A stretch of DNA of 64,000 bases, taken from contig CAJJAW010000003.1 in assembly GCA_905182195.1 (NCBI GenBank), positions 1-64,000 of the forward strand, in the 5' to 3' direction. Source of the DNA: Alphaproteobacteria bacterium UBA4588 (lineage in GTDB: Bacteria; Pseudomonadota; Alphaproteobacteria; Rhodobacterales; Rhodobacteraceae). The position numbers were made by a program, and so were the translations under genes. This document shows positions 1 to 64,000 of this stretch, piece after piece (positions within the stretch are counted from its first letter, which is position 1; each line of letters opens with the position of its first letter). The notes below the pieces were generated by a model. The model worked only from the letters and a program-made list of their open reading frames with translations. It made no database searches and had not been told where the DNA came from.

Positions 1-919
1 ATAATAAAAATGCCACTCAGATTTGTCTCCAAATACCCATCCATGCAATTCATTAAATACTATCTTGGGGCCCCATAAGAGATTATACAGCCTGTGGTTA
101 TAACAACAAAGCTAGCCATGCTGCACGTTAACATCAGGAGACTTGGCGTAGTAGCCCTTTTGTACCTCCAAGCCATAAGAGTTAATAATAATGAGTATAA
201 TAATGAAGATGAAAGGCTAGGCTATTCATCGACTGAACGAGAACACTGACATCCTCAAGATGCTCCACTTCCGCCAGTGTCAAAAAAAGATTAACTCGGC
301 ACTCCATCTGTGTTAAAATATTGTATCGTTTCTAGGCCCACTCCGTTTAGCATTAACAGTTCGCAAAATTTCCCCCACGATTCGGACCCGCTCGTCTTTC
401 GAAGTGTGTTCGAAATTATTTCGGTTTTGGCGATTTTGGGGAGCAAACTCAGCAATATGGGATTCGATCTGATGCAGATCGTAAAGCCTATCAAAAAAGA
501 AATTTACCTTAGACAAGAAGTGCCACGAAAGAGACCAAACAGTTGAAAAGTACTGCGGTTGCTAGTGCGAATGATGTTGATATTACTATTATTTTCAACA
601 AATGTCCCTTAACCGTTTCAATCACGGGTAGCAATAGGTAGCTGATCGCTGCTGGTTTAGACACTTTTAGGCGTACTGCCTACACGGATGAACCCTCTTT
701 CAATTAACTCTTAAATTAATTTAATCTAATGCTTATACGGAACGAAGGCTATGGGTATACTTTTGTTTTTTTGCTTACAAGTTCGATCAGAGCTGCGTGG
801 AGTCAAAGCCAAACACTCATTACATTTAGGCTCTAAACACTTCAGCGTGTCACGTTGGGTCTTGCACTTCAGCGCCAAGATGGAGACGGTCCTAGGCTTT
901 CAATCGTGAGGTTTCAGAG
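1..919. other. Left flank without a recognisable gene
   Basis: No open frame here resembles a known protein. Frames of 67-78 codons overlap one another at 291-546 on both strands, have no good ribosome-binding site and read as low-information sequence. No tRNA cloverleaf was seen. A 10-base direct repeat (CACTTCAGCG) occurs twice near 840-880, which is probably chance. The stretch may be decayed DNA or a poorly assembled contig edge, since the next gene is also broken. Confidence 0.5.
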
Positions 920-1770
920 GTGTCACATACCCGTGCAGCACTATGGATGATTGGCGCAATCATTTCATTTACGTCAATGGCTGTTGCAGGCCGGGCTATA
1001 TCTGGACAACTCGACACCTTTGAAATCATGCTTTACCGATCAATTCTGGGCTTTCTTATTGTAGTTAGCATGGCCGGGATAACGGGTACCTACTCGCGAG
1101 ATAAATTTCAAGTTTTTTCGAATACATTTAGTTAGAAATATTTTTCATTTCATTGGGCAAAATTTATGGTTTTTTGCATTACCTTTGATCCCGCTAGCAC
1201 AATTATTTGCATTGGAATTCACTTCTCCAATCTGGGTTGTTCTCCTGGCACCTTTTTTTCTTGGTGAAAAGTTGACCGTTAAAAAGCTAAGTATAGCCGC
1301 ATTAGGCTTTTTTGGTGTTTTGGTTGTCGCACGGCCCGAGTTAAATGCACTTAATGTGGGCATTTTGGCTGGAGCAGTTGCCGCTATTGGCTTTGCAGGT
1401 GCTGCCATTTTAACTCGCAAACTAACTATCAATAATTCACTAACTAAAATCTTATTTTTTCTAACTGGGTTACAGGTTATTATTTGGTTTGATCTGTGCA
1501 GGTTACGATGGTGACATCCAAATCCCCTCTTCAGAAACTTTTCCGTGGCTGACTTTAATAGGGATAGCAGGCCTTACAGCACATTTTTGCATGACTAAAT
1601 CACTCGCATTAGCCCCAGCCAGCATCATAATGCCAGTTGATTTTGCACGTCTGCCCTTAATTGCAGTGATAGGCATGCTATTTTACGGAGAAGCCCTAGA
1701 TATCTACGTCGTACTGGGATCAGTTTTGATATTTATTGCTAATTATATAAACCTAAAACAGCGCGAATAG
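920..1770 (+). pseudogene. EamA/DMT-family transporter, broken by two frameshifts
   Basis: The three reading frames join into one inner-membrane drug/metabolite-exporter (EamA) protein of about 283 residues. The first piece (920-1135) carries the opening helices and the typical sequence around FEIMLYRS. The second piece reads through IHLVRNIFHFIGQNLWFF and PLAQLFALEFTSPIWV, family-typical for the end of the first EamA repeat. The third (to 1770) holds the last helices of the second repeat. The frame changes near 1115-1122, at a run of six T, and again near 1480-1486. All residues expected between the pieces are present, so only single bases are gained or lost. The substrate cannot be told from sequence. 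It may be a real pseudogene or a sequencing artefact; other frame breaks nearby make error plausible. Confidence 0.8.
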
Positions 1771-1834
1771 ATCAAGCCCTTTTCCAGAGTTTGATATTGG
1801 CCTATGAGTAAAGTGATAATGAGGAATATTTGTG

Positions 1835-2704
1835 ATGATCTACGAGACTGGGCTAGCTTGGGAAGAAGCCAAACAGAAGAAAGTCTTGCTGTTTGCAATG
1901 TCAGGCTTGGGCAAAACCCATGTCTCATCCATGCTGCGCTCTGGAGGTGACTGGTTCCATTACTCCGTAGATTACCGCATTGGCACCCGCTATATGGACG
2001 AGTATATCGTAGATAATTTTAAAAAAGCAGCGATGGAGGTACCTTTTCTAGCTAATTTGTCGTTCGGATTCATATATATTGCCTCGAATATCACTTTTGA
2101 AAACTTGGCCCCTTTGTCCACATACCTTGGAAAACCAGGTGATGTTTCGCAGGGTGGTATTCCGTTTGCAGAATATTGTAGACGTCAGAGGCAACATGAG
2201 GCTGCTGAAAAATCAGCCCTCTTAGACACACCACTTTTCATAAATCGAGCCCTGGAGCTCTACAATTATCAAAACTTTGTGTGCGACAGCGGCGGTTCAA
2301 TTTGTGAGGTGGTGGATCCTTGGAACTTAGCAGATCCAGTCCTTAAAGCCCTTTCTGACAATCTAATGATGGTTTGGATTGAGGGCACAGCTGCGCATAC
2401 ACAGGAGTTAGTACATCGGTTTGATAAATCGCCAAAGCCGATGTGTTACCAGCCAACGTTTTTATTGGAGTCCTGGAAAGAATATCAAAGCGAAACAGGT
2501 CTTAACCCTGACAAAGTGAACCCAGATGATTTTATTCGATGGACCTACGCGCGCGCTTTAGCTCACCGTCAACCGCGCTACAAACAAATGGCTAAATGGG
2601 GTATAACTCTGCATGCCGACGATGTTAAAGCAGTGTCATCGCCCAGAGGTTTTGAAAATTTAGTAGCTTCGGCCCTAGATGCGAAGACTGTTAAATCTGC
2701 CTGA
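1835..2704 (+). CDS. P-loop ATPase-like protein upstream of metA
   Basis: A 289-residue soluble protein with an N-terminal nucleotide-binding loop (AMSGLGKTH, about residues 22-30), which fits a Walker A pattern ending in GKT. I do not recognise a characterised family. From memory such ATPases are found beside metA in Roseobacter-type genomes. I chose the ATG at 1835 because GAGGAA at 1821-1826 sits 8 bases upstream; a GTG lies one codon earlier. The gene ends 21 bases before metA on the same strand, so the two are probably cotranscribed. Its role is unknown; a link to sulfur or methionine metabolism is suggested only by position. The aromatic-rich sequence shows no membrane segment or signal peptide. 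Confidence 0.7.
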   Translation: MIYETGLAWEEAKQKKVLLFAMSGLGKTHVSSMLRSGGDWFHYSVDYRIGTRYMDEYIVDNFKKAAMEVPFLANLSFGFIYIASNITFENLAPLSTYLGKPGDVSQGGIPFAEYCRRQRQHEAAEKSALLDTPLFINRALELYNYQNFVCDSGGSICEVVDPWNLADPVLKALSDNLMMVWIEGTAAHTQELVHRFDKSPKPMCYQPTFLLESWKEYQSETGLNPDKVNPDDFIRWTYARALAHRQPRYKQMAKWGITLHADDVKAVSSPRGFENLVASALDAKTVKSA

Positions 2705-2725
2705 AATATCGATTTAGGAGTAAAA

Positions 2726-3643
2726 ATGCCTATTACAATACCTTCCAATCTTCCTGCCCATGCAGTTTTAAGTGCAGAAGGTGTAATGGTAATGGATCTA
2801 AGTCATGCAAGCAGGCAAGATATCCGACCATTGCGCATTGCATTACTTAATCTCATGCCGCTAAAAATCCAAACGGAAAACCAATTTGCTAGGCTGATCG
2901 GCGCGACCCCGCTGCAGATTGAACTGACGCTACTACGGATGACTGAACATCAGGCTAAAAATACGTCAGCGGAGCACATGGAGGAGTTTTATAAGCCCTT
3001 TAGTACTATTAAAAACGAAAAGTTTGATGGTTTAATCATAAGTGGTGCACCTATAGAACATTTAGACTTCACTGATGTCACATACTGGGATGAGATGGTC
3101 GAGATCATGAATTGGACCCAGACCAACGTTCAATCTACATTGGGCGTTTGCTGGGGTGGTATGGCGATGATTAACCATTTTCATAGTGTAAAAAAATACC
3201 AGTTACAGCATAAGGCCTTTGGCTGCTTTCGACACCAAAACCTTGAGCCATCATCCCCCTATTTACGCGGATTTTCAGACGATTTTGTAGTACCAGTCAG
3301 CAGGTGGACTGAAATGGTGCAAGACGAGATAGATGCAACTGATGGTCTGCGAACTTTGCTTGGATCTTCTGACACTGGGCCATGTTTGGTGGAAGATGTA
3401 GCACATAGAGCACTATATATTTTTAACCACTTCGAGTACGATAGCACCAGTTTGAAACAAGAATATGACCGTGATATAACTATGGGTACTTCGATAAATG
3501 TACCTAGAAATTATTATCCTAATAATGATCCAAGCAAAAAGCCTTTGAACCGCTGGCGCTCGCACGCTCATCTTTTATATGGAAATTGGATAAATGAGAT
3601 TTACCAATCCACCCCCTTTGAAAGCCACAAGATTGGTATTTGA
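2726..3643 (+). CDS. metA: Homoserine O-acyltransferase MetA, probably acetyl-CoA-using
   Basis: MetA activates homoserine by acylating its hydroxyl, the first committed step of methionine synthesis, in the cytoplasm. The 305-residue length is normal for the glutamine-amidotransferase-like fold. The catalytic cysteine is C142 (GVCWGG), with H235 and E237 (FNHFEYD) completing the active site. Residue 111 is glutamate (GAPIEHL). In this family glutamate at 111, as in Bacillus cereus MetA, goes with acetyl-CoA, and glycine, as in E. coli, with succinyl-CoA; so I infer acetyltransferase activity whatever the usual name. A strong TAGGAG site precedes the ATG. No SAM riboswitch was recognised in the short leaders, so any SAM control is not visible here. 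Confidence 0.93.
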
Positions 3644-3800
3644 GGCTTTAAAGCTAAATATTATTCCGTGTTTTTTTCATCAATTTATAATTACTAGTTT
3701 TAAAATATAAAATTTCTGCCATGTCTAAATAGATATAATTAAACTAATCACTCCATAATAGTTTGTTCGACCATAAACTAGATTTGAATAGAGACCAAAG

Positions 3801-3833
3801 AAAAAGGGGCCAGCAGAATGCGGCCCCTTTTAA
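3801..3833. terminator. Bidirectional intrinsic terminator between metA and rpsI
   Basis: The inverted repeat GGGGCC/GGCCCC, with an 11-base loop, is flanked by A5 on the left and T4 on the right. Read on the minus strand it ends in a T run and closes the rplM-rpsI operon. Read on the plus strand it can end metA transcripts. Confidence 0.85.
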
Positions 3834-3854
3834 ATATTTTATATATAAGTTAAA

Positions 3855-4343
3855 TTAACGCTTTGAGAACTGGAAGCTTGCACGTGCTTTGCGCTTACCA
3901 AATTTCTTACGCTCAACAACACGACTGTCGCGAGTCAGGAAACCAGCAGCTTTCAGAGCACCACGAAGGCTCGGTTCATAAAGCTGCAAAGCTTTCGAAA
4001 TACCGTGTTTCACAGCACCAGCTTGGCCAGTCAGACCACCGCCTTTTACCGTGGCAAATACGTCGAACTCACCCTCAACTCCAGCAATTTGCATTGGTTG
4101 ACGCAAGATCAGCTGCAACACAGGTCGCGCAAAATATACGTCCTGGTCTTTGCCATTGATTACAACTTTACCAGAACCAGGTTTGATCCAGACACGGGCC
4201 ACGGCATCTTTCCGTTTACCAGTTGCGTAGGTGCGGCCTAAAGAATCGCGAACAGGCTCACGCGGCGCTGCTATTTCGACCACAGCAGAGGTGCCTTCGG
4301 CTACCGTTGCAAGGTCTTCTAGGGATGTTATTTGATCTGACAT
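3855..4343 (-). CDS. rpsI: 30S ribosomal protein S9
   Basis: S9 is part of the small-subunit head, where its basic C-terminal tail reaches the P-site tRNA. The protein ends FQFSKR, the conserved lysine-arginine tail. It is 162 residues long, about 30 more than E. coli S9. The extra part is an N-terminal extension rich in A, E and V (residues 1-33), which I believe is common in Rhodobacterales. The conserved core begins near [17 protein letters not shown]. It lies 3 bases downstream of rplM in a two-gene operon and is followed by a strong terminator. Confidence 0.97.
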
Positions 4344-4346
4344 CGC

Positions 4347-4805
4347 TTATACCCGTGTGTTTTTCTTGTTCATGATTTTTACATCTAGCACATCTGGCTC
4401 TTGTGCCACATGTGGATGCTCGGCGCCTGCATAAACACGCAAGTTAGTCATAACCTGACGTGAGAGACGGTTGCCTGGCAACATACGTTTAACCGCTTGG
4501 GTTAGAACGCGCTCAGGATACTTGCCCTCCAGGATAGACCCTGTTGTACGGGATTTAATCCCACCAGGGTAGCCTGTGTGCCAGTAGTTTTCTTTGTTGC
4601 GTTTGTTACCTGTTAGCTGAACTTTTTCAGCGTTAATAACGATCACATTGTCGCCCATATCCATGTGCGGTGTAAACGTGGCTTTGTGCTTACCACGTAA
4701 TCGTACTGCAATAATCGAAGCCAAACGACCCAGAACAACGCCTTCAGCGTCGATCAGGATCCATTTCTTGTCGATATCTGCAGGCGTTGCAGAGAAGGTT
4801 TTCAT
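4347..4805 (-). CDS. rplM: 50S ribosomal protein L13
   Basis: L13 is an early-assembling large-subunit protein. The 152-residue length is normal. Recognisable stretches are [18 protein letters not shown] near the N-terminus, and [12 protein letters not shown] followed by [11 protein letters not shown]-like sequence (here [11 protein letters not shown]) in the middle. It is first in the rplM-rpsI operon, behind a clear promoter at 4838-4865 and a leader of about 30 bases. Confidence 0.97.
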
Positions 4806-4837
4806 TTTTAATACCCATATAGATTGGTGATAGCCGA

Positions 4838-4865
4838 GTTATAGACGTTCAGTGGGCGCCGTCAA
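4838..4865 (-). promoter_or_regulatory. Promoter of the rplM-rpsI operon
   Basis: On the minus strand TTGACG (-35) is followed after 16 bases by TATAAC (-10), about 30 bases upstream of the rplM start. The match to the housekeeping sigma consensus is good and the position fits a strongly expressed ribosomal operon. Confidence 0.7.
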
Positions 4866-4938
4866 TACTTATAAAAACTGTAAAGTACTTTTATAACAGT
4901 TACTTAAAATTATGGTATTATGTTACCCCATCTAAATA

Positions 4939-5364
4939 TCAATTATGTTCCTGTGGCAAAGAATAAGTGAGATTTGCGCGGGCTACTGGCATGGAGTCCC
5001 CTATTGAATATAGTAAACATTGGGTAACCGCTAGAGAACGTCCCAATTTCAAAATTTGGCTTTTGGCAATTAAATCACAATTAGCCAACGGCTTGCGCAT
5101 AAAATCAATTCCACAATTAGTTGTAACGGCCAACGCTTTTGGCCCTATCATCGACAAGATATTCAGATAGGCCGCGACATCCGCCAGTGCAAACATCGAC
5201 GGGCCAGAGACTGTGCCGCCAGGCCTCAAATGTTTATCTTGTACCTTTAGCGTTACCTCTAAATAGTTTTCTTCTATTTTGCGAATATCAAACTCACCTG
5301 ATACCTCAGGAAACACCCTTTCTAAAAAATCTCTGAGTGCCGCTGCGTCCATTTTAAGTGCCAT
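4939..5364 (-). CDS. PaaI-type hotdog-fold acyl-CoA thioesterase
   Basis: A 141-residue single-domain hotdog protein of the kind that hydrolyses acyl-CoA thioesters in the cytoplasm. The pattern LRPGGTVSGPSMFALADVAAY (residues about 46-66) is the family core, with the active-site region at the start of the central helix. FMRKPL in the second half is also typical. A strong AAGGAG lies before the ATG. The gene diverges from a crotonase gene starting 54 bases away, so the two could share control and act on related CoA esters. The substrate is unknown. Confidence 0.85.
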   Translation of the reverse strand: MALKMDAAALRDFLERVFPEVSGEFDIRKIEENYLEVTLKVQDKHLRPGGTVSGPSMFALADVAAYLNILSMIGPKALAVTTNCGIDFMRKPLANCDLIAKSQILKLGRSLAVTQCLLYSIGDSMPVARANLTYSLPQEHN

Positions 5365-5418
5365 TGTTGAACTCTCCTTATTCGGGTTATGTTGTCTGTG
5401 AACCTATTGGAGGGCAAG

Positions 5419-6207
5419 ATGGCAATTTTAGAACGTCGCGACTCTAACGCAGTAGCCTATATTACTATGAACGCGCCGGACCGGCTTAATGCCCTGTCTG
5501 ATGAGATGTTATCTGCCCTTCAAACTACCTTTGACAGCCTACATGATGACCGCTCAGTGCGCGCAGTTGTGATTTCAGGGGCTGGCAAGGCATTTTGTGC
5601 TGGGCATGACCTCAAACAAATGACAGACTCACGTAAAGCTAAGGACGGTGGGGCCGCAGCCTTTAAAGACCTCTTCGATCGCTGCGCAACGTTTATGCAA
5701 AGCGTTCAAAAAATTCCTCAACCTGTGATTGCAAAGGTGCATGGTATTGCCACTGCAGCCGGATGTCAGCTGGTCGCAAGTTGTGATCTTGCCATTGCTA
5801 CCGAAGACGCTCGCTTTGGCGTGAATGGTGTGAACATCGGACTGTTTTGTTCCACCCCAATGGTAGCCCTATCACGCAACATACATAGCAAACGGGCGTT
5901 TGAGATGTTGGTGACAGGTGAGTTTATGCAAGCCTTTGAAGCCAAAGAAGCTGGTCTGATTAACCGTGTTGTGCGGGAGGCCGATCTGGATACATCAACG
6001 CAAGCGCTAGCGGAGCTAATCGCAGCTAAATTGGGTTCTGCCGTAAAAACTGGGAAGACTGCCTATTATCAGCAAATCCAAATGCCATTAGAGCAAGCCT
6101 ATGCTTACACTGGTAACGTTATGGTTGAAAATATGCTTAATGTAGACACTAAGGAAGGGATTGCCGCATTTATTGAAAAGCGTGATCCCAATTGGTCGCA
6201 AGACTGA
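5419..6207 (+). CDS. Enoyl-CoA hydratase/isomerase family protein (ECHDC3-like)
   Basis: A 262-residue crotonase-fold protein. The oxyanion-hole segments are [14 protein letters not shown] (about 55-68) and [18 protein letters not shown]. The following stretch, [15 protein letters not shown], resembles the ECHDC3 subgroup and lacks the usual catalytic glutamate context of true enoyl-CoA hydratases, so hydratase activity is doubtful. I chose the ATG at 5419 because GGAGGG lies just upstream; an earlier ATG at 5389 has no such site. It diverges from the PaaI-type thioesterase. The exact reaction is not known. Confidence 0.85.
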
Positions 6208-6247
6208 TCCCTTCCCTTCCAAAGATAACGGTACTACATCGAATTTC

Positions 6248-7594
6248 ATGACACAAAGATTAAATATAATTGGCGGTGGTATGGCTGGGTGCGAAGCAGC
6301 TTGGCAGGCGGCTCGGCTTAACGTGCCGGTCACGATCCATGAGATGCGGCCCAAAGTAGAAACTTTTGCCCACCAGACTGGTGATCTTGGAGAAATGGTC
6401 TGCTCCAATTCCTTTCGCTCAGACGATGATGAGCATAATGCCGTAGGTTTGGTGCATTGGGAAATGCGGGCATCCAATAGCCTAATTATGACCACAGCAG
6501 ATAAGCACCGCATTCCCGCTGGTGGCGCGTTGGCAGTGGACCGCGAACCCTATGCCAAAAGCATTACAACCGCTATCGAATCACATCCACTAATTCATGT
6601 AAGCTATGATGAAATTACCAACCTGCCAGGGGATGGACACTGGATAGTGGCGACTGGACCTTTGACTTCAGGCGCTTTGGCAGAAGCCATTCAGGCGGAA
6701 ACAGGCGCAGAGGCCCTGGCATTTTTTGATGCAATAGCACCCATCATCTATGCTGATAGCATTGATATGCAACGAGCGTGGATGCAGTCGCGCTATGATA
6801 AGGGCGACACCGAGGATGAGCGTACAGCCTATCTGAACTGCCCGATGACTAAAATTCAGTATGAGGCATTTATAGATGCACTCCTTTCCGCAGAAAAAAC
6901 AGAGTTTAAACCGGGTGAAACGGCAGGGTATTTCGACGGTTGCCTGCCTATTGAAGTAATGGCCGAACGGGGGCGCGAAACCCTTAGGTTTGGACCTATG
7001 AAGCCTGTTGGGTTGACTAACGCTCATGATCCAGAAAACAAACCCTATGCAGTGGTGCAACTGCGACGTGACAACGCTTTGGGCACACTTTTCAATATTG
7101 TTGGTTTCCAAACTAAAATGAAATACGGGGCTCAAAAAGACGTGTTGCGCATGATCCCCGGGCTTGCAGATGCGGAGTTCGCGCGTTTGGGCGGCATTCA
7201 CCGCAACTCGTTTATCAACTCACCAACTTTACTTAATAGGCAAATGCAACTGAAATCAAAACCTAATATCCGGTTTGCTGGGCAAATCACAGGTGTTGAG
7301 GGTTATGTAGAAAGTGCGGCCATGGGCATGGTTGCCGGCCGTATGGCAGCTGCTGATATTTTGGGTCAAAAACTACCACCACCAGACACCAATACCGGTT
7401 GTGGCGCCTTGCTATCCCATATTACTGGCGGAGCGGATGCAAAAACTTTCCAACCAATGAATGTAAATTTTGGCCTCTTTCCACCTATAGATACGGTCAA
7501 AGGCGGTCGCAAACGACGCAAGGAGCGGTATAAAGCCTATACGGATAGGGCCAAAGAAAGCTTCTCGAAGTGGCTGGCGCTGCAAACTACTTGA
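6248..7594 (+). CDS. trmFO: Folate-dependent tRNA (uracil-54) methyltransferase TrmFO
   Basis: TrmFO makes 5-methyluridine at position 54 of tRNA, taking carbon from methylenetetrahydrofolate and electrons through FAD. The 448-residue protein begins with the dinucleotide-binding motif [13 protein letters not shown]. It carries both family cysteines: C52 in [10 protein letters not shown] and the one in [14 protein letters not shown]. The sequence [13 protein letters not shown] near 340-355 is also characteristic. The start at 6248 removes a 29-residue overlap with the preceding crotonase gene and places the FAD motif at residue 7, as expected. Related species use either TrmFO or SAM-dependent TrmA. 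Confidence 0.96.
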
Positions 7595-7624
7595 TAAAAC
7601 TACTACAAAACGTAAGCTGTTGCT

Positions 7625-7840
7625 ATGTCTAAAGAAACCAACCTTGATATGAAATTTCCACTCTGGGAGCGACGACCTGTTGAAGAGACTTTGGAAACCT
7701 ATGCCAATTGGTCCACCAGACATGATGATGACTTGACCAAGGCTGGTTATGAAACACCAAGACGTATTGCAGCTGTGCTAGCAGAGTTCGCTCAATCTTG
7801 ACAGTCGTATCTTAGATTTTGGTTGTGGTACTGGGTTATC
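7625..7840 (+). pseudogene. Remnant of a class I SAM-dependent methyltransferase
   Basis: A frame opens with ATG at 7625 and stops at 7799-7801 after 58 codons. Its sequence (ETLETYANWS, then GYETPRRIAAVLAEF) resembles the N-terminus of small Roseobacter methyltransferases. A one-base shift just before the stop continues as LDSRILDFGCGTGLS, the SAM-binding motif I. After that the homology stops and the gluQ reading frame begins within about 15 bases. So only the first third of the gene survives, with a frameshift, and the rest has been deleted against gluQ. Confidence 0.75.
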
Positions 7841-7854
7841 GTGTTGAAACGTTT

Positions 7855-8709
7855 GTGATCCGTACTCGCTTTGCACCCTCACCCACAGGACCGCTGCACC
7901 TTGGGCATGCCTATTCAGCTATAACTGCGCACGACTTTGCTCGTGTCCAAGGCGGTGAATTTTTGCTTCGTATTGAAGATATTGACCAAAGTCGTGCTCG
8001 GCCCGTTTGGGAAGCTCAGATACTTGATGACTTACACTGGCTGGGATTAACTTGGCATGGCCCGGTTCTTCGCCAATCGGAACGGCTGACAACCTATTCT
8101 GAAGCTATAGAAATACTTAACGCTGCAGGTTTACTCTATTGCTGCACTTGTACCCGCCGCGACATCGCCCAAGCAGTATCAGCCCCACAGGAGGGCGTTT
8201 TAACCCATTCATGCCCTGATAGCACCGTCTATCCCGGCACCTGCCGTTCCAGTGACGAGACCATAAAACGGATTGAGGGGGCACCGCTGCGACTTAACAT
8301 GGCGCTAGCATTAAATGGCAGAAGTTCAGTTAGTTTTATGGAGCTGATTTCATTACAAAGCTTACCTAAAATTAACATTAATAATACTAAATATATTATT
8401 GATAAAATTGGTGATATCGTGATTTTAAGAAAAAATGAAGAGGCTGCCTACCACTTGGCTGTGGTGGTAGACGACGCAGCACAAGACATCACACATGTGG
8501 TGCGGGGCGACGATTTAAAATTAGCTACTCCAATCCATGCTGTACTCCAACAGCTACTCGGGCTCCCAACTCCCACCTATATGCACCACCCGCTAATCCG
8601 CGATGAAACTGGAAAACGTTTAGCAAAGCGCGATGATGCAAAGGCTATCTCAAAATTTAGAGCCGAAGGGGCCACCCCGGCGGGGATCCGTGCTATGATC
8701 GGACTTTAG
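7855..8709 (+). CDS. gluQ: Glutamyl-Q tRNA(Asp) synthetase
   Basis: GluQ-RS charges glutamate and transfers it to queuosine-34 of tRNA-Asp, without an anticodon-binding domain. The 284-residue length fits. The protein starts [18 protein letters not shown], with HLGHA as the HIGH motif; KRLAKRDD is the KMSKS-type loop. Cysteines in YCCTCTRRD and PGTCR are likely zinc ligands. I chose the GTG at 7855; the frame stays open upstream into the methyltransferase remnant, so the start is uncertain. A locally AT-rich stretch (8360-8440) encodes INNTKYIIDKIGD. The gene converges with hisI and overlaps it by 4 bases. Confidence 0.92.
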   Translation: MIRTRFAPSPTGPLHLGHAYSAITAHDFARVQGGEFLLRIEDIDQSRARPVWEAQILDDLHWLGLTWHGPVLRQSERLTTYSEAIEILNAAGLLYCCTCTRRDIAQAVSAPQEGVLTHSCPDSTVYPGTCRSSDETIKRIEGAPLRLNMALALNGRSSVSFMELISLQSLPKININNTKYIIDKIGDIVILRKNEEAAYHLAVVVDDAAQDITHVVRGDDLKLATPIHAVLQQLLGLPTPTYMHHPLIRDETGKRLAKRDDAKAISKFRAEGATPAGIRAMIGL

Positions 8710-9071
8710 AGTATTGGTTTACTTAATACACGCGGCTGACCCATTATCACGGAAGTATGAAAACAGCTGCGCCGGTTGGTGTGGCAGGCAGGACCCTCTT
8801 GTAGGACAATTGCCAAAAGGCAATCTTGGTCACAATCATAGCGCAAATCCACCAAGGCCTGCGTGTGACCGCTGGTTTCGCCTTTAATCCAAAACTCCTT
8901 CCGTGAGCGAGACCAATAGGTGACCTTTCTTGTTTCTAGCGTTTGTACAACGGCATCAGAATTCATCCATGCCAACATAAGCACCTCACCGTTTTTCGCG
9001 CATTGAGCAATCACAGGTAAAATACCATTGGCATCATATTTTAGGGTTTGCGGGTCAAACATCACGGTCAT
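8706..9071 (-). CDS. hisI: Phosphoribosyl-AMP cyclohydrolase
   Basis: HisI opens the purine ring of phosphoribosyl-AMP in histidine synthesis and uses zinc. The 121-residue protein is the stand-alone cyclohydrolase, without a fused HisE domain. Family motifs are VLMLAWMN, YWSRSRKEFWIKGETSGH and DLRYDCDQDC, with the cysteines of the last motif and of PACHTNRRSCF available as metal ligands. The start at 9071 (MTVMFD) could also be three codons later. It overlaps gluQ tail to tail and diverges from the IscU-like gene. Confidence 0.95.
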   Translation of the reverse strand: MTVMFDPQTLKYDANGILPVIAQCAKNGEVLMLAWMNSDAVVQTLETRKVTYWSRSRKEFWIKGETSGHTQALVDLRYDCDQDCLLAIVLQEGPACHTNRRSCFHTSVIMGQPRVLSKPIL

Positions 9072-9129
9072 CCTATTGCAATTCGTCTCTGCGGCTTATC
9101 TATTGAACAGAGATAGGAATGTCCAAACA

Positions 9130-9588
9130 ATGACCGAACAAACTGATATGATCAAACTATACTCGACGCGCATACTTGCTCTGGCAGCGGATATGCCCCA
9201 CGTTGGAAGACTTGCAAACCCTAACGGCAGCGCAATGCGCCGTTCGCCGCTCTGCGGATCAAAGGTGACTGTCGACGTTACTCTTCTAGACGGTCGGATA
9301 GTAGATTTTTCGCAGGACGTAAAAGCCTGCGCCTTAGGGCAAGCAGCCGCCAGCATTGCCGGATATCACATGATAGGTAGAACTTTGGCACAGGTTGAAA
9401 CCGCTCGAGATGAGCTAGCCGCTATGCTCAAAGGCACCGGTACGGTTCCCGCAGCACCCTTCGACGGATTTGAAATATTGACTCCTGCCGTCGATTACAA
9501 AAACCGTCATGCCAGTATACTTCTAGCCTTGCAGGCAACGGCTGACGCATGCTCAATCGCTGCGAAAACCTCTAAAATATGTAAGTAA
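9130..9588 (+). CDS. IscU/NifU-like iron-sulfur cluster scaffold
   Basis: A 152-residue protein of the IscU/NifU N-terminal family, which holds nascent Fe-S clusters. Two of the three usual cysteines are seen: C42 (SPLCGSKV) and C67 (VKACALGQAAAS). The segment that normally carries the third cysteine reads NRHASILLA, with alanine at that place; a different cysteine follows in TADACS. I believe this divergence is usual for the Rhodobacterales copy, so whether it is a full scaffold is open. The ATG at 9130 was chosen because it places the family start just after it; the frame remains open upstream. Confidence 0.82.
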   Translation: MTEQTDMIKLYSTRILALAADMPHVGRLANPNGSAMRRSPLCGSKVTVDVTLLDGRIVDFSQDVKACALGQAAASIAGYHMIGRTLAQVETARDELAAMLKGTGTVPAAPFDGFEILTPAVDYKNRHASILLALQATADACSIAAKTSKICK

Positions 9589-9785
9589 CTGCTGCTGGTA
9601 TAACGGAAGGCCATGCGCCTACTGGCTCTGTTATTAGGTTCACATAGGACAATAAAGAAGCGTTAAACAGCTTACTGTCGGTACAAATATCACGTTAATA
9701 CATTAAAAAGATATACAAAAGTTATTGATTTAAAATTTAAAACAGAAATTAATTTAATACTAGCTAAACACCTGCAGTCCTGGAT
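9589..9785. other. Intergenic, nothing recognised
   Basis: AT-rich sequence after the IscU-like gene. Short frames such as the 17-codon one from 9613 show no family resemblance. It ends at the terminator of the minus-strand small gene. Confidence 0.5.
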
Positions 9786-9821
9786 AAAAAAACACCACAC
9801 TTTGGTTTTACCAAAGGTGGC
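9786..9821 (-). terminator. Intrinsic terminator of the SOS small gene
   Basis: On the minus strand an 11-bp stem (CCACCTTTGGT side, one bulged base) with a 3-base loop is followed by TG and seven T. It lies 85 bases past the stop codon of the 47-residue gene at 9907-10050, and no other minus-strand gene lies in between. Confidence 0.8.
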
Positions 9822-9906
9822 GAGGTGGGCATACAAGGCAAGCATTCAGTATACTAAAACACTATGAGCAGGTTAATAACTAAGGTGCTTTAAAATGGCA
9901 TTCACG

Positions 9907-10050
9907 TCATAAGCTAGGAATAAATAGGCCTACATAAAGCATTACTATAATAGCAAATGCTCCTATGGCATCTTTTACTGTTTCTTTGGCCTCTAGGCGG
10001 CGGGCATCTGCTGCGCGGTCAATGTGTTTGTTGGATAAGACATTTTTCAT
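9907..10050 (-). CDS. Putative SOS-induced 47-residue membrane protein
   Basis: I do not recognise this protein from any family. The frame encodes 47 residues. Residues 1-27 are charged and probably helical (KHIDRAADARRLEAKETVK), and residues 28-46 form a single membrane helix ending FIPSL, suggesting N-in orientation. Evidence that it is a gene: ATG preceded by GGGAG, a consensus TATAAT box, two LexA-type boxes upstream and an intrinsic terminator downstream. It sits directly after recG on the same strand. LexA-controlled single-helix proteins elsewhere include the Caulobacter division inhibitor SidA and the E. coli toxin TisB; either kind of role is possible here, but there is no sequence similarity I can claim. 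Confidence 0.75.
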   Translation of the reverse strand: MKNVLSNKHIDRAADARRLEAKETVKDAIGAFAIIVMLYVGLFIPSL

Positions 10051-10071
10051 TTTCTGCTCCCAATAATGTTT

Positions 10072-10086
10072 GTTCTTACTTTGTTC
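10072..10086 (-). promoter_or_regulatory. LexA (SOS) box 2 of the small membrane gene
   Basis: GTTC-N7-GTTC on the plus strand, which is GAAC-N7-GAAC on the minus strand, the alphaproteobacterial LexA operator. It lies 22 bases upstream of the ATG of the 47-residue gene. The same arrangement with 7-base spacer is found at the lexA promoter in this window (53119-53133). Confidence 0.8.
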
Positions 10087-10109
10087 TCACAGACCGCACA
10101 GTTTGTAAA

Positions 10110-10124
10110 GAACAAAATAAGAAC
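10110..10124 (-). promoter_or_regulatory. LexA (SOS) box 1 of the small membrane gene
   Basis: GAAC-N7-GAAC on the plus strand (GTTC-N7-GTTC when read with the gene). It begins directly after the -10 box, so a bound repressor would cover the transcription start. It lies 23 bases from box 2, in the opposite orientation. Confidence 0.8.
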
Positions 10125-10154
10125 ATTATAGAAGATAAAACTAACCTACTGAAA
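10125..10154 (-). promoter_or_regulatory. Promoter of the SOS small gene
   Basis: On the minus strand TATAAT, a perfect -10 match, is preceded after 18 bases by TTTCAG, a weak -35. The -35 lies inside the last codons of recG. Start of transcription would fall in LexA box 1, leaving an untranslated leader of about 65-70 bases. Confidence 0.65.
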
Positions 10155-12228
10155 TTAAACGAATAGATTTGTCTTGTTCCATTAACCAAAGTAACGTTCT
10201 AGCGGCTTTACCCCTAGGGCTGGTAAGGCTTGGATCACTTTGCAACAACATACGGGCGTCTTGATGGGCGATTGCCATCAAACTAGTTTGAACATCTAGG
10301 TCCGCCACTTTAAACTTTGGTAGGCCGGATTGAACTGTGCCTATCACATCCCCGGCACCACGCATTTTCAGATCTTCCTCAGCGATCCTAAACCCATCTT
10401 CGGTTTCACGCAGTATAGCCAGCCTTCGGTCACCAGACTCAGTTAACGGATGTTGATAAATCAGTAGACAGGTCGATGCAGCCTCGCCACGACCCACGCG
10501 ACCACGTAGCTGGTGTAACTGTGCCAAACCAAAATTTTCAGCGCGTTCAATCACCATGATAGTAGCATTGGGTATATCTACTCCCACCTCAATGACCGTA
10601 GTAGCCACTAAAACTTTAGTTTTGCCTGCTACAAAAGCCGCCATAGCGGCGTCCTTCTCAGCCGGTGTTAATTGTCCATGGACCAACCCAACGTGATCAT
10701 CACCGAAAGCCGCCCGCAATACTTTGAACCGCTCTGCTGCAGCGGTGAGGTCCATAAACTCACTTTCCTCCACTAAGGGACATACCCAATAAGCCTGTCG
10801 GCCTAAGCTAATAGCCGTTTTCAATTTAGTAATCACGTCAGGCAAGCGCGCAAGAGGCACAGCAGCGGTGATTATTGGTTTACGGCCGGGTGGTTTTTCA
10901 TCCAGAATTGACACATCCATATCGCCATAATGCGCCAACTCTAGAGAGCGTGGGATTGGAGTAGCAGTCATAGTAAGAACATCCACCTTGATGCCCTTCT
11001 CACCTAGAGCAAGACGTTGATTCACTCCAAAGCGATGCTGTTCGTCAATAATCGACAGGCGAAGATCATAAAATTCAACATCTTTCTGAAAAACTGCATG
11101 GGTGCCCACCAAGATGTTGATGTCACCAGAGCGTAAATCTGCCAGTTTTTGGCGCCGCACCGCATTCTTGTCTCGCCCAGTCAAAATCTCAAGCCGTACA
11201 CCGGCAAAGTCAGCCAACGGACGCAAACCTTCGAGATGCTGGCGCGCTAGGATTTCTGTGGGCGCCATCAAGACACCCTGGCCTCTGGCTTCAACCGCCT
11301 GCAGTAAAGCCATAAACCCAACTAAAGTTTTACCAGCACCCACATCACCCTGCAATAAACGGTTCATCCGCCGGGGACTGTCCATATCAGCACTAATCTC
11401 AGCAATAGCCCGCGATTGCGCACCAGTTGGCTTATAGGGAAGCTGGGCCAAGATTTTTCGTTTGCAAGCGCCCATCGCCCTCAGTCCTGCGCCCAATATT
11501 CATCCGCGCTTGGCTCCGCGCAATGGCTTTAGTCAGCTGATGCGCCAGAAATTCATCGTAAGCCAAACGCTCACGCGCTGGAGCCTGTGCAGAAATATCA
11601 AATGCTGCTTTCGGGCCGTGAGCAAATTGCAGCGCAATTTTGAATCTTGGCCAATGACGATCGCGAAGCAACGATGGCTCAATCCACTCATCAAGGTTGG
11701 GAACCCTAGTCAACGCTGCAGTAACCGCTTTCAGCATAACCTTAGGGCTTATCCCGGCAGTGAGCGGATAGACTGCCTCGAAGCTAGGAAGCGAGCTTTG
11801 TTGATCCAGAGGAAGAACATAATCCGGATGCACCATCTGCGTGCGATTATCAAAGGCCTCCAGCTTTCCTGAAATCAGCCGCTGCTCTCCAACAGGAAGT
11901 AACTTCTCAAGATAATCACCGCGGACATTAAAATAGATCAACTCAATAGTGGATTCTGCGTCCTCAACAATAATACGGTGAGGTTTGCCACGACTATGCG
12001 CCAAAATATGCTGTATAACGGTGACTTGCACCGTTATGATTATAGCCTTAGGTAGTCCTTGGACACTTGGGACAATCCGGCGGTCCACCACTGAATGGGG
12101 CAAAGTAAATATCAAATCGCGTGGTTTGGAAATTTTGAGAGTTTCAAAAGCGGTCGTAGTTTTTTCACCCACGCCTGGTAAACTAGTGAGGTCGGAAAAC
12201 AACGGGAACAGGATTTCAGGACGGCAGT

Positions 12229-12232
<4 letters not shown>
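10141..12232 (-). CDS. recG: ATP-dependent DNA helicase RecG, one frameshift
   Basis: RecG reverses stalled replication forks and branch-migrates Holliday junctions. The two frames together give about 697 residues, the expected size. The first part (to about 11460) is the wedge/OB domain, opening FSDLTSLPGVGEKT. The second holds the helicase core: PTGAQSRA, QGDVGAGKT (Walker A), DEQHRFG (DEQH box, motif II), TATPIPR and RGRVGRG. The frame breaks near 11455-11463 at a run of five A. Nothing is missing between the parts, so a single base was gained or lost. The start overlaps the end of ligA by 4 bases. It is either inactivated or misread; read-level data would decide. Confidence 0.88.
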
Positions 12233-14743
<2,511 letters not shown>

Positions 14744-15880
14744 ATGCCCAATGATTTTCCAGTAAATTCTCTTGGCTTTGCCAAGGCCCCAAGAGACACG
14801 CGTGTAGTAGTGGCAATGTCTGGCGGAGTTGACAGCTCAGTTGTGGCCGCTGAATTGGCACAACAAGGCTATGACGTGGTTGGTATTACCCTACAACTGT
14901 ATGACCACGGCGCTGCCTTGGCTAAAAAAGGTGCATGCTGCGCTGGCCGTGATATCCATGACGCGCGTCGCGTGGCGGAAGATTTAAATTTTCCCCATTA
15001 CGTGTTGGATTATGAGAACAGGTTTCGCGAAGCGGTAATCGACGATTTTGCAGAAAGCTATTTAGCCGGCGCTACACCAGTGCCATGCATTCGCTGCAAC
15101 GAGCGTGTGAAGTTTAAAGACCTATTGCAAACAGCTAAGGATCTGGATGCAGACTGCATGGCAACTGGGCATTATATCCAGCGCAAATCTGGCCCATTAG
15201 GCGCAGAGTTGCATATGGCTGCTGATCACCAGCGCGATCAAAGTTATTTTTTATTTTCTACCACTAAGGAGCAACTTGATTACCTGCGGTTTCCCCTTGG
15301 TCACCTGACTTCCAAAGCCGAAACCCGCGCCTTGGCCATCAAATATGGTCTAGGAGTCGCAGATAAGCCAGACAGCCAAGATATTTGCTTTGTGCCCGAT
15401 GGAAATTATGCAGCTGTTATCGAAAAGCTGCACCCTGGCTCAGCACAACCTGGTGATATAGTCGATCAACAAGGAAATGCTTTAGGCAGGCATAATGGTA
15501 TAATTCATTACACCATAGGCCAGCGTCGCGGCTTGGGTATTGGTGGACTAACAGACCCTATTTACGTGGTCAGACTAGATATTGATCGCAAGCAGGTGAT
15601 AGTGGGGCCCAAAGAATTATTGGCCACAAGGCAAGTACCACTCAAAGAAGTTAATTGGCTGGGAGATCAGCCTATTACCTCTCAAACTGAATGGAAAATT
15701 TCTGCCAAGGTGCGCTCCACTCGCCCCCCCAAAGACGCCATCTTGCGCCCAATTTCAGATACGGAAGCGGTGGTTGAGTTGATGATGGCCGAAGAAGGTG
15801 TGGCTCCAGGCCAAGCTTGCGTATTTTATAATCCTAATAGCAACCGAGTTTTAGGTGGCGGCTGGATCAAAAGAGGCTAA
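14744..15880 (+). CDS. mnmA: tRNA-specific 2-thiouridylase MnmA
   Basis: MnmA thiolates the wobble uridine 34 of tRNA-Lys, Glu and Gln, activating it with ATP and receiving sulfur as persulfide. The 378-residue protein has the PP-loop AMSGGVDSS (residues 25-32). Its two catalytic cysteines are in [11 protein letters not shown] and DICFVPDG. The C-terminal barrel domain ([11 protein letters not shown] onward) is complete. The ATG at 14744 was chosen over upstream frame positions because the protein then begins about 20 residues before the first beta strand, as in relatives. It converges with lpxB with a 4-base overlap. Confidence 0.95.
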
Positions 15881-17027
15881 AGCCGCGCTAATAGTGCTTT
15901 TGCAGCGCGGTCTGCAAGCGCAGTATCTCCACTTCCTAGCAACTCCATCGTTCTTTGCATGGCATGGTCCTGCGCGTGTGGATCTTCCAATAATTTAATC
16001 AATGCAGTAGCGAGTAAATCAGCCCTGCAATATTTTCCAATAAATTCTGGTACATCGCGTGTCTCTGCTACTAAATTAACTAAAGTAACAGTATCCACAC
16101 GTAGCATGGCGCCAATGATTAAGCGTGATAATAGCCCTAAATTATAAGCAATCACCATCGGCGTTCCAACTGCCGCCAGTTCGAGCGAAACTGTACCAGA
16201 CGCAGCCAAAGCTGCTTTTGCAGCTGAAAATGCTACAAAACGCTGCTCTGCGGCCTCATTTGCACTCAGACCCTCACCTGTAACTACAAAGCAATCTTGG
16301 GACAAAATTTGAATATGGTCTCTGACAAGCGCCGCCAGATGCGGTAATGTTGGGAAAATTAACTGCATGCTGGCAAAATCTGGTTGTGAAAGCGTATTAC
16401 AAAAAATAGGTAAAAGACGCTGTATTTCAGAACGGCGAGATCCCGGCAAAATAACGAGGGCTGGACGGTTTGGTCGAGCCCTATCAGCTCTTGAAACTCG
16501 GAAACCTGTTCTGATGATACCTTTGGTACTGCTGCTATGGGATGCCCCACAAAGTCACAATCCATACCTTCAGCCCTGATGTAGGCGGGCTCAAACGGAA
16601 ATAAAGCTAAAACATGGTCGATGAAGCCTGCCATTCTTTTTGCGCGGTTTGGCCGCCAAGCCCAAACAGTAGGCGCTACATAATGCACAGTTCTAACGAG
16701 TGGATCGGATTTACGCACCGTCTCGGCTACGCGCAGACAGAAATCTGGGCTGTCTATAGTGATCAAGACATCTGGTTTGAATTTGAGCACGGCCGCAACT
16801 GTTTGGGACAACCGTCGCTTTAGTCCCCTATATTTTGGCAGTATTTCAGAAACGCCCATGACAGAGAGTTCAGACATATCAAACAAGCTCTTTATGCCAT
16901 GGGACTGCATTTCTGGCCCAGCCACTCCTTGAAATTCTATTTCTGGAATATTTAGACACAGCCCCTTAATCAAGGCTGCTCCCAACCTATCGCCAGAGGC
17001 TTCGCCTGCAACCATAAAAATTTTCAC
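15877..17027 (-). CDS. lpxB: Lipid-A-disaccharide synthase LpxB, one frameshift
   Basis: LpxB joins UDP-2,3-diacylglucosamine and lipid X to form the lipid A disaccharide at the inner membrane. The N-terminal frame (from 17027) starts [15 protein letters not shown] and holds [10 protein letters not shown]. The second begins at [11 protein letters not shown] and runs to the end with [11 protein letters not shown]. The frame breaks near 16460-16470; restoring one base in a C run gives the normal sequence [12 protein letters not shown]. Total length would be 383 residues, normal for LpxB. It is last in the lpxA-lpxI-lpxB cluster and overlaps lpxI by 4 bases. Lipid A genes are usually essential, so sequence error is the likelier cause. 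Confidence 0.9.
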
Positions 17028-17824
17028 AGTGGGACCTCACAGACCCAAATAAACAAATCCAATCGATCGGCTTCGGCAATCACATCCGCCACATCCAATA
17101 CCAAAACTCCGGCATGCGCTATCACGATCCCACTTAGGCCCGCTTCTTTGACTTTCTGACAGGTTTCCGGACCTATGCAGGGTAGATCAAACCGCCGGTC
17201 TTGAGCTATTTTAGGCGCCTTAAACAACACTCCACCCAATGGCCAAGAACCAACACGTTCTGTTAACGAATTAAGCATCCAATCGGTGCCTCCATAGGCC
17301 TCCATCGCTAACACTTGCCCGTTTGCAATAGCGCACGCTTGCCCAACATCCAAATTAGACACACCGGCAATAATCGCGTGCCCTCGAGTAGCATCCGTGT
17401 GATCTTGCAGTGTTGGCAAACGCTTGGTTAAAACACCTACTGGAGGCAATAAATCAGGTACAATATCGTCGGCCCCTATTACGTCAAACCCCGCCTGTTC
17501 AAAAATTTCTATCATAACTCTTAAAGCACCGTCATCCCCTTTAGCCATCGCCTCTGAAATGCTGGCTGCCAAAGGTTGCGTGAACTCATCAATAAGTGTT
17601 GAATTAATATCTGGTCGTCGTATCCCACCTGCAAAGCACACCGTGGTAACCTCACGCTGATTGAGCAGATCTAAAAGCGTTCCAAGAGTTTCCAAGCGAA
17701 AGTTTATATCAGGGACCAACTCATCAGGTTGAAATTGGGTAAGGGAGACTATTAATGGACGCATATAACAGTTTTTTACAATCCGCGTCGGGAGTGCTCC
17801 CTGACCACATATTAGTGCCAACAT
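17024..17824 (-). CDS. lpxI: UDP-2,3-diacylglucosamine diphosphatase LpxI
   Basis: LpxI cleaves UDP-2,3-diacylglucosamine to lipid X and UMP, replacing the unrelated LpxH in many alphaproteobacteria. The 266-residue protein fits the DUF1009/LpxI family: LALICGQGALP at the start, VCFAGGIRRPD, and the C-terminal LPCIGPETCQKVKEAGLSGI. Position between lpxA and lpxB supports the call: it starts 4 bases after lpxA ends and overlaps the lpxB start by 4. Confidence 0.94.
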   Translation of the reverse strand: MLALICGQGALPTRIVKNCYMRPLIVSLTQFQPDELVPDINFRLETLGTLLDLLNQREVTTVCFAGGIRRPDINSTLIDEFTQPLAASISEAMAKGDDGALRVMIEIFEQAGFDVIGADDIVPDLLPPVGVLTKRLPTLQDHTDATRGHAIIAGVSNLDVGQACAIANGQVLAMEAYGGTDWMLNSLTERVGSWPLGGVLFKAPKIAQDRRFDLPCIGPETCQKVKEAGLSGIVIAHAGVLVLDVADVIAEADRLDLFIWVCEVPL

Positions 17825-17828
17825 CCGA

Positions 17829-18626
17829 TCAGCCCGGCGTTAGGAATGAACGGCCACTATCGCCCATCACAAAATCAACAATTTCTTGCACGTAGGCGCT
17901 ATCAGTTTCTTCACCCAAACGTTTAGCACGATCTTGAAAAGCACCTTCACCCTGCGCCAACATCTGAAACGCAGCTCGCAAAGAGGTGATATCTACGCGA
18001 TCAACCCCACGGCGTTTAAGACCTACCAAATTTAAACCATCTAATTGTCCTCGCGGTCCTTGTACCAAACCGTAGGGGATCACGTCGTTTGCAACCATTG
18101 TAACCGCCCCAACAATTGCTCCCTTACCAAGGCGTACAAACTGATGCACACCACATAGCCCACCAACAATCACGTCGTCCTCAATCACAACATGGCCAGC
18201 AATAGCTGCAGAATTCACTATGATGATCCTATCCGAAAGACGGGCATCATGTGCTATATGACAGCCTGCCATAAATAAGCAATCGTCACCAATTGATGTT
18301 AGGCCGCCACCACCCTGCGTCCCTAAATTAATTGTGACATGTTCGCGAATAGTGTTGCGCTGACCTATTACCAGTGCTGTATTTTCTCCATTAAACTTCA
18401 AATCCTGTGGAATTTCGCCAATTACTGCAAACGAAAATATCTTAGAGTCAGACCCAATTTTGGTCTGCCCCTTAATCACCACATGCGAGGCACAACTCAC
18501 ATTTTGAGCCAACTGCACACTAGGCCCTATCCAACAGAAAGGACCAATTTTGCTGCCTGCTCCAATAGAGGCACCCTCTTCAATAACAGCCGAAGGATGG
18601 ATGTCTGCTGAATGATGGATGCTCAC
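17829..18626 (-). CDS. lpxA: Acyl-ACP--UDP-N-acetylglucosamine O-acyltransferase LpxA
   Basis: LpxA makes the first acylation of UDP-GlcNAc in lipid A synthesis. The 265-residue protein is a left-handed beta helix with clear hexapeptide repeats ([20 protein letters not shown] onward, to about residue 190) and an alpha-helical C-terminal part. The catalytic histidine lies in [11 protein letters not shown]. The start overlaps fabZ by 4 bases. The tail LTPG is short but the overall length is normal. Confidence 0.95.
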
Positions 18627-19087
18627 TTAAGTTTCTCCGGTATATCCATCATGGCGGTAAACTCGGCTTCAGCAGCCATTTCACCGTTTACCAAGCCACG
18701 TCCTTTGAATTTCCAAATTTTAGACCCGCCACCACGTAGTGTTTCTATATGTAATTCCAGAACGTCTCCTGGTGTAACTTTACGGCGAAATTTGCATCTG
18801 TCGATAGCCATGAAATAAATCAACAAATTTCTGTTGGCAAGTTCATGGGTCACGCCAACCATAACAGCTGCTGTTTGTGCCAAAGCTTCGACGATTGTTA
18901 CCCCCGGCATTATTGGTGTACCAGGGAAGTGGCCCTGAAAATGAGGTTCGTTCATTGTCACGTTTTTGATACCTCGTGCAGACTTTACTCCATCAATATC
19001 TTCCACCCGGTCCACTAATAAAAATGGGTAGCGATGCGGTAAAATCGCCTGGATGAGTTGAATATCTGCACTTGCTAATTCTGTCAT
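18623..19087 (-). CDS. fabZ: 3-hydroxyacyl-ACP dehydratase FabZ
   Basis: FabZ dehydrates 3-hydroxyacyl-ACP in fatty acid elongation and competes with LpxA for hydroxyacyl-ACP, which fits its place beside lpxA. The 154-residue hotdog protein has the signature [13 protein letters not shown] and the catalytic histidine in [15 protein letters not shown]. The ATG at 19087 was chosen because AAGGAA lies 8 bases upstream; the frame opens 32 codons earlier without support. Confidence 0.95.
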
Positions 19088-19145
19088 GTGTCTGTTCCTT
19101 GATTGCGCCACAGTTAGCACGCCCAACAATCTGGTGAAAGAATTG

Positions 19146-19715
19146 CTAGTCTTGCCGGTCGGTTTCTTTGATGTTTTGGTCAACCAGAAACGCTTGATCT
19201 ACCCGCTCTACTAATAAATTTGTAATATCAATGGCATCATTGCTACGAACCACAGAATTTTTCTCTAAAATAGCGGTTGCGTTAAATTCTAGCATCAACT
19301 CATCAAAAAAACTATCAATCCGCCGAAAAAACATTGGTTTTAAAAGATTAAAGCTCTCTTCAACCAGCCTAATTTTTTCTAGCCTAGTTTTTCTAATTTC
19401 TTGCACCTTCATGTCAAACGCATCCGCAGCAACAGCAAATTCTTCCTGTGATAAATTAGTGCGGTCTGCTGTTAATTGGATTTCTTCATCTTTAAGACGA
19501 TTCAAAATAACTTTATTTTCCTCGTTGAAAGACTGGTTTTCAGAATTAAATGCATCGCGCATAGATTCGCCAAATCTGGAGGTTTTGTATGCCCGTTCTA
19601 AATCTACCACTAATATTCCTGAGGATTGCGCAGCTGCAGGCTGAGAAAACGTTATCAAAAGACAAGTCAAATAAACAAGACTGACATTTATCCTGAGCCA
19701 AAGCATCGTAATCAA
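19146..19715 (-). CDS. OmpH/Skp-family periplasmic chaperone
   Basis: A 189-residue protein with an N-terminal signal peptide (hydrophobic residues 9-24, cleavage expected after AAAQ), followed by the OmpH/Skp pattern [16 protein letters not shown] and a long charged coiled-coil region (about 60-130). Skp binds unfolded outer-membrane proteins in the periplasm and hands them to BamA. It directly follows bamA with a 4-base overlap, as usual. The C-terminal 40 residues end in a charged tail. Confidence 0.88.
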
Positions 19716-22063
19716 AACGAGGTCGATACAGTCAGATCAAATGACTGTTCTACATCGCCAGGTGCTTTTTTCACAGCATCACTCCAATTAAACCGCAACG
19801 GACCAATGGGTGTTGTCCAAAAGATAGATACCCCAGCAACAGCGCGTAAGGTAAAATCATCATAAAGTACCTGGCTCGGTGTCGACGCGTTAGCCGCTGT
19901 AGTTAATGACGAGGCATCCAATCCCCAAACAGAACCAGCATCAAAAAAAGCACCTAACTCAATTCCGTACTCTTCAGGCAAGCCAAGAGGAGATTTTGAT
20001 TCAAATCGTGCGACAGCATAATAGTTACCCCCTAGACCATCATCTATTAGGGGGGACCCTAAAACATTTTTCTCTCGGGGACCCAAACCACCTGCAGCAA
20101 ATCCGCGGAACAAGTTATTGCCCAAAAAGTATCGGTCAGTTACACGGCTAGAGCTGCTACTATCAAATAGCAAAGCACCAAAGTCAAATATTCCTGTTAG
20201 TTTAACATCTTCATTCAACACATAAGTTTCCCCACCCAATTTCATATTAGTGCGTAGGAACGGGTCTTTTCCGGTAAACGCAAAGTCTTGTCCAAATTTA
20301 ATGAAAGTTCCGGCCTTGGGGTTTAAGCCTGTTCGGCGATTATCAAATGAATATGAATAACCCAACCCGAAATCAGACCTTCTACCTTGTAAAGCCTCAT
20401 TTAAAATAATGTTTGATCCTGTAGTGACATCGGAAATAAGTTCTGATTCCCAGAAAACTTTAAGGCCAAGAGCTTCTGTTTTACTAATAGGAAACCCTAA
20501 AACGGAAGAAGTATTTAAAGAATCGGTATCATATTTAGCATTGTTGCTATCTGTACGCTGGTATTCAAAATTCAAATTCAAGGCAATATCCCGGGCCAAT
20601 GCCGCTGGCTCTTGGAAGGAAAAGCTAAGTTTTTTAGTTTCAGATGTAGTATTAATTGAAGCATTGGTAGCCTGCCCTCGTCCAAGAAAATTACTTTCCC
20701 TAAAACTTGCAACTAGGCCAACCCCGTTAGAAGAATTATAGTTGGCCCCAAAACTTAAGCTACCAGTAGGTTTTTCAGTTACAGTAACATCTAAAATTCT
20801 TTGATTTAAAAATGAACCTTCACGCGTACTCACGTCAACGTCGCCAAAAAAACCAAGAGCACGAATTCGTTCTGCACTTGCACGGATTTCGCGTGGATTA
20901 AGCGCATCACCCTCAACAATCTTAAACTGTCGACGGATCACCCTATCCGATGTCGTTGTGTTTCCTGAAATATCTATCCGTTCCACGAAAACTCGTGGCC
21001 CACGGGACACAATAAAATCAATGTCTAAGGTCAAACCAGCGTCGTTGCGCATTACCCGCGGTTCAACTCTTGCAAAATCCAAGCCTAGCTCAAGTGCCAA
21101 CCGCTCCATTCGAACAATCGAATTTTCAACCACTTCAGGTGAAAAGATTTCGCCTTTTTCAGCTTTTACTGCGCGTTTAAATAATTGTGGATCTATATCA
21201 GATAAACTTGTTGAGGTTGTAATTTGACCAAATTTATATTGCTGCCCCTCTTGGACGTGAAAGGTTACAAAAAATGAATCCTTAGTTTTTGATAATTCTG
21301 AGTTTACGGATAAAGTTTGAAAGTCTACATAACCACGCGAGTTGTAAAAATCCTTCAAAATCTGCTGGTCAAATTCTATACGATCTTCGATCAGAGTATC
21401 CCGCTGGACCAACAATCGAAACAAACCTGCCTGCTTAGTCCCTAAAATACGGCGCAGGCGACTGTCAGAAAACATGCGGTTCCCTACGAAGGAAATACGT
21501 TCGATTTCAACAACACCTCCTTCAATAATTTCAAAAACAATATCTACACGGTTATCTGTCCGGCGAATAATACGCGGCTCTACACTGGCTGAAATATGGC
21601 CTCGGTTAGCGTAAGTAGCTGTTATAGAATTTGTGTCATCACTAACTTGGCTAGCAGAATAAACCCGCCTTGGAGACGTCCGGACCAGGTTCTTCAATTC
21701 AGTTTCGTCTAAGAGTTTGTTGCCCTCAAATGTGACTACATTTACCGTAGGGAACTCAACAACGTTTATTATTAGCGTCGTTCCCTTAAACTCTGCAGCG
21801 ACTGATTCAAAAAGCTCCGAATCCCGAACCAATTGTATCGCATCATTAACATCGCCAACACTTAAAACACTGCCCTCCTTAATGCCAGAAAATGACTGGA
21901 TTGTGGCAGCTTCAATCCTGCGATTACCCTCAATCATTAGGGAAGATATTTTAAATTCCTGCGCATGCGCAATTTGGAAAAAACAGACTACAAAAAGAGC
22001 CCCGCCAAAAAGACAGCTTAGGAGATCAACAACTTTAATTCTTATGGCTCCAAATAACTTCAT
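19712..22063 (-). CDS. bamA: Outer-membrane protein assembly factor BamA
   Basis: BamA inserts beta-barrel proteins into the outer membrane. The 783-residue protein has a signal peptide (to about IAHAQ), five periplasmic POTRA domains (motifs such as IEGNRRIEAATI and FVGNRMFSDSRLR) and a C-terminal barrel. LFRGFAAGGLGPRE is the conserved loop-6 VRGF-type motif (here FRGF), and the chain ends in phenylalanine, the outer-membrane signature. I chose the ATG at 22063 with GGGGG upstream over a start five codons earlier. It lies between rseP and the Skp-like gene. Confidence 0.96.
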   Translation of the reverse strand: MKLFGAIRIKVVDLLSCLFGGALFVVCFFQIAHAQEFKISSLMIEGNRRIEAATIQSFSGIKEGSVLSVGDVNDAIQLVRDSELFESVAAEFKGTTLIINVVEFPTVNVVTFEGNKLLDETELKNLVRTSPRRVYSASQVSDDTNSITATYANRGHISASVEPRIIRRTDNRVDIVFEIIEGGVVEIERISFVGNRMFSDSRLRRILGTKQAGLFRLLVQRDTLIEDRIEFDQQILKDFYNSRGYVDFQTLSVNSELSKTKDSFFVTFHVQEGQQYKFGQITTSTSLSDIDPQLFKRAVKAEKGEIFSPEVVENSIVRMERLALELGLDFARVEPRVMRNDAGLTLDIDFIVSRGPRVFVERIDISGNTTTSDRVIRRQFKIVEGDALNPREIRASAERIRALGFFGDVDVSTREGSFLNQRILDVTVTEKPTGSLSFGANYNSSNGVGLVASFRESNFLGRGQATNASINTTSETKKLSFSFQEPAALARDIALNLNFEYQRTDSNNAKYDTDSLNTSSVLGFPISKTEALGLKVFWESELISDVTTGSNIILNEALQGRRSDFGLGYSYSFDNRRTGLNPKAGTFIKFGQDFAFTGKDPFLRTNMKLGGETYVLNEDVKLTGIFDFGALLFDSSSSSRVTDRYFLGNNLFRGFAAGGLGPREKNVLGSPLIDDGLGGNYYAVARFESKSPLGLPEEYGIELGAFFDAGSVWGLDASSLTTAANASTPSQVLYDDFTLRAVAGVSIFWTTPIGPLRFNWSDAVKKAPGDVEQSFDLTVSTSF

Positions 22064-22175
22064 CACATCGGCCCCCAAGTATTGGTATGCATAATTTCAA
22101 AAGAACTTACCCCGTCGCCACGGACGTGTCAAAACCAACTACAGTCTAAAGGCCCTAATTTAGCTTTGATTTTAA

Positions 22176-23507
22176 TCATGGGCAGATTTGGTTCATGACA
22201 ACCGCAAAAACAGTCAAGGATAATACAATAATGAGTCCAAAAGTCATCAAAAACTGCAACACAGAATCGCTCGGTTTGCGGCCAGTGACCGCTTCATATG
22301 CACAAAAAACCAAATGGCCGCCGTCTAATATAGGAATCGGAAATAGGTTCATAAGACCAACAGCAGTAGAAAGACCGGCAATAAGAGCTAAAAAAGGTAG
22401 AGCCCCTTGGCTCGCCATTTGCCCTGCAGTCTCTGCAATAGCCACGGGCCCCGATAAGTTGCAGGCGCTAATTGAGCCGACAACCATTTGCTTCAGCCCA
22501 GTTAGTGAAATTTTTATAATAAACCACGTTCTTTCAATAGCCGCTTTAATTGCAACTATAAAGGACTGCGGTTCTGTGCCCGGTTCAAAGAAAGTGCCGC
22601 CTGTTATGCCCACCAGTCGGCGGCTTTCAAAACTTCCATTAGGCCCCGGGATTGCAACAAGTTTTGAGCGTAAAACGACATCAAATTTTGCACCAAAACG
22701 CCAGATTGAAAATTGCATTTCGTCTTTGTCAGCAGCTGCCACCAAACTTTGTAGATCCGCAAATCCAAAAATCGGTTGACCATCAATATGTGTAATTACA
22801 TCTCCAGATAGGATCCCCGCCTCAATTGCAGCCGATCTTGGCTGTACCTGATACACTAATGCGGGGAACGGCACAGGGCCTTGTGCCTGAACCAGTTTCC
22901 CTTTGCGTTTTACTGTATAAGTCACGAAGTTTTTAACGTCCTGGCCTGCCAAAAGAAACTCGCCAAAATTATGAACATCCAAACCGTTCACCGCAGTGAT
23001 CTCATCTCCAAGCTCTAACGTAAATTCCCCTGGGATATTGAACATCTTGTTAATTTTGAGGGAATCCGAGAATTGTCCCTGCCACATAAATAGAGTACAA
23101 AAAAGAACTATTGATAAAATGAAATTAAACGCTGGCCCAGCCGCGGCCGTGGCCGCTCGTGCCCAAATTGGTGCCCCGTGCATCGTACTGCGCAACTCAG
23201 TCTGATTAAGACTATTCAAAACCATTCCATCTTGCGCGCTTGTAGCATTAGAATCTGCCTTGAATTTAACATATCCACCAAACGGTAGTGCTGCGATCTG
23301 CCAACGTGTACCGTATCGATCTACCCGCGAAATTAATACAGAACCAAAGCCCACCGAAAATACTTCTGCGTGGATGCCACACCAGCGGCCTACTATATAA
23401 TGACCATATTCATGCACAGCGACAACCACCGAAAGTGCCAGGATAAAGAAGAACATCACCCACAAAAATCCACCAAAAGAGGTAAATACGGTCGCAAAAT
23501 CAAACAT
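22176..23507 (-). CDS. rseP: Site-2 metalloprotease RseP
   Basis: RseP cuts anti-sigma factors and leftover signal peptides inside the membrane. The 443-residue protein has the zinc motif H32-E-Y-G-H36 in the first membrane helix, a GFGSVLISR-type region after it, two PDZ-like stretches (about 160-310; VQPRSAAIEAGILSGDVITHIDG is clear) and the second catalytic motif PIPILDGGH near the C-terminus. Tyrosine at the third motif position (usually F) is conservative. The start overlaps the end of dxr by 8 bases. Confidence 0.94.
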   Translation of the reverse strand: MFDFATVFTSFGGFLWVMFFFILALSVVVAVHEYGHYIVGRWCGIHAEVFSVGFGSVLISRVDRYGTRWQIAALPFGGYVKFKADSNATSAQDGMVLNSLNQTELRSTMHGAPIWARAATAAAGPAFNFILSIVLFCTLFMWQGQFSDSLKINKMFNIPGEFTLELGDEITAVNGLDVHNFGEFLLAGQDVKNFVTYTVKRKGKLVQAQGPVPFPALVYQVQPRSAAIEAGILSGDVITHIDGQPIFGFADLQSLVAAADKDEMQFSIWRFGAKFDVVLRSKLVAIPGPNGSFESRRLVGITGGTFFEPGTEPQSFIVAIKAAIERTWFIIKISLTGLKQMVVGSISACNLSGPVAIAETAGQMASQGALPFLALIAGLSTAVGLMNLFPIPILDGGHLVFCAYEAVTGRKPSDSVLQFLMTFGLIIVLSLTVFAVVMNQICP

Positions 23508-24660
23508 TTAAATTCCTAGCTATCCGACGCGCCACTTCATCGGCCTTGAGTATATCCTGTAAATCTCTTGGCACCAAATTCATACTTCCAGTTTTATCTA
23601 AGTCATTCAAAACATTTTCTACTAATATAGCCATATCCAAAAACCCAATTTCGCATGCGATAAAGCGATCAAGAGCCACTTCCTTGGCAGCATTAAAGCT
23701 TGTTCCCCAAAGATGACCCTTGTTCATGACCTCACGCGCCAAACGCAACGCTGGATACCGAACATCATCCGCCACTAAAAATTGAAACTGACCGATTTTT
23801 GCGAAATCTAAACGGGCGACATCCAGAGGCATTCGTGTTGGATGGTGTAGAGCAAACCCAATAGAATGGCGCATATCAGGCGGGCCCACATGCGCCATCA
23901 TCCCGCCGTCGTTGAAACCGACTATAGCATGAACCAAGCTCTCAGGATGAATAATGGTTTCAATACACGTTTCTTTAATTCCAAAAAATTCTTTTGTTTC
24001 AATTAATTCCATAGCTTTATTAAACAAAGATGCGCTATCAATTGTAACTCGCTGTCCCATAGTCCAATTTGGATGGGTTTGGGCCTGTGCCGGTGTGGCT
24101 TTAGCTAAATCTGCCTGCGGCCAATCACGAAATGCTCCTCCACTAGCAGTAATTATAATGCGCTCAACAGTAGAAATGTCCTCTCCAAGCAAAGCCTGAA
24201 AAACCGCAGAATGTTCGCTATCAACAGGTAAAATAGTTGCACTGTGCTTTGCCGCTTGAGCCAGAAGAAGTGGGCCAGCTGCAACCAGTGACTCCTTATT
24301 GGCGAGTGCCAATGTAGCCCCTTGCTTTACAGCATTTAAACTAGGTACCAAACCGGCAATACCAATTATCGCCGACATAACCCAATCTACCGGCCTATCT
24401 GCTGCATCAGAAATGGCCAATTCACCCGCAGTTGCCTCGATTCCCAGATCAGATACACCAGCACGCAAGACAGGCAGAAATTCACTAAAGGCGGTTACAA
24501 CTATTTCAGGGCGAAACTCACGAGCGTCTTTTACCAATTGCTTAATATTTCGGCCGCCGGTTAACGCTACAATATGATACGATGATGGGTCTTTACGCAC
24601 CAAGTCAAGCGTGTTTTGTCCAATGGAGCCCGTTGAACCAAAAATGGAAACGCGCCTCAT
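23500..24660 (-). CDS. dxr: 1-deoxy-D-xylulose 5-phosphate reductoisomerase
   Basis: Dxr converts DXP to MEP with NADPH, the first committed step of non-mevalonate isoprenoid synthesis. The 386-residue protein has the NADPH motif IFGSTGSIGQNTL, the metal-binding segment PVDSEHSAVFQ, the loop SASGGAFRDW and NWTMGQRVTIDSASLFNK. It overlaps cdsA by one base and rseP by 8, so it is translationally coupled within the envelope operon. Confidence 0.96.
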   Translation of the reverse strand: MRRVSIFGSTGSIGQNTLDLVRKDPSSYHIVALTGGRNIKQLVKDAREFRPEIVVTAFSEFLPVLRAGVSDLGIEATAGELAISDAADRPVDWVMSAIIGIAGLVPSLNAVKQGATLALANKESLVAAGPLLLAQAAKHSATILPVDSEHSAVFQALLGEDISTVERIIITASGGAFRDWPQADLAKATPAQAQTHPNWTMGQRVTIDSASLFNKAMELIETKEFFGIKETCIETIIHPESLVHAIVGFNDGGMMAHVGPPDMRHSIGFALHHPTRMPLDVARLDFAKIGQFQFLVADDVRYPALRLAREVMNKGHLWGTSFNAAKEVALDRFIACEIGFLDMAILVENVLNDLDKTGSMNLVPRDLQDILKADEVARRIARNLNV

Positions 24661-25445
24661 CAGTTAATAAACACAGCTGAAATCATACCAAGCACCGCAG
24701 CGCCACCAATAAACCCATCAAATCGATCCAAAAATCCACCATGCCCGGGAATAAGGTTTGAACTATCTTTCACACCCACCCGGCGTTTAATCCAACTCTC
24801 TGCGATATCCCCTAATTGTGCACCAAAAGCCACAGCAACAGCAACAGCAACCATCCACTCCTCTCCAGAACTTTGCACTAGAAAAAAGCCCAATAAAGCA
24901 GATAGAATCCAACCTGCAATAGTACCACTCCATGTTTTTTTAGGACTAATTGATGGCCAAAATTTTACTCCACCGATTATTCGGCCTGCTACATAGCCAC
25001 CAACGTCGGACAAAACTACCACTGCCGCCAAAATACCAATTCCAAAACTGCCAAAATTTAGCGCAAGATACCAAAATGAAACCATCCCGAGCGTAACAAA
25101 GGCACCATAACATATATATATCCCTCGTTGAGATTTAACCAAAGCAGCCCCTATAAGTATAGGTAAAAAGCCAGCAACGCTGGGTAAAGTCAGTACCCGC
25201 ATACAGAATTAAAGGCTGCACAATCATCGGCAGCCAACCCAAAGCCGCAACAGCCGTCACAGCAAATAATTTCCGGCCAGACAGACCAAACATTTGCGCC
25301 AACTCCCATTGCATGGCCACAATAACCACAAACCCAAAAGTTAGAATACCATACGTCCAGCTGTTAGTGCGATGGCAAATACAATTAATAGGGCCGCCGC
25401 CGACACAAAACGTGTGGGAAGATCAGCCCATTTTTTAGATGCCAT
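24660..25445 (-). CDS. cdsA: Phosphatidate cytidylyltransferase CdsA, two compensating frameshifts
   Basis: CdsA makes CDP-diacylglycerol, the precursor of all membrane phospholipids. The gene is split into three pieces: an N-terminal one from ATG 25445 (SKKWADLPTRFVSAAALL, with GGGAG upstream), a middle one (VAMQWELAQMFGL, 25200-25330) and a C-terminal one carrying the signature SPKKTWSG and GHGGFLDRFDG. The first and third pieces are in the same frame and total length is exactly 262 codons, so two opposite single-base changes account for it: one near 25340-25355, one near 25165-25170 at a run of five A (plus strand). CdsA is essential, so sequence error is likely. Confidence 0.87.
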
Positions 25446-25579
25446 GCTGCGCTAACTCCCAGGTGTGTCCAAAATTCGATGTTGGAAATCTATTTCGTTA
25501 ATTTTTTGCTTGTAAATTTGGCCGAAGCGGGTTCAAAATTCATATTTGGCTCAATATCACCAACCATTTTTATCATAAT

Positions 25580-26146
25580 TTAAACCATCATAATTTCTGC
25601 TTGTTTGGTTTCCAAAGAAGAATCCACCAATTTGATTTGAGTATCGGTAATTGACTGCACTTCAGTTTCCCAGAGTTTTTGATCATCCTCAGACAAGCCA
25701 GCTAGTTTGGCTTTTTTGATCTTGTCCATGCCATCACGACGAACATTGCGCACCGAGACACGGCAATGTTCCGCATAACCAGCCGCCACTTTGGTGAGCT
25801 CACGACGCCGTTCTTCATTAAGTTCTGGAATTGGTAACATTATGATTGTGCCATTGGTTTGAGGATTGATACCCAAACCACTTTCACGAATTGCCTTTTC
25901 AACAATGCCTACAAGACCTTTGTCCCAAACATTTACTGTTACCATCCGCGATTCAGGCACGTTTACGGTACCCACTTGGTTGATAGGAGTCATCTGACCG
26001 TAAGCATCTACCATAATAGGGTCGAGAATGGATCCACTAGCGCGTCCAGTACGCAGAGATGCAAATTCTGTTTTCAGTGAGGACATCGCGCCGTCCATAC
26101 GACGCTGCAAGTCGTCTACGTCAATATCTAAAGCGTCATCAGACAT
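25580..26146 (-). CDS. frr: Ribosome recycling factor
   Basis: Frr with EF-G splits terminated ribosomes. The 188-residue protein has the expected three-helix-bundle pattern, with [20 protein letters not shown] (residues about 30-49) and [12 protein letters not shown] in the second half. The ATG at 26146 has GAGAG upstream; the frame is open 45 codons earlier without family similarity. It follows pyrH by 22 bases. Downstream, where uppS is expected, there are only 134 bases before cdsA. Confidence 0.96.
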
Positions 26147-26168
26147 AATCAATTCTCTCTTTTTTATG

Positions 26169-26900
26169 TTATCCGTGAACCTTAGTGTAGGTCCCTTTTC
26201 CCGACAATATCCCCTTAAAGCCGCCCGCTTCATCCAGTGAAAATACGATGATAGGCAGATTATTATCACGTGCCAAAGCAATCGCGGAAGCGTCCATCAC
26301 TTTTAGGCGTTTTTGCAAAACTTCATCATAACTTACTGTATCATAGCGTACAGCATCCACATATTTTTTGGGGTCTTTATCATAGATACCGTCCACCTGC
26401 GTACCCTTGAATATTGCCTCACAGGCCATCTCGCTAGCACGCAATGTTGCGGCTGTGTCAGTTGTAAAATACGGATTTCCGGTGCCTGCAGCAAAAATGA
26501 CAACACGTTTTTTTTCCAAATGACGAACAGCACGGCGACGGATATAGGGTTCACACACTTGATCCATAGGGATGGCCGATACGACGCGTGTGTGAACTCC
26601 CTGCCCTTCTAAAGAGCTTTGCATGGCCAGTGCATTCATTACCGTGGCTAACATGCCCATGTAATCTGCAGTAGTACGCTCCATACCTTGCGCTGAACCT
26701 TGTAAACCGCGGAATATATTACCTCCACCAATTACCATACAAATTTCAACGCCAATGTCGTGAACTGTCTTCACTTCAGCTGCGATGCGTTCCACTGTGG
26801 GCGGGTGTAGGCCGAAGCCCTGATCGCCCATAAGTGCTTCACCAGAGATTTTTAGAAGAACACGCTTGAATTGGCCTTGAGAAACGGGAGTATCGTGCAT
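26169..26900 (-). CDS. pyrH: UMP kinase
   Basis: PyrH phosphorylates UMP to UDP and is the usual bacterial hexameric enzyme of the amino-acid kinase fold. The 243-residue protein has [14 protein letters not shown] at the start, [10 protein letters not shown], and [12 protein letters not shown] in the nucleotide-binding region. The start at 26900 (MHDTPVSQG) has GAGGT upstream; the open frame reaches 60 codons further but lacks similarity. It is first in the long minus-strand envelope operon and diverges from miaA; promoters should lie in 26901-27028. Confidence 0.96.
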
Positions 26901-27028
26901 TGTGACCTCATCAGAATTTTCCTTAAGATGTCGGAAAACTCTGGTAAGAGCAACGGCGTGTTGGTTGGCAGATGAAAAAAAGTAGGAATAAGCTAAAATG
27001 CTAGCACAAATAGTTATCTCAACTCTAG

Positions 27029-27889
27029 ATGAGACCCGACCCGGTTCTAATTTCAGGGGCAACTGCAAGTGGGAAATCAAACTTAGCTCTGAAAATAGCT
27101 ACCGAATTGGGCGGCGTCATCGTAAACGCGGACGCATTGCAGGTGTATGGTGGCTGGCGGATCCTCACTGCACGCCCCAACGTTGAGGAAGAATCGCGCG
27201 CGCAGCATCTACTGTATGGTCACATCGCCAACCAAAATGTTTACTCCGTTGGTGACTGGCTTCGTGATATTGCTCCCATTCTTAAATCTGGTCAACGTCC
27301 CATTATTGTTGGGGGTACAGGACTCTATTTCCGAGCATTGACAGAAGGACTTGCCGATATTCCCCGGATCCCACAACACATTAAAGAACAGGCAAAACAA
27401 TTTTTGAGAGATGGTGAAGTGCCCTTCATGCTGGAAGCATTAGATAGTTACACCCAATCTAAAATTGACGTACAAAATCCAATGCGCGTCTCCCGTGCTT
27501 GGGAGGTGTTACAGGCTACGGGGAAATCGATTGTGTCTTGGCATGAACATACACCCCCGGCTCTGATCCCTCTTAAGAGCTGTGACGCGCTGCATCTGAA
27601 CAGCCCAGTTGATTGGTTAAATACCCGCTTGGAGACCCGATTTAATATGATGATGTCGGCAGGTGCTCTAGACGAAGCCAGAGAAAATTTGGATAATTGG
27701 GATCCTAGTTTGCAGTCATCGCAAGCAATTGGCGCTCCCGAATTAATAAATCATCTCCTGGGACATAGCAGTTTAGCTGAAGCAAAAGAACTAGCCGTGA
27801 TCGCGTCGCGCCAATACGCCAAACGGCAGCGCACCTGGTTTAGAAAGCGTATGTCTGACTGGCGCAGTATCGAATCTCATAACCTATAA
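27029..27889 (+). CDS. miaA: tRNA dimethylallyltransferase MiaA
   Basis: MiaA adds dimethylallyl from DMAPP to adenine 37 of tRNAs reading UNN codons. The 286-residue protein has the P-loop [14 protein letters not shown] (residues 7-20), [10 protein letters not shown] with the catalytic aspartate, and [10 protein letters not shown]. The C-terminal [14 protein letters not shown] is the tRNA-binding end. It diverges from pyrH and stands alone on its strand. Confidence 0.95.
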
Positions 27890-28254
27890 AAATGACCAAC
27901 ATTGCCACTAGACAATACAGCCCATTCTCCGTCCATAGAATTTAGTATAAAAAAATCACTTATTAACGCCAGGTCAAGCGTCTGCTTTGCTTACCATATT
28001 TAAAAGTGTTCAACCTTAGCATTGGCATTATCGATAAAAAATAGCAAACTCTTGATGGTCAGCTATTGGGCAGTTAATTTTAGCGCTAACAGCGACCCCC
28101 GAGTGTCGTTTATTGTCGCAATTGCCGAACTTACAGTTGACCTAAGGTTCATTATAAGACTGAATAGTTAATATTCAGGAGCACTTTAGACTTCTTTAAA
28201 GTGGCAGTATAGTGCACCCAACAGGACTTTTTTGAAAAAAATCGGGAGATAACA
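27890..28254. other. Leader region between miaA and the binding-protein gene
   Basis: No coding frame was recognised. The last 100 bases contain two neighbouring inverted repeats, listed separately. A weak promoter (TTACAG, 16 bases, TATAAG ending near 28158) could drive the transporter operon. GGGAG at 28244-28248 is the ribosome-binding site for the ATG at 28255. Confidence 0.5.
28160..28203 (+). promoter_or_regulatory. Tandem inverted repeats upstream of the peptide transporter
   Basis: CTGAATA/TATTCAG (7 bp, 5-base loop, 28160-28178) and CACTTTA/TAAAGTG (7 bp, 8-base loop, 28182-28203) lie 3 bases apart just downstream of a possible -10 box. They could be operators for a repressor or leader hairpins. 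No known riboswitch pattern was recognised. Confidence 0.4.
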
Positions 28255-29899
28255 ATGACACAAGACAATAATTTATGCATCCAGCTGCGGAAATGTATGC
28301 CTCAGAAGAGAAATCTGGCAAGCTTGACCGCCGTGAATTTCTAGCACGCACTACTGCTTTGGGAGTTTCAACGTTGCAGCCTATGGCTTGCTCGGACTTG
28401 ATGCGCCAGCCATAGCCGGAGGACATGCAAAAATGGGCGGCACCATCCGTATGCAGATGGATGTCAAAGCAATGAAGGATCCACGAACCCATGACTGGAC
28501 ACAGATCTCGATTTTCTCAGCAGGTTGGCTGGAGTATCTCGTAGAGTACAACAACGACGGTTCATTCACTCCAATGTTGCTGACCAGCTGGGAAGCCAAT
28601 GCTGATGCGACGCAATATGTATTGAAAATCCGAGAAGGTGTTAAGTGGAACAATGGCGACGACTTCACCGCAGAAGATGTTGCGCGCAACATTATTGGCT
28701 GGTGTGATAAAGGCCTTGAAGGCAACTCCATGGCCGGTCGTATGGCCTCGTTGGTTGATGAAGCGACAGGTCTGGCCCGTGAGGGTGCCGTCGTGGCTGT
28801 AGACTCTTCCACAGTCCACCTGAACCTTTTGCAACCAGATATCACAATTGTTCCTGGCATGGCAGATTACCCCGCTCAAATCGTACACAAGTCGTTTACA
28901 GTTGAAACCATGGTTTCCAATCCAATTGGCACAGGCTTCATGTTGCCAGAGAACTTGGAAGTCGGCGTAAAAGCATCCATCGTCCGCAACGAAGGTTTTG
29001 AATGGTGGGGCTATGCCGCGGGCAAGGGTGGATATGTAGACCGGATCGAATTCATTGACTATGGCAGTGATCCTGCAACCCATATGGCGGGCTTTGAAGC
29101 TGAAGAGTTTGACCTCAACTGGGAATCCACTGGCGAATTTGTTGAATTGTTTGATTCACTTGGCCTCGTGAAAACTCAAGTTGCCTCCGGTGCCACAATC
29201 GTTGTGCGTCCAAACCAAGACCACGCACCGTACGACAACAAAATGGTGCGCCAAGCTTTAGCTATGGCCGTTGACAACAATGTCATCAACGAATTGGGCA
29301 ATGCAAGCTTGGGTGTCGCGGCTGATAACTGCCACGTTGGCCCAATGCACCCAGAGCACAATCCAGATGTGACCCGTGCACCGTTTGATCCAGTCAAAGC
29401 CAAAGCGCTCATGGATGCCTCCGGTCATGGCGACTTCGAACATGAGCTGCGCTCATTGGATACAGGCTTCTGGAAAGACACCTGCGATGCAGTAGCCGCC
29501 CAGCTTCGTGATGCAGGCATTAAAGTGAAGCGCACTTTAATGCCAGGCAGCACCTTCTGGAATGACTGGACTAAATTCCCTTACTCTGCCACCAACTGGA
29601 ACCATCGCCCTTTAGGCACACAGGTTCTTGGTCTGGCCTATCGCTCAGGCGAAGCTTGGAATGAGTTCGCGTGGAGCAATGCCGAATTTGACAGCTTGCT
29701 GGCAGAGGCTAACTCTTTGGCAAACGCCGATGAACGCAGGGTTGTGATGGGAAAAATACAGGCAATTGTAATCGACGAAGGAGTTACATGTCAGCCATAC
29801 TGGCGCTCGGTTCAACGGCACAATGTTGCGGGTCTGGTCGGCGTTGATATGCATATCGCGTATCTGCCACAAATCTATAAGTGGGGCCACGCAGCCTAA
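28255..29899 (+). CDS. Peptide-type ABC transporter binding protein, Tat-exported, frameshifted N-terminus
   Basis: A periplasmic solute-binding protein of the SBP_bac_5 (dipeptide/oligopeptide) family, about 548 residues. From 28388 the frame is intact: TSWEANADATQYVLKIREGVKWNNGD is the classic family stretch. The N-terminus is in other frames: HPAAEMYASEEKSGKLDRREFLARTTALGVS carries a twin-arginine signal (DRREFL). The frame shifts near 28271-28277 and near 28373-28376. ATG 28255 with GGGAG upstream is the natural start; an ATG at 28275 would avoid the first break. Family members bind peptides, nickel, heme or other ligands, so the substrate is open. Two permeases and a double ATPase follow. 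Confidence 0.85.
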
Positions 29900-29916
29900 A
29901 TAGCAAAAACTAATGA

Positions 29917-29946
29917 GGCCACTCCTATTTTTAGGAGTGGCCTTTA
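29917..29946 (+). terminator. Hairpin after the binding-protein gene
   Basis: An 11-bp perfect stem (GGCCACTCCTA and its complement) with a TTTT loop is followed by TTTATT. Lying between the binding-protein gene and the permeases, it probably lets only part of transcription pass, or protects the upstream mRNA, keeping binding protein in excess, as is usual for such operons. Confidence 0.8.
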
Positions 29947-29995
29947 TTGAGCGCCAATCCTACTGGCACAAAATTAACTGACGGGACCGCTCACC

Positions 29996-31042
29996 ATGGG
30001 GATGTTTATCCTGCGAAGAACAGGTGTCATGCTGCTTACAGCCATTTGCCTTACTTTTATTGTATTCATAATGACAAATCTTTACCCTAATCTTGAAAAA
30101 CTTGCCAAAAACGAAGGCAATTTTAGAATGTCCGACGCCGAAGTTGCCAGCTTTTTGGGTAACCGAGGTTATACGCAAGGCAAACTACAAAACTATGGAG
30201 AATGGCTTGGCGTTCTGCCCGGATACGTAATCGAAGGTATTGACGGCAAGACCCGCGGTCGCTGCTCAAATCATGGAGCTATAGTGGAAGATGCTGGAAG
30301 ATATTGCGGCGTACTCCAAGGGGATTGGGGCTTTTCTAGTCGCTTCAAGGAACCAGTATTAAAGATAGTCGCGACACGCCTTGCTCTTACAGGTAAGCTG
30401 ATGTTTTGGGTACTGGTAGTGATGGTCCCAGGTGCTTTGCTTATTGGGGTTATGGCCGGCATGCGAGAAGGCTCTCGGCTTGATCGCTCCTTATCCACTG
30501 GGGCAATTGTGACCACCGCCACACCAGAATATGTCTCAGGCGTAATCTTTATTGCAATCTTTACCTCTTCAGCTGTGGGCCTCAAATGGTTCAAAGGGTC
30601 AGCCACTTCAGCTATGGAAAATGCGACGCTCGAAAATTTTCTGCTGCCGGTGCTCACCATTGCTATCTACGGCATGGGCTATATTGCTCGAATGACCCGC
30701 GCCTCAATGGCTGAAGTCATGACCGCGCAGTATATCCGCACGGCGAGATTAAAGGGAGTGAGCTTTGCAAATATTGTTTTAAAGCATGCGCTTCGAAATG
30801 CGTTAATTGCCCCGTTCACTGTAATTATGCTGCAAATCCCATGGCTATTGAACGGTGTGGTGATTGTTGAGGTTTTATTTAATTTCAAAGGATTCGGTTG
30901 GGTTTTGGTGCAAGCGGCCAGCAATAACGATATCGATTTGTTGCTTGCTGTATCAGTTGTTGGTGTTGTTGTTGTTCTATTGACGCAGTTGATCTCTGAC
31001 ATCGGCTATGTCTTCTTGAACCCTCGCATTCGCATCTCTTAA
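29996..31042 (+). CDS. ABC transporter permease, DppB type
   Basis: A 348-residue inner-membrane permease of the binding-protein-dependent (DppB/OppB) family. A first membrane helix at 9-27 is followed by a periplasmic domain (about 30-110) and five further helices. The EAA loop that contacts the ATPase reads RTARLKGVSFANIVLKHALRNA. It follows the binding-protein gene across an intrinsic hairpin and precedes the second permease by 13 bases. Confidence 0.92.
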   Translation: MGMFILRRTGVMLLTAICLTFIVFIMTNLYPNLEKLAKNEGNFRMSDAEVASFLGNRGYTQGKLQNYGEWLGVLPGYVIEGIDGKTRGRCSNHGAIVEDAGRYCGVLQGDWGFSSRFKEPVLKIVATRLALTGKLMFWVLVVMVPGALLIGVMAGMREGSRLDRSLSTGAIVTTATPEYVSGVIFIAIFTSSAVGLKWFKGSATSAMENATLENFLLPVLTIAIYGMGYIARMTRASMAEVMTAQYIRTARLKGVSFANIVLKHALRNALIAPFTVIMLQIPWLLNGVVIVEVLFNFKGFGWVLVQAASNNDIDLLLAVSVVGVVVVLLTQLISDIGYVFLNPRIRIS

Positions 31043-31055
31043 GGAGGCCATATCC

Positions 31056-32654
31056 ATGCAGAATCTCACCTGGACCGGCACCTTAGGTGCATATATAAAT
31101 CCTTTTTTTCTGACGGCATTATGTGCATTTTTAATTTTTGTGGTGGCCGCAGCCGCGCGTGGATTTTCGCGCGCTGACGGACCCAACCCAATCAACCCCA
31201 CACCGCCCTCCATCGCGTTGTTTGGGCCTACCTTGATCATAGGCCTTGTACTTTGGCTTTTAAGCCTATCCGGCCTATCGCCTTTTGAGATCCTGGGTCT
31301 TGGCAATATGTGGCTCTCATTAGCTGTCTGCCTGTTGATTGGCGTGACCGCCGGGTTTGGCCTGTTTCAGATATCCTCTGAACTCGTTTTTAAACTTGTC
31401 TGGGGCACATTTTACGCGGCACTGGGATTATTTTTGATATACTTAGTTGTGGGACTATTCGTGCTTCCTGAAACCATGGGCATAGTAGGAGCTATCTCGA
31501 AACGGCTCACCCCAACCTGGATTGCTTTGTTAGTCACCTTTTCCGTGTCCATCTATTTCAAACGCAGCTTGGGTCTTTATGGCAAATTATTTGACAGCCC
31601 TGTTGGCATGATCGGTCTTGGCTTGGTCTTGTTCTGGGTGTTCACAGCGCTGTTGGGGGCGGGCTTTGACTTAATTGCAACCCATGACCCATTGGGACAG
31701 GTCTCCGGGATGAAGAACAAGCACCCCGGCATTCCGCTGCGCGGCGCGGAAGCGGGCGACTACCCCTACTATCTCTTTGGTGGCGATACACTGGCGCGTG
31801 ACGTCTTCAGTCGTGCAATCGTAGGCAGTGGAATTGTAATCGTTATTGCTCCGGCAGCCACAGTATTTGCGTTCATGGTCGGCATTACACTTGGCCTACC
31901 AGCTGGCTATTTTGGTGGGCGTTTGGATACAGTGCTCAGCTTCCTCTCCAATATGGTTTTGGCTTTTCCAGTAATCTTACTTTTTTTCCTTCTGGTTACA
32001 CCTGAGATCATTGAATCTGGCCTGCCAAAATATCTGGCTGTAATCTTATTTGTGTTTCCAGTAATTTTTGTTGGAGTGGCACAGTATTCGAAAAATCGTT
32101 TGAAACCAAACTTTTTAACCCTGCAGTTTCCTATTATGATGATCATAGCTATTTGGCTGTACTTGAGCTTGATTTCGGAGGCAGGTGCGGTGATCTCTAT
32201 TTTGCCCCCGCTCCTTGATCTGTTTGATGTGCCATCTGAAATCTTAGTGGTTTTTGTATCAGTCGTCTTCGTCAACTCCCCTACCGTATTCCGGATAGTG
32301 CGCGGCCTAACTTTGGACGTGAAGACGCGCGACTATGTTGCCGCGGCGCAAACTCGTGGTGAGAGGCCATGGTATATAATGCTTTGGGAAATTTTACCGA
32401 ACGTCCGAGGCCCACTAATTGTGGATTTCTGTCTGCGTATTGGCTACGCTACCATCCTTTTAGGCACGCTCGGCTTTTTCGGTTTGGGACTGGAATCAGA
32501 AAGCCCAGACTGGGGTACGACCATCAATGCCGGGCGCAAACTACTCTCAGTTTATTTAGCACCTGTTTTAGTGCCAGCCTTCTCCCTGATGAGCTTGGTT
32601 CTGGGCCTTAATCTACTGGCTGATGGTCTGCGTGAAGAAAGCTTGAGGGATTAA
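31056..32654 (+). CDS. ABC transporter permease, DppC type, enlarged
   Basis: At 532 residues it is far longer than typical DppC (about 300). The first 170 residues add several hydrophobic helices not part of the usual permease. The family core begins near SPVGMIGLGLVLFWVF and includes HPLG-type sequence (HDPLG) and GGDTLARDVFSR. A further inserted stretch (about 325-390) lies between core helices. The EAA loop is AAAQTRGERPWYIMLWEILPN. AAGGAGG precedes the ATG. I believe large DppC versions occur in Roseobacter-type genomes with this transporter, but the role of the extra helices is unknown. Confidence 0.9.
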   Translation: MQNLTWTGTLGAYINPFFLTALCAFLIFVVAAAARGFSRADGPNPINPTPPSIALFGPTLIIGLVLWLLSLSGLSPFEILGLGNMWLSLAVCLLIGVTAGFGLFQISSELVFKLVWGTFYAALGLFLIYLVVGLFVLPETMGIVGAISKRLTPTWIALLVTFSVSIYFKRSLGLYGKLFDSPVGMIGLGLVLFWVFTALLGAGFDLIATHDPLGQVSGMKNKHPGIPLRGAEAGDYPYYLFGGDTLARDVFSRAIVGSGIVIVIAPAATVFAFMVGITLGLPAGYFGGRLDTVLSFLSNMVLAFPVILLFFLLVTPEIIESGLPKYLAVILFVFPVIFVGVAQYSKNRLKPNFLTLQFPIMMIIAIWLYLSLISEAGAVISILPPLLDLFDVPSEILVVFVSVVFVNSPTVFRIVRGLTLDVKTRDYVAAAQTRGERPWYIMLWEILPNVRGPLIVDFCLRIGYATILLGTLGFFGLGLESESPDWGTTINAGRKLLSVYLAPVLVPAFSLMSLVLGLNLLADGLREESLRD

Positions 32655-32658
32655 TCTA

Positions 32659-34743
32659 ATGGTAAAGCAAGACTATGATGGCCCCATCCTTGAAATTGAC
32701 CAATTGTCAGTTTCCTTTTTCACGCGGCTAAACGAAATTCCTGCGGTTATGGATTTCAGCTGCACGGTTCAGCCTGGGGAGGCCATGGGTCTGGTCGGCG
32801 AATCCGGGTGTGGAAAATCCACAGTGGCCCTTGGCGTGATGCAGGACCTGGGCGTGAATGGCCGCGTGGTGGGCGGAACAATCAAATTTAAAGGCCGTGA
32901 CCTTAACCTTATGAGCCCAGAACAGTTGCGCGAGATCCGTGGCTCTGAGATTGCCATGATTTATCAGGAGCCAATGGCCTCCCTCAACCCAGCGATGAAA
33001 ATTGGTCAGCAATTGATGGAAGTGCCTATGATCCATGAGGGGATCAACAAAGAAGACGCGTATGCACGGGCTTTGGAGGTTGTCGAAGACGTAAAACTTC
33101 CTGATCCCGAGCGAATCTTGAAATCCTTCCCGCATCAGCTTTCTGGCGGCCAGCAGCAACGCATCGTGATTGCCATGGCGTTAATGTCAAAACCAAGTCT
33201 GTTGATTCTTGACGAGCCCACAACAGCGTTGGACGTGACAGTGGAGGCCGCTGTAGTAAAATTGGTGAAAGATTTAGGTAAGAAATACGGCACCTCTATG
33301 TTGTTTATCTCGCACAATCTTGGATTAATCTTAGAGACATGCGACCGGATTTGTGTGATGTATTCCGGAGAAGCAGTGGAAACTGGGCGTATCGAAGATG
33401 TATTCGACAAAATGCAACACCCATATACGCAGGCGTTGTTCCGCTCGATCCCACTGCCGGGGGCCAACAAAAACGATCGCCCCTTAGTGGCCATCCCCGG
33501 CAACTTCCCATTGCCGCACGAACGACCCAACGGTTGTAACTTCGGTCCAAGGTGTGACTATTTTGAGGCCAGCCGCTGCGACCAAGGTACCATTAGCATG
33601 AACACCGTGCCCCATGGAGATCGCCATGGTTCTCGATGCTTGAAATGGGGTGAGATTGATTGGGACGCCCCGCTAGAATTGGCAGAACAGAAAACAAAGA
33701 CCAAGCCTGGCCGCGTAGTACTAAAAATTGAAAATTTAAAAAAATACTATGAAGTGGCCGCCAACGCACTGTTTGGCGGGGCTAACAAAAGAGTTGTAAA
33801 AGCTAATGAAACTCTCAGTTTTGAAGCCCGTGAATCTGAAACTCTAGCGATCGTTGGAGAATCTGGTTGTGGCAAATCAACCTTTGCTAAAGTGCTAATG
33901 GGACTGGAAACTGCCACCGAGGGTGAGATATTGCTCGAAGGCCAAAATATCGAAGGCATCTCGATTGAGAACCGTAACACCAAAACGGTCGCTGATGTTC
34001 AAATGGTATTCCAAAACCCATTCGATACCCTCAATCCATCTATGACCGTTGGCAGCCAAATCGTACGGGCTTTGGAAGTGTTCCGAGTTGGTAAAACGTC
34101 TATCGACCGGCAAAATAGAATGTTGGAGCTGCTTGATTTGGTGAAACTACCGCGCGACTTTGCGGATCGCATGCCGCGTCAGCTTTCTGGGGGGCAGAAA
34201 CAAAGAGTTGGTATTGCACGCGCCTTCGCAGGTGACGCTAAAATCGTAGTAGCCGATGAACCCGTTTCGGCATTGGATGTATCGGTGCAGGCCGCTATTA
34301 CTGACCTATTGATGGAAATTCAACGTGAGCACAAAACCACCTTGCTGTTCATCAGCCACGACCTCTCTATTGTTCGTTATCTCTCAGATCGGGTTTTGGT
34401 AATGTATCTCGGTCATGTCGTTGAAATGGGCACCACCGAACAAGTGTTTCAGCCGCCCTATCACCCGTATACTGAGGCGCTATTAAGTGCGGTCCCAATA
34501 GCTGACACCTCAATCCAGAAAAAACACATTGTGCTTGAGGGCGATATCCCGTCTGCGATGAACCCTCCATCGGGCTGTCCGTTCCAAACCCGGTGCGGTT
34601 GGAAGGCCGAGGTTCCAAATGGACTGTGCGATAGCGAAGTCCCTATAGTGCGTCAATTGCCAGGCGCACATCAAATTAAATGCCATTTAGCCGATGACAT
34701 TCTGGCCCGTATGGAACCTGTGATTAAAATGGCTTCAGAATAA
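32659..34743 (+). CDS. ABC transporter double ATPase (DppD-DppF fusion)
   Basis: A 694-residue protein with two complete ATPase domains in one chain, replacing separate DppD and DppF. Domain 1: Walker A GESGCGKST (about 48-56), signature LSGGQQQR, Walker B LLILDEPTTALD. Domain 2 starts near residue 355: GESGCGKST again, signature LSGGQKQR, Walker B VVADEPVSALD. Each ends with the oligopeptide-transporter tail rich in P and C (GCNFGPRCDYF and GCPFQTRCGW). The cysteine motifs in these tails may bind a metal or cluster. It ends the operon with no evident terminator. Confidence 0.93.
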   Translation: MVKQDYDGPILEIDQLSVSFFTRLNEIPAVMDFSCTVQPGEAMGLVGESGCGKSTVALGVMQDLGVNGRVVGGTIKFKGRDLNLMSPEQLREIRGSEIAMIYQEPMASLNPAMKIGQQLMEVPMIHEGINKEDAYARALEVVEDVKLPDPERILKSFPHQLSGGQQQRIVIAMALMSKPSLLILDEPTTALDVTVEAAVVKLVKDLGKKYGTSMLFISHNLGLILETCDRICVMYSGEAVETGRIEDVFDKMQHPYTQALFRSIPLPGANKNDRPLVAIPGNFPLPHERPNGCNFGPRCDYFEASRCDQGTISMNTVPHGDRHGSRCLKWGEIDWDAPLELAEQKTKTKPGRVVLKIENLKKYYEVAANALFGGANKRVVKANETLSFEARESETLAIVGESGCGKSTFAKVLMGLETATEGEILLEGQNIEGISIENRNTKTVADVQMVFQNPFDTLNPSMTVGSQIVRALEVFRVGKTSIDRQNRMLELLDLVKLPRDFADRMPRQLSGGQKQRVGIARAFAGDAKIVVADEPVSALDVSVQAAITDLLMEIQREHKTTLLFISHDLSIVRYLSDRVLVMYLGHVVEMGTTEQVFQPPYHPYTEALLSAVPIADTSIQKKHIVLEGDIPSAMNPPSGCPFQTRCGWKAEVPNGLCDSEVPIVRQLPGAHQIKCHLADDILARMEPVIKMASE

Positions 34744-34839
34744 CGCCACACAAGTTTTAAACCAGTGGTATCGCTTGGTACAGTCGATTTTTAGCGTGTT
34801 AAGTCCTGGCAAGGAAACGCTACAAACATAAGAAATAAA

Positions 34840-34899
34840 TCTATCTATATACATATATGAGGTTGCACCGTGACGCAGATACAGAGATATATAGATAGA
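34840..34899. repeat. 12-bp perfect inverted repeat upstream of ssb
   Basis: TCTATCTATATA at 34840-34851 and its exact complement at 34888-34899 are separated by 36 bases. The arms could form a cruciform or a long hairpin about 100 bases before ssb. No SOS box was seen in this interval. Confidence 0.6.
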
Positions 34900-35000
34900 A
34901 TTAAGTGTCCTAAAGTGAGACTCGCCGCATGAGAGTATTTTTAGTACAGAATAAGCATTAAGGCTTAATTTTTAGAGCAAATAACTTGGGGGCAATTGCA

Positions 35001-35507
35001 ATGGCCGGATCAGTAAACAAAGTCATCATTATCGGGAATTTGGGACAAGACCCTGAAGTTCGTAACTTCCCAAGCGGTGGAAAAGTTTGCAACTTTTCGG
35101 TTGCTACCTCCGAAAACTGGAAAGATAAAAACACAGGTGAGCGTCGCGAGCGAACCGAATGGCACCGCGTTTCTATAACTTCAGAGCCACTCGTTCGGGT
35201 TGCAGAGCAATATTTACGCAAAGGCTCCAAAGTTTATCTAGAAGGCCAATTGGAAACTCGCAAATGGCAAGATCAGTCTGGGCAAGACAAATACACCACT
35301 GAGGTTGTGTTGCGCCCATACCGGTCTGAACTAACTATGCTCGATAGTAAAAGCGAAGGCAGTCAAGGAGGTGGTGGGAATTACATGGCTAATCAAGGTA
35401 GCGGTCAGAGTGGTGGTGGATCTTTAGCAGATCAAGGTGGTAGCCAAGCCGACAGCTACAATAGCCCTCCTCCATCAGCAGATCTTGATGACGAAATTCC
35501 ATTTTAG
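35001..35507 (+). CDS. ssb: Single-stranded DNA-binding protein
   Basis: SSB coats single-stranded DNA as a tetramer and recruits repair proteins. The 168-residue protein has the OB fold at 1-112 ([44 protein letters not shown]), a glycine/glutamine/serine-rich linker and the acidic tip DDEIPF that binds partner proteins. The ATG at 35001 follows GGGGG; five extra codons upstream are not needed. It stands alone and converges with aroB 4 bases downstream. Confidence 0.96.
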
Positions 35508-35511
35508 AACC

Positions 35512-36648
35512 TTAACGCTGTCGCGGTAAACTCCTTGCGCCAGAGTTTTTTGCATCGTGTAATACAGACAAAACAATTTCAGTTGGAACATCAGAAGTCA
35601 TAAACGACTGCCCAATTCCGCTTACCATTATATAATTTAATTGACCTCCAACAACTTTTTTATCCTGCCCCATCAAAGCCAAGAGTTCAGTTGCATTGGG
35701 CATTTCACCATCAATATCACAAATATCTGTCTTCATCCCCATTGCCCTGAAGTGAGCGCGCACGCGAGATGGATCTTCCTGGGAACATAAGCCCAAACGT
35801 GCGGATGTCTCGAACGCCAAAGCGCAACCAATAGCAACACCCTCACCGTGCAATAGCTTATCTGAATAGCCTGCCGCCGCTTCCAAGGCATGACAAAAGG
35901 TATGTCCGAGATTAAGCAACGCGCGCTCACCCTGCTCAGTTTCGTCGCGAACTATAATATCAGCCTTCATTTGGCATGAAATTCGTACTGCCTCAATCCG
36001 CGCAAAGATATCTCCTTTGGCCAAGGATGGCCCATTTTTTTCTAACCAGGTAAAAAATGATTCATCGCCCAACAGACCATATTTGACCACCTCTCCATAG
36101 CCCGCAATAAAATTGCGCCTGGTTAAAGTATTCAAAACATCAATATCCGCAAGAACCAAAATTGGTTGATGAAATGCACCTACTAAGTTTTTACCCTGTT
36201 GAGTATTTATCCCAGTCTTGCCGCCCACGGAGCTGTCTACCTGCGCTAACAGGCTAGTTGGGATTTGTATGAAACGTACCCCCCGCCGCAAAATAGCTGC
36301 GGCAAAGCCCACCAAATCTCCAATAACGCCACCGCCCAAAGCAATTACCACGTCGCTCCGCTCAACATTTTCGTTTAGAAAAAAGTCGATGGTTTGACTA
36401 AGAAAAGGCCAGCTTTTGGTGTTTTCCCCTGCTGGTAGAGTCAGGGTGGAATGAGCTATTCCAGACTTATCTAAGGCCTCCTCTAGAGAAGACAAATGAA
36501 GCCGCTCCACAATGCTGTCTGTGACAATAACCACTTTTGAGCGTCTCAAAAAAGGTCTTATATATTGGGCGCTTTTACCTAAAAGGCCTTGACCTATCTG
36601 AATATCATAGGCCCGATCGCCCAAAGGTACATGTACACAAACACTCAT
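35512..36648 (-). CDS. aroB: 3-dehydroquinate synthase
   Basis: AroB cyclises DAHP to 3-dehydroquinate in the shikimate pathway using NAD and a metal. The 378-residue protein has LPAGENTKSW, ALGGGVIGDLVGFAA (NAD site), IPTSLLAQVDSSVGGKTGIN and the metal ligands in GEVVKYG, LGHTFCHA and LLHGEGVAIG. It overlaps the end of aroK by 4 bases, forming an aroK-aroB operon. Confidence 0.96.
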   Translation of the reverse strand: MSVCVHVPLGDRAYDIQIGQGLLGKSAQYIRPFLRRSKVVIVTDSIVERLHLSSLEEALDKSGIAHSTLTLPAGENTKSWPFLSQTIDFFLNENVERSDVVIALGGGVIGDLVGFAAAILRRGVRFIQIPTSLLAQVDSSVGGKTGINTQQGKNLVGAFHQPILVLADIDVLNTLTRRNFIAGYGEVVKYGLLGDESFFTWLEKNGPSLAKGDIFARIEAVRISCQMKADIIVRDETEQGERALLNLGHTFCHALEAAAGYSDKLLHGEGVAIGCALAFETSARLGLCSQEDPSRVRAHFRAMGMKTDICDIDGEMPNATELLALMGQDKKVVGGQLNYIMVSGIGQSFMTSDVPTEIVLSVLHDAKNSGARSLPRQR

Positions 36649-37196
36649 ATCTGGACCCCCACTGTATTTAACACGTCCGAGCGCTGGGCCAATGCATCTA
36701 ATACATTCTGCGTGGTTTGCGCAATAGAACAGCTGGCACTCGAAGTGATTGTAAGCTCTGCCTGATCATATTGAGTTTTACGATCTTCAAAAATTTTGGT
36801 CAATGTTGCCTTTGGATTCGAAGTTTTGAGTAACGGGCGAGAGCTTTTATGCCGTACCCTTTCCCACAAAAGTTGCAAATCGGCTTTTAAAAATACAGAT
36901 ATCCCTAGTTCCGCGATCAAGGCTCTATTTTCAGTAGACATAAAAGCACCACCACCCGTTGACAAAACGCAAGGCGATCCATGCAACAGCCGCTTAATTA
37001 TCTGAGATTCAACTATACGAAAAAAAGCATCCCCATCACGTTTAAATATCTCAGAAATACTTCTATTTGCCGCGACAGAAATCTCATGATCGGAATCCAA
37101 AAAAGAAACGTTCAAAGCCGTAGCCAAAGCCTTGCCAACTGCGCTTTTTCCGGACCCCATCATACCGACCAGAACAACTGTTTTATTGAGTAGCAT
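36645..37196 (-). CDS. aroK: Shikimate kinase
   Basis: Shikimate kinase phosphorylates shikimate with ATP. The 183-residue protein has the P-loop VGMMGSGKSAVGKALA (11-26), the substrate-binding segment FLDSDHEI and STGGGAF. The C-terminal 20 residues are divergent. It leads the aroK-aroB operon and diverges from a small membrane-protein gene at 37301. Confidence 0.94.
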   Translation of the reverse strand: MLLNKTVVLVGMMGSGKSAVGKALATALNVSFLDSDHEISVAANRSISEIFKRDGDAFFRIVESQIIKRLLHGSPCVLSTGGGAFMSTENRALIAELGISVFLKADLQLLWERVRHKSSRPLLKTSNPKATLTKIFEDRKTQYDQAELTITSSASCSIAQTTQNVLDALAQRSDVLNTVGVQI

Positions 37197-37300
37197 GTGA
37201 ATGGTTCCACGTTTTAAGATTAGCTTGCCTTATATCTTCAATGGCGCGATTGTTACAAAAAGACCATAAGAAATTATATAATTAAAGAAAGCTCTCCACC

Positions 37301-37450
37301 ATGTTAAGAATGTTAAAGTATTTTATCTACTTATTAATGTTGACCAGTCTCTTATTTGTGGCGTTTGCCTATGCAGGACCAACGTTGGGAATTAATTTTA
37401 GTGCAGATATGCAATTGATTGAACTACCATTTAATCTGAAATTCAATTGA
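37301..37450 (+). CDS. Small single-helix membrane protein, 49 residues
   Basis: A short frame between aroK and the xerD operon encodes 49 residues: a basic start (LRMLK), a membrane helix at about 6-25 ending AFAYAG, and a short external tail with FSADMQLIELPFNLKFN. Small proteins of this layout are, as far as I recall, common at this place in Roseobacter-type genomes. The next gene begins 2 bases after its stop, so translation is probably coupled. The function is unknown. Confidence 0.6.
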   Translation: MLRMLKYFIYLLMLTSLLFVAFAYAGPTLGINFSADMQLIELPFNLKFN

Positions 37451-37451
37451 A

Positions 37452-38903
37452 TTGAGATTTTTTATATACATAATAATTTTGCTTTGGGCTAAGCCACTAT
37501 TAGCGCAAACCAATACCCCTATATCTGCAATTGATTGGCTGTCGCAACCAGGTCTTTCGCCCCTTAGCGAGGATAACCTGATAGAAAGTGATCCACCCAT
37601 AGGCGCAGTAATCAACGAAGTTACTGTCATCGAACTGGATACGCCAGTGGATAAAATTTATGGGCTAATACCAGCTAAGATTTCGGGTATTCAACAGAAT
37701 TTTTGGACTGATCTAGATCCAAATACCACTCAGCAAATCATCAGATCTTTGTCAAAACCGGGGCTACCGGCTACCGACGACCTTTTACTGCGTGCCTTAT
37801 TGGCCGAATCCCTCGGAGGAGACGTAATATTAGGTGTACGCGCAAAAGCTTTAATTGAACGTGGCGCTGTTCATGCCGCTTACAATCTCTTAGGTCAGTC
37901 CCAGGTTGATAATTTAGAAAATTTTAGTTTATTTGCAGAGGCTTCCCTACTGACAGATAATGTTGAAAGAATGTGCAGCCAGCTCAATTCTGCACGCCAT
38001 TTTTCGAATGATGAAGCTCTACAAGTCTATTGTCACGCGCGGGCTGGCTCTTGGGATACCGCTGTTTTGAATTATTTCACTCTTGACACTTTGGGAGCGT
38101 TTCCGCCAGCGACTTCAGGCTTGCTAGCGGCCTATCTTGACCCTGAACTGGCAAATAACCTTATTTTACATAAAGTCGACCGAGCCACGCTTACACCATT
38201 AGAATTCAAGCTTAGAGCCAACGTAGGCCAACCAGTTTCCACCAGATCACTTCCATTAAAGTTCGTTGCATCTGACTTAAGCAAAGCGAACAGTTGGCGA
38301 CAACAAATCGAAGCCGCAGAGCGCTTAGGCGCGATGGGTACCCTATCGGCCACTCAGCTTCTAGAAAAATACAAATCTGGTAAAACATATGGCTCAGGTG
38401 GGATTTGGGATCGCGTTTTAAATGTACAGGGGCTAGATCGCGCACTTTCAGATCCCATTATTGACCCCAGCAAAGAATTACAAGCTTTTTGGACAACTAT
38501 GAAGGATACTAAACTCGCCTCACCCTTAGCAAGGGCATGGGCTGATGAACTCATAGAATTTGGTCAAGTCCCAGAAGAAAATGAAATTCTATTCAAAATG
38601 CAGGTCCTTTCAAGAGCTAACGTTTTCGAATTCAAACCTACAATGGCCAGACTACATCGCTATAATCCAGACGTATTAGCCATAGCTTATGAAAATCTCA
38701 TGTTGCAATTAGAACAAGACGTTTCGACCTCCAAGCCGTTCAGATCTGCTAATATGCTGAGAGGCATGAGGCTGATATCGGATGCATTAGAGGGCAATGA
38801 GGCCGCTTTTTTTGAAGCTATAGTACACTATCAGGCAATGGGTCTCACACAGCTTGCAAAGCAATTAATTATTGAGTTTATGATCTTGGCGCCCACAACA
38901 TGA
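37452..38903 (+). CDS. Exported hypothetical protein upstream of xerD
   Basis: A 483-residue protein with an N-terminal signal peptide (FFIYIIILLWAKPLLAQ) and no further membrane segments. The mature part is rich in helices with a TPR-like look (ALIERGAVHAAYNLL, FAEASLL), but I see no named domain. The start is a TTG at 37452, since no ATG lies at a suitable position; it immediately follows the small membrane-protein gene. Its stop overlaps the xerD start in ATGA, so it is coupled to xerD. The function is unknown; a periplasmic scaffold is one possibility. Confidence 0.75.
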   Translation: MRFFIYIIILLWAKPLLAQTNTPISAIDWLSQPGLSPLSEDNLIESDPPIGAVINEVTVIELDTPVDKIYGLIPAKISGIQQNFWTDLDPNTTQQIIRSLSKPGLPATDDLLLRALLAESLGGDVILGVRAKALIERGAVHAAYNLLGQSQVDNLENFSLFAEASLLTDNVERMCSQLNSARHFSNDEALQVYCHARAGSWDTAVLNYFTLDTLGAFPPATSGLLAAYLDPELANNLILHKVDRATLTPLEFKLRANVGQPVSTRSLPLKFVASDLSKANSWRQQIEAAERLGAMGTLSATQLLEKYKSGKTYGSGGIWDRVLNVQGLDRALSDPIIDPSKELQAFWTTMKDTKLASPLARAWADELIEFGQVPEENEILFKMQVLSRANVFEFKPTMARLHRYNPDVLAIAYENLMLQLEQDVSTSKPFRSANMLRGMRLISDALEGNEAAFFEAIVHYQAMGLTQLAKQLIIEFMILAPTT

Positions 38904-39820
38904 GTGTACAATGGATTTCAAGCTTTTTAGAAGCTAAAGCTGCGGAATTAGGCGCTGCGCGAAATACACAAATAGCCTATGCAACCGATCTTAAGGACTT
39001 CTTAAAATTTATCGAAGATAGGGACTCAAACTTTGCTACGGCAGACCGTTCTATAGTTGAAGAGTATTTGGTACAATGTGCCTCTATTGGTCTGGCAACA
39101 GCTACCAAAGCGCGTAGACTATCCTCGATCAAACAGCTCTTTTGTTTCTTATTTGAGGAAAACCTTCGAAAGGACAATCCTGCTATTCAGGTAAGAGGGC
39201 CCAGAAAGGACAAACATCTGCCTAAAGCGTTGAGCGTTGCAGACGTTGAAAAACTACTGCAAGGTGCTCGAACAATACCAAAAAGAAAGTCCGACAAACT
39301 TCGGCTAACCTGTTTAATGGAGATGTTGTATGCCACAGGCATGCGGGTAACAGAACTGGTTAGCCTGCCGATCGCAGCGGCCCGCGGTGACCCGCAAATG
39401 ATATTGGTGCGCGGCAAAGGTAGCAAAGAACGTATGGTACCACTGTCTGCAGTCGCTCGACAATCGATTATGGGATGGCTTTTGTTCCGAGATACTGACG
39501 TGCGCAATGCAAATTCTCCTTTTTTGTTCCCGTCACGCGGTAAGGAAGGACATTTGACCAGAGTTTGGTTTTTTCTACAAATAAAAAGCCTTGCATTTAT
39601 GGCTGGTTTAAATGCTGAAACAGTTACACCACACAGTCTACGGCATGCTTTTGCTACCCATTTATTAGCCGGTGGTGCAGATTTAAGGTCAATTCAGATA
39701 CTTTTAGGACATGCGGACATTGCGACCACGGAGATTTATACCCATATCCAAGATGAAAGGCTACGTAATTTGGTGCTAAAGCACCATCCTTTGGCGTACC
39801 CTCTAATAACAGGCGAGTAA
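38900..39820 (+). CDS. xerD: Tyrosine recombinase XerD
   Basis: With XerC this recombinase resolves chromosome dimers at dif. The 306-residue protein has an N-terminal SAM-like core-binding domain (1-100) and a catalytic domain with all key residues: R in TGMRVTEL, K in GKGSKER, H and R in HSLRHAFATHLL, H in LGHADI and the nucleophile Y in EIYTHI. I assign XerD rather than XerC from its position between the exported protein and the CNNM gene, which is only moderately sure. No att-like sites or cassettes lie around it, so it is not a mobile-element integrase. Confidence 0.88.
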   Translation: MSVQWISSFLEAKAAELGAARNTQIAYATDLKDFLKFIEDRDSNFATADRSIVEEYLVQCASIGLATATKARRLSSIKQLFCFLFEENLRKDNPAIQVRGPRKDKHLPKALSVADVEKLLQGARTIPKRKSDKLRLTCLMEMLYATGMRVTELVSLPIAAARGDPQMILVRGKGSKERMVPLSAVARQSIMGWLLFRDTDVRNANSPFLFPSRGKEGHLTRVWFFLQIKSLAFMAGLNAETVTPHSLRHAFATHLLAGGADLRSIQILLGHADIATTEIYTHIQDERLRNLVLKHHPLAYPLITGE

Positions 39821-41118
39821 TGGAAAATTTTGAGTTTGGAAGAGAGTTTTGGATTACCGTTGGGGCGGTTTTTATCCTTTTAATAATGTCTGGTTTTTTT
39901 TCTGGCTCCGAGACAGCATTAACTGCTGCTTCCCGTAGCAAATTGCAGACCAAAGCAAATAAAGGCTCTGCCGGTGCTGCGCGGGCATTAAATGTTACAA
40001 ATGACACAGAGGGACTGATTGGCTCGATCTTACTGGGAAATAACTTGGTTAACATTTTAGCAACGTCACTGATCACAGCCCTGTTCACACAAATGATGGG
40101 CGAAAATGGTATTCTTCTTGCTACTTTGGTCATGACATTTTTAGTACTCGTTTTTGCTGAGGTCCTTCCCAAAACCTATGCCATCACCAATGCCGAGAGC
40201 GCCGCGATCAGCGTGTCGCGGCCGATTTCAGTATTCGTATTTATTTTTGCTCCTATTGTAAGTTTTGTGCGCTTTTTGGTTCGGGGGGTGCTGTGGATAT
40301 TTGGTGTAGCCACAGACCCTGATACCAATATTTTGGCCGTTCGTGAGGAAATTGCAGGTGCGCTTACGCTTGGACACCAGGAGGGCGTTGTCGAAAAGGA
40401 AGATCGCGACCGCATCTTAGGTGCCTTAGATCTGTCAGACCGTACGGTTGAGGAAATAATGTTACATCGATCTGGAATTGAGATGATAGATGTTTCCCTG
40501 CCCGCAGAAGAAATTTTATCACAATGTCTAGAAAGTGCACATACACGCCTACCACTTTATCGCGGCAATCCTGAAAATATAGTAGGTGTGATTCACGCAA
40601 AGGATTTAGCACGTGCTATGGTAAAGCTGACGCGAGATAATAAAATTCGTGAAAAAGCTCTTGAACAGTTCAAAGTACTTGATGTGGCCATGGAACCTTA
40701 TTTTGTTCCTGAAACTACTCCACTAGATGATCAAATGAGGCAATTTTTAAAACGACATACGCATTTTGCTTTGGTGGTTGATGAATATGGCGCCTTGCAG
40801 GGGCTAATTACTTTAGAAGATATTTTGGAGGAAATTGTTGGAGAAATCACAGATGAATTTGATACTAGCGGCAATTCAGTGACTAAAGCACAAGACGGAC
40901 ATGTGATTGTTGATGGGGCTATGACCATCCGAGATCTGAATCGGGCGCAGGAGTGGAATCTTCCAGATGAAGAAGCAAATACCTTGGCTGGTCTAGTGAT
41001 ACACGAGGCACAGATGATTCCCTCTGAGGGCCAAGTATTCGTGTTTTATGATTTTAGGTTTGAAGTAGTGGGACGCAAGGAAAATCGTATTATAAGTCTA
41101 AAAATACAAAAACTCTAA
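39820..41118 (+). CDS. CNNM/CorC-type membrane protein with CBS domains
   Basis: A 432-residue inner-membrane protein. Its N-terminal CNNM (DUF21) part has about four helices, with SGFFSGSETALTAASRSKL at 24-42 and GNNLVNILATSL. Two CBS domains follow (about 215-340; THFALVVDEYGALQGLITLEDILEEIVGEI) and a C-terminal CorC_HlyC domain. Family members act in magnesium or cobalt transport; older haemolysin names are misleading. The start codon shares its first base with the xerD stop codon, so the genes are coupled. Confidence 0.92.
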   Translation: MENFEFGREFWITVGAVFILLIMSGFFSGSETALTAASRSKLQTKANKGSAGAARALNVTNDTEGLIGSILLGNNLVNILATSLITALFTQMMGENGILLATLVMTFLVLVFAEVLPKTYAITNAESAAISVSRPISVFVFIFAPIVSFVRFLVRGVLWIFGVATDPDTNILAVREEIAGALTLGHQEGVVEKEDRDRILGALDLSDRTVEEIMLHRSGIEMIDVSLPAEEILSQCLESAHTRLPLYRGNPENIVGVIHAKDLARAMVKLTRDNKIREKALEQFKVLDVAMEPYFVPETTPLDDQMRQFLKRHTHFALVVDEYGALQGLITLEDILEEIVGEITDEFDTSGNSVTKAQDGHVIVDGAMTIRDLNRAQEWNLPDEEANTLAGLVIHEAQMIPSEGQVFVFYDFRFEVVGRKENRIISLKIQKL

Positions 41119-41271
41119 CATAACACAAGTAAGCATCTTCAAAAGGAGATAACTATTTTATATTAATTGAATTAACATTAATATTAATGATGGTAATGTT
41201 TTTGTCGAACAATGTCTCAGATTGATATTATTGATTAATGAAATTTAGATTTAGATGGTAAGGTTGTTTTT

Positions 41272-41865
41272 GTGTTTTTTTTAAAATCATTTTTTTTCAC
41301 AGCCTTAATACTATTTTTTTCTGAAACTTATGTGTTGGCTCAATCAGCACCAACTCCGGAACCATTACTATCTGCAGAGACTTTTAGCACTGGAACAATT
41401 TTACAAGATCTGCCAATTCTTGACACCTACTATGACAAGGGTAAATTTGAAGATTGGACGCTGAGATGCGTCAAAACCAATAGGCCAGTAGATCCCTGCC
41501 AATTATTTCAATTAATGTACAACGCAGATGGAACACCAGTTGCAGAATTCAACTTGAATGTAATCAAATCAAACGGCACAGTGGTTGCTGGTGCAAACGT
41601 CATCACACCTTTGGAAACATTGCTGACAGCGCAACTCATTATACGTATTGATGAAAAAAAAGCTAAAGCATATCCATTCCTATTCTGCCTGAAAATGGGT
41701 TGTGTGGCCCGTATTGGTCTCACAACGAACGATATGGAAAGTTACCATACCGGCAATCAAGCAACCGTCACTATGGTTCCTGCAGGTGCACCAGGCCAAC
41801 AAGAGAATCTAATACTTTCCTTGGCCGGATTCACTGCGGGTCATAAAGCTTTAATTGGTAATTAA
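41272..41865 (+). CDS. Invasion-associated locus B (IalB) family exported protein
   Basis: A 197-residue protein with a signal peptide (SFFFTALILFFSETYVLAQ) and the IalB domain: FEDWTLRCVKT, DPCQLFQLM, then FCLKMGCVARIGL, with four cysteines likely to form disulfides. The family is named after a Bartonella protein, but members are widespread in free-living alphaproteobacteria with unknown function. GTG at 41272 is the start, with AAGG 8-11 bases upstream. It ends 7 bases before the convergent ketoacyl synthase gene. Confidence 0.85.
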   Translation: MFFLKSFFFTALILFFSETYVLAQSAPTPEPLLSAETFSTGTILQDLPILDTYYDKGKFEDWTLRCVKTNRPVDPCQLFQLMYNADGTPVAEFNLNVIKSNGTVVAGANVITPLETLLTAQLIIRIDEKKAKAYPFLFCLKMGCVARIGLTTNDMESYHTGNQATVTMVPAGAPGQQENLILSLAGFTAGHKALIGN

Positions 41866-41872
41866 GTAGGGC

Positions 41873-43081
41873 CTACACAGCTTTCAAAGCCAATACGGCA
41901 TTCATACCACCAAATGCAAAAGCATTTGATAGCACCCCATCGACCCGTGCGTCACGGGCCACATTGGGCACCACATCTAGTGCACATTCAGGGTCATAGC
42001 TTTCATAGCCAATGGTTGGCGCAATAATACCATCGCGCAAGGCCATTATACATGCTAACATTTCTACTGCACCAGTAGCACCAATCAAATGACCATGCAT
42101 AGATTTAGTGGATGAGACCATTAGCTGATCTGAGTGGGCGCCAAAAACATCAATTATCGCTGTACATTCAGTTTTATCATTGGCCCGTGTTCCCGTACCG
42201 TGAGCATTAATGTAGCCAATCTCCTTCACATCCATTTTGGCATCAAGCAGCGCACCGCACATCGCCCGAGAACCACCTTGTTTGCTAGGCAAAACAATGT
42301 TCGCCGCATCTGATGTCATAGAAAACCCTACAATTTCTGCGAAAATTTCGGCATCACGGGCTTTTGCATCCTCATATGTCTCCAGAACGAATACCCCAGC
42401 CCCCTCACCCTGTACCATACCAGAACGATTAGCGGAAAAAGGACGACAAGCAGTTTTTGACATCACACGTAAGCCTTCCCAGGCCTTCATTCCACCGAAG
42501 GTCAGCATCGCCTCTGAACCACCAGCTATCATCGCACGAGCCATACCACTACGCACCATCTGAAAAGCCAGACCAATGGCGTGGTTCGAACTAGCACAAG
42601 CTGTTGAGACAGTGAGCGATGGGCCTCTAAGATTAAACTCCATTGAAACATGGCTAGTTGCAGCATTGTTCATCAATTTAGGAACTACAAAGGGATGTAC
42701 TCTATTCTGTCCTTTTTCATAAACAGCCCGATAATTGTCGTCCCAGGTATTCATTCCACCCGCAGCTGTGCCAAGAATTATACCAGACTTTTCTGCAAGT
42801 TCACCTGAAAACGAAAGTCCAGACTGTGCCATAGCTTCGCGTGCTGCTAAAAGAGTAAATTGGGTGAACCTATCATAGAGCGCAATTTGCTGCCGGTTAA
42901 AGTGGTTAGCCTCATCAAAATTTTGAACCTGCCCACCAATTTTAATTGATAAACGCTCCACATTAGGACATTTTAAGGGACCAATGCCACAGCGTCCTTC
43001 ACGCATCGCTCCCAGCGTTTCAGGCACATTTTGGCCCAGAGCATTAATCGTGCCTGATCCAGTGATCACCACCCGGTTCAT
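41873..43081 (-). CDS. Beta-ketoacyl-ACP synthase (FabF/NodE-like)
   Basis: A 402-residue condensing enzyme. The catalytic triad is complete: C in STACASSN, H in HGTGTRAND and H in HGHLIGATGAVE. The overall form is KAS II-like. Because its neighbour is a dedicated acyl carrier protein and lpxD, I infer a special role, perhaps making an acyl chain for lipid A, rather than general elongation. The ACP stop lies 3 bases upstream of its start. Confidence 0.88.
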   Translation of the reverse strand: MNRVVITGSGTINALGQNVPETLGAMREGRCGIGPLKCPNVERLSIKIGGQVQNFDEANHFNRQQIALYDRFTQFTLLAAREAMAQSGLSFSGELAEKSGIILGTAAGGMNTWDDNYRAVYEKGQNRVHPFVVPKLMNNAATSHVSMEFNLRGPSLTVSTACASSNHAIGLAFQMVRSGMARAMIAGGSEAMLTFGGMKAWEGLRVMSKTACRPFSANRSGMVQGEGAGVFVLETYEDAKARDAEIFAEIVGFSMTSDAANIVLPSKQGGSRAMCGALLDAKMDVKEIGYINAHGTGTRANDKTECTAIIDVFGAHSDQLMVSSTKSMHGHLIGATGAVEMLACIMALRDGIIAPTIGYESYDPECALDVVPNVARDARVDGVLSNAFAFGGMNAVLALKAV

Positions 43082-43084
43082 ATG

Positions 43085-43342
43085 CTAAGCTTGCTCTGCA
43101 ACCAGTTTTTCCACTGCTAAAACGATCGAAGCCACAGAAGAAATATCGAAATCACCATCCGCAGGTGCATTTGAATTAAACGGCACCTCAATATCGAACT
43201 CTTCCTCCAAAGAGAAAATACTTTCCACCACGCCAAGGCTGTTGATGCCGAGTTCGTCCAAGGTAGATGCAAGCGTCACGTCAGCCACATCAATAAGGCC
43301 CTGGTCAGCAATGATTTGAATGACTTTTTTCTGAACGCTCAT
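43085..43342 (-). CDS. Specialised acyl carrier protein
   Basis: An 85-residue carrier protein with the phosphopantetheine serine at S35 in ELGINSLGVVES. The usual DSL is NSL here, and residues around it are less acidic than in the general AcpP. The start at 43342 has AAGGG upstream. It lies between lpxD and a ketoacyl synthase on the same strand, so it likely carries an acyl chain for that pair. It is not the main fatty-acid ACP, which normally sits beside fabF and fabG. Confidence 0.87.
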   Translation of the reverse strand: MSVQKKVIQIIADQGLIDVADVTLASTLDELGINSLGVVESIFSLEEEFDIEVPFNSNAPADGDFDISSVASIVLAVEKLVAEQA

Positions 43343-43373
43343 AACCAACCCTTTTTGGAAGAATTTACGGACT

Positions 43374-44462
43374 TCATTCCGATTTTGAAATAGCTTTTGT
43401 GAATTTTGCCATTTGTTGTAGCACGCGCGGTAACCGTCGTAAGCTCTTATAAATTTTCAATTGTGTTTCCATTTCAATCGCAGGATAGCCCAACATAACA
43501 CGACCAGCTGGAATGTTGCTAAGCACCTTAGTTGCACCCCCAGTAATCACATTATCACCAATAAACAGGTTATCACTTACACCAGTTTGGCCGCCCAAAA
43601 CTACATTTACACCAAGAATAGATGACCCAGCAATGCCAACCTGTGCACAAATTATGCAGTTTGAACCAATTTTTACATTATGCCCAACCTGCACCATGTT
43701 ATCAAATTTGCAGCCATCACCAATAATCGTATCCCGAATTGTTCCACGATCTATGCAGCTGTTGGCCCCAAGTTCCACGTCATCCCCAATCTGCACAGCC
43801 CCAAGGGAATGAATACGCGCGTAGGCCTGCGGTACTGCATCTCGACTGTTTCCCAAAGTCTCGCGTACACTTTCAACTGCTGAGTATTTTGGAGTTACGA
43901 ATGAAAAGCCATCAGTGCCTATAACCGCACCCGCGTGAGCAATAAATCGATCACCAATACGCACATTTCGCCCAATTCGAACACCGTCCAATAGTGTTGC
44001 GTCGGCACCAATCTTACAGCCATCTGAAAGAGAAATATGCGTACCTAGCCATGCGTTTTCACCCAGTACCACCCCTGGACCAATGTAACAAAAAGCACCA
44101 ATTCGTGCTCCTTTTGCTATGTCTGCCGTCCCGTCTATCACAGCTTGCGGATGAACCCCCATAGCACCAGAACGCCAGTGACTATCCAATCGACGGGACA
44201 GAGCTGCCATGGCAAAACGTGGCCGTTCAACTAAAATTGCAGCATCTAAACCAAGGCTTTTCCAATTAGTCCCAGCAGCCAACAAAGCCATTGAAGCCCG
44301 TCCCATTTTTAATTGTTCAACATATTTGGGAGAGGTGGCTATAGCCAAACGCCCGCCGCAGGCATCCTGTGGTTCAGATGCCCCTGTTATTTGCATGTTA
44401 ACATTGCCAACGGCTTGGCCGTTAAGTGCATCCGCAAGATCTTGTATGTTAAAAACTGTCAT
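43374..44462 (-). CDS. lpxD: UDP-3-O-acylglucosamine N-acyltransferase LpxD
   Basis: LpxD adds the N-linked hydroxyacyl chain in lipid A synthesis. The 362-residue protein has the N-terminal uridine-binding domain (to about 100), a long left-handed beta helix of hexapeptide repeats and a helical C-terminus. The catalytic histidine is in VQVGHNVKIG. Here the gene is not between ompH and fabZ but about 25 kb away with its own ACP and ketoacyl synthase. Confidence 0.93.
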   Translation of the reverse strand: MTVFNIQDLADALNGQAVGNVNMQITGASEPQDACGGRLAIATSPKYVEQLKMGRASMALLAAGTNWKSLGLDAAILVERPRFAMAALSRRLDSHWRSGAMGVHPQAVIDGTADIAKGARIGAFCYIGPGVVLGENAWLGTHISLSDGCKIGADATLLDGVRIGRNVRIGDRFIAHAGAVIGTDGFSFVTPKYSAVESVRETLGNSRDAVPQAYARIHSLGAVQIGDDVELGANSCIDRGTIRDTIIGDGCKFDNMVQVGHNVKIGSNCIICAQVGIAGSSILGVNVVLGGQTGVSDNLFIGDNVITGGATKVLSNIPAGRVMLGYPAIEMETQLKIYKSLRRLPRVLQQMAKFTKAISKSE

Positions 44463-44491
44463 AACAGGTCGCCCTAAACTTCCTCTACCTA

Positions 44492-46123
44492 CTACCCTGT
44501 GACATCATTCAAAACCACCCCTTCCACTTGCAAAGCTTCCCAAATCTTTGTGTCTCGCCCATAAATGTCGCGTCGGAACTCTAGCCCACCCCCCGGAATA
44601 GTTACTGCTGTTCGATAAATCAAATGTACTGGCACTGGGTTTAGTAAATCTATTTGTACTTCATCCTCAAACTCCAAAGCAGCTTGAATTACCAATTTAG
44701 GATTAGGCGTTTGCACTTCTAAAAGCGCATAGGCAAACTTAAAAGGCTTAGCAAGTCGAACACAGCCGTGGCTAAAAGCTCGTACTTCACGATCAAACAA
44801 TTTTTTGGCAGGCGTGTCATGCAGATAAATGTTGTTTCTATTAGGGAACATGAATTTTACCAACCCCAACGCATTAATAGCGCTAGGCGGTTGGCGCATG
44901 GCATAGGGAAAAGTTTCCTCATCAAAACTTTTGAAATCAACATCGGCTCGATCAACAACAATTCCTAAATCGTCACGCAATTCCAGGAAATCAACAGCCT
45001 CTGGGTCTTCCTGTAGCATTGGCAGGTATTCTTTTATGATAATCGACCTCGGGACATGCCAGCTTGGGTTGACAATTATATGCTCCATCATATCCGAAAA
45101 TTCCGGACTTCGGCGATCCTCATCATGTGCACCAATTACTGAACGAGTTTCAAATGTAACCTTACCAAAATCAACAACTTTTGAAGTGAAATCGGTCAAA
45201 TTAACTAAAATGTGGCGGTCCCCTAGCTCCCTATTCAACCAACGTTCTCGTTCCATAGCAACCAAAACAGACATAAGACGCTCAGACGCCGAAACGTTAA
45301 TTTCGTCAATTGTCAAAGTGCCTGCAATACCTGTAACAAAAAGGCCATTGGAAGCTTGAAACGCACGTATAGCGTTTTCTAGTGGAACATCATACATCAC
45401 TGACAATGTACGTCGTAGATATCCCATACCTACCAAACGGTTTCGTAATGTAACAACAGAAGCCCCTTTTGACCCAACCTTAAGGGTTGGTGTTGCTACC
45501 GGAATTCCCCAACCACCAACCGCCACAACGCGTTCCAAACGCTTTTTTTCTTTCAACAATCGAGCATACTCCATGCTTTGAGGAGGAAGAGCTCTAAAAA
45601 ACATTTCAGCACTTGATGATTTAAGCGCCTTGAGTATTTCACTGGGATCTTGGTAAGCAACCTTTCGCACAATCCCTTCATCTACTGCAGACGGCACCAA
45701 AATACCTGACTGAACTGCCCGAGCATATCTCAAAAACTCAATTGTCAGACTAACATCAAACTTACCCAGACTTTTACCAGTCTTCGCCGCCAAAAGTCCT
45801 GAAAGGAGGGCGTTTGCATTAAATTTATGGGCAGGTAGCCCATGCACTGCAGCGTTTGAGAAAGCCATAAGCAGAGCATCAAATCGCGCCCGATCTGCAC
45901 GCGTATCACCGGTCCAGAATGACTGGAAATTGTGGGCTTTATAAAATTTAAACACTACGGGATTAGTAGATGCTGATTGTGCTACAGCTTGCTTAAAACT
46001 AATTGATTGAGCGCAGGCCGGATGCCATGCAAAAAACCACATAGAGACAAGGCCGAATAAGAAAAAGGGCCTTAAACTAAACAAAAAAGATTGCACAACA
46101 AACTCCACAACATAGTATACCAT
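44492..46123 (-). CDS. L,D-transpeptidase (YcbB/LdtD type)
   Basis: A 543-residue periplasmic enzyme that forms 3-3 cross-links in peptidoglycan or attaches proteins to it. An N-terminal hydrophobic signal (FLFSLRPFFLFGLVSMWFF) is followed by a scaffold region, a peptidoglycan-binding domain (about 220-275) and the catalytic YkuD domain. The active-site motif is SHGCVRL, preceded by IYLHDTPAKKLF. The start is uncertain, since several start codons lie within the first 25 codons. It diverges from the DUF882 gene, with which it shares the intergenic region at 46124-46378. Confidence 0.92.
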   Translation of the reverse strand: MVYYVVEFVVQSFLFSLRPFFLFGLVSMWFFAWHPACAQSISFKQAVAQSASTNPVVFKFYKAHNFQSFWTGDTRADRARFDALLMAFSNAAVHGLPAHKFNANALLSGLLAAKTGKSLGKFDVSLTIEFLRYARAVQSGILVPSAVDEGIVRKVAYQDPSEILKALKSSSAEMFFRALPPQSMEYARLLKEKKRLERVVAVGGWGIPVATPTLKVGSKGASVVTLRNRLVGMGYLRRTLSVMYDVPLENAIRAFQASNGLFVTGIAGTLTIDEINVSASERLMSVLVAMERERWLNRELGDRHILVNLTDFTSKVVDFGKVTFETRSVIGAHDEDRRSPEFSDMMEHIIVNPSWHVPRSIIIKEYLPMLQEDPEAVDFLELRDDLGIVVDRADVDFKSFDEETFPYAMRQPPSAINALGLVKFMFPNRNNIYLHDTPAKKLFDREVRAFSHGCVRLAKPFKFAYALLEVQTPNPKLVIQAALEFEDEVQIDLLNPVPVHLIYRTAVTIPGGGLEFRRDIYGRDTKIWEALQVEGVVLNDVTG

Positions 46124-46378
46124 GCCTACAAATTGCTTCAGTAAAAGTAAATGTGTAACACCTTTTAGGCCTTTCGTTCAGACGTTTTGTAATTGTATGG
46201 CTTAAGTAGAACTGGATCCGTGCACCCCATGTGTTAGAATTTTCTTATCCCGTATTTTTGCTCAGACTTTATTGCGGTATGGGGCTTTGCTGATCGATCT
46301 AAATGTGACATACGAAATAATTGTATAATAAAGTTTAGCGTACAAATGGAAGCCCCAGACGCACGAGTAGGACAAACA

Positions 46379-46945
46379 ATGTACCACAACAATATTAGGT
46401 TTTCGCGACGTGGCTTACTGGGTGCATTTGCGGCTACAGCACTGGTTGCCGCTCCAACATATACTAGTGCGGCCGGCTTTTTACGTGGTGCTGGTGACAT
46501 ACGCCGCATAAAAATGTATTCAACACAGACAGGTGAAGCTCTCGATATGGTATATTGGATCGAAGGTGCATACGTTAGAGAAACTCTGACTGAAGTTAAC
46601 TGGTTCATGCGCGACTGGCGTCAAAATAAGGCGCTAATGATCGACACCCGTACTTTGGATATTATATCTGCATCACAACAGCTTCTCGAGACATCGTCGC
46701 CGTTTCTTATGCTATCTGGATATCGCACGCCCGCAACTAATGCACTTTTGCGCTCAAAGTCGGGTAAAGTTGCCAGAAAATCACTGCATATATCTGGTCA
46801 AGCTGCGGACCTTCGGATGCACGGTAAATCAGTCCATCAAATAGCCGAGGCAGCGTCGTATTGCGCAGCTGGTGGTGTAGGACGTTATTCCAGATCAAAT
46901 TTTGTGCATATCGATTGTGGCGAAAACCGCCTCTGGGGTAAATAG
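46379..46945 (+). CDS. DUF882 (YcbK/M15-like) protein, Tat-exported
   Basis: A 188-residue protein with a twin-arginine signal (RFSRRGLLGAFAATALVA). The mature part fits the DUF882/peptidase M15A group of zinc peptidoglycan endopeptidase-like proteins: SGYRTPATN, SLHISGQAADLR with candidate ligands H and D, and FVHIDCGENR. ATG at 46379, with AGGAC upstream, was preferred to one 11 codons earlier because the signal then starts properly. Being paired with an L,D-transpeptidase supports a cell-wall role. Confidence 0.9.
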   Translation: MYHNNIRFSRRGLLGAFAATALVAAPTYTSAAGFLRGAGDIRRIKMYSTQTGEALDMVYWIEGAYVRETLTEVNWFMRDWRQNKALMIDTRTLDIISASQQLLETSSPFLMLSGYRTPATNALLRSKSGKVARKSLHISGQAADLRMHGKSVHQIAEAASYCAAGGVGRYSRSNFVHIDCGENRLWGK

Positions 46946-47227
46946 GCTAAATGGCCGTCACAATCATGTACCCTAGTTTACTAATTTTATTTCAAAAATT
47001 CAATGTTTAAGGCAACAAAACTAAACTTTATAAAACGGGTTGTAAGGCCCAACTGGCTTGATGTACAATCAAAAGAATTGAAATTATGACATTGATCGCT
47101 AGGTTGGACAGGTCGTGCAGTAGGACGGTGTTTAACCAAGTAATTAAGATATCTTAGATATAATTCTAAAATAATAAGTATATAATTCTGTTCAGTTTCA
47201 ACATAAGCTGGCGTAGTTTTATAAAAT

Positions 47228-47304
47228 GGTCCCGTAGCTCAGCTGGATAGAGTACTCGCCTCCGAAGCGAGGGGTCACAGGTTCAAATCCTGTCGGGACC
47301 ACCA
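47228..47304 (+). tRNA. tRNA-Arg (anticodon CCG)
   Basis: A full cloverleaf of 77 bases: acceptor stem GGTCCCG/CGGGACC, D arm with AGCTCAGCTGGATAGAGT, anticodon stem CTCGC/GCGAG around loop CTCCGAA (anticodon CCG, reading CGG), T arm with GGTTCAAATCC and an encoded CCA end. tRNA genes are frequent integration sites; the accessory-looking Stealth gene lies downstream, but no duplicated tRNA end was seen. Confidence 0.97.
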
Positions 47305-47616
47305 TTTCGAAATATAAGTAACTCCAATAATCTAGATGAACACAAACTCATACCGCCCCACCGGAGGGCCCTAATGCCTTTTCATATTAATTCATTCTGT
47401 CTTAGCGCACAATTAAATTGGATTAAGTATAATTATAAACATGTGTCTCGGTACTATTTTTTTACTAGTTATTTACAGAGTGTAATAATTAATTTTAGTA
47501 GGGCGCATTTTAATCTTTTTTACAAAATACCTAATACCCAAACACCTATTTGCCTGCACATCTACCAACTCCCACCATGGGCGCTATATAAGCATTTAAT
47601 AAGTTAAGCGGTAAAC
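47305..47616. other. AT-rich intergenic region after tRNA-Arg
   Basis: Very AT-rich. A 77-codon frame at 47374-47607 shows no family similarity or ribosome-binding site, so it is not called. It probably contains the promoter of the Stealth gene. Confidence 0.5.
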
Positions 47617-48585
47617 ATGGTAAATATAGACATAATAGAACCAATTGATGCAGTGATCACATGGGTCAACGGTGGTAATGATACCCACCGCATAAAACGC
47701 CAGCATTACATAGAGTTATCAGATAAACCCTTGCACGAAAATGCTGTGAATCCGCACCGTTGGATCTGTAACGATGAGATCTTATATTGCCTAAAGTCTA
47801 TTGAAAACCACGCACCCTGGACACGTAAAATTTGGATAGTAGTGGATAACATCACGCCAGATCTCTCAAGTTTATCTGATTTTTTGAAATCTAAGATCCA
47901 CATCGCTTATCATCATGAGATTTTTGTGGGCTTTGAGGAAATGTTACCAACATTTAATTCTATCGCGATAGAATCAATGCTGTGGAGAATTAAAGGGCTA
48001 GCAGAACGCTTCATGTATTTTAATGATGACGTATTTCTGACTGCGCCACTGGCCCAGCAGGATGTATTTGTTGGCCAAAAAACAGTATTGCGGGGAGAAT
48101 GGGCGGATTACAGCCATTTGGAACATGACAGCGCCCAACAAGAGAACCCAGCCAAATTCAACCACTACATGCAAATAAACGCTGCAAGAGTGATGGGTTT
48201 TTCCGCCAGCCGACTGTTCAATGCGGCCCATGTGGTCCATCCATTTCTGCGCTCAAGGATGGAGCAGCTATTTACAGATCATCAAAAGGCATTTCTTGCG
48301 AATATTTCATACCGGTTTCGGGACTTAAGGCAGTTTTTACCCCAGGGTTTGCACAACCACGCCAGCATTTGTAATGCTCAGGCTGTTTTTCATAAGGTTA
48401 ACGATTACCTACATATTCATAGTGGCCAGGGTAATGGACGGCCTTCAGAAGAAATTTGGTCCTTGTTGTATCCTGTCACCAAGACAACTGATATTAAAAT
48501 GCTTTGCATAAATGACCTACCCCAACTGATAGCTTTAATCCCAGATGTGGACACATGGCTTAGCCAAGCAATCGGAGATTTTTAA
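47617..48585 (+). CDS. Stealth-family sugar-phosphate transferase
   Basis: A 322-residue protein with the conserved regions of Stealth enzymes, which transfer hexose-1-phosphate in capsule or exopolysaccharide synthesis. Region 1 is IDAVITWVNGGN (9-20). Region 2 runs from RWICNDEILYCLKSIENHAPW to LPTFNSIAIESMLWRIKGLAERFMYFNDDVF (about 48-143). Region 3 with HVVHPFLRSRMEQLF and a short region 4 follow. No signal or membrane segment is seen. No other polysaccharide genes are near, so it is an orphan here. The gene lies just after a tRNA and its 3' end overlaps an opposite-strand frame, suggesting acquisition by transfer. Confidence 0.88.
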   Translation: MVNIDIIEPIDAVITWVNGGNDTHRIKRQHYIELSDKPLHENAVNPHRWICNDEILYCLKSIENHAPWTRKIWIVVDNITPDLSSLSDFLKSKIHIAYHHEIFVGFEEMLPTFNSIAIESMLWRIKGLAERFMYFNDDVFLTAPLAQQDVFVGQKTVLRGEWADYSHLEHDSAQQENPAKFNHYMQINAARVMGFSASRLFNAAHVVHPFLRSRMEQLFTDHQKAFLANISYRFRDLRQFLPQGLHNHASICNAQAVFHKVNDYLHIHSGQGNGRPSEEIWSLLYPVTKTTDIKMLCINDLPQLIALIPDVDTWLSQAIGDF

Positions 48586-48867
48586 CAGTTTCAGGGTAGA
48601 CAGCACCGGGGCTAAATCCAAGCTTTTAGGTTGTAATACTCTAACATTTAAAATATATTGTAGTTTAATTTTGGGGCGAGTTTCAACTTCAGGTTCAGAA
48701 ATTTTTATGATGGCAAAGGTAGCGGGGGCTTCTGAAAGTGGTGCCAAGGTTACCCATGCGTCCAACCCTTTTGAGCCTAAAATTTCGTTGGACACCGAGA
48801 CGGCGGCTAGTGCGCTCACACCAATAATAGTGCCAAGGATCACTCCATTAAGGAACGGTAGTCGCAT
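48535..48867 (-). CDS. Hypothetical 110-residue exported protein, probably truncated
   Basis: The frame starts with a hydrophobic N-terminal helix (FLNGVILGTIIGVSALAAVSVS), then a P/E/A-rich stretch without a domain. The start resembles, from memory, the divergent polysaccharide deacetylases found upstream of trp genes in Roseobacter-type bacteria, which continue for several hundred residues with a catalytic domain. Here that domain is missing and the frame runs 51 bases into the 3' end of the Stealth gene. I infer a remnant cut off by the arrival of the Stealth gene; alternatively it is a small real gene or no gene. Confidence 0.45.
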   Translation of the reverse strand: MRLPFLNGVILGTIIGVSALAAVSVSNEILGSKGLDAWVTLAPLSEAPATFAIIKISEPEVETRPKIKLQYILNVRVLQPKSLDLAPVLSTLKLLKISDCLAKPCVHIWD

Positions 48868-49013
48868 CTATTGCCTTTCAAATACCAAAATTGTTCAGTT
48901 ACTCTTGACGGTAGCATAGTTCCCAGAGCATCTATACCTCAACCAACCACCAAATTGCGAGACCAATTGCCCTGCAGAAATCGAGTAGGTGCCAAAAACA
49001 CAAAGGACGCCAA

Positions 49014-49595
49014 ATGTTATTGCTGATCGATAATTATGACAGCTTCACATATAATTTGGTACACTATCTAGAGGAGCTGGGGGCTGACGTTTTGGTGAAA
49101 CGCAATGACGCTTTGGACGTACAAGAAGCTATGAGTATTGGTGCGTCAGCAATTTTTCTTTCACCAGGTCCTTCAGATCCGTCACACGCAGGAATCTGTT
49201 TGAAACTCACCAAAGCCGCCGCAGAAACTAAAACTCCATTGATGGGCGTTTGCTTGGGCCATCAAACTATAGGTCAGGCCTTTGGAGGCAAAGTGGTGCG
49301 CTGTCATGAGATTGTACACGGCAAAATGGGCACGATGCACCACAGTAACAAAGGGCTATTTGTTGGTTTACCAACCCCATTTGAAGCAACACGTTATCAT
49401 TCCCTAATTATAGAGCGTGATTCTATGCCTGAGTGCCTCGATATTACTGCTACTTTAGATGATGGTACCATCATGGGGTTGCAGCACAAAACTCTACCAA
49501 TTCACGGAGTGCAATTTCACCCGGAAAGCATTGCCTCACAACATGGACATCACTTGATCCAAAATTTTTTATACCTAGCAAAGGACGCCGCATGA
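49014..49595 (+). CDS. trpG: Anthranilate synthase glutaminase subunit TrpG
   Basis: TrpG supplies ammonia to TrpE for anthranilate. The 193-residue class I glutamine amidotransferase has [17 protein letters not shown], the nucleophile in [10 protein letters not shown] and the H/E pair in GVQFHPESI. The start has AAAGGA upstream. It overlaps trpD by 4 bases. TrpE itself is not in this window, although in relatives it is often just upstream. TrpG may also serve as aminodeoxychorismate synthase glutaminase. Confidence 0.95.
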
Positions 49596-50608
49596 TCTCT
49601 GCTCTTCAACCACTGATTGGCATCGCTGCAGATCGCCCACTAACCCTAGTTGAAGCCAAAACTGCATTTGAAGTGCTATTCACCGGTGAAGCTACAGCCA
49701 GCCAAATTGGTGGGCTGTTAATGGCACTCCGCACCCGCGGGGAGACCGTGAATGAATATGCTGCTGCTGCTGCTGTTATGCGCTCTAAGTGTAATGCGGT
49801 GACAGCACCTAAGGGTGCAATGGATATTGTCGGAACGGGTGGTGACGGCAAAGGCACATTGAACATCTCAACCGCCGCAGCATTTGTAGTGGCAGGTGCT
49901 GGTGTTCCCGTAGCCAAACACGGGAACCGCAATTTGAGTTCAAAATCTGGCGCGGCAGATGCATTGACCCAAATGGGTATCAATGTAATGATCGGTGTCG
50001 ATATAGTGGAGAAAGCCTTAACCGAACTTGGTATCGCCTTCATGATGGCGCCGATGCATCACCCAGCAATAGCACATGTAATGCCGGTGCGAGCGGAATT
50101 GGGCACCCGTACAATATTTAACATATTGGGCCCTCTCACCAATCCAGCAGGTGTGAAACGCCAATTGACCGGTACTTTTGCACCAGAATTGATCCATCCT
50201 ATGGCCGAAACATTGATGGCCTTAGGATCAGAGAGAGCTTGGTTGGTGCATGGGTCAGATGGGACTGACGAACTAACTATTACTGGTACCAGCGCAGTGG
50301 CTGTGTTGGCTAATGGTAAAATCAGTGATCTGGAAGTGCATCCCGAAGACGCTGGCCTGCCAGTTCATCCGTTTGAAGCCATACTTGGGGGAACACCTGT
50401 AGAAAATGGCAAAGCCTTCATGCATCTGCTTGCTGGGGAAAACTCTGCATATAGAGACGCTGTTTTACTTAACGCCGCGGCCGCATTGCTGATTGCGGGC
50501 AAGGTTGACAATCTACGCGACGGCGTTGCCTTCGCCACAACCTCTATCGATAGCGGTGCCGCCAAAGGCAAAGTAACCGCATTGGCCAACCTCACCAGCG
50601 CAGCATGA
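49592..50608 (+). CDS. trpD: Anthranilate phosphoribosyltransferase
   Basis: TrpD attaches anthranilate to phosphoribosyl pyrophosphate. The 338-residue protein has the PRPP loop [17 protein letters not shown], then [17 protein letters not shown] and [11 protein letters not shown], all family-typical. It is translationally coupled to trpG and precedes trpC by 15 bases. Confidence 0.97.
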
Positions 50609-50623
50609 TAATTGGACATACCT

Positions 50624-51436
50624 ATGACTGAGACTATTCTCGAGAAGATCAAAGCCTACAAGCTAATCGAGGTAGCCAAACGCAAACAAATGTGTGGCCT
50701 ATCCGATTTGGAAACAGCGGCGCGAGCCGCAAGCCCTTTGCGCGGCTTTGCAGCCAACCTCACCACTGCAGCGCGGACTGGCTATGCGCTTATTGCAGAA
50801 GTCAAAAAAGCCTCCCCCTCAAAAGGTTTGATCCGAACTGATTTTAATCCACCAGAGCTCGCGAAGGCCTATGAGGCTGGCGGGGCTGTTTGCCTGTCTA
50901 TCCTAACCGATACGCCATCTTTTCAAGGCCATGACAGCTATCTGGCCACCGCACGGGCTGCCACCACCCTGCCTGTGCTGCGCAAAGATTTCATGTATGA
51001 CACCTATCAAGTGGCCGAATCTCGCGCACTGGGTGCGGATTGCATTTTGATAATAATGGCTTCGGTGTCTAATGTTCAAGCCGCGGAGCTGGAGGCTGCC
51101 GCTATTGACTGGGGAATGGATGTATTGGTTGAAGTGCACAATGCTGAAGAGCTGGAACGTGGCTTGTCTCTTAAGTCACCACTTCTTGGCATCAATAATC
51201 GGAATCTCAATACATTCGAAGTAACCCTCGACACCACACGAGAACTGGCCCGCCAGGTGCCTGAAGACAAAACCATTGTGGCTGAGAGCGGGATCTACAC
51301 CTCCAAAGATCTTGCGGATCTAGCGCGCTACGGTGCACGCACTTTCCTCATCGGCGAAAGCCTTATGCGCCAAGACGATGTGGCCCATGCAACTCGGGCG
51401 CTCTTGGCCAACCCACTCATGCCAGATAGGTTATAA
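50624..51436 (+). CDS. trpC: Indole-3-glycerol phosphate synthase
   Basis: TrpC closes the indole ring. The 270-residue single-function TIM barrel has [26 protein letters not shown] and [14 protein letters not shown]. No PRAI (TrpF) domain is fused. The ATG at 50624 was chosen over a TTG four codons earlier. moaC begins at the next base after its stop codon. Confidence 0.96.
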
Positions 51437-51919
51437 ATGTCAAAACTTACCCACTTAGATGAGGCCGGTCACGCTCATATGGTAGATGTATCGGAAAAAG
51501 CCGAAACTGCTCGCATGGCCCGCGCCACAGCCACAGTGCAGCTGACAAAAGCCACCATGGACCTTCTCATTGCGGGCAACTTGAAAAAAGGAGATGCACT
51601 GGGCGTAGCGCGCGTGGCGGGCATTATGGGGGCCAAGAAAACCTCTGAGCTGATCCCGCTTTGCCATCCTTTACCCATCACCAAAGTCACCGTCGATTTA
51701 GATCCCGATCAGGACAGCAATCAGGTGTTGATCACCGCCACCGTAAAAACTAAAGGCCAAACCGGTGTTGAAATGGAAGCGCTCACCGCCGCCACCACCG
51801 CCGCCCTTACCCTCTATGATATGCTCAAGGCCGTTGACAAAGGCATCGTCATTTCAGCCATTCTGCTGGATGAAAAGCAGGGTGGGAAATCCGGACTCTG
51901 GAAGCGCCAAGAGGCATGA
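51437..51919 (+). CDS. moaC: Cyclic pyranopterin monophosphate synthase
   Basis: MoaC forms cyclic pyranopterin in molybdenum cofactor synthesis. The 160-residue protein starts [18 protein letters not shown] and carries [13 protein letters not shown] and [21 protein letters not shown], which hold the active-site residues. It overlaps moeA by 4 bases, and follows trpC directly, so tryptophan and molybdopterin genes form one transcript. Confidence 0.97.
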
Positions 51920-53091
51920 TCACCGTCAGCGCAGCCCTAAATCACGTATTGGCGCTGGCACAACCTCTCGCGGCGGAACCTATCGCATTGCAAAATGCTA
52001 TTGGGCGTATTTTGGCGCAACCCGTTATTGCAGATCGCAATCAACCACCCTTTGCCGCCTCAGCCATGGACGGCTATGCCATTTGTGCTGTCGACCTGAG
52101 TGCTGGGCGCACGCAATGGGATGTGATTGGCGAGGCCGCCGCTGGCCACCAGTTTGACAGTCCCGTGAGCACCGGCCAAGCCACCCGAATATTCACTGGC
52201 GCCCGCCTGCCGCAAGGTACAGATCATGTGTTGATCCAAGAGCACGTGGCTGCAGTGAAGGGTAGTATCAGCCTAACCGATGGCCCCAATGACAAGCCAC
52301 ACGTACGCCCCGCAGGCAGCGACTTCACTGTTGGATATAAACTGACCAGCCCACGCAGGCTAACCCCGCAAGACATCGCACTGATGGCCTCAATGAATGT
52401 GGCGCAGCCGATGGTTGCACGCAAACCCCAGATTGCTATTATTGCAACCGGAGATGAGTTGGTGCAGCCTGGCGAAAACCCGCGCGACGATCAAATTATT
52501 GCCTCAAACACCTACGGACTGGCAGCCATGTTGCAACAGGTTGGCGCTGAAACTCGCATTTTGCCTATCGCCCGTGACCGGCTCGGATCCTTGGCGGAGG
52601 TCTTTGCTCTCACCACAAGTGCAGATCTAATTATCACCATTGGTGGCGCCTCAGTTGGGGATCATGATTTGGTGGCCCAAGCAGCGGCTAATTTTGGCAT
52701 GCAGCAATCTTTTTATAAAGTCGCCATGCGGCCTGGAAAGCCACTTATGGCGGGGCATATGTCACAGATCCCCATGATTGGGCTGCCTGGAAACCCTGTG
52801 TCAGCCATGGTCTGCGGTGAAGTGTTTGTTGTGCCATTGGTGCAGAAAATGTTGGGATTGCCCAGTGGCCCCCGCACGCGCCTAACCGCGCCTTTAGCCG
52901 GTGATTTGCCCGCAAACGGTCCGCGCGAACACTATATGCGTGGAAAAATTGTAGATGGTGAATTGCATGTAGAACAACGCCAAGACAGCGCCCTTCTTAC
53001 CGTATTAAACGCAGCGAGGGTGCTGGTGGTGCACAAGGTGAACACCCCAGCCCAGCCCAAAGGCATGCTGATGGAGTATATTCCTTTATGA
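51916..53091 (+). CDS. moeA: Molybdopterin molybdotransferase MoeA
   Basis: MoeA inserts molybdenum into molybdopterin-AMP. The 391-residue protein has the expected order: domain with [15 protein letters not shown], then [20 protein letters not shown] (the MoCF-like domain), [21 protein letters not shown] and [12 protein letters not shown]. It also occurs as gephyrin-like Glp. It ends 13 bases before the -35 box of lexA. Confidence 0.96.
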
Positions 53092-53104
53092 CTCCACCGC
53101 ATGG

Positions 53105-53133
53105 TTGACACAAAAGGAGAACGTGAATAGAAC
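53105..53133 (+). promoter_or_regulatory. lexA promoter with LexA box
   Basis: TTGACA (-35, perfect) is followed after 17 bases by TAGAAC (-10). GAAC-N7-GAAC at 53119-53133 overlaps the -10, so LexA would block its own promoter. This is the reference SOS box of the window. Confidence 0.88.
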
Positions 53134-53166
53134 ATAGAGACAACATTGTGCGAAAAGGAGCAAGCC

Positions 53167-53859
53167 ATGCTGACCAAAAAGCAATTGCAACTGTTAGAGT
53201 TCATTCATGCCCGGACCAAAGTCGATGGGGTGTCACCGTCTTTTGATGAGATGAAGGAAGCCCTAGATCTGCGTTCTAAATCGGGCATCCATCGTTTGAT
53301 CACAGCGCTGGAAGAACGTGGCTTCATCCGCAGGCTGCCCCATCGGGCACGCGCCATTGAGATCATTCGCATGCCTGAACCAATGTCATCACCCTTACGC
53401 AGATTTGAGCCCCGAGTGATTGAAGGATCACGCCCAGGTCGGCCTAAGGAGGCATTAGATCTTGACGAGAGTGAAATCAGATCCCTGCCAATGATGGGCC
53501 GTATTGCTGCCGGTGTGCCTATATCAGCCATTGAAGATTATTCCCGCAACATCGCTGTGCCCAGTGAAATGGTGTCGAACAGCGGGGAGCACTATGCACT
53601 GGAAGTCAAAGGCGATTCGATGATCGAAGCTGGTATCAACGATGGTGATGTTGTCGTGATCCGTGAAACCAGCATCGCCCAAACCGGCGATATAGTGGTG
53701 GCCTTGGTGGATGATCACGAAGCCACATTGAAGCGGTTCCGCCGTAATGGCAGTGCAATCGCACTGGAAGCCGCAAACCCCGCCTATGAAACCAGAGTGT
53801 TTCGTGATGATCAGGTTAAGGTTCAGGGCAAATTGGTAGGCCTCATCCGCACCTATTAA
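53167..53859 (+). CDS. lexA: SOS repressor LexA
   Basis: LexA represses DNA-damage genes until RecA-ssDNA triggers self-cleavage. The 230-residue protein has an N-terminal winged helix-turn-helix ([21 protein letters not shown]), a linker and a peptidase S24 domain. The cleavage bond is A115-G116 (RIAAGVP), with the catalytic serine S151 (GDSMIEAGI) and lysine K189 (TLKRF). The ATG at 53167 has AAAGGAG upstream; seven extra codons upstream lack support. A GAAC-N7-GAAC operator lies on its own promoter. Confidence 0.97.
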
Positions 53860-54016
53860 TCGCCGCTTGCAGGTAACCCAGCATCATTCCACAACCTGCA
53901 CGCCGGGTTGTGCGTCTTTCGTGCTCCATACCACAGCGCTAAACTAACAGCATCGTCGAAGCCCCCGTTCGCGAGATAGATCTCACATCAATTGTGCCGC
54001 AGGCGGGGTTTTACAA

Positions 54017-54190
54017 CTAATCTTGGAAAATAATCGTCCCAGATGAGCAAACAGGTCCAATCACATCTCCGTTTGGCACAGTCAAAACCCAATAAGAGAT
54101 ATCACCAAAGGCAGCAGGTTCATGATCCCACGCAAAGAACGTTGCAATACCTGAGCCGAGAAATACATGTGCCCACCATATCAGCTGCAG
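54017..54190 (-). pseudogene. Probable remnant of comEC between gltX and lexA
   Basis: Between lexA and gltX (53860-54315) no intact gene is present. On the minus strand, 58 sense codons read with WWAHVFLGSGIATFFAWDHEP, resembling, from memory, the N-terminus of ComEC, the DNA-uptake channel that in related genomes lies between gltX and lexA and reads this way. The segment is cut by a stop at 54017 and lacks a start near gltX. If right, almost all of a gene of about 2 kb has been lost. Plus-strand frames here (54043-54273, 54167-54517) show no similarity. Confidence 0.4.
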
Positions 54191-54315
54191 CATCTACCCC
54201 TGCTGCACGGCCGCAATCAGAGTCGAAAACAGAGACCAATGGTGCACTTGTCCTCTCTGCGGATGCGCCATAGGAAGCATGCAGAATACTTCTATCTACT
54301 TAGCGAGATTACATC

Positions 54316-55716
54316 ATGCCCGTTTCTTCAGTGGTTACACGCTTTGCCCCGTCACCAACCGGCACATTACACATTGGATCTGCACGTACAGCCTTGTTCA
54401 ATTGGTTATTTACCCGGCGTCACGGCGGCCAGTTTTTGTTGCGGGTTGAAGATACAGACAAAGAGCGTTCAACCGAAGCATCTACCCAAGCGATTTATCG
54501 CGGCTTGGAATGGCTAGGGTTGGATTTTGATGGCCAGCCAATCAGCCAAGCGGCCAATTCAAAACGCCATGCCGAAGTGGCCCACGCCATGCTTGATGCG
54601 GGACATGCCTATAAATGTTTTGCGACGCAAGACGAAATTGCAGCCTTTCGCGACGTGGCTCATGCGGAAAAAAACTCAACTCTGTTTCGCTCAACTTGGC
54701 GCGATGTGGCAGATTGTGACCATCCGGATTCACCCTATGTGGTGCGCCTAAAAGCACCCCGCGATGGGCAAACCGTGATCAAAGACCAAGTGCAAGGCGA
54801 CGTGACCATTCGCAATGATCAGTTGGATGACATGGTACTACTGCGCTCGGATAGCACGCCTGTATATATGTTAGCGGTGGTAGTGGATGATCACGATATG
54901 GGTGTTACCCATGTAATTCGTGGCGACGACCACCTTAACAACGCTGCGCGTCAAATTCAGATATATATAGCCATGGGGTGGGATCTACCGGTCTATGCGC
55001 ATATCCCGCTGATCCACGGCCCCGATGGCAAGAAAATGTCAAAACGCCATGGAGCGACAGGCGTAGAAGAATATCAAGCGCTTGGCTATTCCGCCGCCGG
55101 AATGCGTAATTATTTGGCCCGCTTGGGCTGGAGCCATGGCGATGACGAGTTTTTCACCGATTCACAAGCACAGTCTTGGTTTGACCTAGAGCATATAGGA
55201 AAATCCCCATCGCGGTTTGATTTCAAAAAATTGGCAAATGTCTCGGGTCAACATATAGCGCAAACTGAAAATGCTGCACTGCTGCATGAATTGCAGGGCT
55301 ATCTCGCAGCCACCGCTGCTCCAACTCTAAATGATGCGCAAAAATTGGCATTTTTGAAAGGGGTGTATTGTGTTAAAGACCGGGCCAAAACTATGGCTGA
55401 ACTGCTTGAGAAATCTGCATTTATGTTAAATGCAAGACCCTTGGATTTTGACCAAAAAGCTAAACAAACTTTGGATATAGTATCCATCGGTATATTGATC
55501 GAATTGACGCCGCAATTGCAAAATGTTATTTGGAACAGAGAAGCACTAGAAGCTTTAGTAGGCATTCTCGCAGAATCCCATAATACCAAATTGGGAAAGT
55601 TGGCCGCGCCTTTACGGGCGGCTCTTTCTGGGCGTGTAGTCTCGCCGAGTGTATTTGACATGATGCTGGTTTTGGGGCGTGATGAAACAATCGCGCGGCT
55701 AAACGATATAAGTTGA
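54316..55716 (+). CDS. gltX: Glutamyl-tRNA synthetase
   Basis: GltX charges tRNA-Glu. The 466-residue protein has [22 protein letters not shown] with the HIGH-type motif (HIGS), DTDKERST and KKMSKRHGA (KMSKS), and a full C-terminal anticodon-binding part. It is the second glutamyl-type synthetase in the window beside gluQ, which is shorter. It is followed by gltA 43 bases downstream. Confidence 0.96.
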
Positions 55717-55759
55717 GCAGCCCTTTGTGGCAAGGGTCTGCTAGGAAGATGAGAGTAAA

Positions 55760-57058
55760 ATGACCGATAAGGCGCAAAAGATTGCCAGCCTAACGCTGGA
55801 CGGAAAAACCTATGAATTACCCGTGATGTCCCCCACTGCAGGGCCGGACGTAATTGATATCCGCAAGCTATATGCCCAAGCCAATATATTCACCTATGAT
55901 CCAGGTTTCACCTCTACGGCTGCGTGTGATTCGACTATCACCTTTATCGATGGAGATTTGGGTGAGTTGTTGCACCGCGGCTACCCAATTGATCAGCTCG
56001 CTTCCAAAAGTCATTATTTGGAGGTGTGTTTTCTGCTGCTTTACGGCCATCTGCCACAAGCTGCAGAACTGGAAACCTTTGAAAGCCTGGTTACCAACCA
56101 CACAATGCTGCACGAGCAAATGGTGCATCTGTTCCGCGGCTTCCGCCGTGACGCGCATCCTATGGCGATTATGACAGGTGTTGTTGGGGCAATGTCTGCA
56201 TTTTACCACGATTCAACCGATATTAATGACCCGCATCAACGCGAAGTCGCTTCAATCCGATTAATAGCAAAAATGCCAACGATTGCAGCGATGGCATTTA
56301 AGTACACTGTTGGACAACCGTTTGTATATCCGCGCAATGACCTCGATTATTCATCAAACTTCTTGCGCATGTGCTTCGCAGTGCCAGCAGAAGAATATGA
56401 AGTGAACCCAATCTTGGCACGCGCCATGGATCGGATTTTTACCCTACACGCGGATCACGAGCAAAATGCCTCAACCTCTACCGTAAGGCTGGCCTCATCC
56501 TCTGGTGCCAATCCATTTGCTTGTATTGCTGCTGGTATTGCCTGCCTTTGGGGCCCAGCACATGGTGGAGCCAACCAGGCATGCTTGGAAATGCTTAATG
56601 AAATAGGTACTGCTGATCGCATTCCAGAGTTTATTGCGCGCGCCAAAGACAAAAGCGATCCTTTTCGTCTTATGGGCTTTGGCCACCGCGTTTATAAAAA
56701 TATAGATCCACGCGCAAAGGTTTTGAAAGAGTCCGCCGACGAAGTCCTTGAACTTCTTGGCGTCGACAATAACCCAATCCTGCAAGTAGCTAAAAAACTG
56801 GAAGCTGCGGCATTTTCTGATCCCTATTTTGCAGATAAAAAACTATTTCCAAATGTGGATTTTTATTCTGGTATTATTTTGGAAGCCATGGGGTTTCCAA
56901 CATCAATGTTTACACCTATTTTTGCGCTATCTCGCACAGTTGGGTGGATATCACAGTGGAAAGAAATGATCTCAGACCCCGCAATGAAAATTGGCAGGCC
57001 ACGGCAATTGTATCGAGGCGAAAGAGCCCGGGACTACGTGGATATTGAAAAACGCTAA
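55760..57058 (+). CDS. gltA: Citrate synthase
   Basis: Citrate synthase condenses acetyl-CoA and oxaloacetate at the entry of the TCA cycle. The 432-residue protein is the type II (hexameric, NADH-sensitive type) in size. Active-site residues appear in [20 protein letters not shown] and NVDFYSG. The ATG at 55760 has AGGAAG upstream. A hairpin terminator follows at 57061-57084. Confidence 0.96.
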
Positions 57059-57060
57059 CT

Positions 57061-57084
57061 AAAAAAACCTGTAAGGCTTTTTTT
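57061..57084. terminator. Terminator after gltA, usable in both directions
   Basis: A run of seven A, the short stem CCT/AGG extended by A-T pairs, and seven T form a weak-stemmed but U-rich terminator. It lies between convergent gltA and the crotonase gene and can serve both. Confidence 0.6.
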
Positions 57085-57112
57085 ATGATTATAGTCGAGA
57101 TGGAATGGTACG

Positions 57113-57889
57113 TTAACGGCCTTCAAATTTTGGGGTACGCTTGTCCAAAAAGGCCGTCACACCTTCTTTGAAATCGCGGGTGCGGCCACAATCGCCCTGC
57201 AAACGCGCCTCTAAATCCAGCTGCTCTGCTTCAGAATTTGAAAAACTGCTGCGGATAGCTGTTTTAACATAGCCATAAGTCAACGTAGGACCGACAGCCA
57301 AATGGGCCGCTCGGGCCTGCCAATGACTGACAAACTTTTCATCCGCTACCGCCTCCCAAATCATCCCCATAGAACTGGCGTCACGGGCAAAAATCTTATC
57401 GGCAAACAGCGCCGCTCCAATAGATTTTGCCAATCCCATTTGGCGCGGCAGGACATACGTGCCACCAGCGTCAGGAATTAGGCCAATGCGGGTAAATGCC
57501 TGCAGAAAATAGGCAGATTCAGCGCCAATGACCACATCAGCCGCAAGTGCCAGATTAGCTCCGGCCCCCGCTGCAGGGCCGTTTACGGCGGCGATTGTTG
57601 GAACCGGGCAAGTGGTGATAGCCTCTAACATGGGCATATATTCATCTTTGAGGGTACGCTCCAGGTCAATATCGGCCGGGTTGGCCTCGGCGCCCAAGTC
57701 TTGGCCCGAGCAAAACGCCCGACCAGCCCCAGTCAACACAACCACACGTGCGATTCTGCCACTTTCACGCACCGCATGGGTAATTTCGGCACGCATTTGT
57801 TTATTTAGTGCGTTCATCACATCAGGCCGATTAAGCGTGACCACTGCTATATCATCGTTGATCTCACAGGTAATTGTTTCGTAAATCAT
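57113..57889 (-). CDS. Enoyl-CoA hydratase/isomerase (PaaG-like)
   Basis: A 258-residue crotonase-fold protein. The oxyanion segments are TGAGRAFCSGQDLGAEANP and NGPAAGAGANLALAADVVI, followed by FTRIGLIPDAGGTYVLPR, where aspartate in PDAGG is typical of the PaaG branch (epoxyphenylacetyl-CoA isomerase). The context (between gltA and the ccm genes, no other phenylacetate genes) does not support phenylacetate breakdown, so the substrate is open. Confidence 0.85.
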   Translation of the reverse strand: MIYETITCEINDDIAVVTLNRPDVMNALNKQMRAEITHAVRESGRIARVVVLTGAGRAFCSGQDLGAEANPADIDLERTLKDEYMPMLEAITTCPVPTIAAVNGPAAGAGANLALAADVVIGAESAYFLQAFTRIGLIPDAGGTYVLPRQMGLAKSIGAALFADKIFARDASSMGMIWEAVADEKFVSHWQARAAHLAVGPTLTYGYVKTAIRSSFSNSEAEQLDLEARLQGDCGRTRDFKEGVTAFLDKRTPKFEGR

Positions 57890-57954
57890 GGCAACCTCTT
57901 TTTGATGGTCAAACCCTGCCGGTTTGTATCAGACACATAAATGGAAACTTTACG

Positions 57955-58407
57955 TCAAGAAGACAAAAGTTTTTCAATTTCTTTCTCTTCTTCTTCACTC
58001 AAACCTTCGGTCAAAGCGTTGCGTTTACTGCGGTGTTGTACAGCAAAGAGCCCAGCTAGGGCTATCAAAAACAGCCCAGGCCCCGCCAACCAAAGCACCA
58101 GATTGATCCCAAGACCATTCGGGCGCAGCAAAACATATTCACCGTAACGCATGACAATATAATCCATCACCTCGGTGTCACTGTCGCCCTCAACCAGCCT
58201 CGCACGGACCAAAAGCCTGAGATCTTTAGCAATGCCCGCGTTGGACTCATCAATGCTCTCATTGCGACATTGCAAACACCGCAGACCCTGAGAAATTGAG
58301 CGCGCCCGGTCCTCAAGCACTGGATCTGGCAACACCTCGCCCGGCTCCACTGCGTGCCCTGTAGCGGCCCAAACCAGCAACATAACCAAGAAAAGCTTTT
58401 GTTTCAT
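57955..58407 (-). CDS. ccmH: Cytochrome c maturation protein CcmH
   Basis: CcmH reduces the CXXC cysteines of apocytochrome c before heme attachment. The 150-residue protein has a signal peptide (LFLVMLLVWAATGHA), the redox motif LRCLQCRNESI, the three-helix domain after it, a membrane helix near the C-terminus (LVLWLAGPGLFLIALAGLF) and a charged tail. Its start overlaps ccmF by 4 bases. The TPR-containing CcmI part is absent, and no CcmG/DsbE gene is seen between ccmF and ccmH. Confidence 0.93.
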   Translation of the reverse strand: MKQKLFLVMLLVWAATGHAVEPGEVLPDPVLEDRARSISQGLRCLQCRNESIDESNAGIAKDLRLLVRARLVEGDSDTEVMDYIVMRYGEYVLLRPNGLGINLVLWLAGPGLFLIALAGLFAVQHRSKRNALTEGLSEEEEKEIEKLLSS

Positions 58408-60365
58408 GCATCACCCTCCACTGGATCGCGACGTGCAGTCACTGATCCAATACGGTAGCGACGATCAAATAGGCTTAGCAAACCACCCATTGCCATGATA
58501 ATAGCGCCGGTCCAAATCCAATTGGCCAAGGGTTTGATGAATGTGCGCACCGCATACCCGCCTTCTGGCTGCGCATCGCCCACTACCACATAAACATCAC
58601 GCCAAATGCCGCTATCAATCCCTGCTTCTGTCGTTGGCATCTCCGCCACCGGATAGTAGCGCCGTTCCGGGTGGAGATTGGCAATAAACTTACCATCACG
58701 GGCCAGTTTTATATCTGCCATTGTGGTCAAATAATTTGGGCCACGAAGCTCCTCGACGTTATCAAGAGTTAAGGTAAACCCAGCGATCTCGGCACTGTCA
58801 CCAACCGCCATCACTCGAATATCTTCGGCCTGCCAAGCTGTGATACCGGCCACGCCGAATATGGTGATCCCAAGTCCCGCATGGGCTGTCGCCTTGCCCC
58901 AGTCAGCCAAAGGCAATCGCAGCAAGCGGCGCCATTTGCCCATGCCACGCCCGGTGCGTTGATAAAGTTCAATCAACACCCCAATCACCAGCCAAACCCC
59001 AAGTCCTAACCCAACCGGGCCTATGAGCGAACGCCCAGTCTGCATCGCCCAAGTCAGGCCAACACATGCCAGACAGAAAACCGCAACACCCCAAAGCCGG
59101 GACAAATGCGCTCGCTTGGCACGTTTCCACGGCAGCGTTGAGCCGATGGGTAAGATCACCGCCAGAGCCACAATGAAGGGCGTGAAGGCGACGTTGAAAA
59201 AGGGTGGTCCAACGGAGAGTTTACGGTCCATCAAAAGCTCTGCGACCAGAGGCCAAACCGTGCCAACAAAAACCACAAAACAGCTGATGGCCAGCAGTAG
59301 ATTGTTGGCAATCAAAGCGCTCTCACGGCTCACGGTGGCAAACACGCCTTTGCTGTCCATGGCATTGGCGCGCAGGGCGAATAGCAACAATGCCCCACCA
59401 AAGAACACGCCCAAAATCATCAGAATAAACACACCGCGCTCAGGGTCATTGGCAAAGGCATGCACCGAGGTAAGTACGCCAGAGCGCACGATGAAGGTCC
59501 CTATCAAGGAAAAGCCAAAGGCTAAAATTGCCAATAGAATGGTCCAAGCTTTCAGCGCGTCACGTTTTTCAACCACAATGGCCGAATGTAACAGCGCCGC
59601 GGAAATCAGCCATGGCATGAAACTGGCGTTTTCAACTGGATCCCAAAACCAAAAACCGCCCCAGCCCAGCTCATAATAGGCCCACCAACTACCCAGACCA
59701 ATACCAATGGTGAGGAATACCCATGCCGCCAAAGTCCAAGGACGCACCCAACGGCCCCAAGCCGCGTCAACCTTGCCTTCCAATAGGGCGGCAATGGCGA
59801 ATGAAAATGTAATCGAAAGCCCTACATATCCAAGATATAAAAACGGAGGATGAAACGCCAAACCAGGATCTTGCAAAAGCGGGTTAAGCCCCTGCCCGTT
59901 AAACGGCGGAAATTCGACACGTGTGAACGGGTTGGATGTAAATAAAACAAAGGCCAGAAAGGCAGCAGTGATGGAGCTTTGTATGCCCAAAACCCGCGCC
60001 AACAGGCTTTGCGGCAACGTCTTACCAAAGACAGCAGCACATGCGGCAAAGAGCGTGAGTATCAACACCCAAAGCAGTAGAGATCCCTCATGATTACCCC
60101 AAACACCTGCTATCTTATACAGTATCGGCTTGAGCGTATGGGAGTTCAACACCACAACCCTTAGCGAGAAATCCGAGTTCACAAAGGCCACAGTGAGCGC
60201 ACCAAAGGCGAAGGCCACTAATAGAAATTGGAGCGTCGCAAAGATCGGCGCCAGTTGCATCCAGCTAATACGGCGCAATGCCGCCCCAGCAAGCGGAACG
60301 ATAGTCCCCACAACTGCAAATCCAAGTGCAATGTTCAGACTGAAATGAGCGAGTTCATTAAGCAT
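58404..60365 (-). CDS. ccmF: Heme lyase subunit CcmF
   Basis: CcmF is the many-helix inner-membrane protein that passes heme from holo-CcmE to apocytochrome c. The 653-residue protein contains the WWD signature (GWGGFWFWDPVENASFMPW), conserved histidines in membrane loops (NHEGSLLLW and HPPFLYLGYVG), and a C-terminal periplasmic domain. ccmE lies 110 bases upstream and ccmH overlaps downstream. Confidence 0.96.
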   Translation of the reverse strand: MLNELAHFSLNIALGFAVVGTIVPLAGAALRRISWMQLAPIFATLQFLLVAFAFGALTVAFVNSDFSLRVVVLNSHTLKPILYKIAGVWGNHEGSLLLWVLILTLFAACAAVFGKTLPQSLLARVLGIQSSITAAFLAFVLFTSNPFTRVEFPPFNGQGLNPLLQDPGLAFHPPFLYLGYVGLSITFSFAIAALLEGKVDAAWGRWVRPWTLAAWVFLTIGIGLGSWWAYYELGWGGFWFWDPVENASFMPWLISAALLHSAIVVEKRDALKAWTILLAILAFGFSLIGTFIVRSGVLTSVHAFANDPERGVFILMILGVFFGGALLLFALRANAMDSKGVFATVSRESALIANNLLLAISCFVVFVGTVWPLVAELLMDRKLSVGPPFFNVAFTPFIVALAVILPIGSTLPWKRAKRAHLSRLWGVAVFCLACVGLTWAMQTGRSLIGPVGLGLGVWLVIGVLIELYQRTGRGMGKWRRLLRLPLADWGKATAHAGLGITIFGVAGITAWQAEDIRVMAVGDSAEIAGFTLTLDNVEELRGPNYLTTMADIKLARDGKFIANLHPERRYYPVAEMPTTEAGIDSGIWRDVYVVVGDAQPEGGYAVRTFIKPLANWIWTGAIIMAMGGLLSLFDRRYRIGSVTARRDPVEGDA

Positions 60366-60475
60366 ATCCCTGGTATAGTGGTCCGGCGGCGCTTGGCAAG
60401 AAACACCTGTCTATTTTTGCGGCGCAAATGGTCACAACCCCCAGCTCTGTGACAGGCCCCAACGGTGTGGCAGGA

Positions 60476-60928
60476 CTAGGAGCCCTTTGGCTCTTGATAA
60501 ACGCCCTGCTCTTTCAGGGCATCAATGACCTCTTTGGGCATGTAGGATTCATCATGTTTTGCCAAAATTTCAGTGGCTTCAAACAGACCATCTTTAAAGG
60601 TGCCAGTTGCAATGGTACCTTGGCCTTCTTCAAACAAATCTGGCGGCAGGTCGGTGCCGACATATTTCACAGCGACTGTATTGGCACCATCAGTGATATC
60701 AAAAAAAAATTGAACCCCTTCGCCAGCGCTGATGCTGTCATCCGCCACCAAACCGCCGAGGCGAAAGATCTCTCCCGGCAACGGCGCAAGCTGTGCCACC
60801 TGAGTCGGCGAGCGAAACAGATTAATGCCATCACGCAGCGCAAAGCCAATCAAAGCCGTGGCCCCCGTCAGACAAACCAAAGTCAGCGCGATGACTTGGA
60901 TGCGGCGCTGTTTTTTAAGTCCGCGCAT
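60476..60928 (-). CDS. ccmE: Heme chaperone CcmE
   Basis: CcmE carries heme covalently in the periplasm on a histidine. The 150-residue protein has an N-terminal basic stretch and membrane anchor (VIALTLVCLTGATALIGFAL), an OB-like beta domain and the heme-binding H in LAKHDESYMP with the nearby Y. It shares its last codon region with argC, whose stop overlaps its start by one base. Confidence 0.95.
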   Translation of the reverse strand: MRGLKKQRRIQVIALTLVCLTGATALIGFALRDGINLFRSPTQVAQLAPLPGEIFRLGGLVADDSISAGEGVQFFFDITDGANTVAVKYVGTDLPPDLFEEGQGTIATGTFKDGLFEATEILAKHDESYMPKEVIDALKEQGVYQEPKGS

Positions 60929-61956
60929 TATGGAAACACCGGAGCCATCATCAAGCCCGACGTCTCAGCGCAGCCCAACATCAAATTGGCGTTCTGCAAA
61001 GCCTGCCCTGAGGATCCTTTGGTGAGGTTGTCCAAAGCAGCTACCACAACCACACGGCCCGCAACTCGGTCAGCAACCACGCCTACGTGGCAAAAGTTTG
61101 AACCTCGAACATGGCGGGTGCTGGGGTGCTCACCCATCGGTAAAACCTGCACAAAGGGCTCATTTTCATAAGCGTTTTGTAGGGTTTTATAGATTGCCTT
61201 AGCATCCCCCTGTACATAAACTGTCGCCAAAATACCGCGATTTGCTGGCAAAAGATGTGGAGTGAATTGAACACTTACCGGTCGGCCCGCGATCTTCGAA
61301 AATTCTTGATCAAACTCCGCCAAATGCCGATGCTGCCCACCAACGGCATAGGCATGAAATCCCTCTGACAATTCCGCATGCAGGAGACTTTCTTTGACCG
61401 AACGACCCGCACCAGAAACTCCAGTTTTAAGGTCAATAATAATTTGATCAAGATCAATCACACCAGCTGAGATCAAGGGACGCAAAGCGAATTGTCCCGT
61501 GGCCGCATTACAGCCCGTGCCTGCCACCAGCCGCGCCTTGGCGATGTCTTCGCGATAAAATTCAGTTAGACCATACACCGCCGTTTTTTGTAGATCTGGC
61601 GCGTCATGGGGTTTGCCATACCATTGGCTATAGACGTCAAGATCCCCAATCCTAAAATCGGCTGAAAGATCCACTACTTTCACATGCTCCGGTAGAGCCC
61701 GGATCACCGCTTGTGACGTGGCATGCGGTAAGGCGCAAAACACCAAATCCGCCTGTTCCACATGAATATCAGCTATTTTTTGTAGCCTAGGCAAAGACAT
61801 ATGACGCAGATGAGGAAAGACATCTGCCATCGCAAGCCCCGCTTTGCGGTCGGCAGACAGCGCTGTAATATCCATATTAGGATGCGACGCAATCAAGCGA
61901 ACCAATTCTGCCCCGGTATAGCCGCTTGCGCCAAGAATAATAACCTTATGTGCCAT
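60928..61956 (-). CDS. argC: N-acetyl-gamma-glutamyl-phosphate reductase
   Basis: ArgC reduces N-acetylglutamyl phosphate in arginine synthesis. The 342-residue protein starts [19 protein letters not shown] (NADP site). The catalytic cysteine is in [12 protein letters not shown]; classical ArgC has GCYPT here. [15 protein letters not shown] follows. It is the first gene of a minus-strand run that goes on with ccmE, ccmF and ccmH. Confidence 0.94.
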
Positions 61957-62028
61957 TGCTAAATCCTTTATTACCCTACCGATATGCGACGAATGCGCAT
62001 AGATTTCAACTACTGTTTGATCGCAGTG

Positions 62029-62841
62029 TTAGGCGGATTCGAAAGTCAAAGACCGTTTGAGAAACTGGGTGGCCCGTTGTGACACTTTCATTGGATCCCC
62101 GGTCGTCAGCAATTTGCCCTTGGTCTGTGTGCCCAGCTTGTCAGGGTAGCGCTGCAGGTAATCCTCGAGGCTTTCGGCGACTAAGTGGGCTTGGGAGAAG
62201 ATTTTCACCTTTGGGCCAAGTACTTTTTGAAAGGTATCATGCATCAGTGGATAATGCGTACAGCCTAAAATGGCAGCTTGAGGGTGGGGCATCTTGCGGT
62301 GTAGAGCATCTACGTGGCTTTGCACCAAAGCCTCTGCCAGAATAAAATCACCGTCCTCAATCGCGTCCACAACACCACCACAGGCCTGCGCTTCAACATC
62401 GACGCCAATAGCCCGAAATGCCAATTCACGTTGAAAGGCGCGGCTAGAAACGGTTGCGGGCGTCGCAAACAGCGCCACATGCTGAACCGCCACCTGTGTG
62501 GGCGGAGAATTGTCGCCCCATTGCCGCTCCGTCAGCGCTTCTATCATCGGGACGAAAACCCCCAACACGCGTTTATCCGCAGGCAGCCAATCCTCTTGCA
62601 TCCTGCGCAGCGCCACAGCGGAGGCGGTATTGCAAGCCAAAATAACCAGATCACAGCCTTGATCAAATAAAATTTGTACCGCTTGGGTGGTGCAGCGAAA
62701 AACATCATCTGCGCCACGCACACCGTAAGGCGCGTGTTTATGGTCCCCAAGATAAATGATGTCCAAATTCGGCATATGCTGTTGCACCGCATCAAACACG
62801 GTCAGCCCACCCAGACCACTGTCAAAAATACCTATTGCCAT
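62029..62841 (-). CDS. murI: Glutamate racemase
   Basis: MurI makes D-glutamate for peptidoglycan. The 270-residue protein has [14 protein letters not shown] at the start and two active-site cysteines, in [12 protein letters not shown] and [10 protein letters not shown] gap of 72 bases separates it from argC downstream. Confidence 0.95.
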
Positions 62842-62932
62842 AGCTCGTAACTTTCATCTTCACCGCCGCAGCGTCACCGTCTTTTAAACAAGCCAGTGGC
62901 CCTTGACCACAGATCACCTGATAACTGACCCC

Positions 62933-64000
62933 TTAAGCGGCCGCTTGCGCGGACTGGTGCCCTTGATCGATTGCCGCCAACAGTTCGGTCCGCCGCTTCG
63001 CCATGGCCTGCGCATTGGCCAGCTTCACCGGTCCAAAGCCCAGAATATGTTGCGGCAAGCCAATGAGCTCGAGCCAAATATCGTGATGTTTTGGCTCATA
63101 CTCGCGCTGCATCCGCGCCACCAATGCCTCAAAATCTGCAATCAACTGGCGCTCCATGCGCCGCTCAGCCGTATAGCCAAAGATATCGAGCGGTGTTTCA
63201 CGAAAAAACTTGAGACGTGCCAAGCCCCGGCTAGCCCGGTCAAACCATGCACCAAATTGACGTTTTTGCGGCCGTCCATTTGGACCCATCCGTGACAGCA
63301 AAGGCGGCGCTAAATGATAGGAAATCTCAAAATTTCCCTCAAACTGCTCTGCCACCCGCTCTTTGGTCTCACCCAGCAAGCGGGCCACTTCATATTCATC
63401 CTTATAGGTCAAAACCTTGTGGTAAGATTCCAAAACCTGCGCCGCCAAGGGCGCATTAGCCAGCTGAGTACGCATTTGAGCATAGCGCTCTGAACGCCCG
63501 GACCCATAGGCTATGAGATTGGCCAATCTCGCGTTCTCACCGTCCAGGTTCACTGGTTTTTGCCTTTGAAACTGAGTGGCTATCTCAGGATCCAACACGC
63601 TCCAACGTCCAAGCGCGAAAGCCTGTTGGTTTTGCGTGATCGTTGCACCGTTCAGCGCAATAGCCTCCAGCAATGCGGCTTCCGACAAAGGCAATAAGCC
63701 GTGTTGAAACGTAGCTCCCAGCAAGATCATATTGGCATAAACCGTATCGCCCAAAGCATTTTCAGCCAGCTTCGTGGCATTCATCAAAGCCGCCCGAGTA
63801 TTCAGACGTGCAGCAATCGCCAGTTCAAGCTCAGCGTAGGGAATGCGAAATCCAGTGTCGCGGGTGAAATCGCCTGTGATGATCTCGTGATTGTTAACAA
63901 CAGCGGCTCCAGCCGGGGCCATCAGGCCCAAAGTACTGCCCTGCGCAGAGACCACCAAATCACCACCAATCAGCGTATGGCATTCACCCGAAGCCACTCG
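62933..64000 (-). CDS. Indolepyruvate ferredoxin oxidoreductase, C-terminal part (runs off the window)
   Basis: The visible 355 or so codons match the C-terminal end of the large fused IorA-IorB-type enzymes (over 1100 residues) that decarboxylate arylpyruvates with ferredoxin. The stretch begins inside the gamma-type domain (GDLVVSAQGSTLGLM, NNHEIITGDFTRD) and ends in the conserved DUF6537-like region (RRMERQLIADFEALVARM). The N-terminal thiamine-binding and ferredoxin parts lie beyond the right edge. Confidence 0.88.
   Translation of the reverse strand, partial: RVASGECHTLIGGDLVVSAQGSTLGLMAPAGAAVVNNHEIITGDFTRDTGFRIPYAELELAIAARLNTRAALMNATKLAENALGDTVYANMILLGATFQHGLLPLSEAALLEAIALNGATITQNQQAFALGRWSVLDPEIATQFQRQKPVNLDGENARLANLIAYGSGRSERYAQMRTQLANAPLAAQVLESYHKVLTYKDEYEVARLLGETKERVAEQFEGNFEISYHLAPPLLSRMGPNGRPQKRQFGAWFDRASRGLARLKFFRETPLDIFGYTAERRMERQLIADFEALVARMQREYEPKHHDIWLELIGLPQHILGFGPVKLANAQAMAKRRTELLAAIDQGHQSAQAAA

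Follow-up and report, generated by a model that had tools for sequence, protein, structure and literature searches.

We found that a 47-codon gene behind recG, encoding a predicted single-helix membrane miniprotein, lies under a LexA-type operator in the 64,000-nucleotide stretch of DNA analysed here (the window), and that such a gene, 31 to 47 codons long, stands under a LexA-type operator in nearly every sampled genome of the group. The existence of the gene and of its SOS operator is nearly certain. Control of the gene by LexA is very likely, because recA, uvrA, lexA and further repair genes of this genome have such a box upstream as well. As to function, we favor the proposal that the miniprotein is an SOS division inhibitor that works like SidA of Caulobacter, a proposal to which we give an even chance. 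The gene belongs to the Rhodobacterales, abundant marine bacteria that are the home of gene transfer agents. The positions of all features are collected in Table 1.

Table 1. Elements of the miniprotein transcription unit and the lexA operator in the window.
Feature	Positions	Strand	Basis or remark
Gene for the 47-residue miniprotein (predicted single-helix membrane protein), stop codon included	9907..10050	-	frame, profile matches, pN/pS
Shine-Dalgarno GGGAG	10057..10061	-	six bases 5' of the miniprotein ATG
Intrinsic terminator, hairpin and U7	9786..9822	-	fold and shuffles
Operator 1, GTTCTTATTTTGTTC, LexA-type GTTC-N7-GTTC	10110..10124	-	exact in most loci
Operator 2, GAACAAAGTAAGAAC, GAAC-N7-GAAC	10072..10086	-	placement in the start region inferred
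TTTACA, likely -35	10104..10109	-	conserved, adjoins operator 1; assignment inferred
TATAAT named in the initial annotation	10125..10130	-	unconserved, probably not the -10
recG, upstream neighbour of the miniprotein gene, two frames here	10141..12232	-	sequence
lexA-upstream operator, GAACGTGAATAGAAC	53119..53133	+	same type as operator 1

The initial annotation described a 47-codon frame behind recG, with GGGAG ahead of its ATG and a terminator with seven T, and each of these elements was found, on the minus strand. The terminator hairpin (9822-9793), which is followed by seven U, folds at -18.8 kcal/mol, and none of 200 shuffles was equally stable. Shine-Dalgarno sites, GGAG or GAGG-like, are present in many of the relatives' miniprotein loci. 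The leader folds less stably than its own shuffles (z +1.34), and an Rfam scan of the locus gave nothing above the gathering score. The gene mostly stands alone in its neighbourhood: among 67 loci, compared by unannotated open frames, an opposite-strand frame of at least 100 codons ends no more than 300 nt away in 63, and a same-strand frame of at least 100 codons starts within 100 nt of the miniprotein gene in 12.

We aligned the upstream regions of related loci and found a conserved promoter-like element, GTTC-N7-GTTCTTTAC, then TGAGAACAAAG; in full it consists of TTTGTTCACAAATGTTCTCAAAAAGTTCTTTAC, followed after about 16 bases, most of them variable, by TGAGAACAAAGNGGCAACA. The putative -35 is TTGAC in a few genera and TTTAC otherwise. 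An exact GTTC-N7-GTTC lies upstream of the miniprotein gene in 66 of 69 distinct loci, a set that leans to good matches, because most searches were fetched best-scoring first. Outside the genus Planktomarina all 50 distinct loci carry it; within the genus 16 of 19 do. Of the three that do not, L024 lies at a contig end, L012 has a spacer of eight, and L021 shows a change of one base and retains an exact second site. A further 20 loci, taken from lower among the matches listed, have the exact operator in every case. The "perfect TATAAT" of the initial annotation exists, but it is not conserved, most relatives having CACAAAT or a similar sequence; we rejected it as the -10, since it is peculiar to the window's genome among those aligned.

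The same annotation proposed two operators, and took them as a sign of tight repression, as for toxic products. Both operators are present in the window, but an exact second GAAC-N7-GAAC occurs in just 3 of the 69 distinct loci (the window's, L018 and L025), so that two exact operators were rejected as a general rule; the argument for tight repression leans on this rarely exact second site. In 58 of the 69 loci the second site is GAAC-N7-CAAC. Operator 1 abuts the putative -35, and the second site likely covers the -10 and start region, as judged from the alignment. In this species the two operators also form an inverted repeat, with arms of 17 bases that differ by a single mismatch (10071-10087, 10109-10125); the second arm differs in most other loci.

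The association of operator and gene also held in less biased samples, which comprised the 20 listed of the 49 genomes missed by the protein profile, 196 genomes searched by DNA pattern, and all 30 genomes that lacked the pattern. A composite-element pattern that is blind to the protein matches 166 of the 196 genomes, usually once; the reversed pattern, as a control, matches one genome. Thirty pattern-fetched loci were inspected: 29 have a small gene behind the element, and recG ends no more than 150 nt upstream of the element in 28. The remaining locus without a small gene (L229, the same place as L251) was judged a chance match. Among the 30 genomes without the composite pattern, 28 have the miniprotein by profile, and 22 of these 28 carry the exact box; the other six offer only a one-mismatch site, in some cases far from the start and unconvincing. 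L147 and L164, from the last two of the 30, show a diverged frame together with boxes.

We then asked where else the box occurs. In the window it lies upstream of lexA (ATG at 53167, stop ending at 53859; TIGR00498 above its cut-off), as the initial annotation had said. Beside the lexA operator we found GAAC-N7-GAAC-N7-CAAC, a half-site pattern like that in the miniprotein promoter. Elsewhere in the genome to which the window belongs, such a box stands upstream of recA and uvrA, and also of the start of a dnaE2-like error-prone polymerase, an imuB-like IMS-domain gene and a uvrD-like helicase. For recA, uvrA and the IMS gene, the open frames that overlie the box are shorter than 100 codons; for the dnaE2-like and uvrD-like genes they are longer (333 and 348), which makes these two less clear. 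Taken by itself, the box sequence is weak evidence: the window holds 3 where 1.47 are expected, and 17 of 100 shuffles have as many; in the own genome outside the window, 34 of 46 matches lie under an open frame of at least 150 codons, and matches to the reversed pattern outnumber those to the pattern itself (115 vs 49). The miniprotein operator is credible because it is conserved across genomes, rather than from the window sequence alone.

Two further boxes in the same genome may be mentioned here. One, outside long frames, lies 31 nt upstream of a 168-residue frame (L136:1011-1545; G000:C7:198610) that has no Pfam or NCBIfam match and is possibly a diverged ImuA. The other, GAACCAGCGCAGAAC (L110:973-987; G000:C2:41372), falls between an ilvC-like frame and a divergent frame resembling an Lrp/AsnC-type regulator, both named by eye; its link to the SOS response is uncertain.

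The homologue search proposed with the initial annotation returned intact frames with upstream boxes across related genomes. Within Planktomarina, a genus of the order Rhodobacterales, the miniprotein is present in 19 of 20 genomes, the window's own included, and the named records that match it comprise 13 of 15 from Planktomarina and 2 from Rhodobacteraceae. A profile built from 38 aligned relatives (A2) has matches in 341 of the 390 order genomes searched and in 134 of 140 genera, almost always in single copy; the matches shown all come from the window's own family, so that "order" here is in effect that family. Of the 49 genomes that A2 missed, 20 were inspected by way of recG, and every one proved to have a box and a diverged frame: in 18 the box and a hydrophobic frame of 31-43 residues lie directly behind recG, and in two (G320 and G434) the element and a 31-residue frame are on recG's contig, apart from recG. 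These two genomes belong to one genus; in G320 (L156/L248) the operator and frame lie roughly 1 kb past recG, in G434 (L157/L249) some 26 kb from it and on the opposite strand, and they remain together in both. An earlier profile (A1) had matched 78 of 295 family genomes; this low count looks like a lack of sensitivity, because A2 found 341 of 390 and the inspected misses all carry the gene.

The frame is, to judge from its pattern of substitution, a real protein gene under purifying selection: over 53 pairs of relatives, which are not independent, differences at the three codon positions number 354/213/798, and the pooled pN/pS is 0.26. Beyond the family the picture changes. A class-level search matched 10 of 385 genomes, five of which belong to the window's family; the five outside it were rejected, since they are pieces of 631-969-codon frames, a frame of just 17 codons or one interrupted by a stop. 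Three outside-family matches that were re-found by profile (L106, L107, L109) have no box within 250 nt. Behind recG in other alphaproteobacterial families, a box within 400 nt was found in 0 of 28 loci, the best 28 of 68 genomes with a recG match, one of which (L174) had only 261 nt. The unit thus appears specific to this group, given that the class-level search gave no credible match outside the family and that the 28 recG loci showed no box, and close to universal in the group's sampled genomes.

The family seems to be new. Searches of Pfam, NCBIfam, PHROGs, PADLOC and the PDB gave no credible match: PsbI (0.13), the sole Pfam match of 38 members, YgaH (0.0063, 2 of 38 members) and unnamed PHROGs at 0.026 or worse were judged chance; PADLOC gave none, and the PDB holds no solved structure of it. 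Phage and plasmid collections, queried with one family member, likewise gave no match. A search of titles and abstract openings, with supplements and subscription papers outside its scope, found no description of the gene, and it is not among the in silico LexA targets given in the accessible part of the D. shibae paper (PMC6473078). Its absence from the family libraries can be put down to its shortness, a route by which widespread SOS genes can escape them. We conclude that the miniprotein probably represents an unnamed, group-wide and previously undescribed family among SOS-induced single-helix miniproteins. The suggestion of an undescribed SOS effector in Rhodobacterales is thus strongly supported by the conserved frame and operator, the sharing of that operator with recA, uvrA and lexA, the wide distribution and the lack of a credible family match.

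Members of the family are 31-47 residues long. The N-terminal part is variable and largely absent from the shortest; the core consists of D-x-x-G, a hydrophobic stretch, and L-x-x-P or L-P near the C-terminus. Across 38 aligned rows, D27, G30 and L42 are invariant and A28, L38 and P45 nearly so. AlphaFold2, run without an alignment, gives one helix over residues 4-43 (mean pLDDT 81), and the miniprotein is predicted to sit in the inner membrane by this one hydrophobic helix. In the 38 related sequences, conservation varies along the helix with a period of 100 degrees (permutation p 0.04), a modest result in that the best angle was picked within 85-115 degrees. The mean hydrophobic moment is 0.05, and the largest of the 38 is 0.17, versus 0.35 for TisB. 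Thus one face of the helix is conserved, and the helix is not amphipathic like that of TisB; together these properties favor binding to a membrane partner over pore formation.

What might such a partner be? In Caulobacter crescentus, also an alphaproteobacterium, the accessible part of one report describes SidA as a 29-residue SOS inner-membrane protein that interacts with FtsW and is the primary SOS division inhibitor; the same source mentions other routes to filamentation, so that a single inhibitor may not account for all of it (PMC4211646). A Caulobacter lexA sidA double mutant, according to the part available of a second report, does not filament (PMC13384398). Like SidA, the miniprotein is a very small single-helix protein, with a predicted membrane location, behind an SOS operator, and its promoter carries the GTTC-N7-GTTC operator common to core SOS genes of the same genome. 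It comes from a different order and is likened to SidA by size, helix and regulation, not by sequence. In the search of 385 genomes of the class, which may or may not include Caulobacter, A2 had no credible match beyond the family.

Other bacteria supply parallels by role. SulA of Escherichia coli is a soluble FtsZ inhibitor and shares with the miniprotein a role in SOS division inhibition that is, for the latter, only proposed. PF03846, the SulA family, did not match any of the 38 miniprotein family members scanned, and none of the 101 order genomes searched has it above its cut-off, with the E. coli control positive; one match below the cut-off was rejected because it contains two stops. YneA of Bacillus is an SOS-induced division inhibitor from a phylum other than that of Rhodobacterales. 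SosA of Staphylococcus aureus, again from another phylum, is described in the accessible part of its source as an SOS-induced division inhibitor, likened here by role and not by sequence, and a small membrane division inhibitor in Gram-positives appears in a further partly available report (PMC6051672). Titles and abstract openings yielded no named SOS division inhibitor for Rhodobacterales, and the readable literature no statement on filamentation of their lexA mutants. A 31-47-codon gene under a LexA-type operator in nearly every sampled genome is a candidate for the missing SOS division checkpoint.

We propose the following model. In an undamaged cell, LexA would occupy two places: the GTTC-N7-GTTC that adjoins the -35 and, across the start region, the GAAC-N7-CAAC half-sites. 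Upon DNA damage, RecA-triggered cleavage of LexA would free the promoter, and the short leader with its strong Shine-Dalgarno would permit immediate translation. The helix would insert with its charged N-terminus in the cytoplasm, and the conserved face (D-x-x-G ... L ... L-x-x-P) would dock on a helix of the late divisome (FtsW, FtsI or FtsN). The docked miniprotein would then hold septation until repair is finished, which is the job of SidA in Caulobacter. A role in division is suggested by this analogy and by size, membrane helix and regulation, and we regard it as about evenly balanced. The initial annotation offered a choice between a division inhibitor and a toxin; the former fits the single helix, the conserved face, the SOS operator and the lack of a SulA above its cut-off in the 101 genomes, and the latter fits poorly, as discussed below.

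The helix face that suggests docking on the divisome would suit any membrane partner. It is thus possible, if less probable than division inhibition, that the SOS-induced miniprotein modulates another membrane protein, such as a sensor kinase like CckA, a protease, a respiratory complex or a transporter. Consistent with this idea, LexA of R. capsulatus acts on the circuit of CckA, CtrA and the gene transfer agent, as stated in the accessible parts of two reports (PMC6473078, PMC9638019); against it, the gene neighbourhood (open frames, 67 loci) points to no partner. The specific version in which the miniprotein docks on a cell-cycle membrane kinase of the CckA/DivL type, rather than on the divisome, is improbable. 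If true, it would wire DNA damage directly to the CtrA circuit, and with it to division, competence and production of the gene transfer agent.

A membrane-depolarising toxin for dormancy or persistence, of the TisB or DinQ kind, would also fit the LexA-type operator and the single hydrophobic helix seen here. TisB of E. coli is SOS-controlled. By record annotation it is a single-helix membrane peptide; DinQ of E. coli is, according to its abstract, an SOS-linked peptide of the same build, and both are toxic peptides with antisense small RNAs. We consider a toxin of this type unlikely, because the miniprotein helix is not amphipathic, with a mean moment far below that of TisB, because the leader folds worse than its shuffles, and because the gene is widespread in the order and almost always single-copy; in addition, the one family member used as query was unmatched in phage or plasmid collections.

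That the conserved stretch is not a protein gene at all, and serves recG, an RNA or an operator decoy instead, draws on the very strong conservation of the promoter element and is highly improbable in view of the codon-position pattern and pN/pS, the Shine-Dalgarno sites in relatives, the Rfam scan without a match over the gathering score, and the pairing of element and frame well away from recG in G320 and G434.

The division-inhibitor reading apart, the neighbourhood of the gene in this assembly shows an irregularity. The recG sequence is split over two frames (10141-11496 and 11432-12232), and its open frame has 452 codons here, compared with about 700 in most other genomes compared. A ligA-like gene, named by eye, is likewise split (12229-12831 and 12819-14348). 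Since ligA is normally essential, assembly indels are likelier than real loss of these genes.
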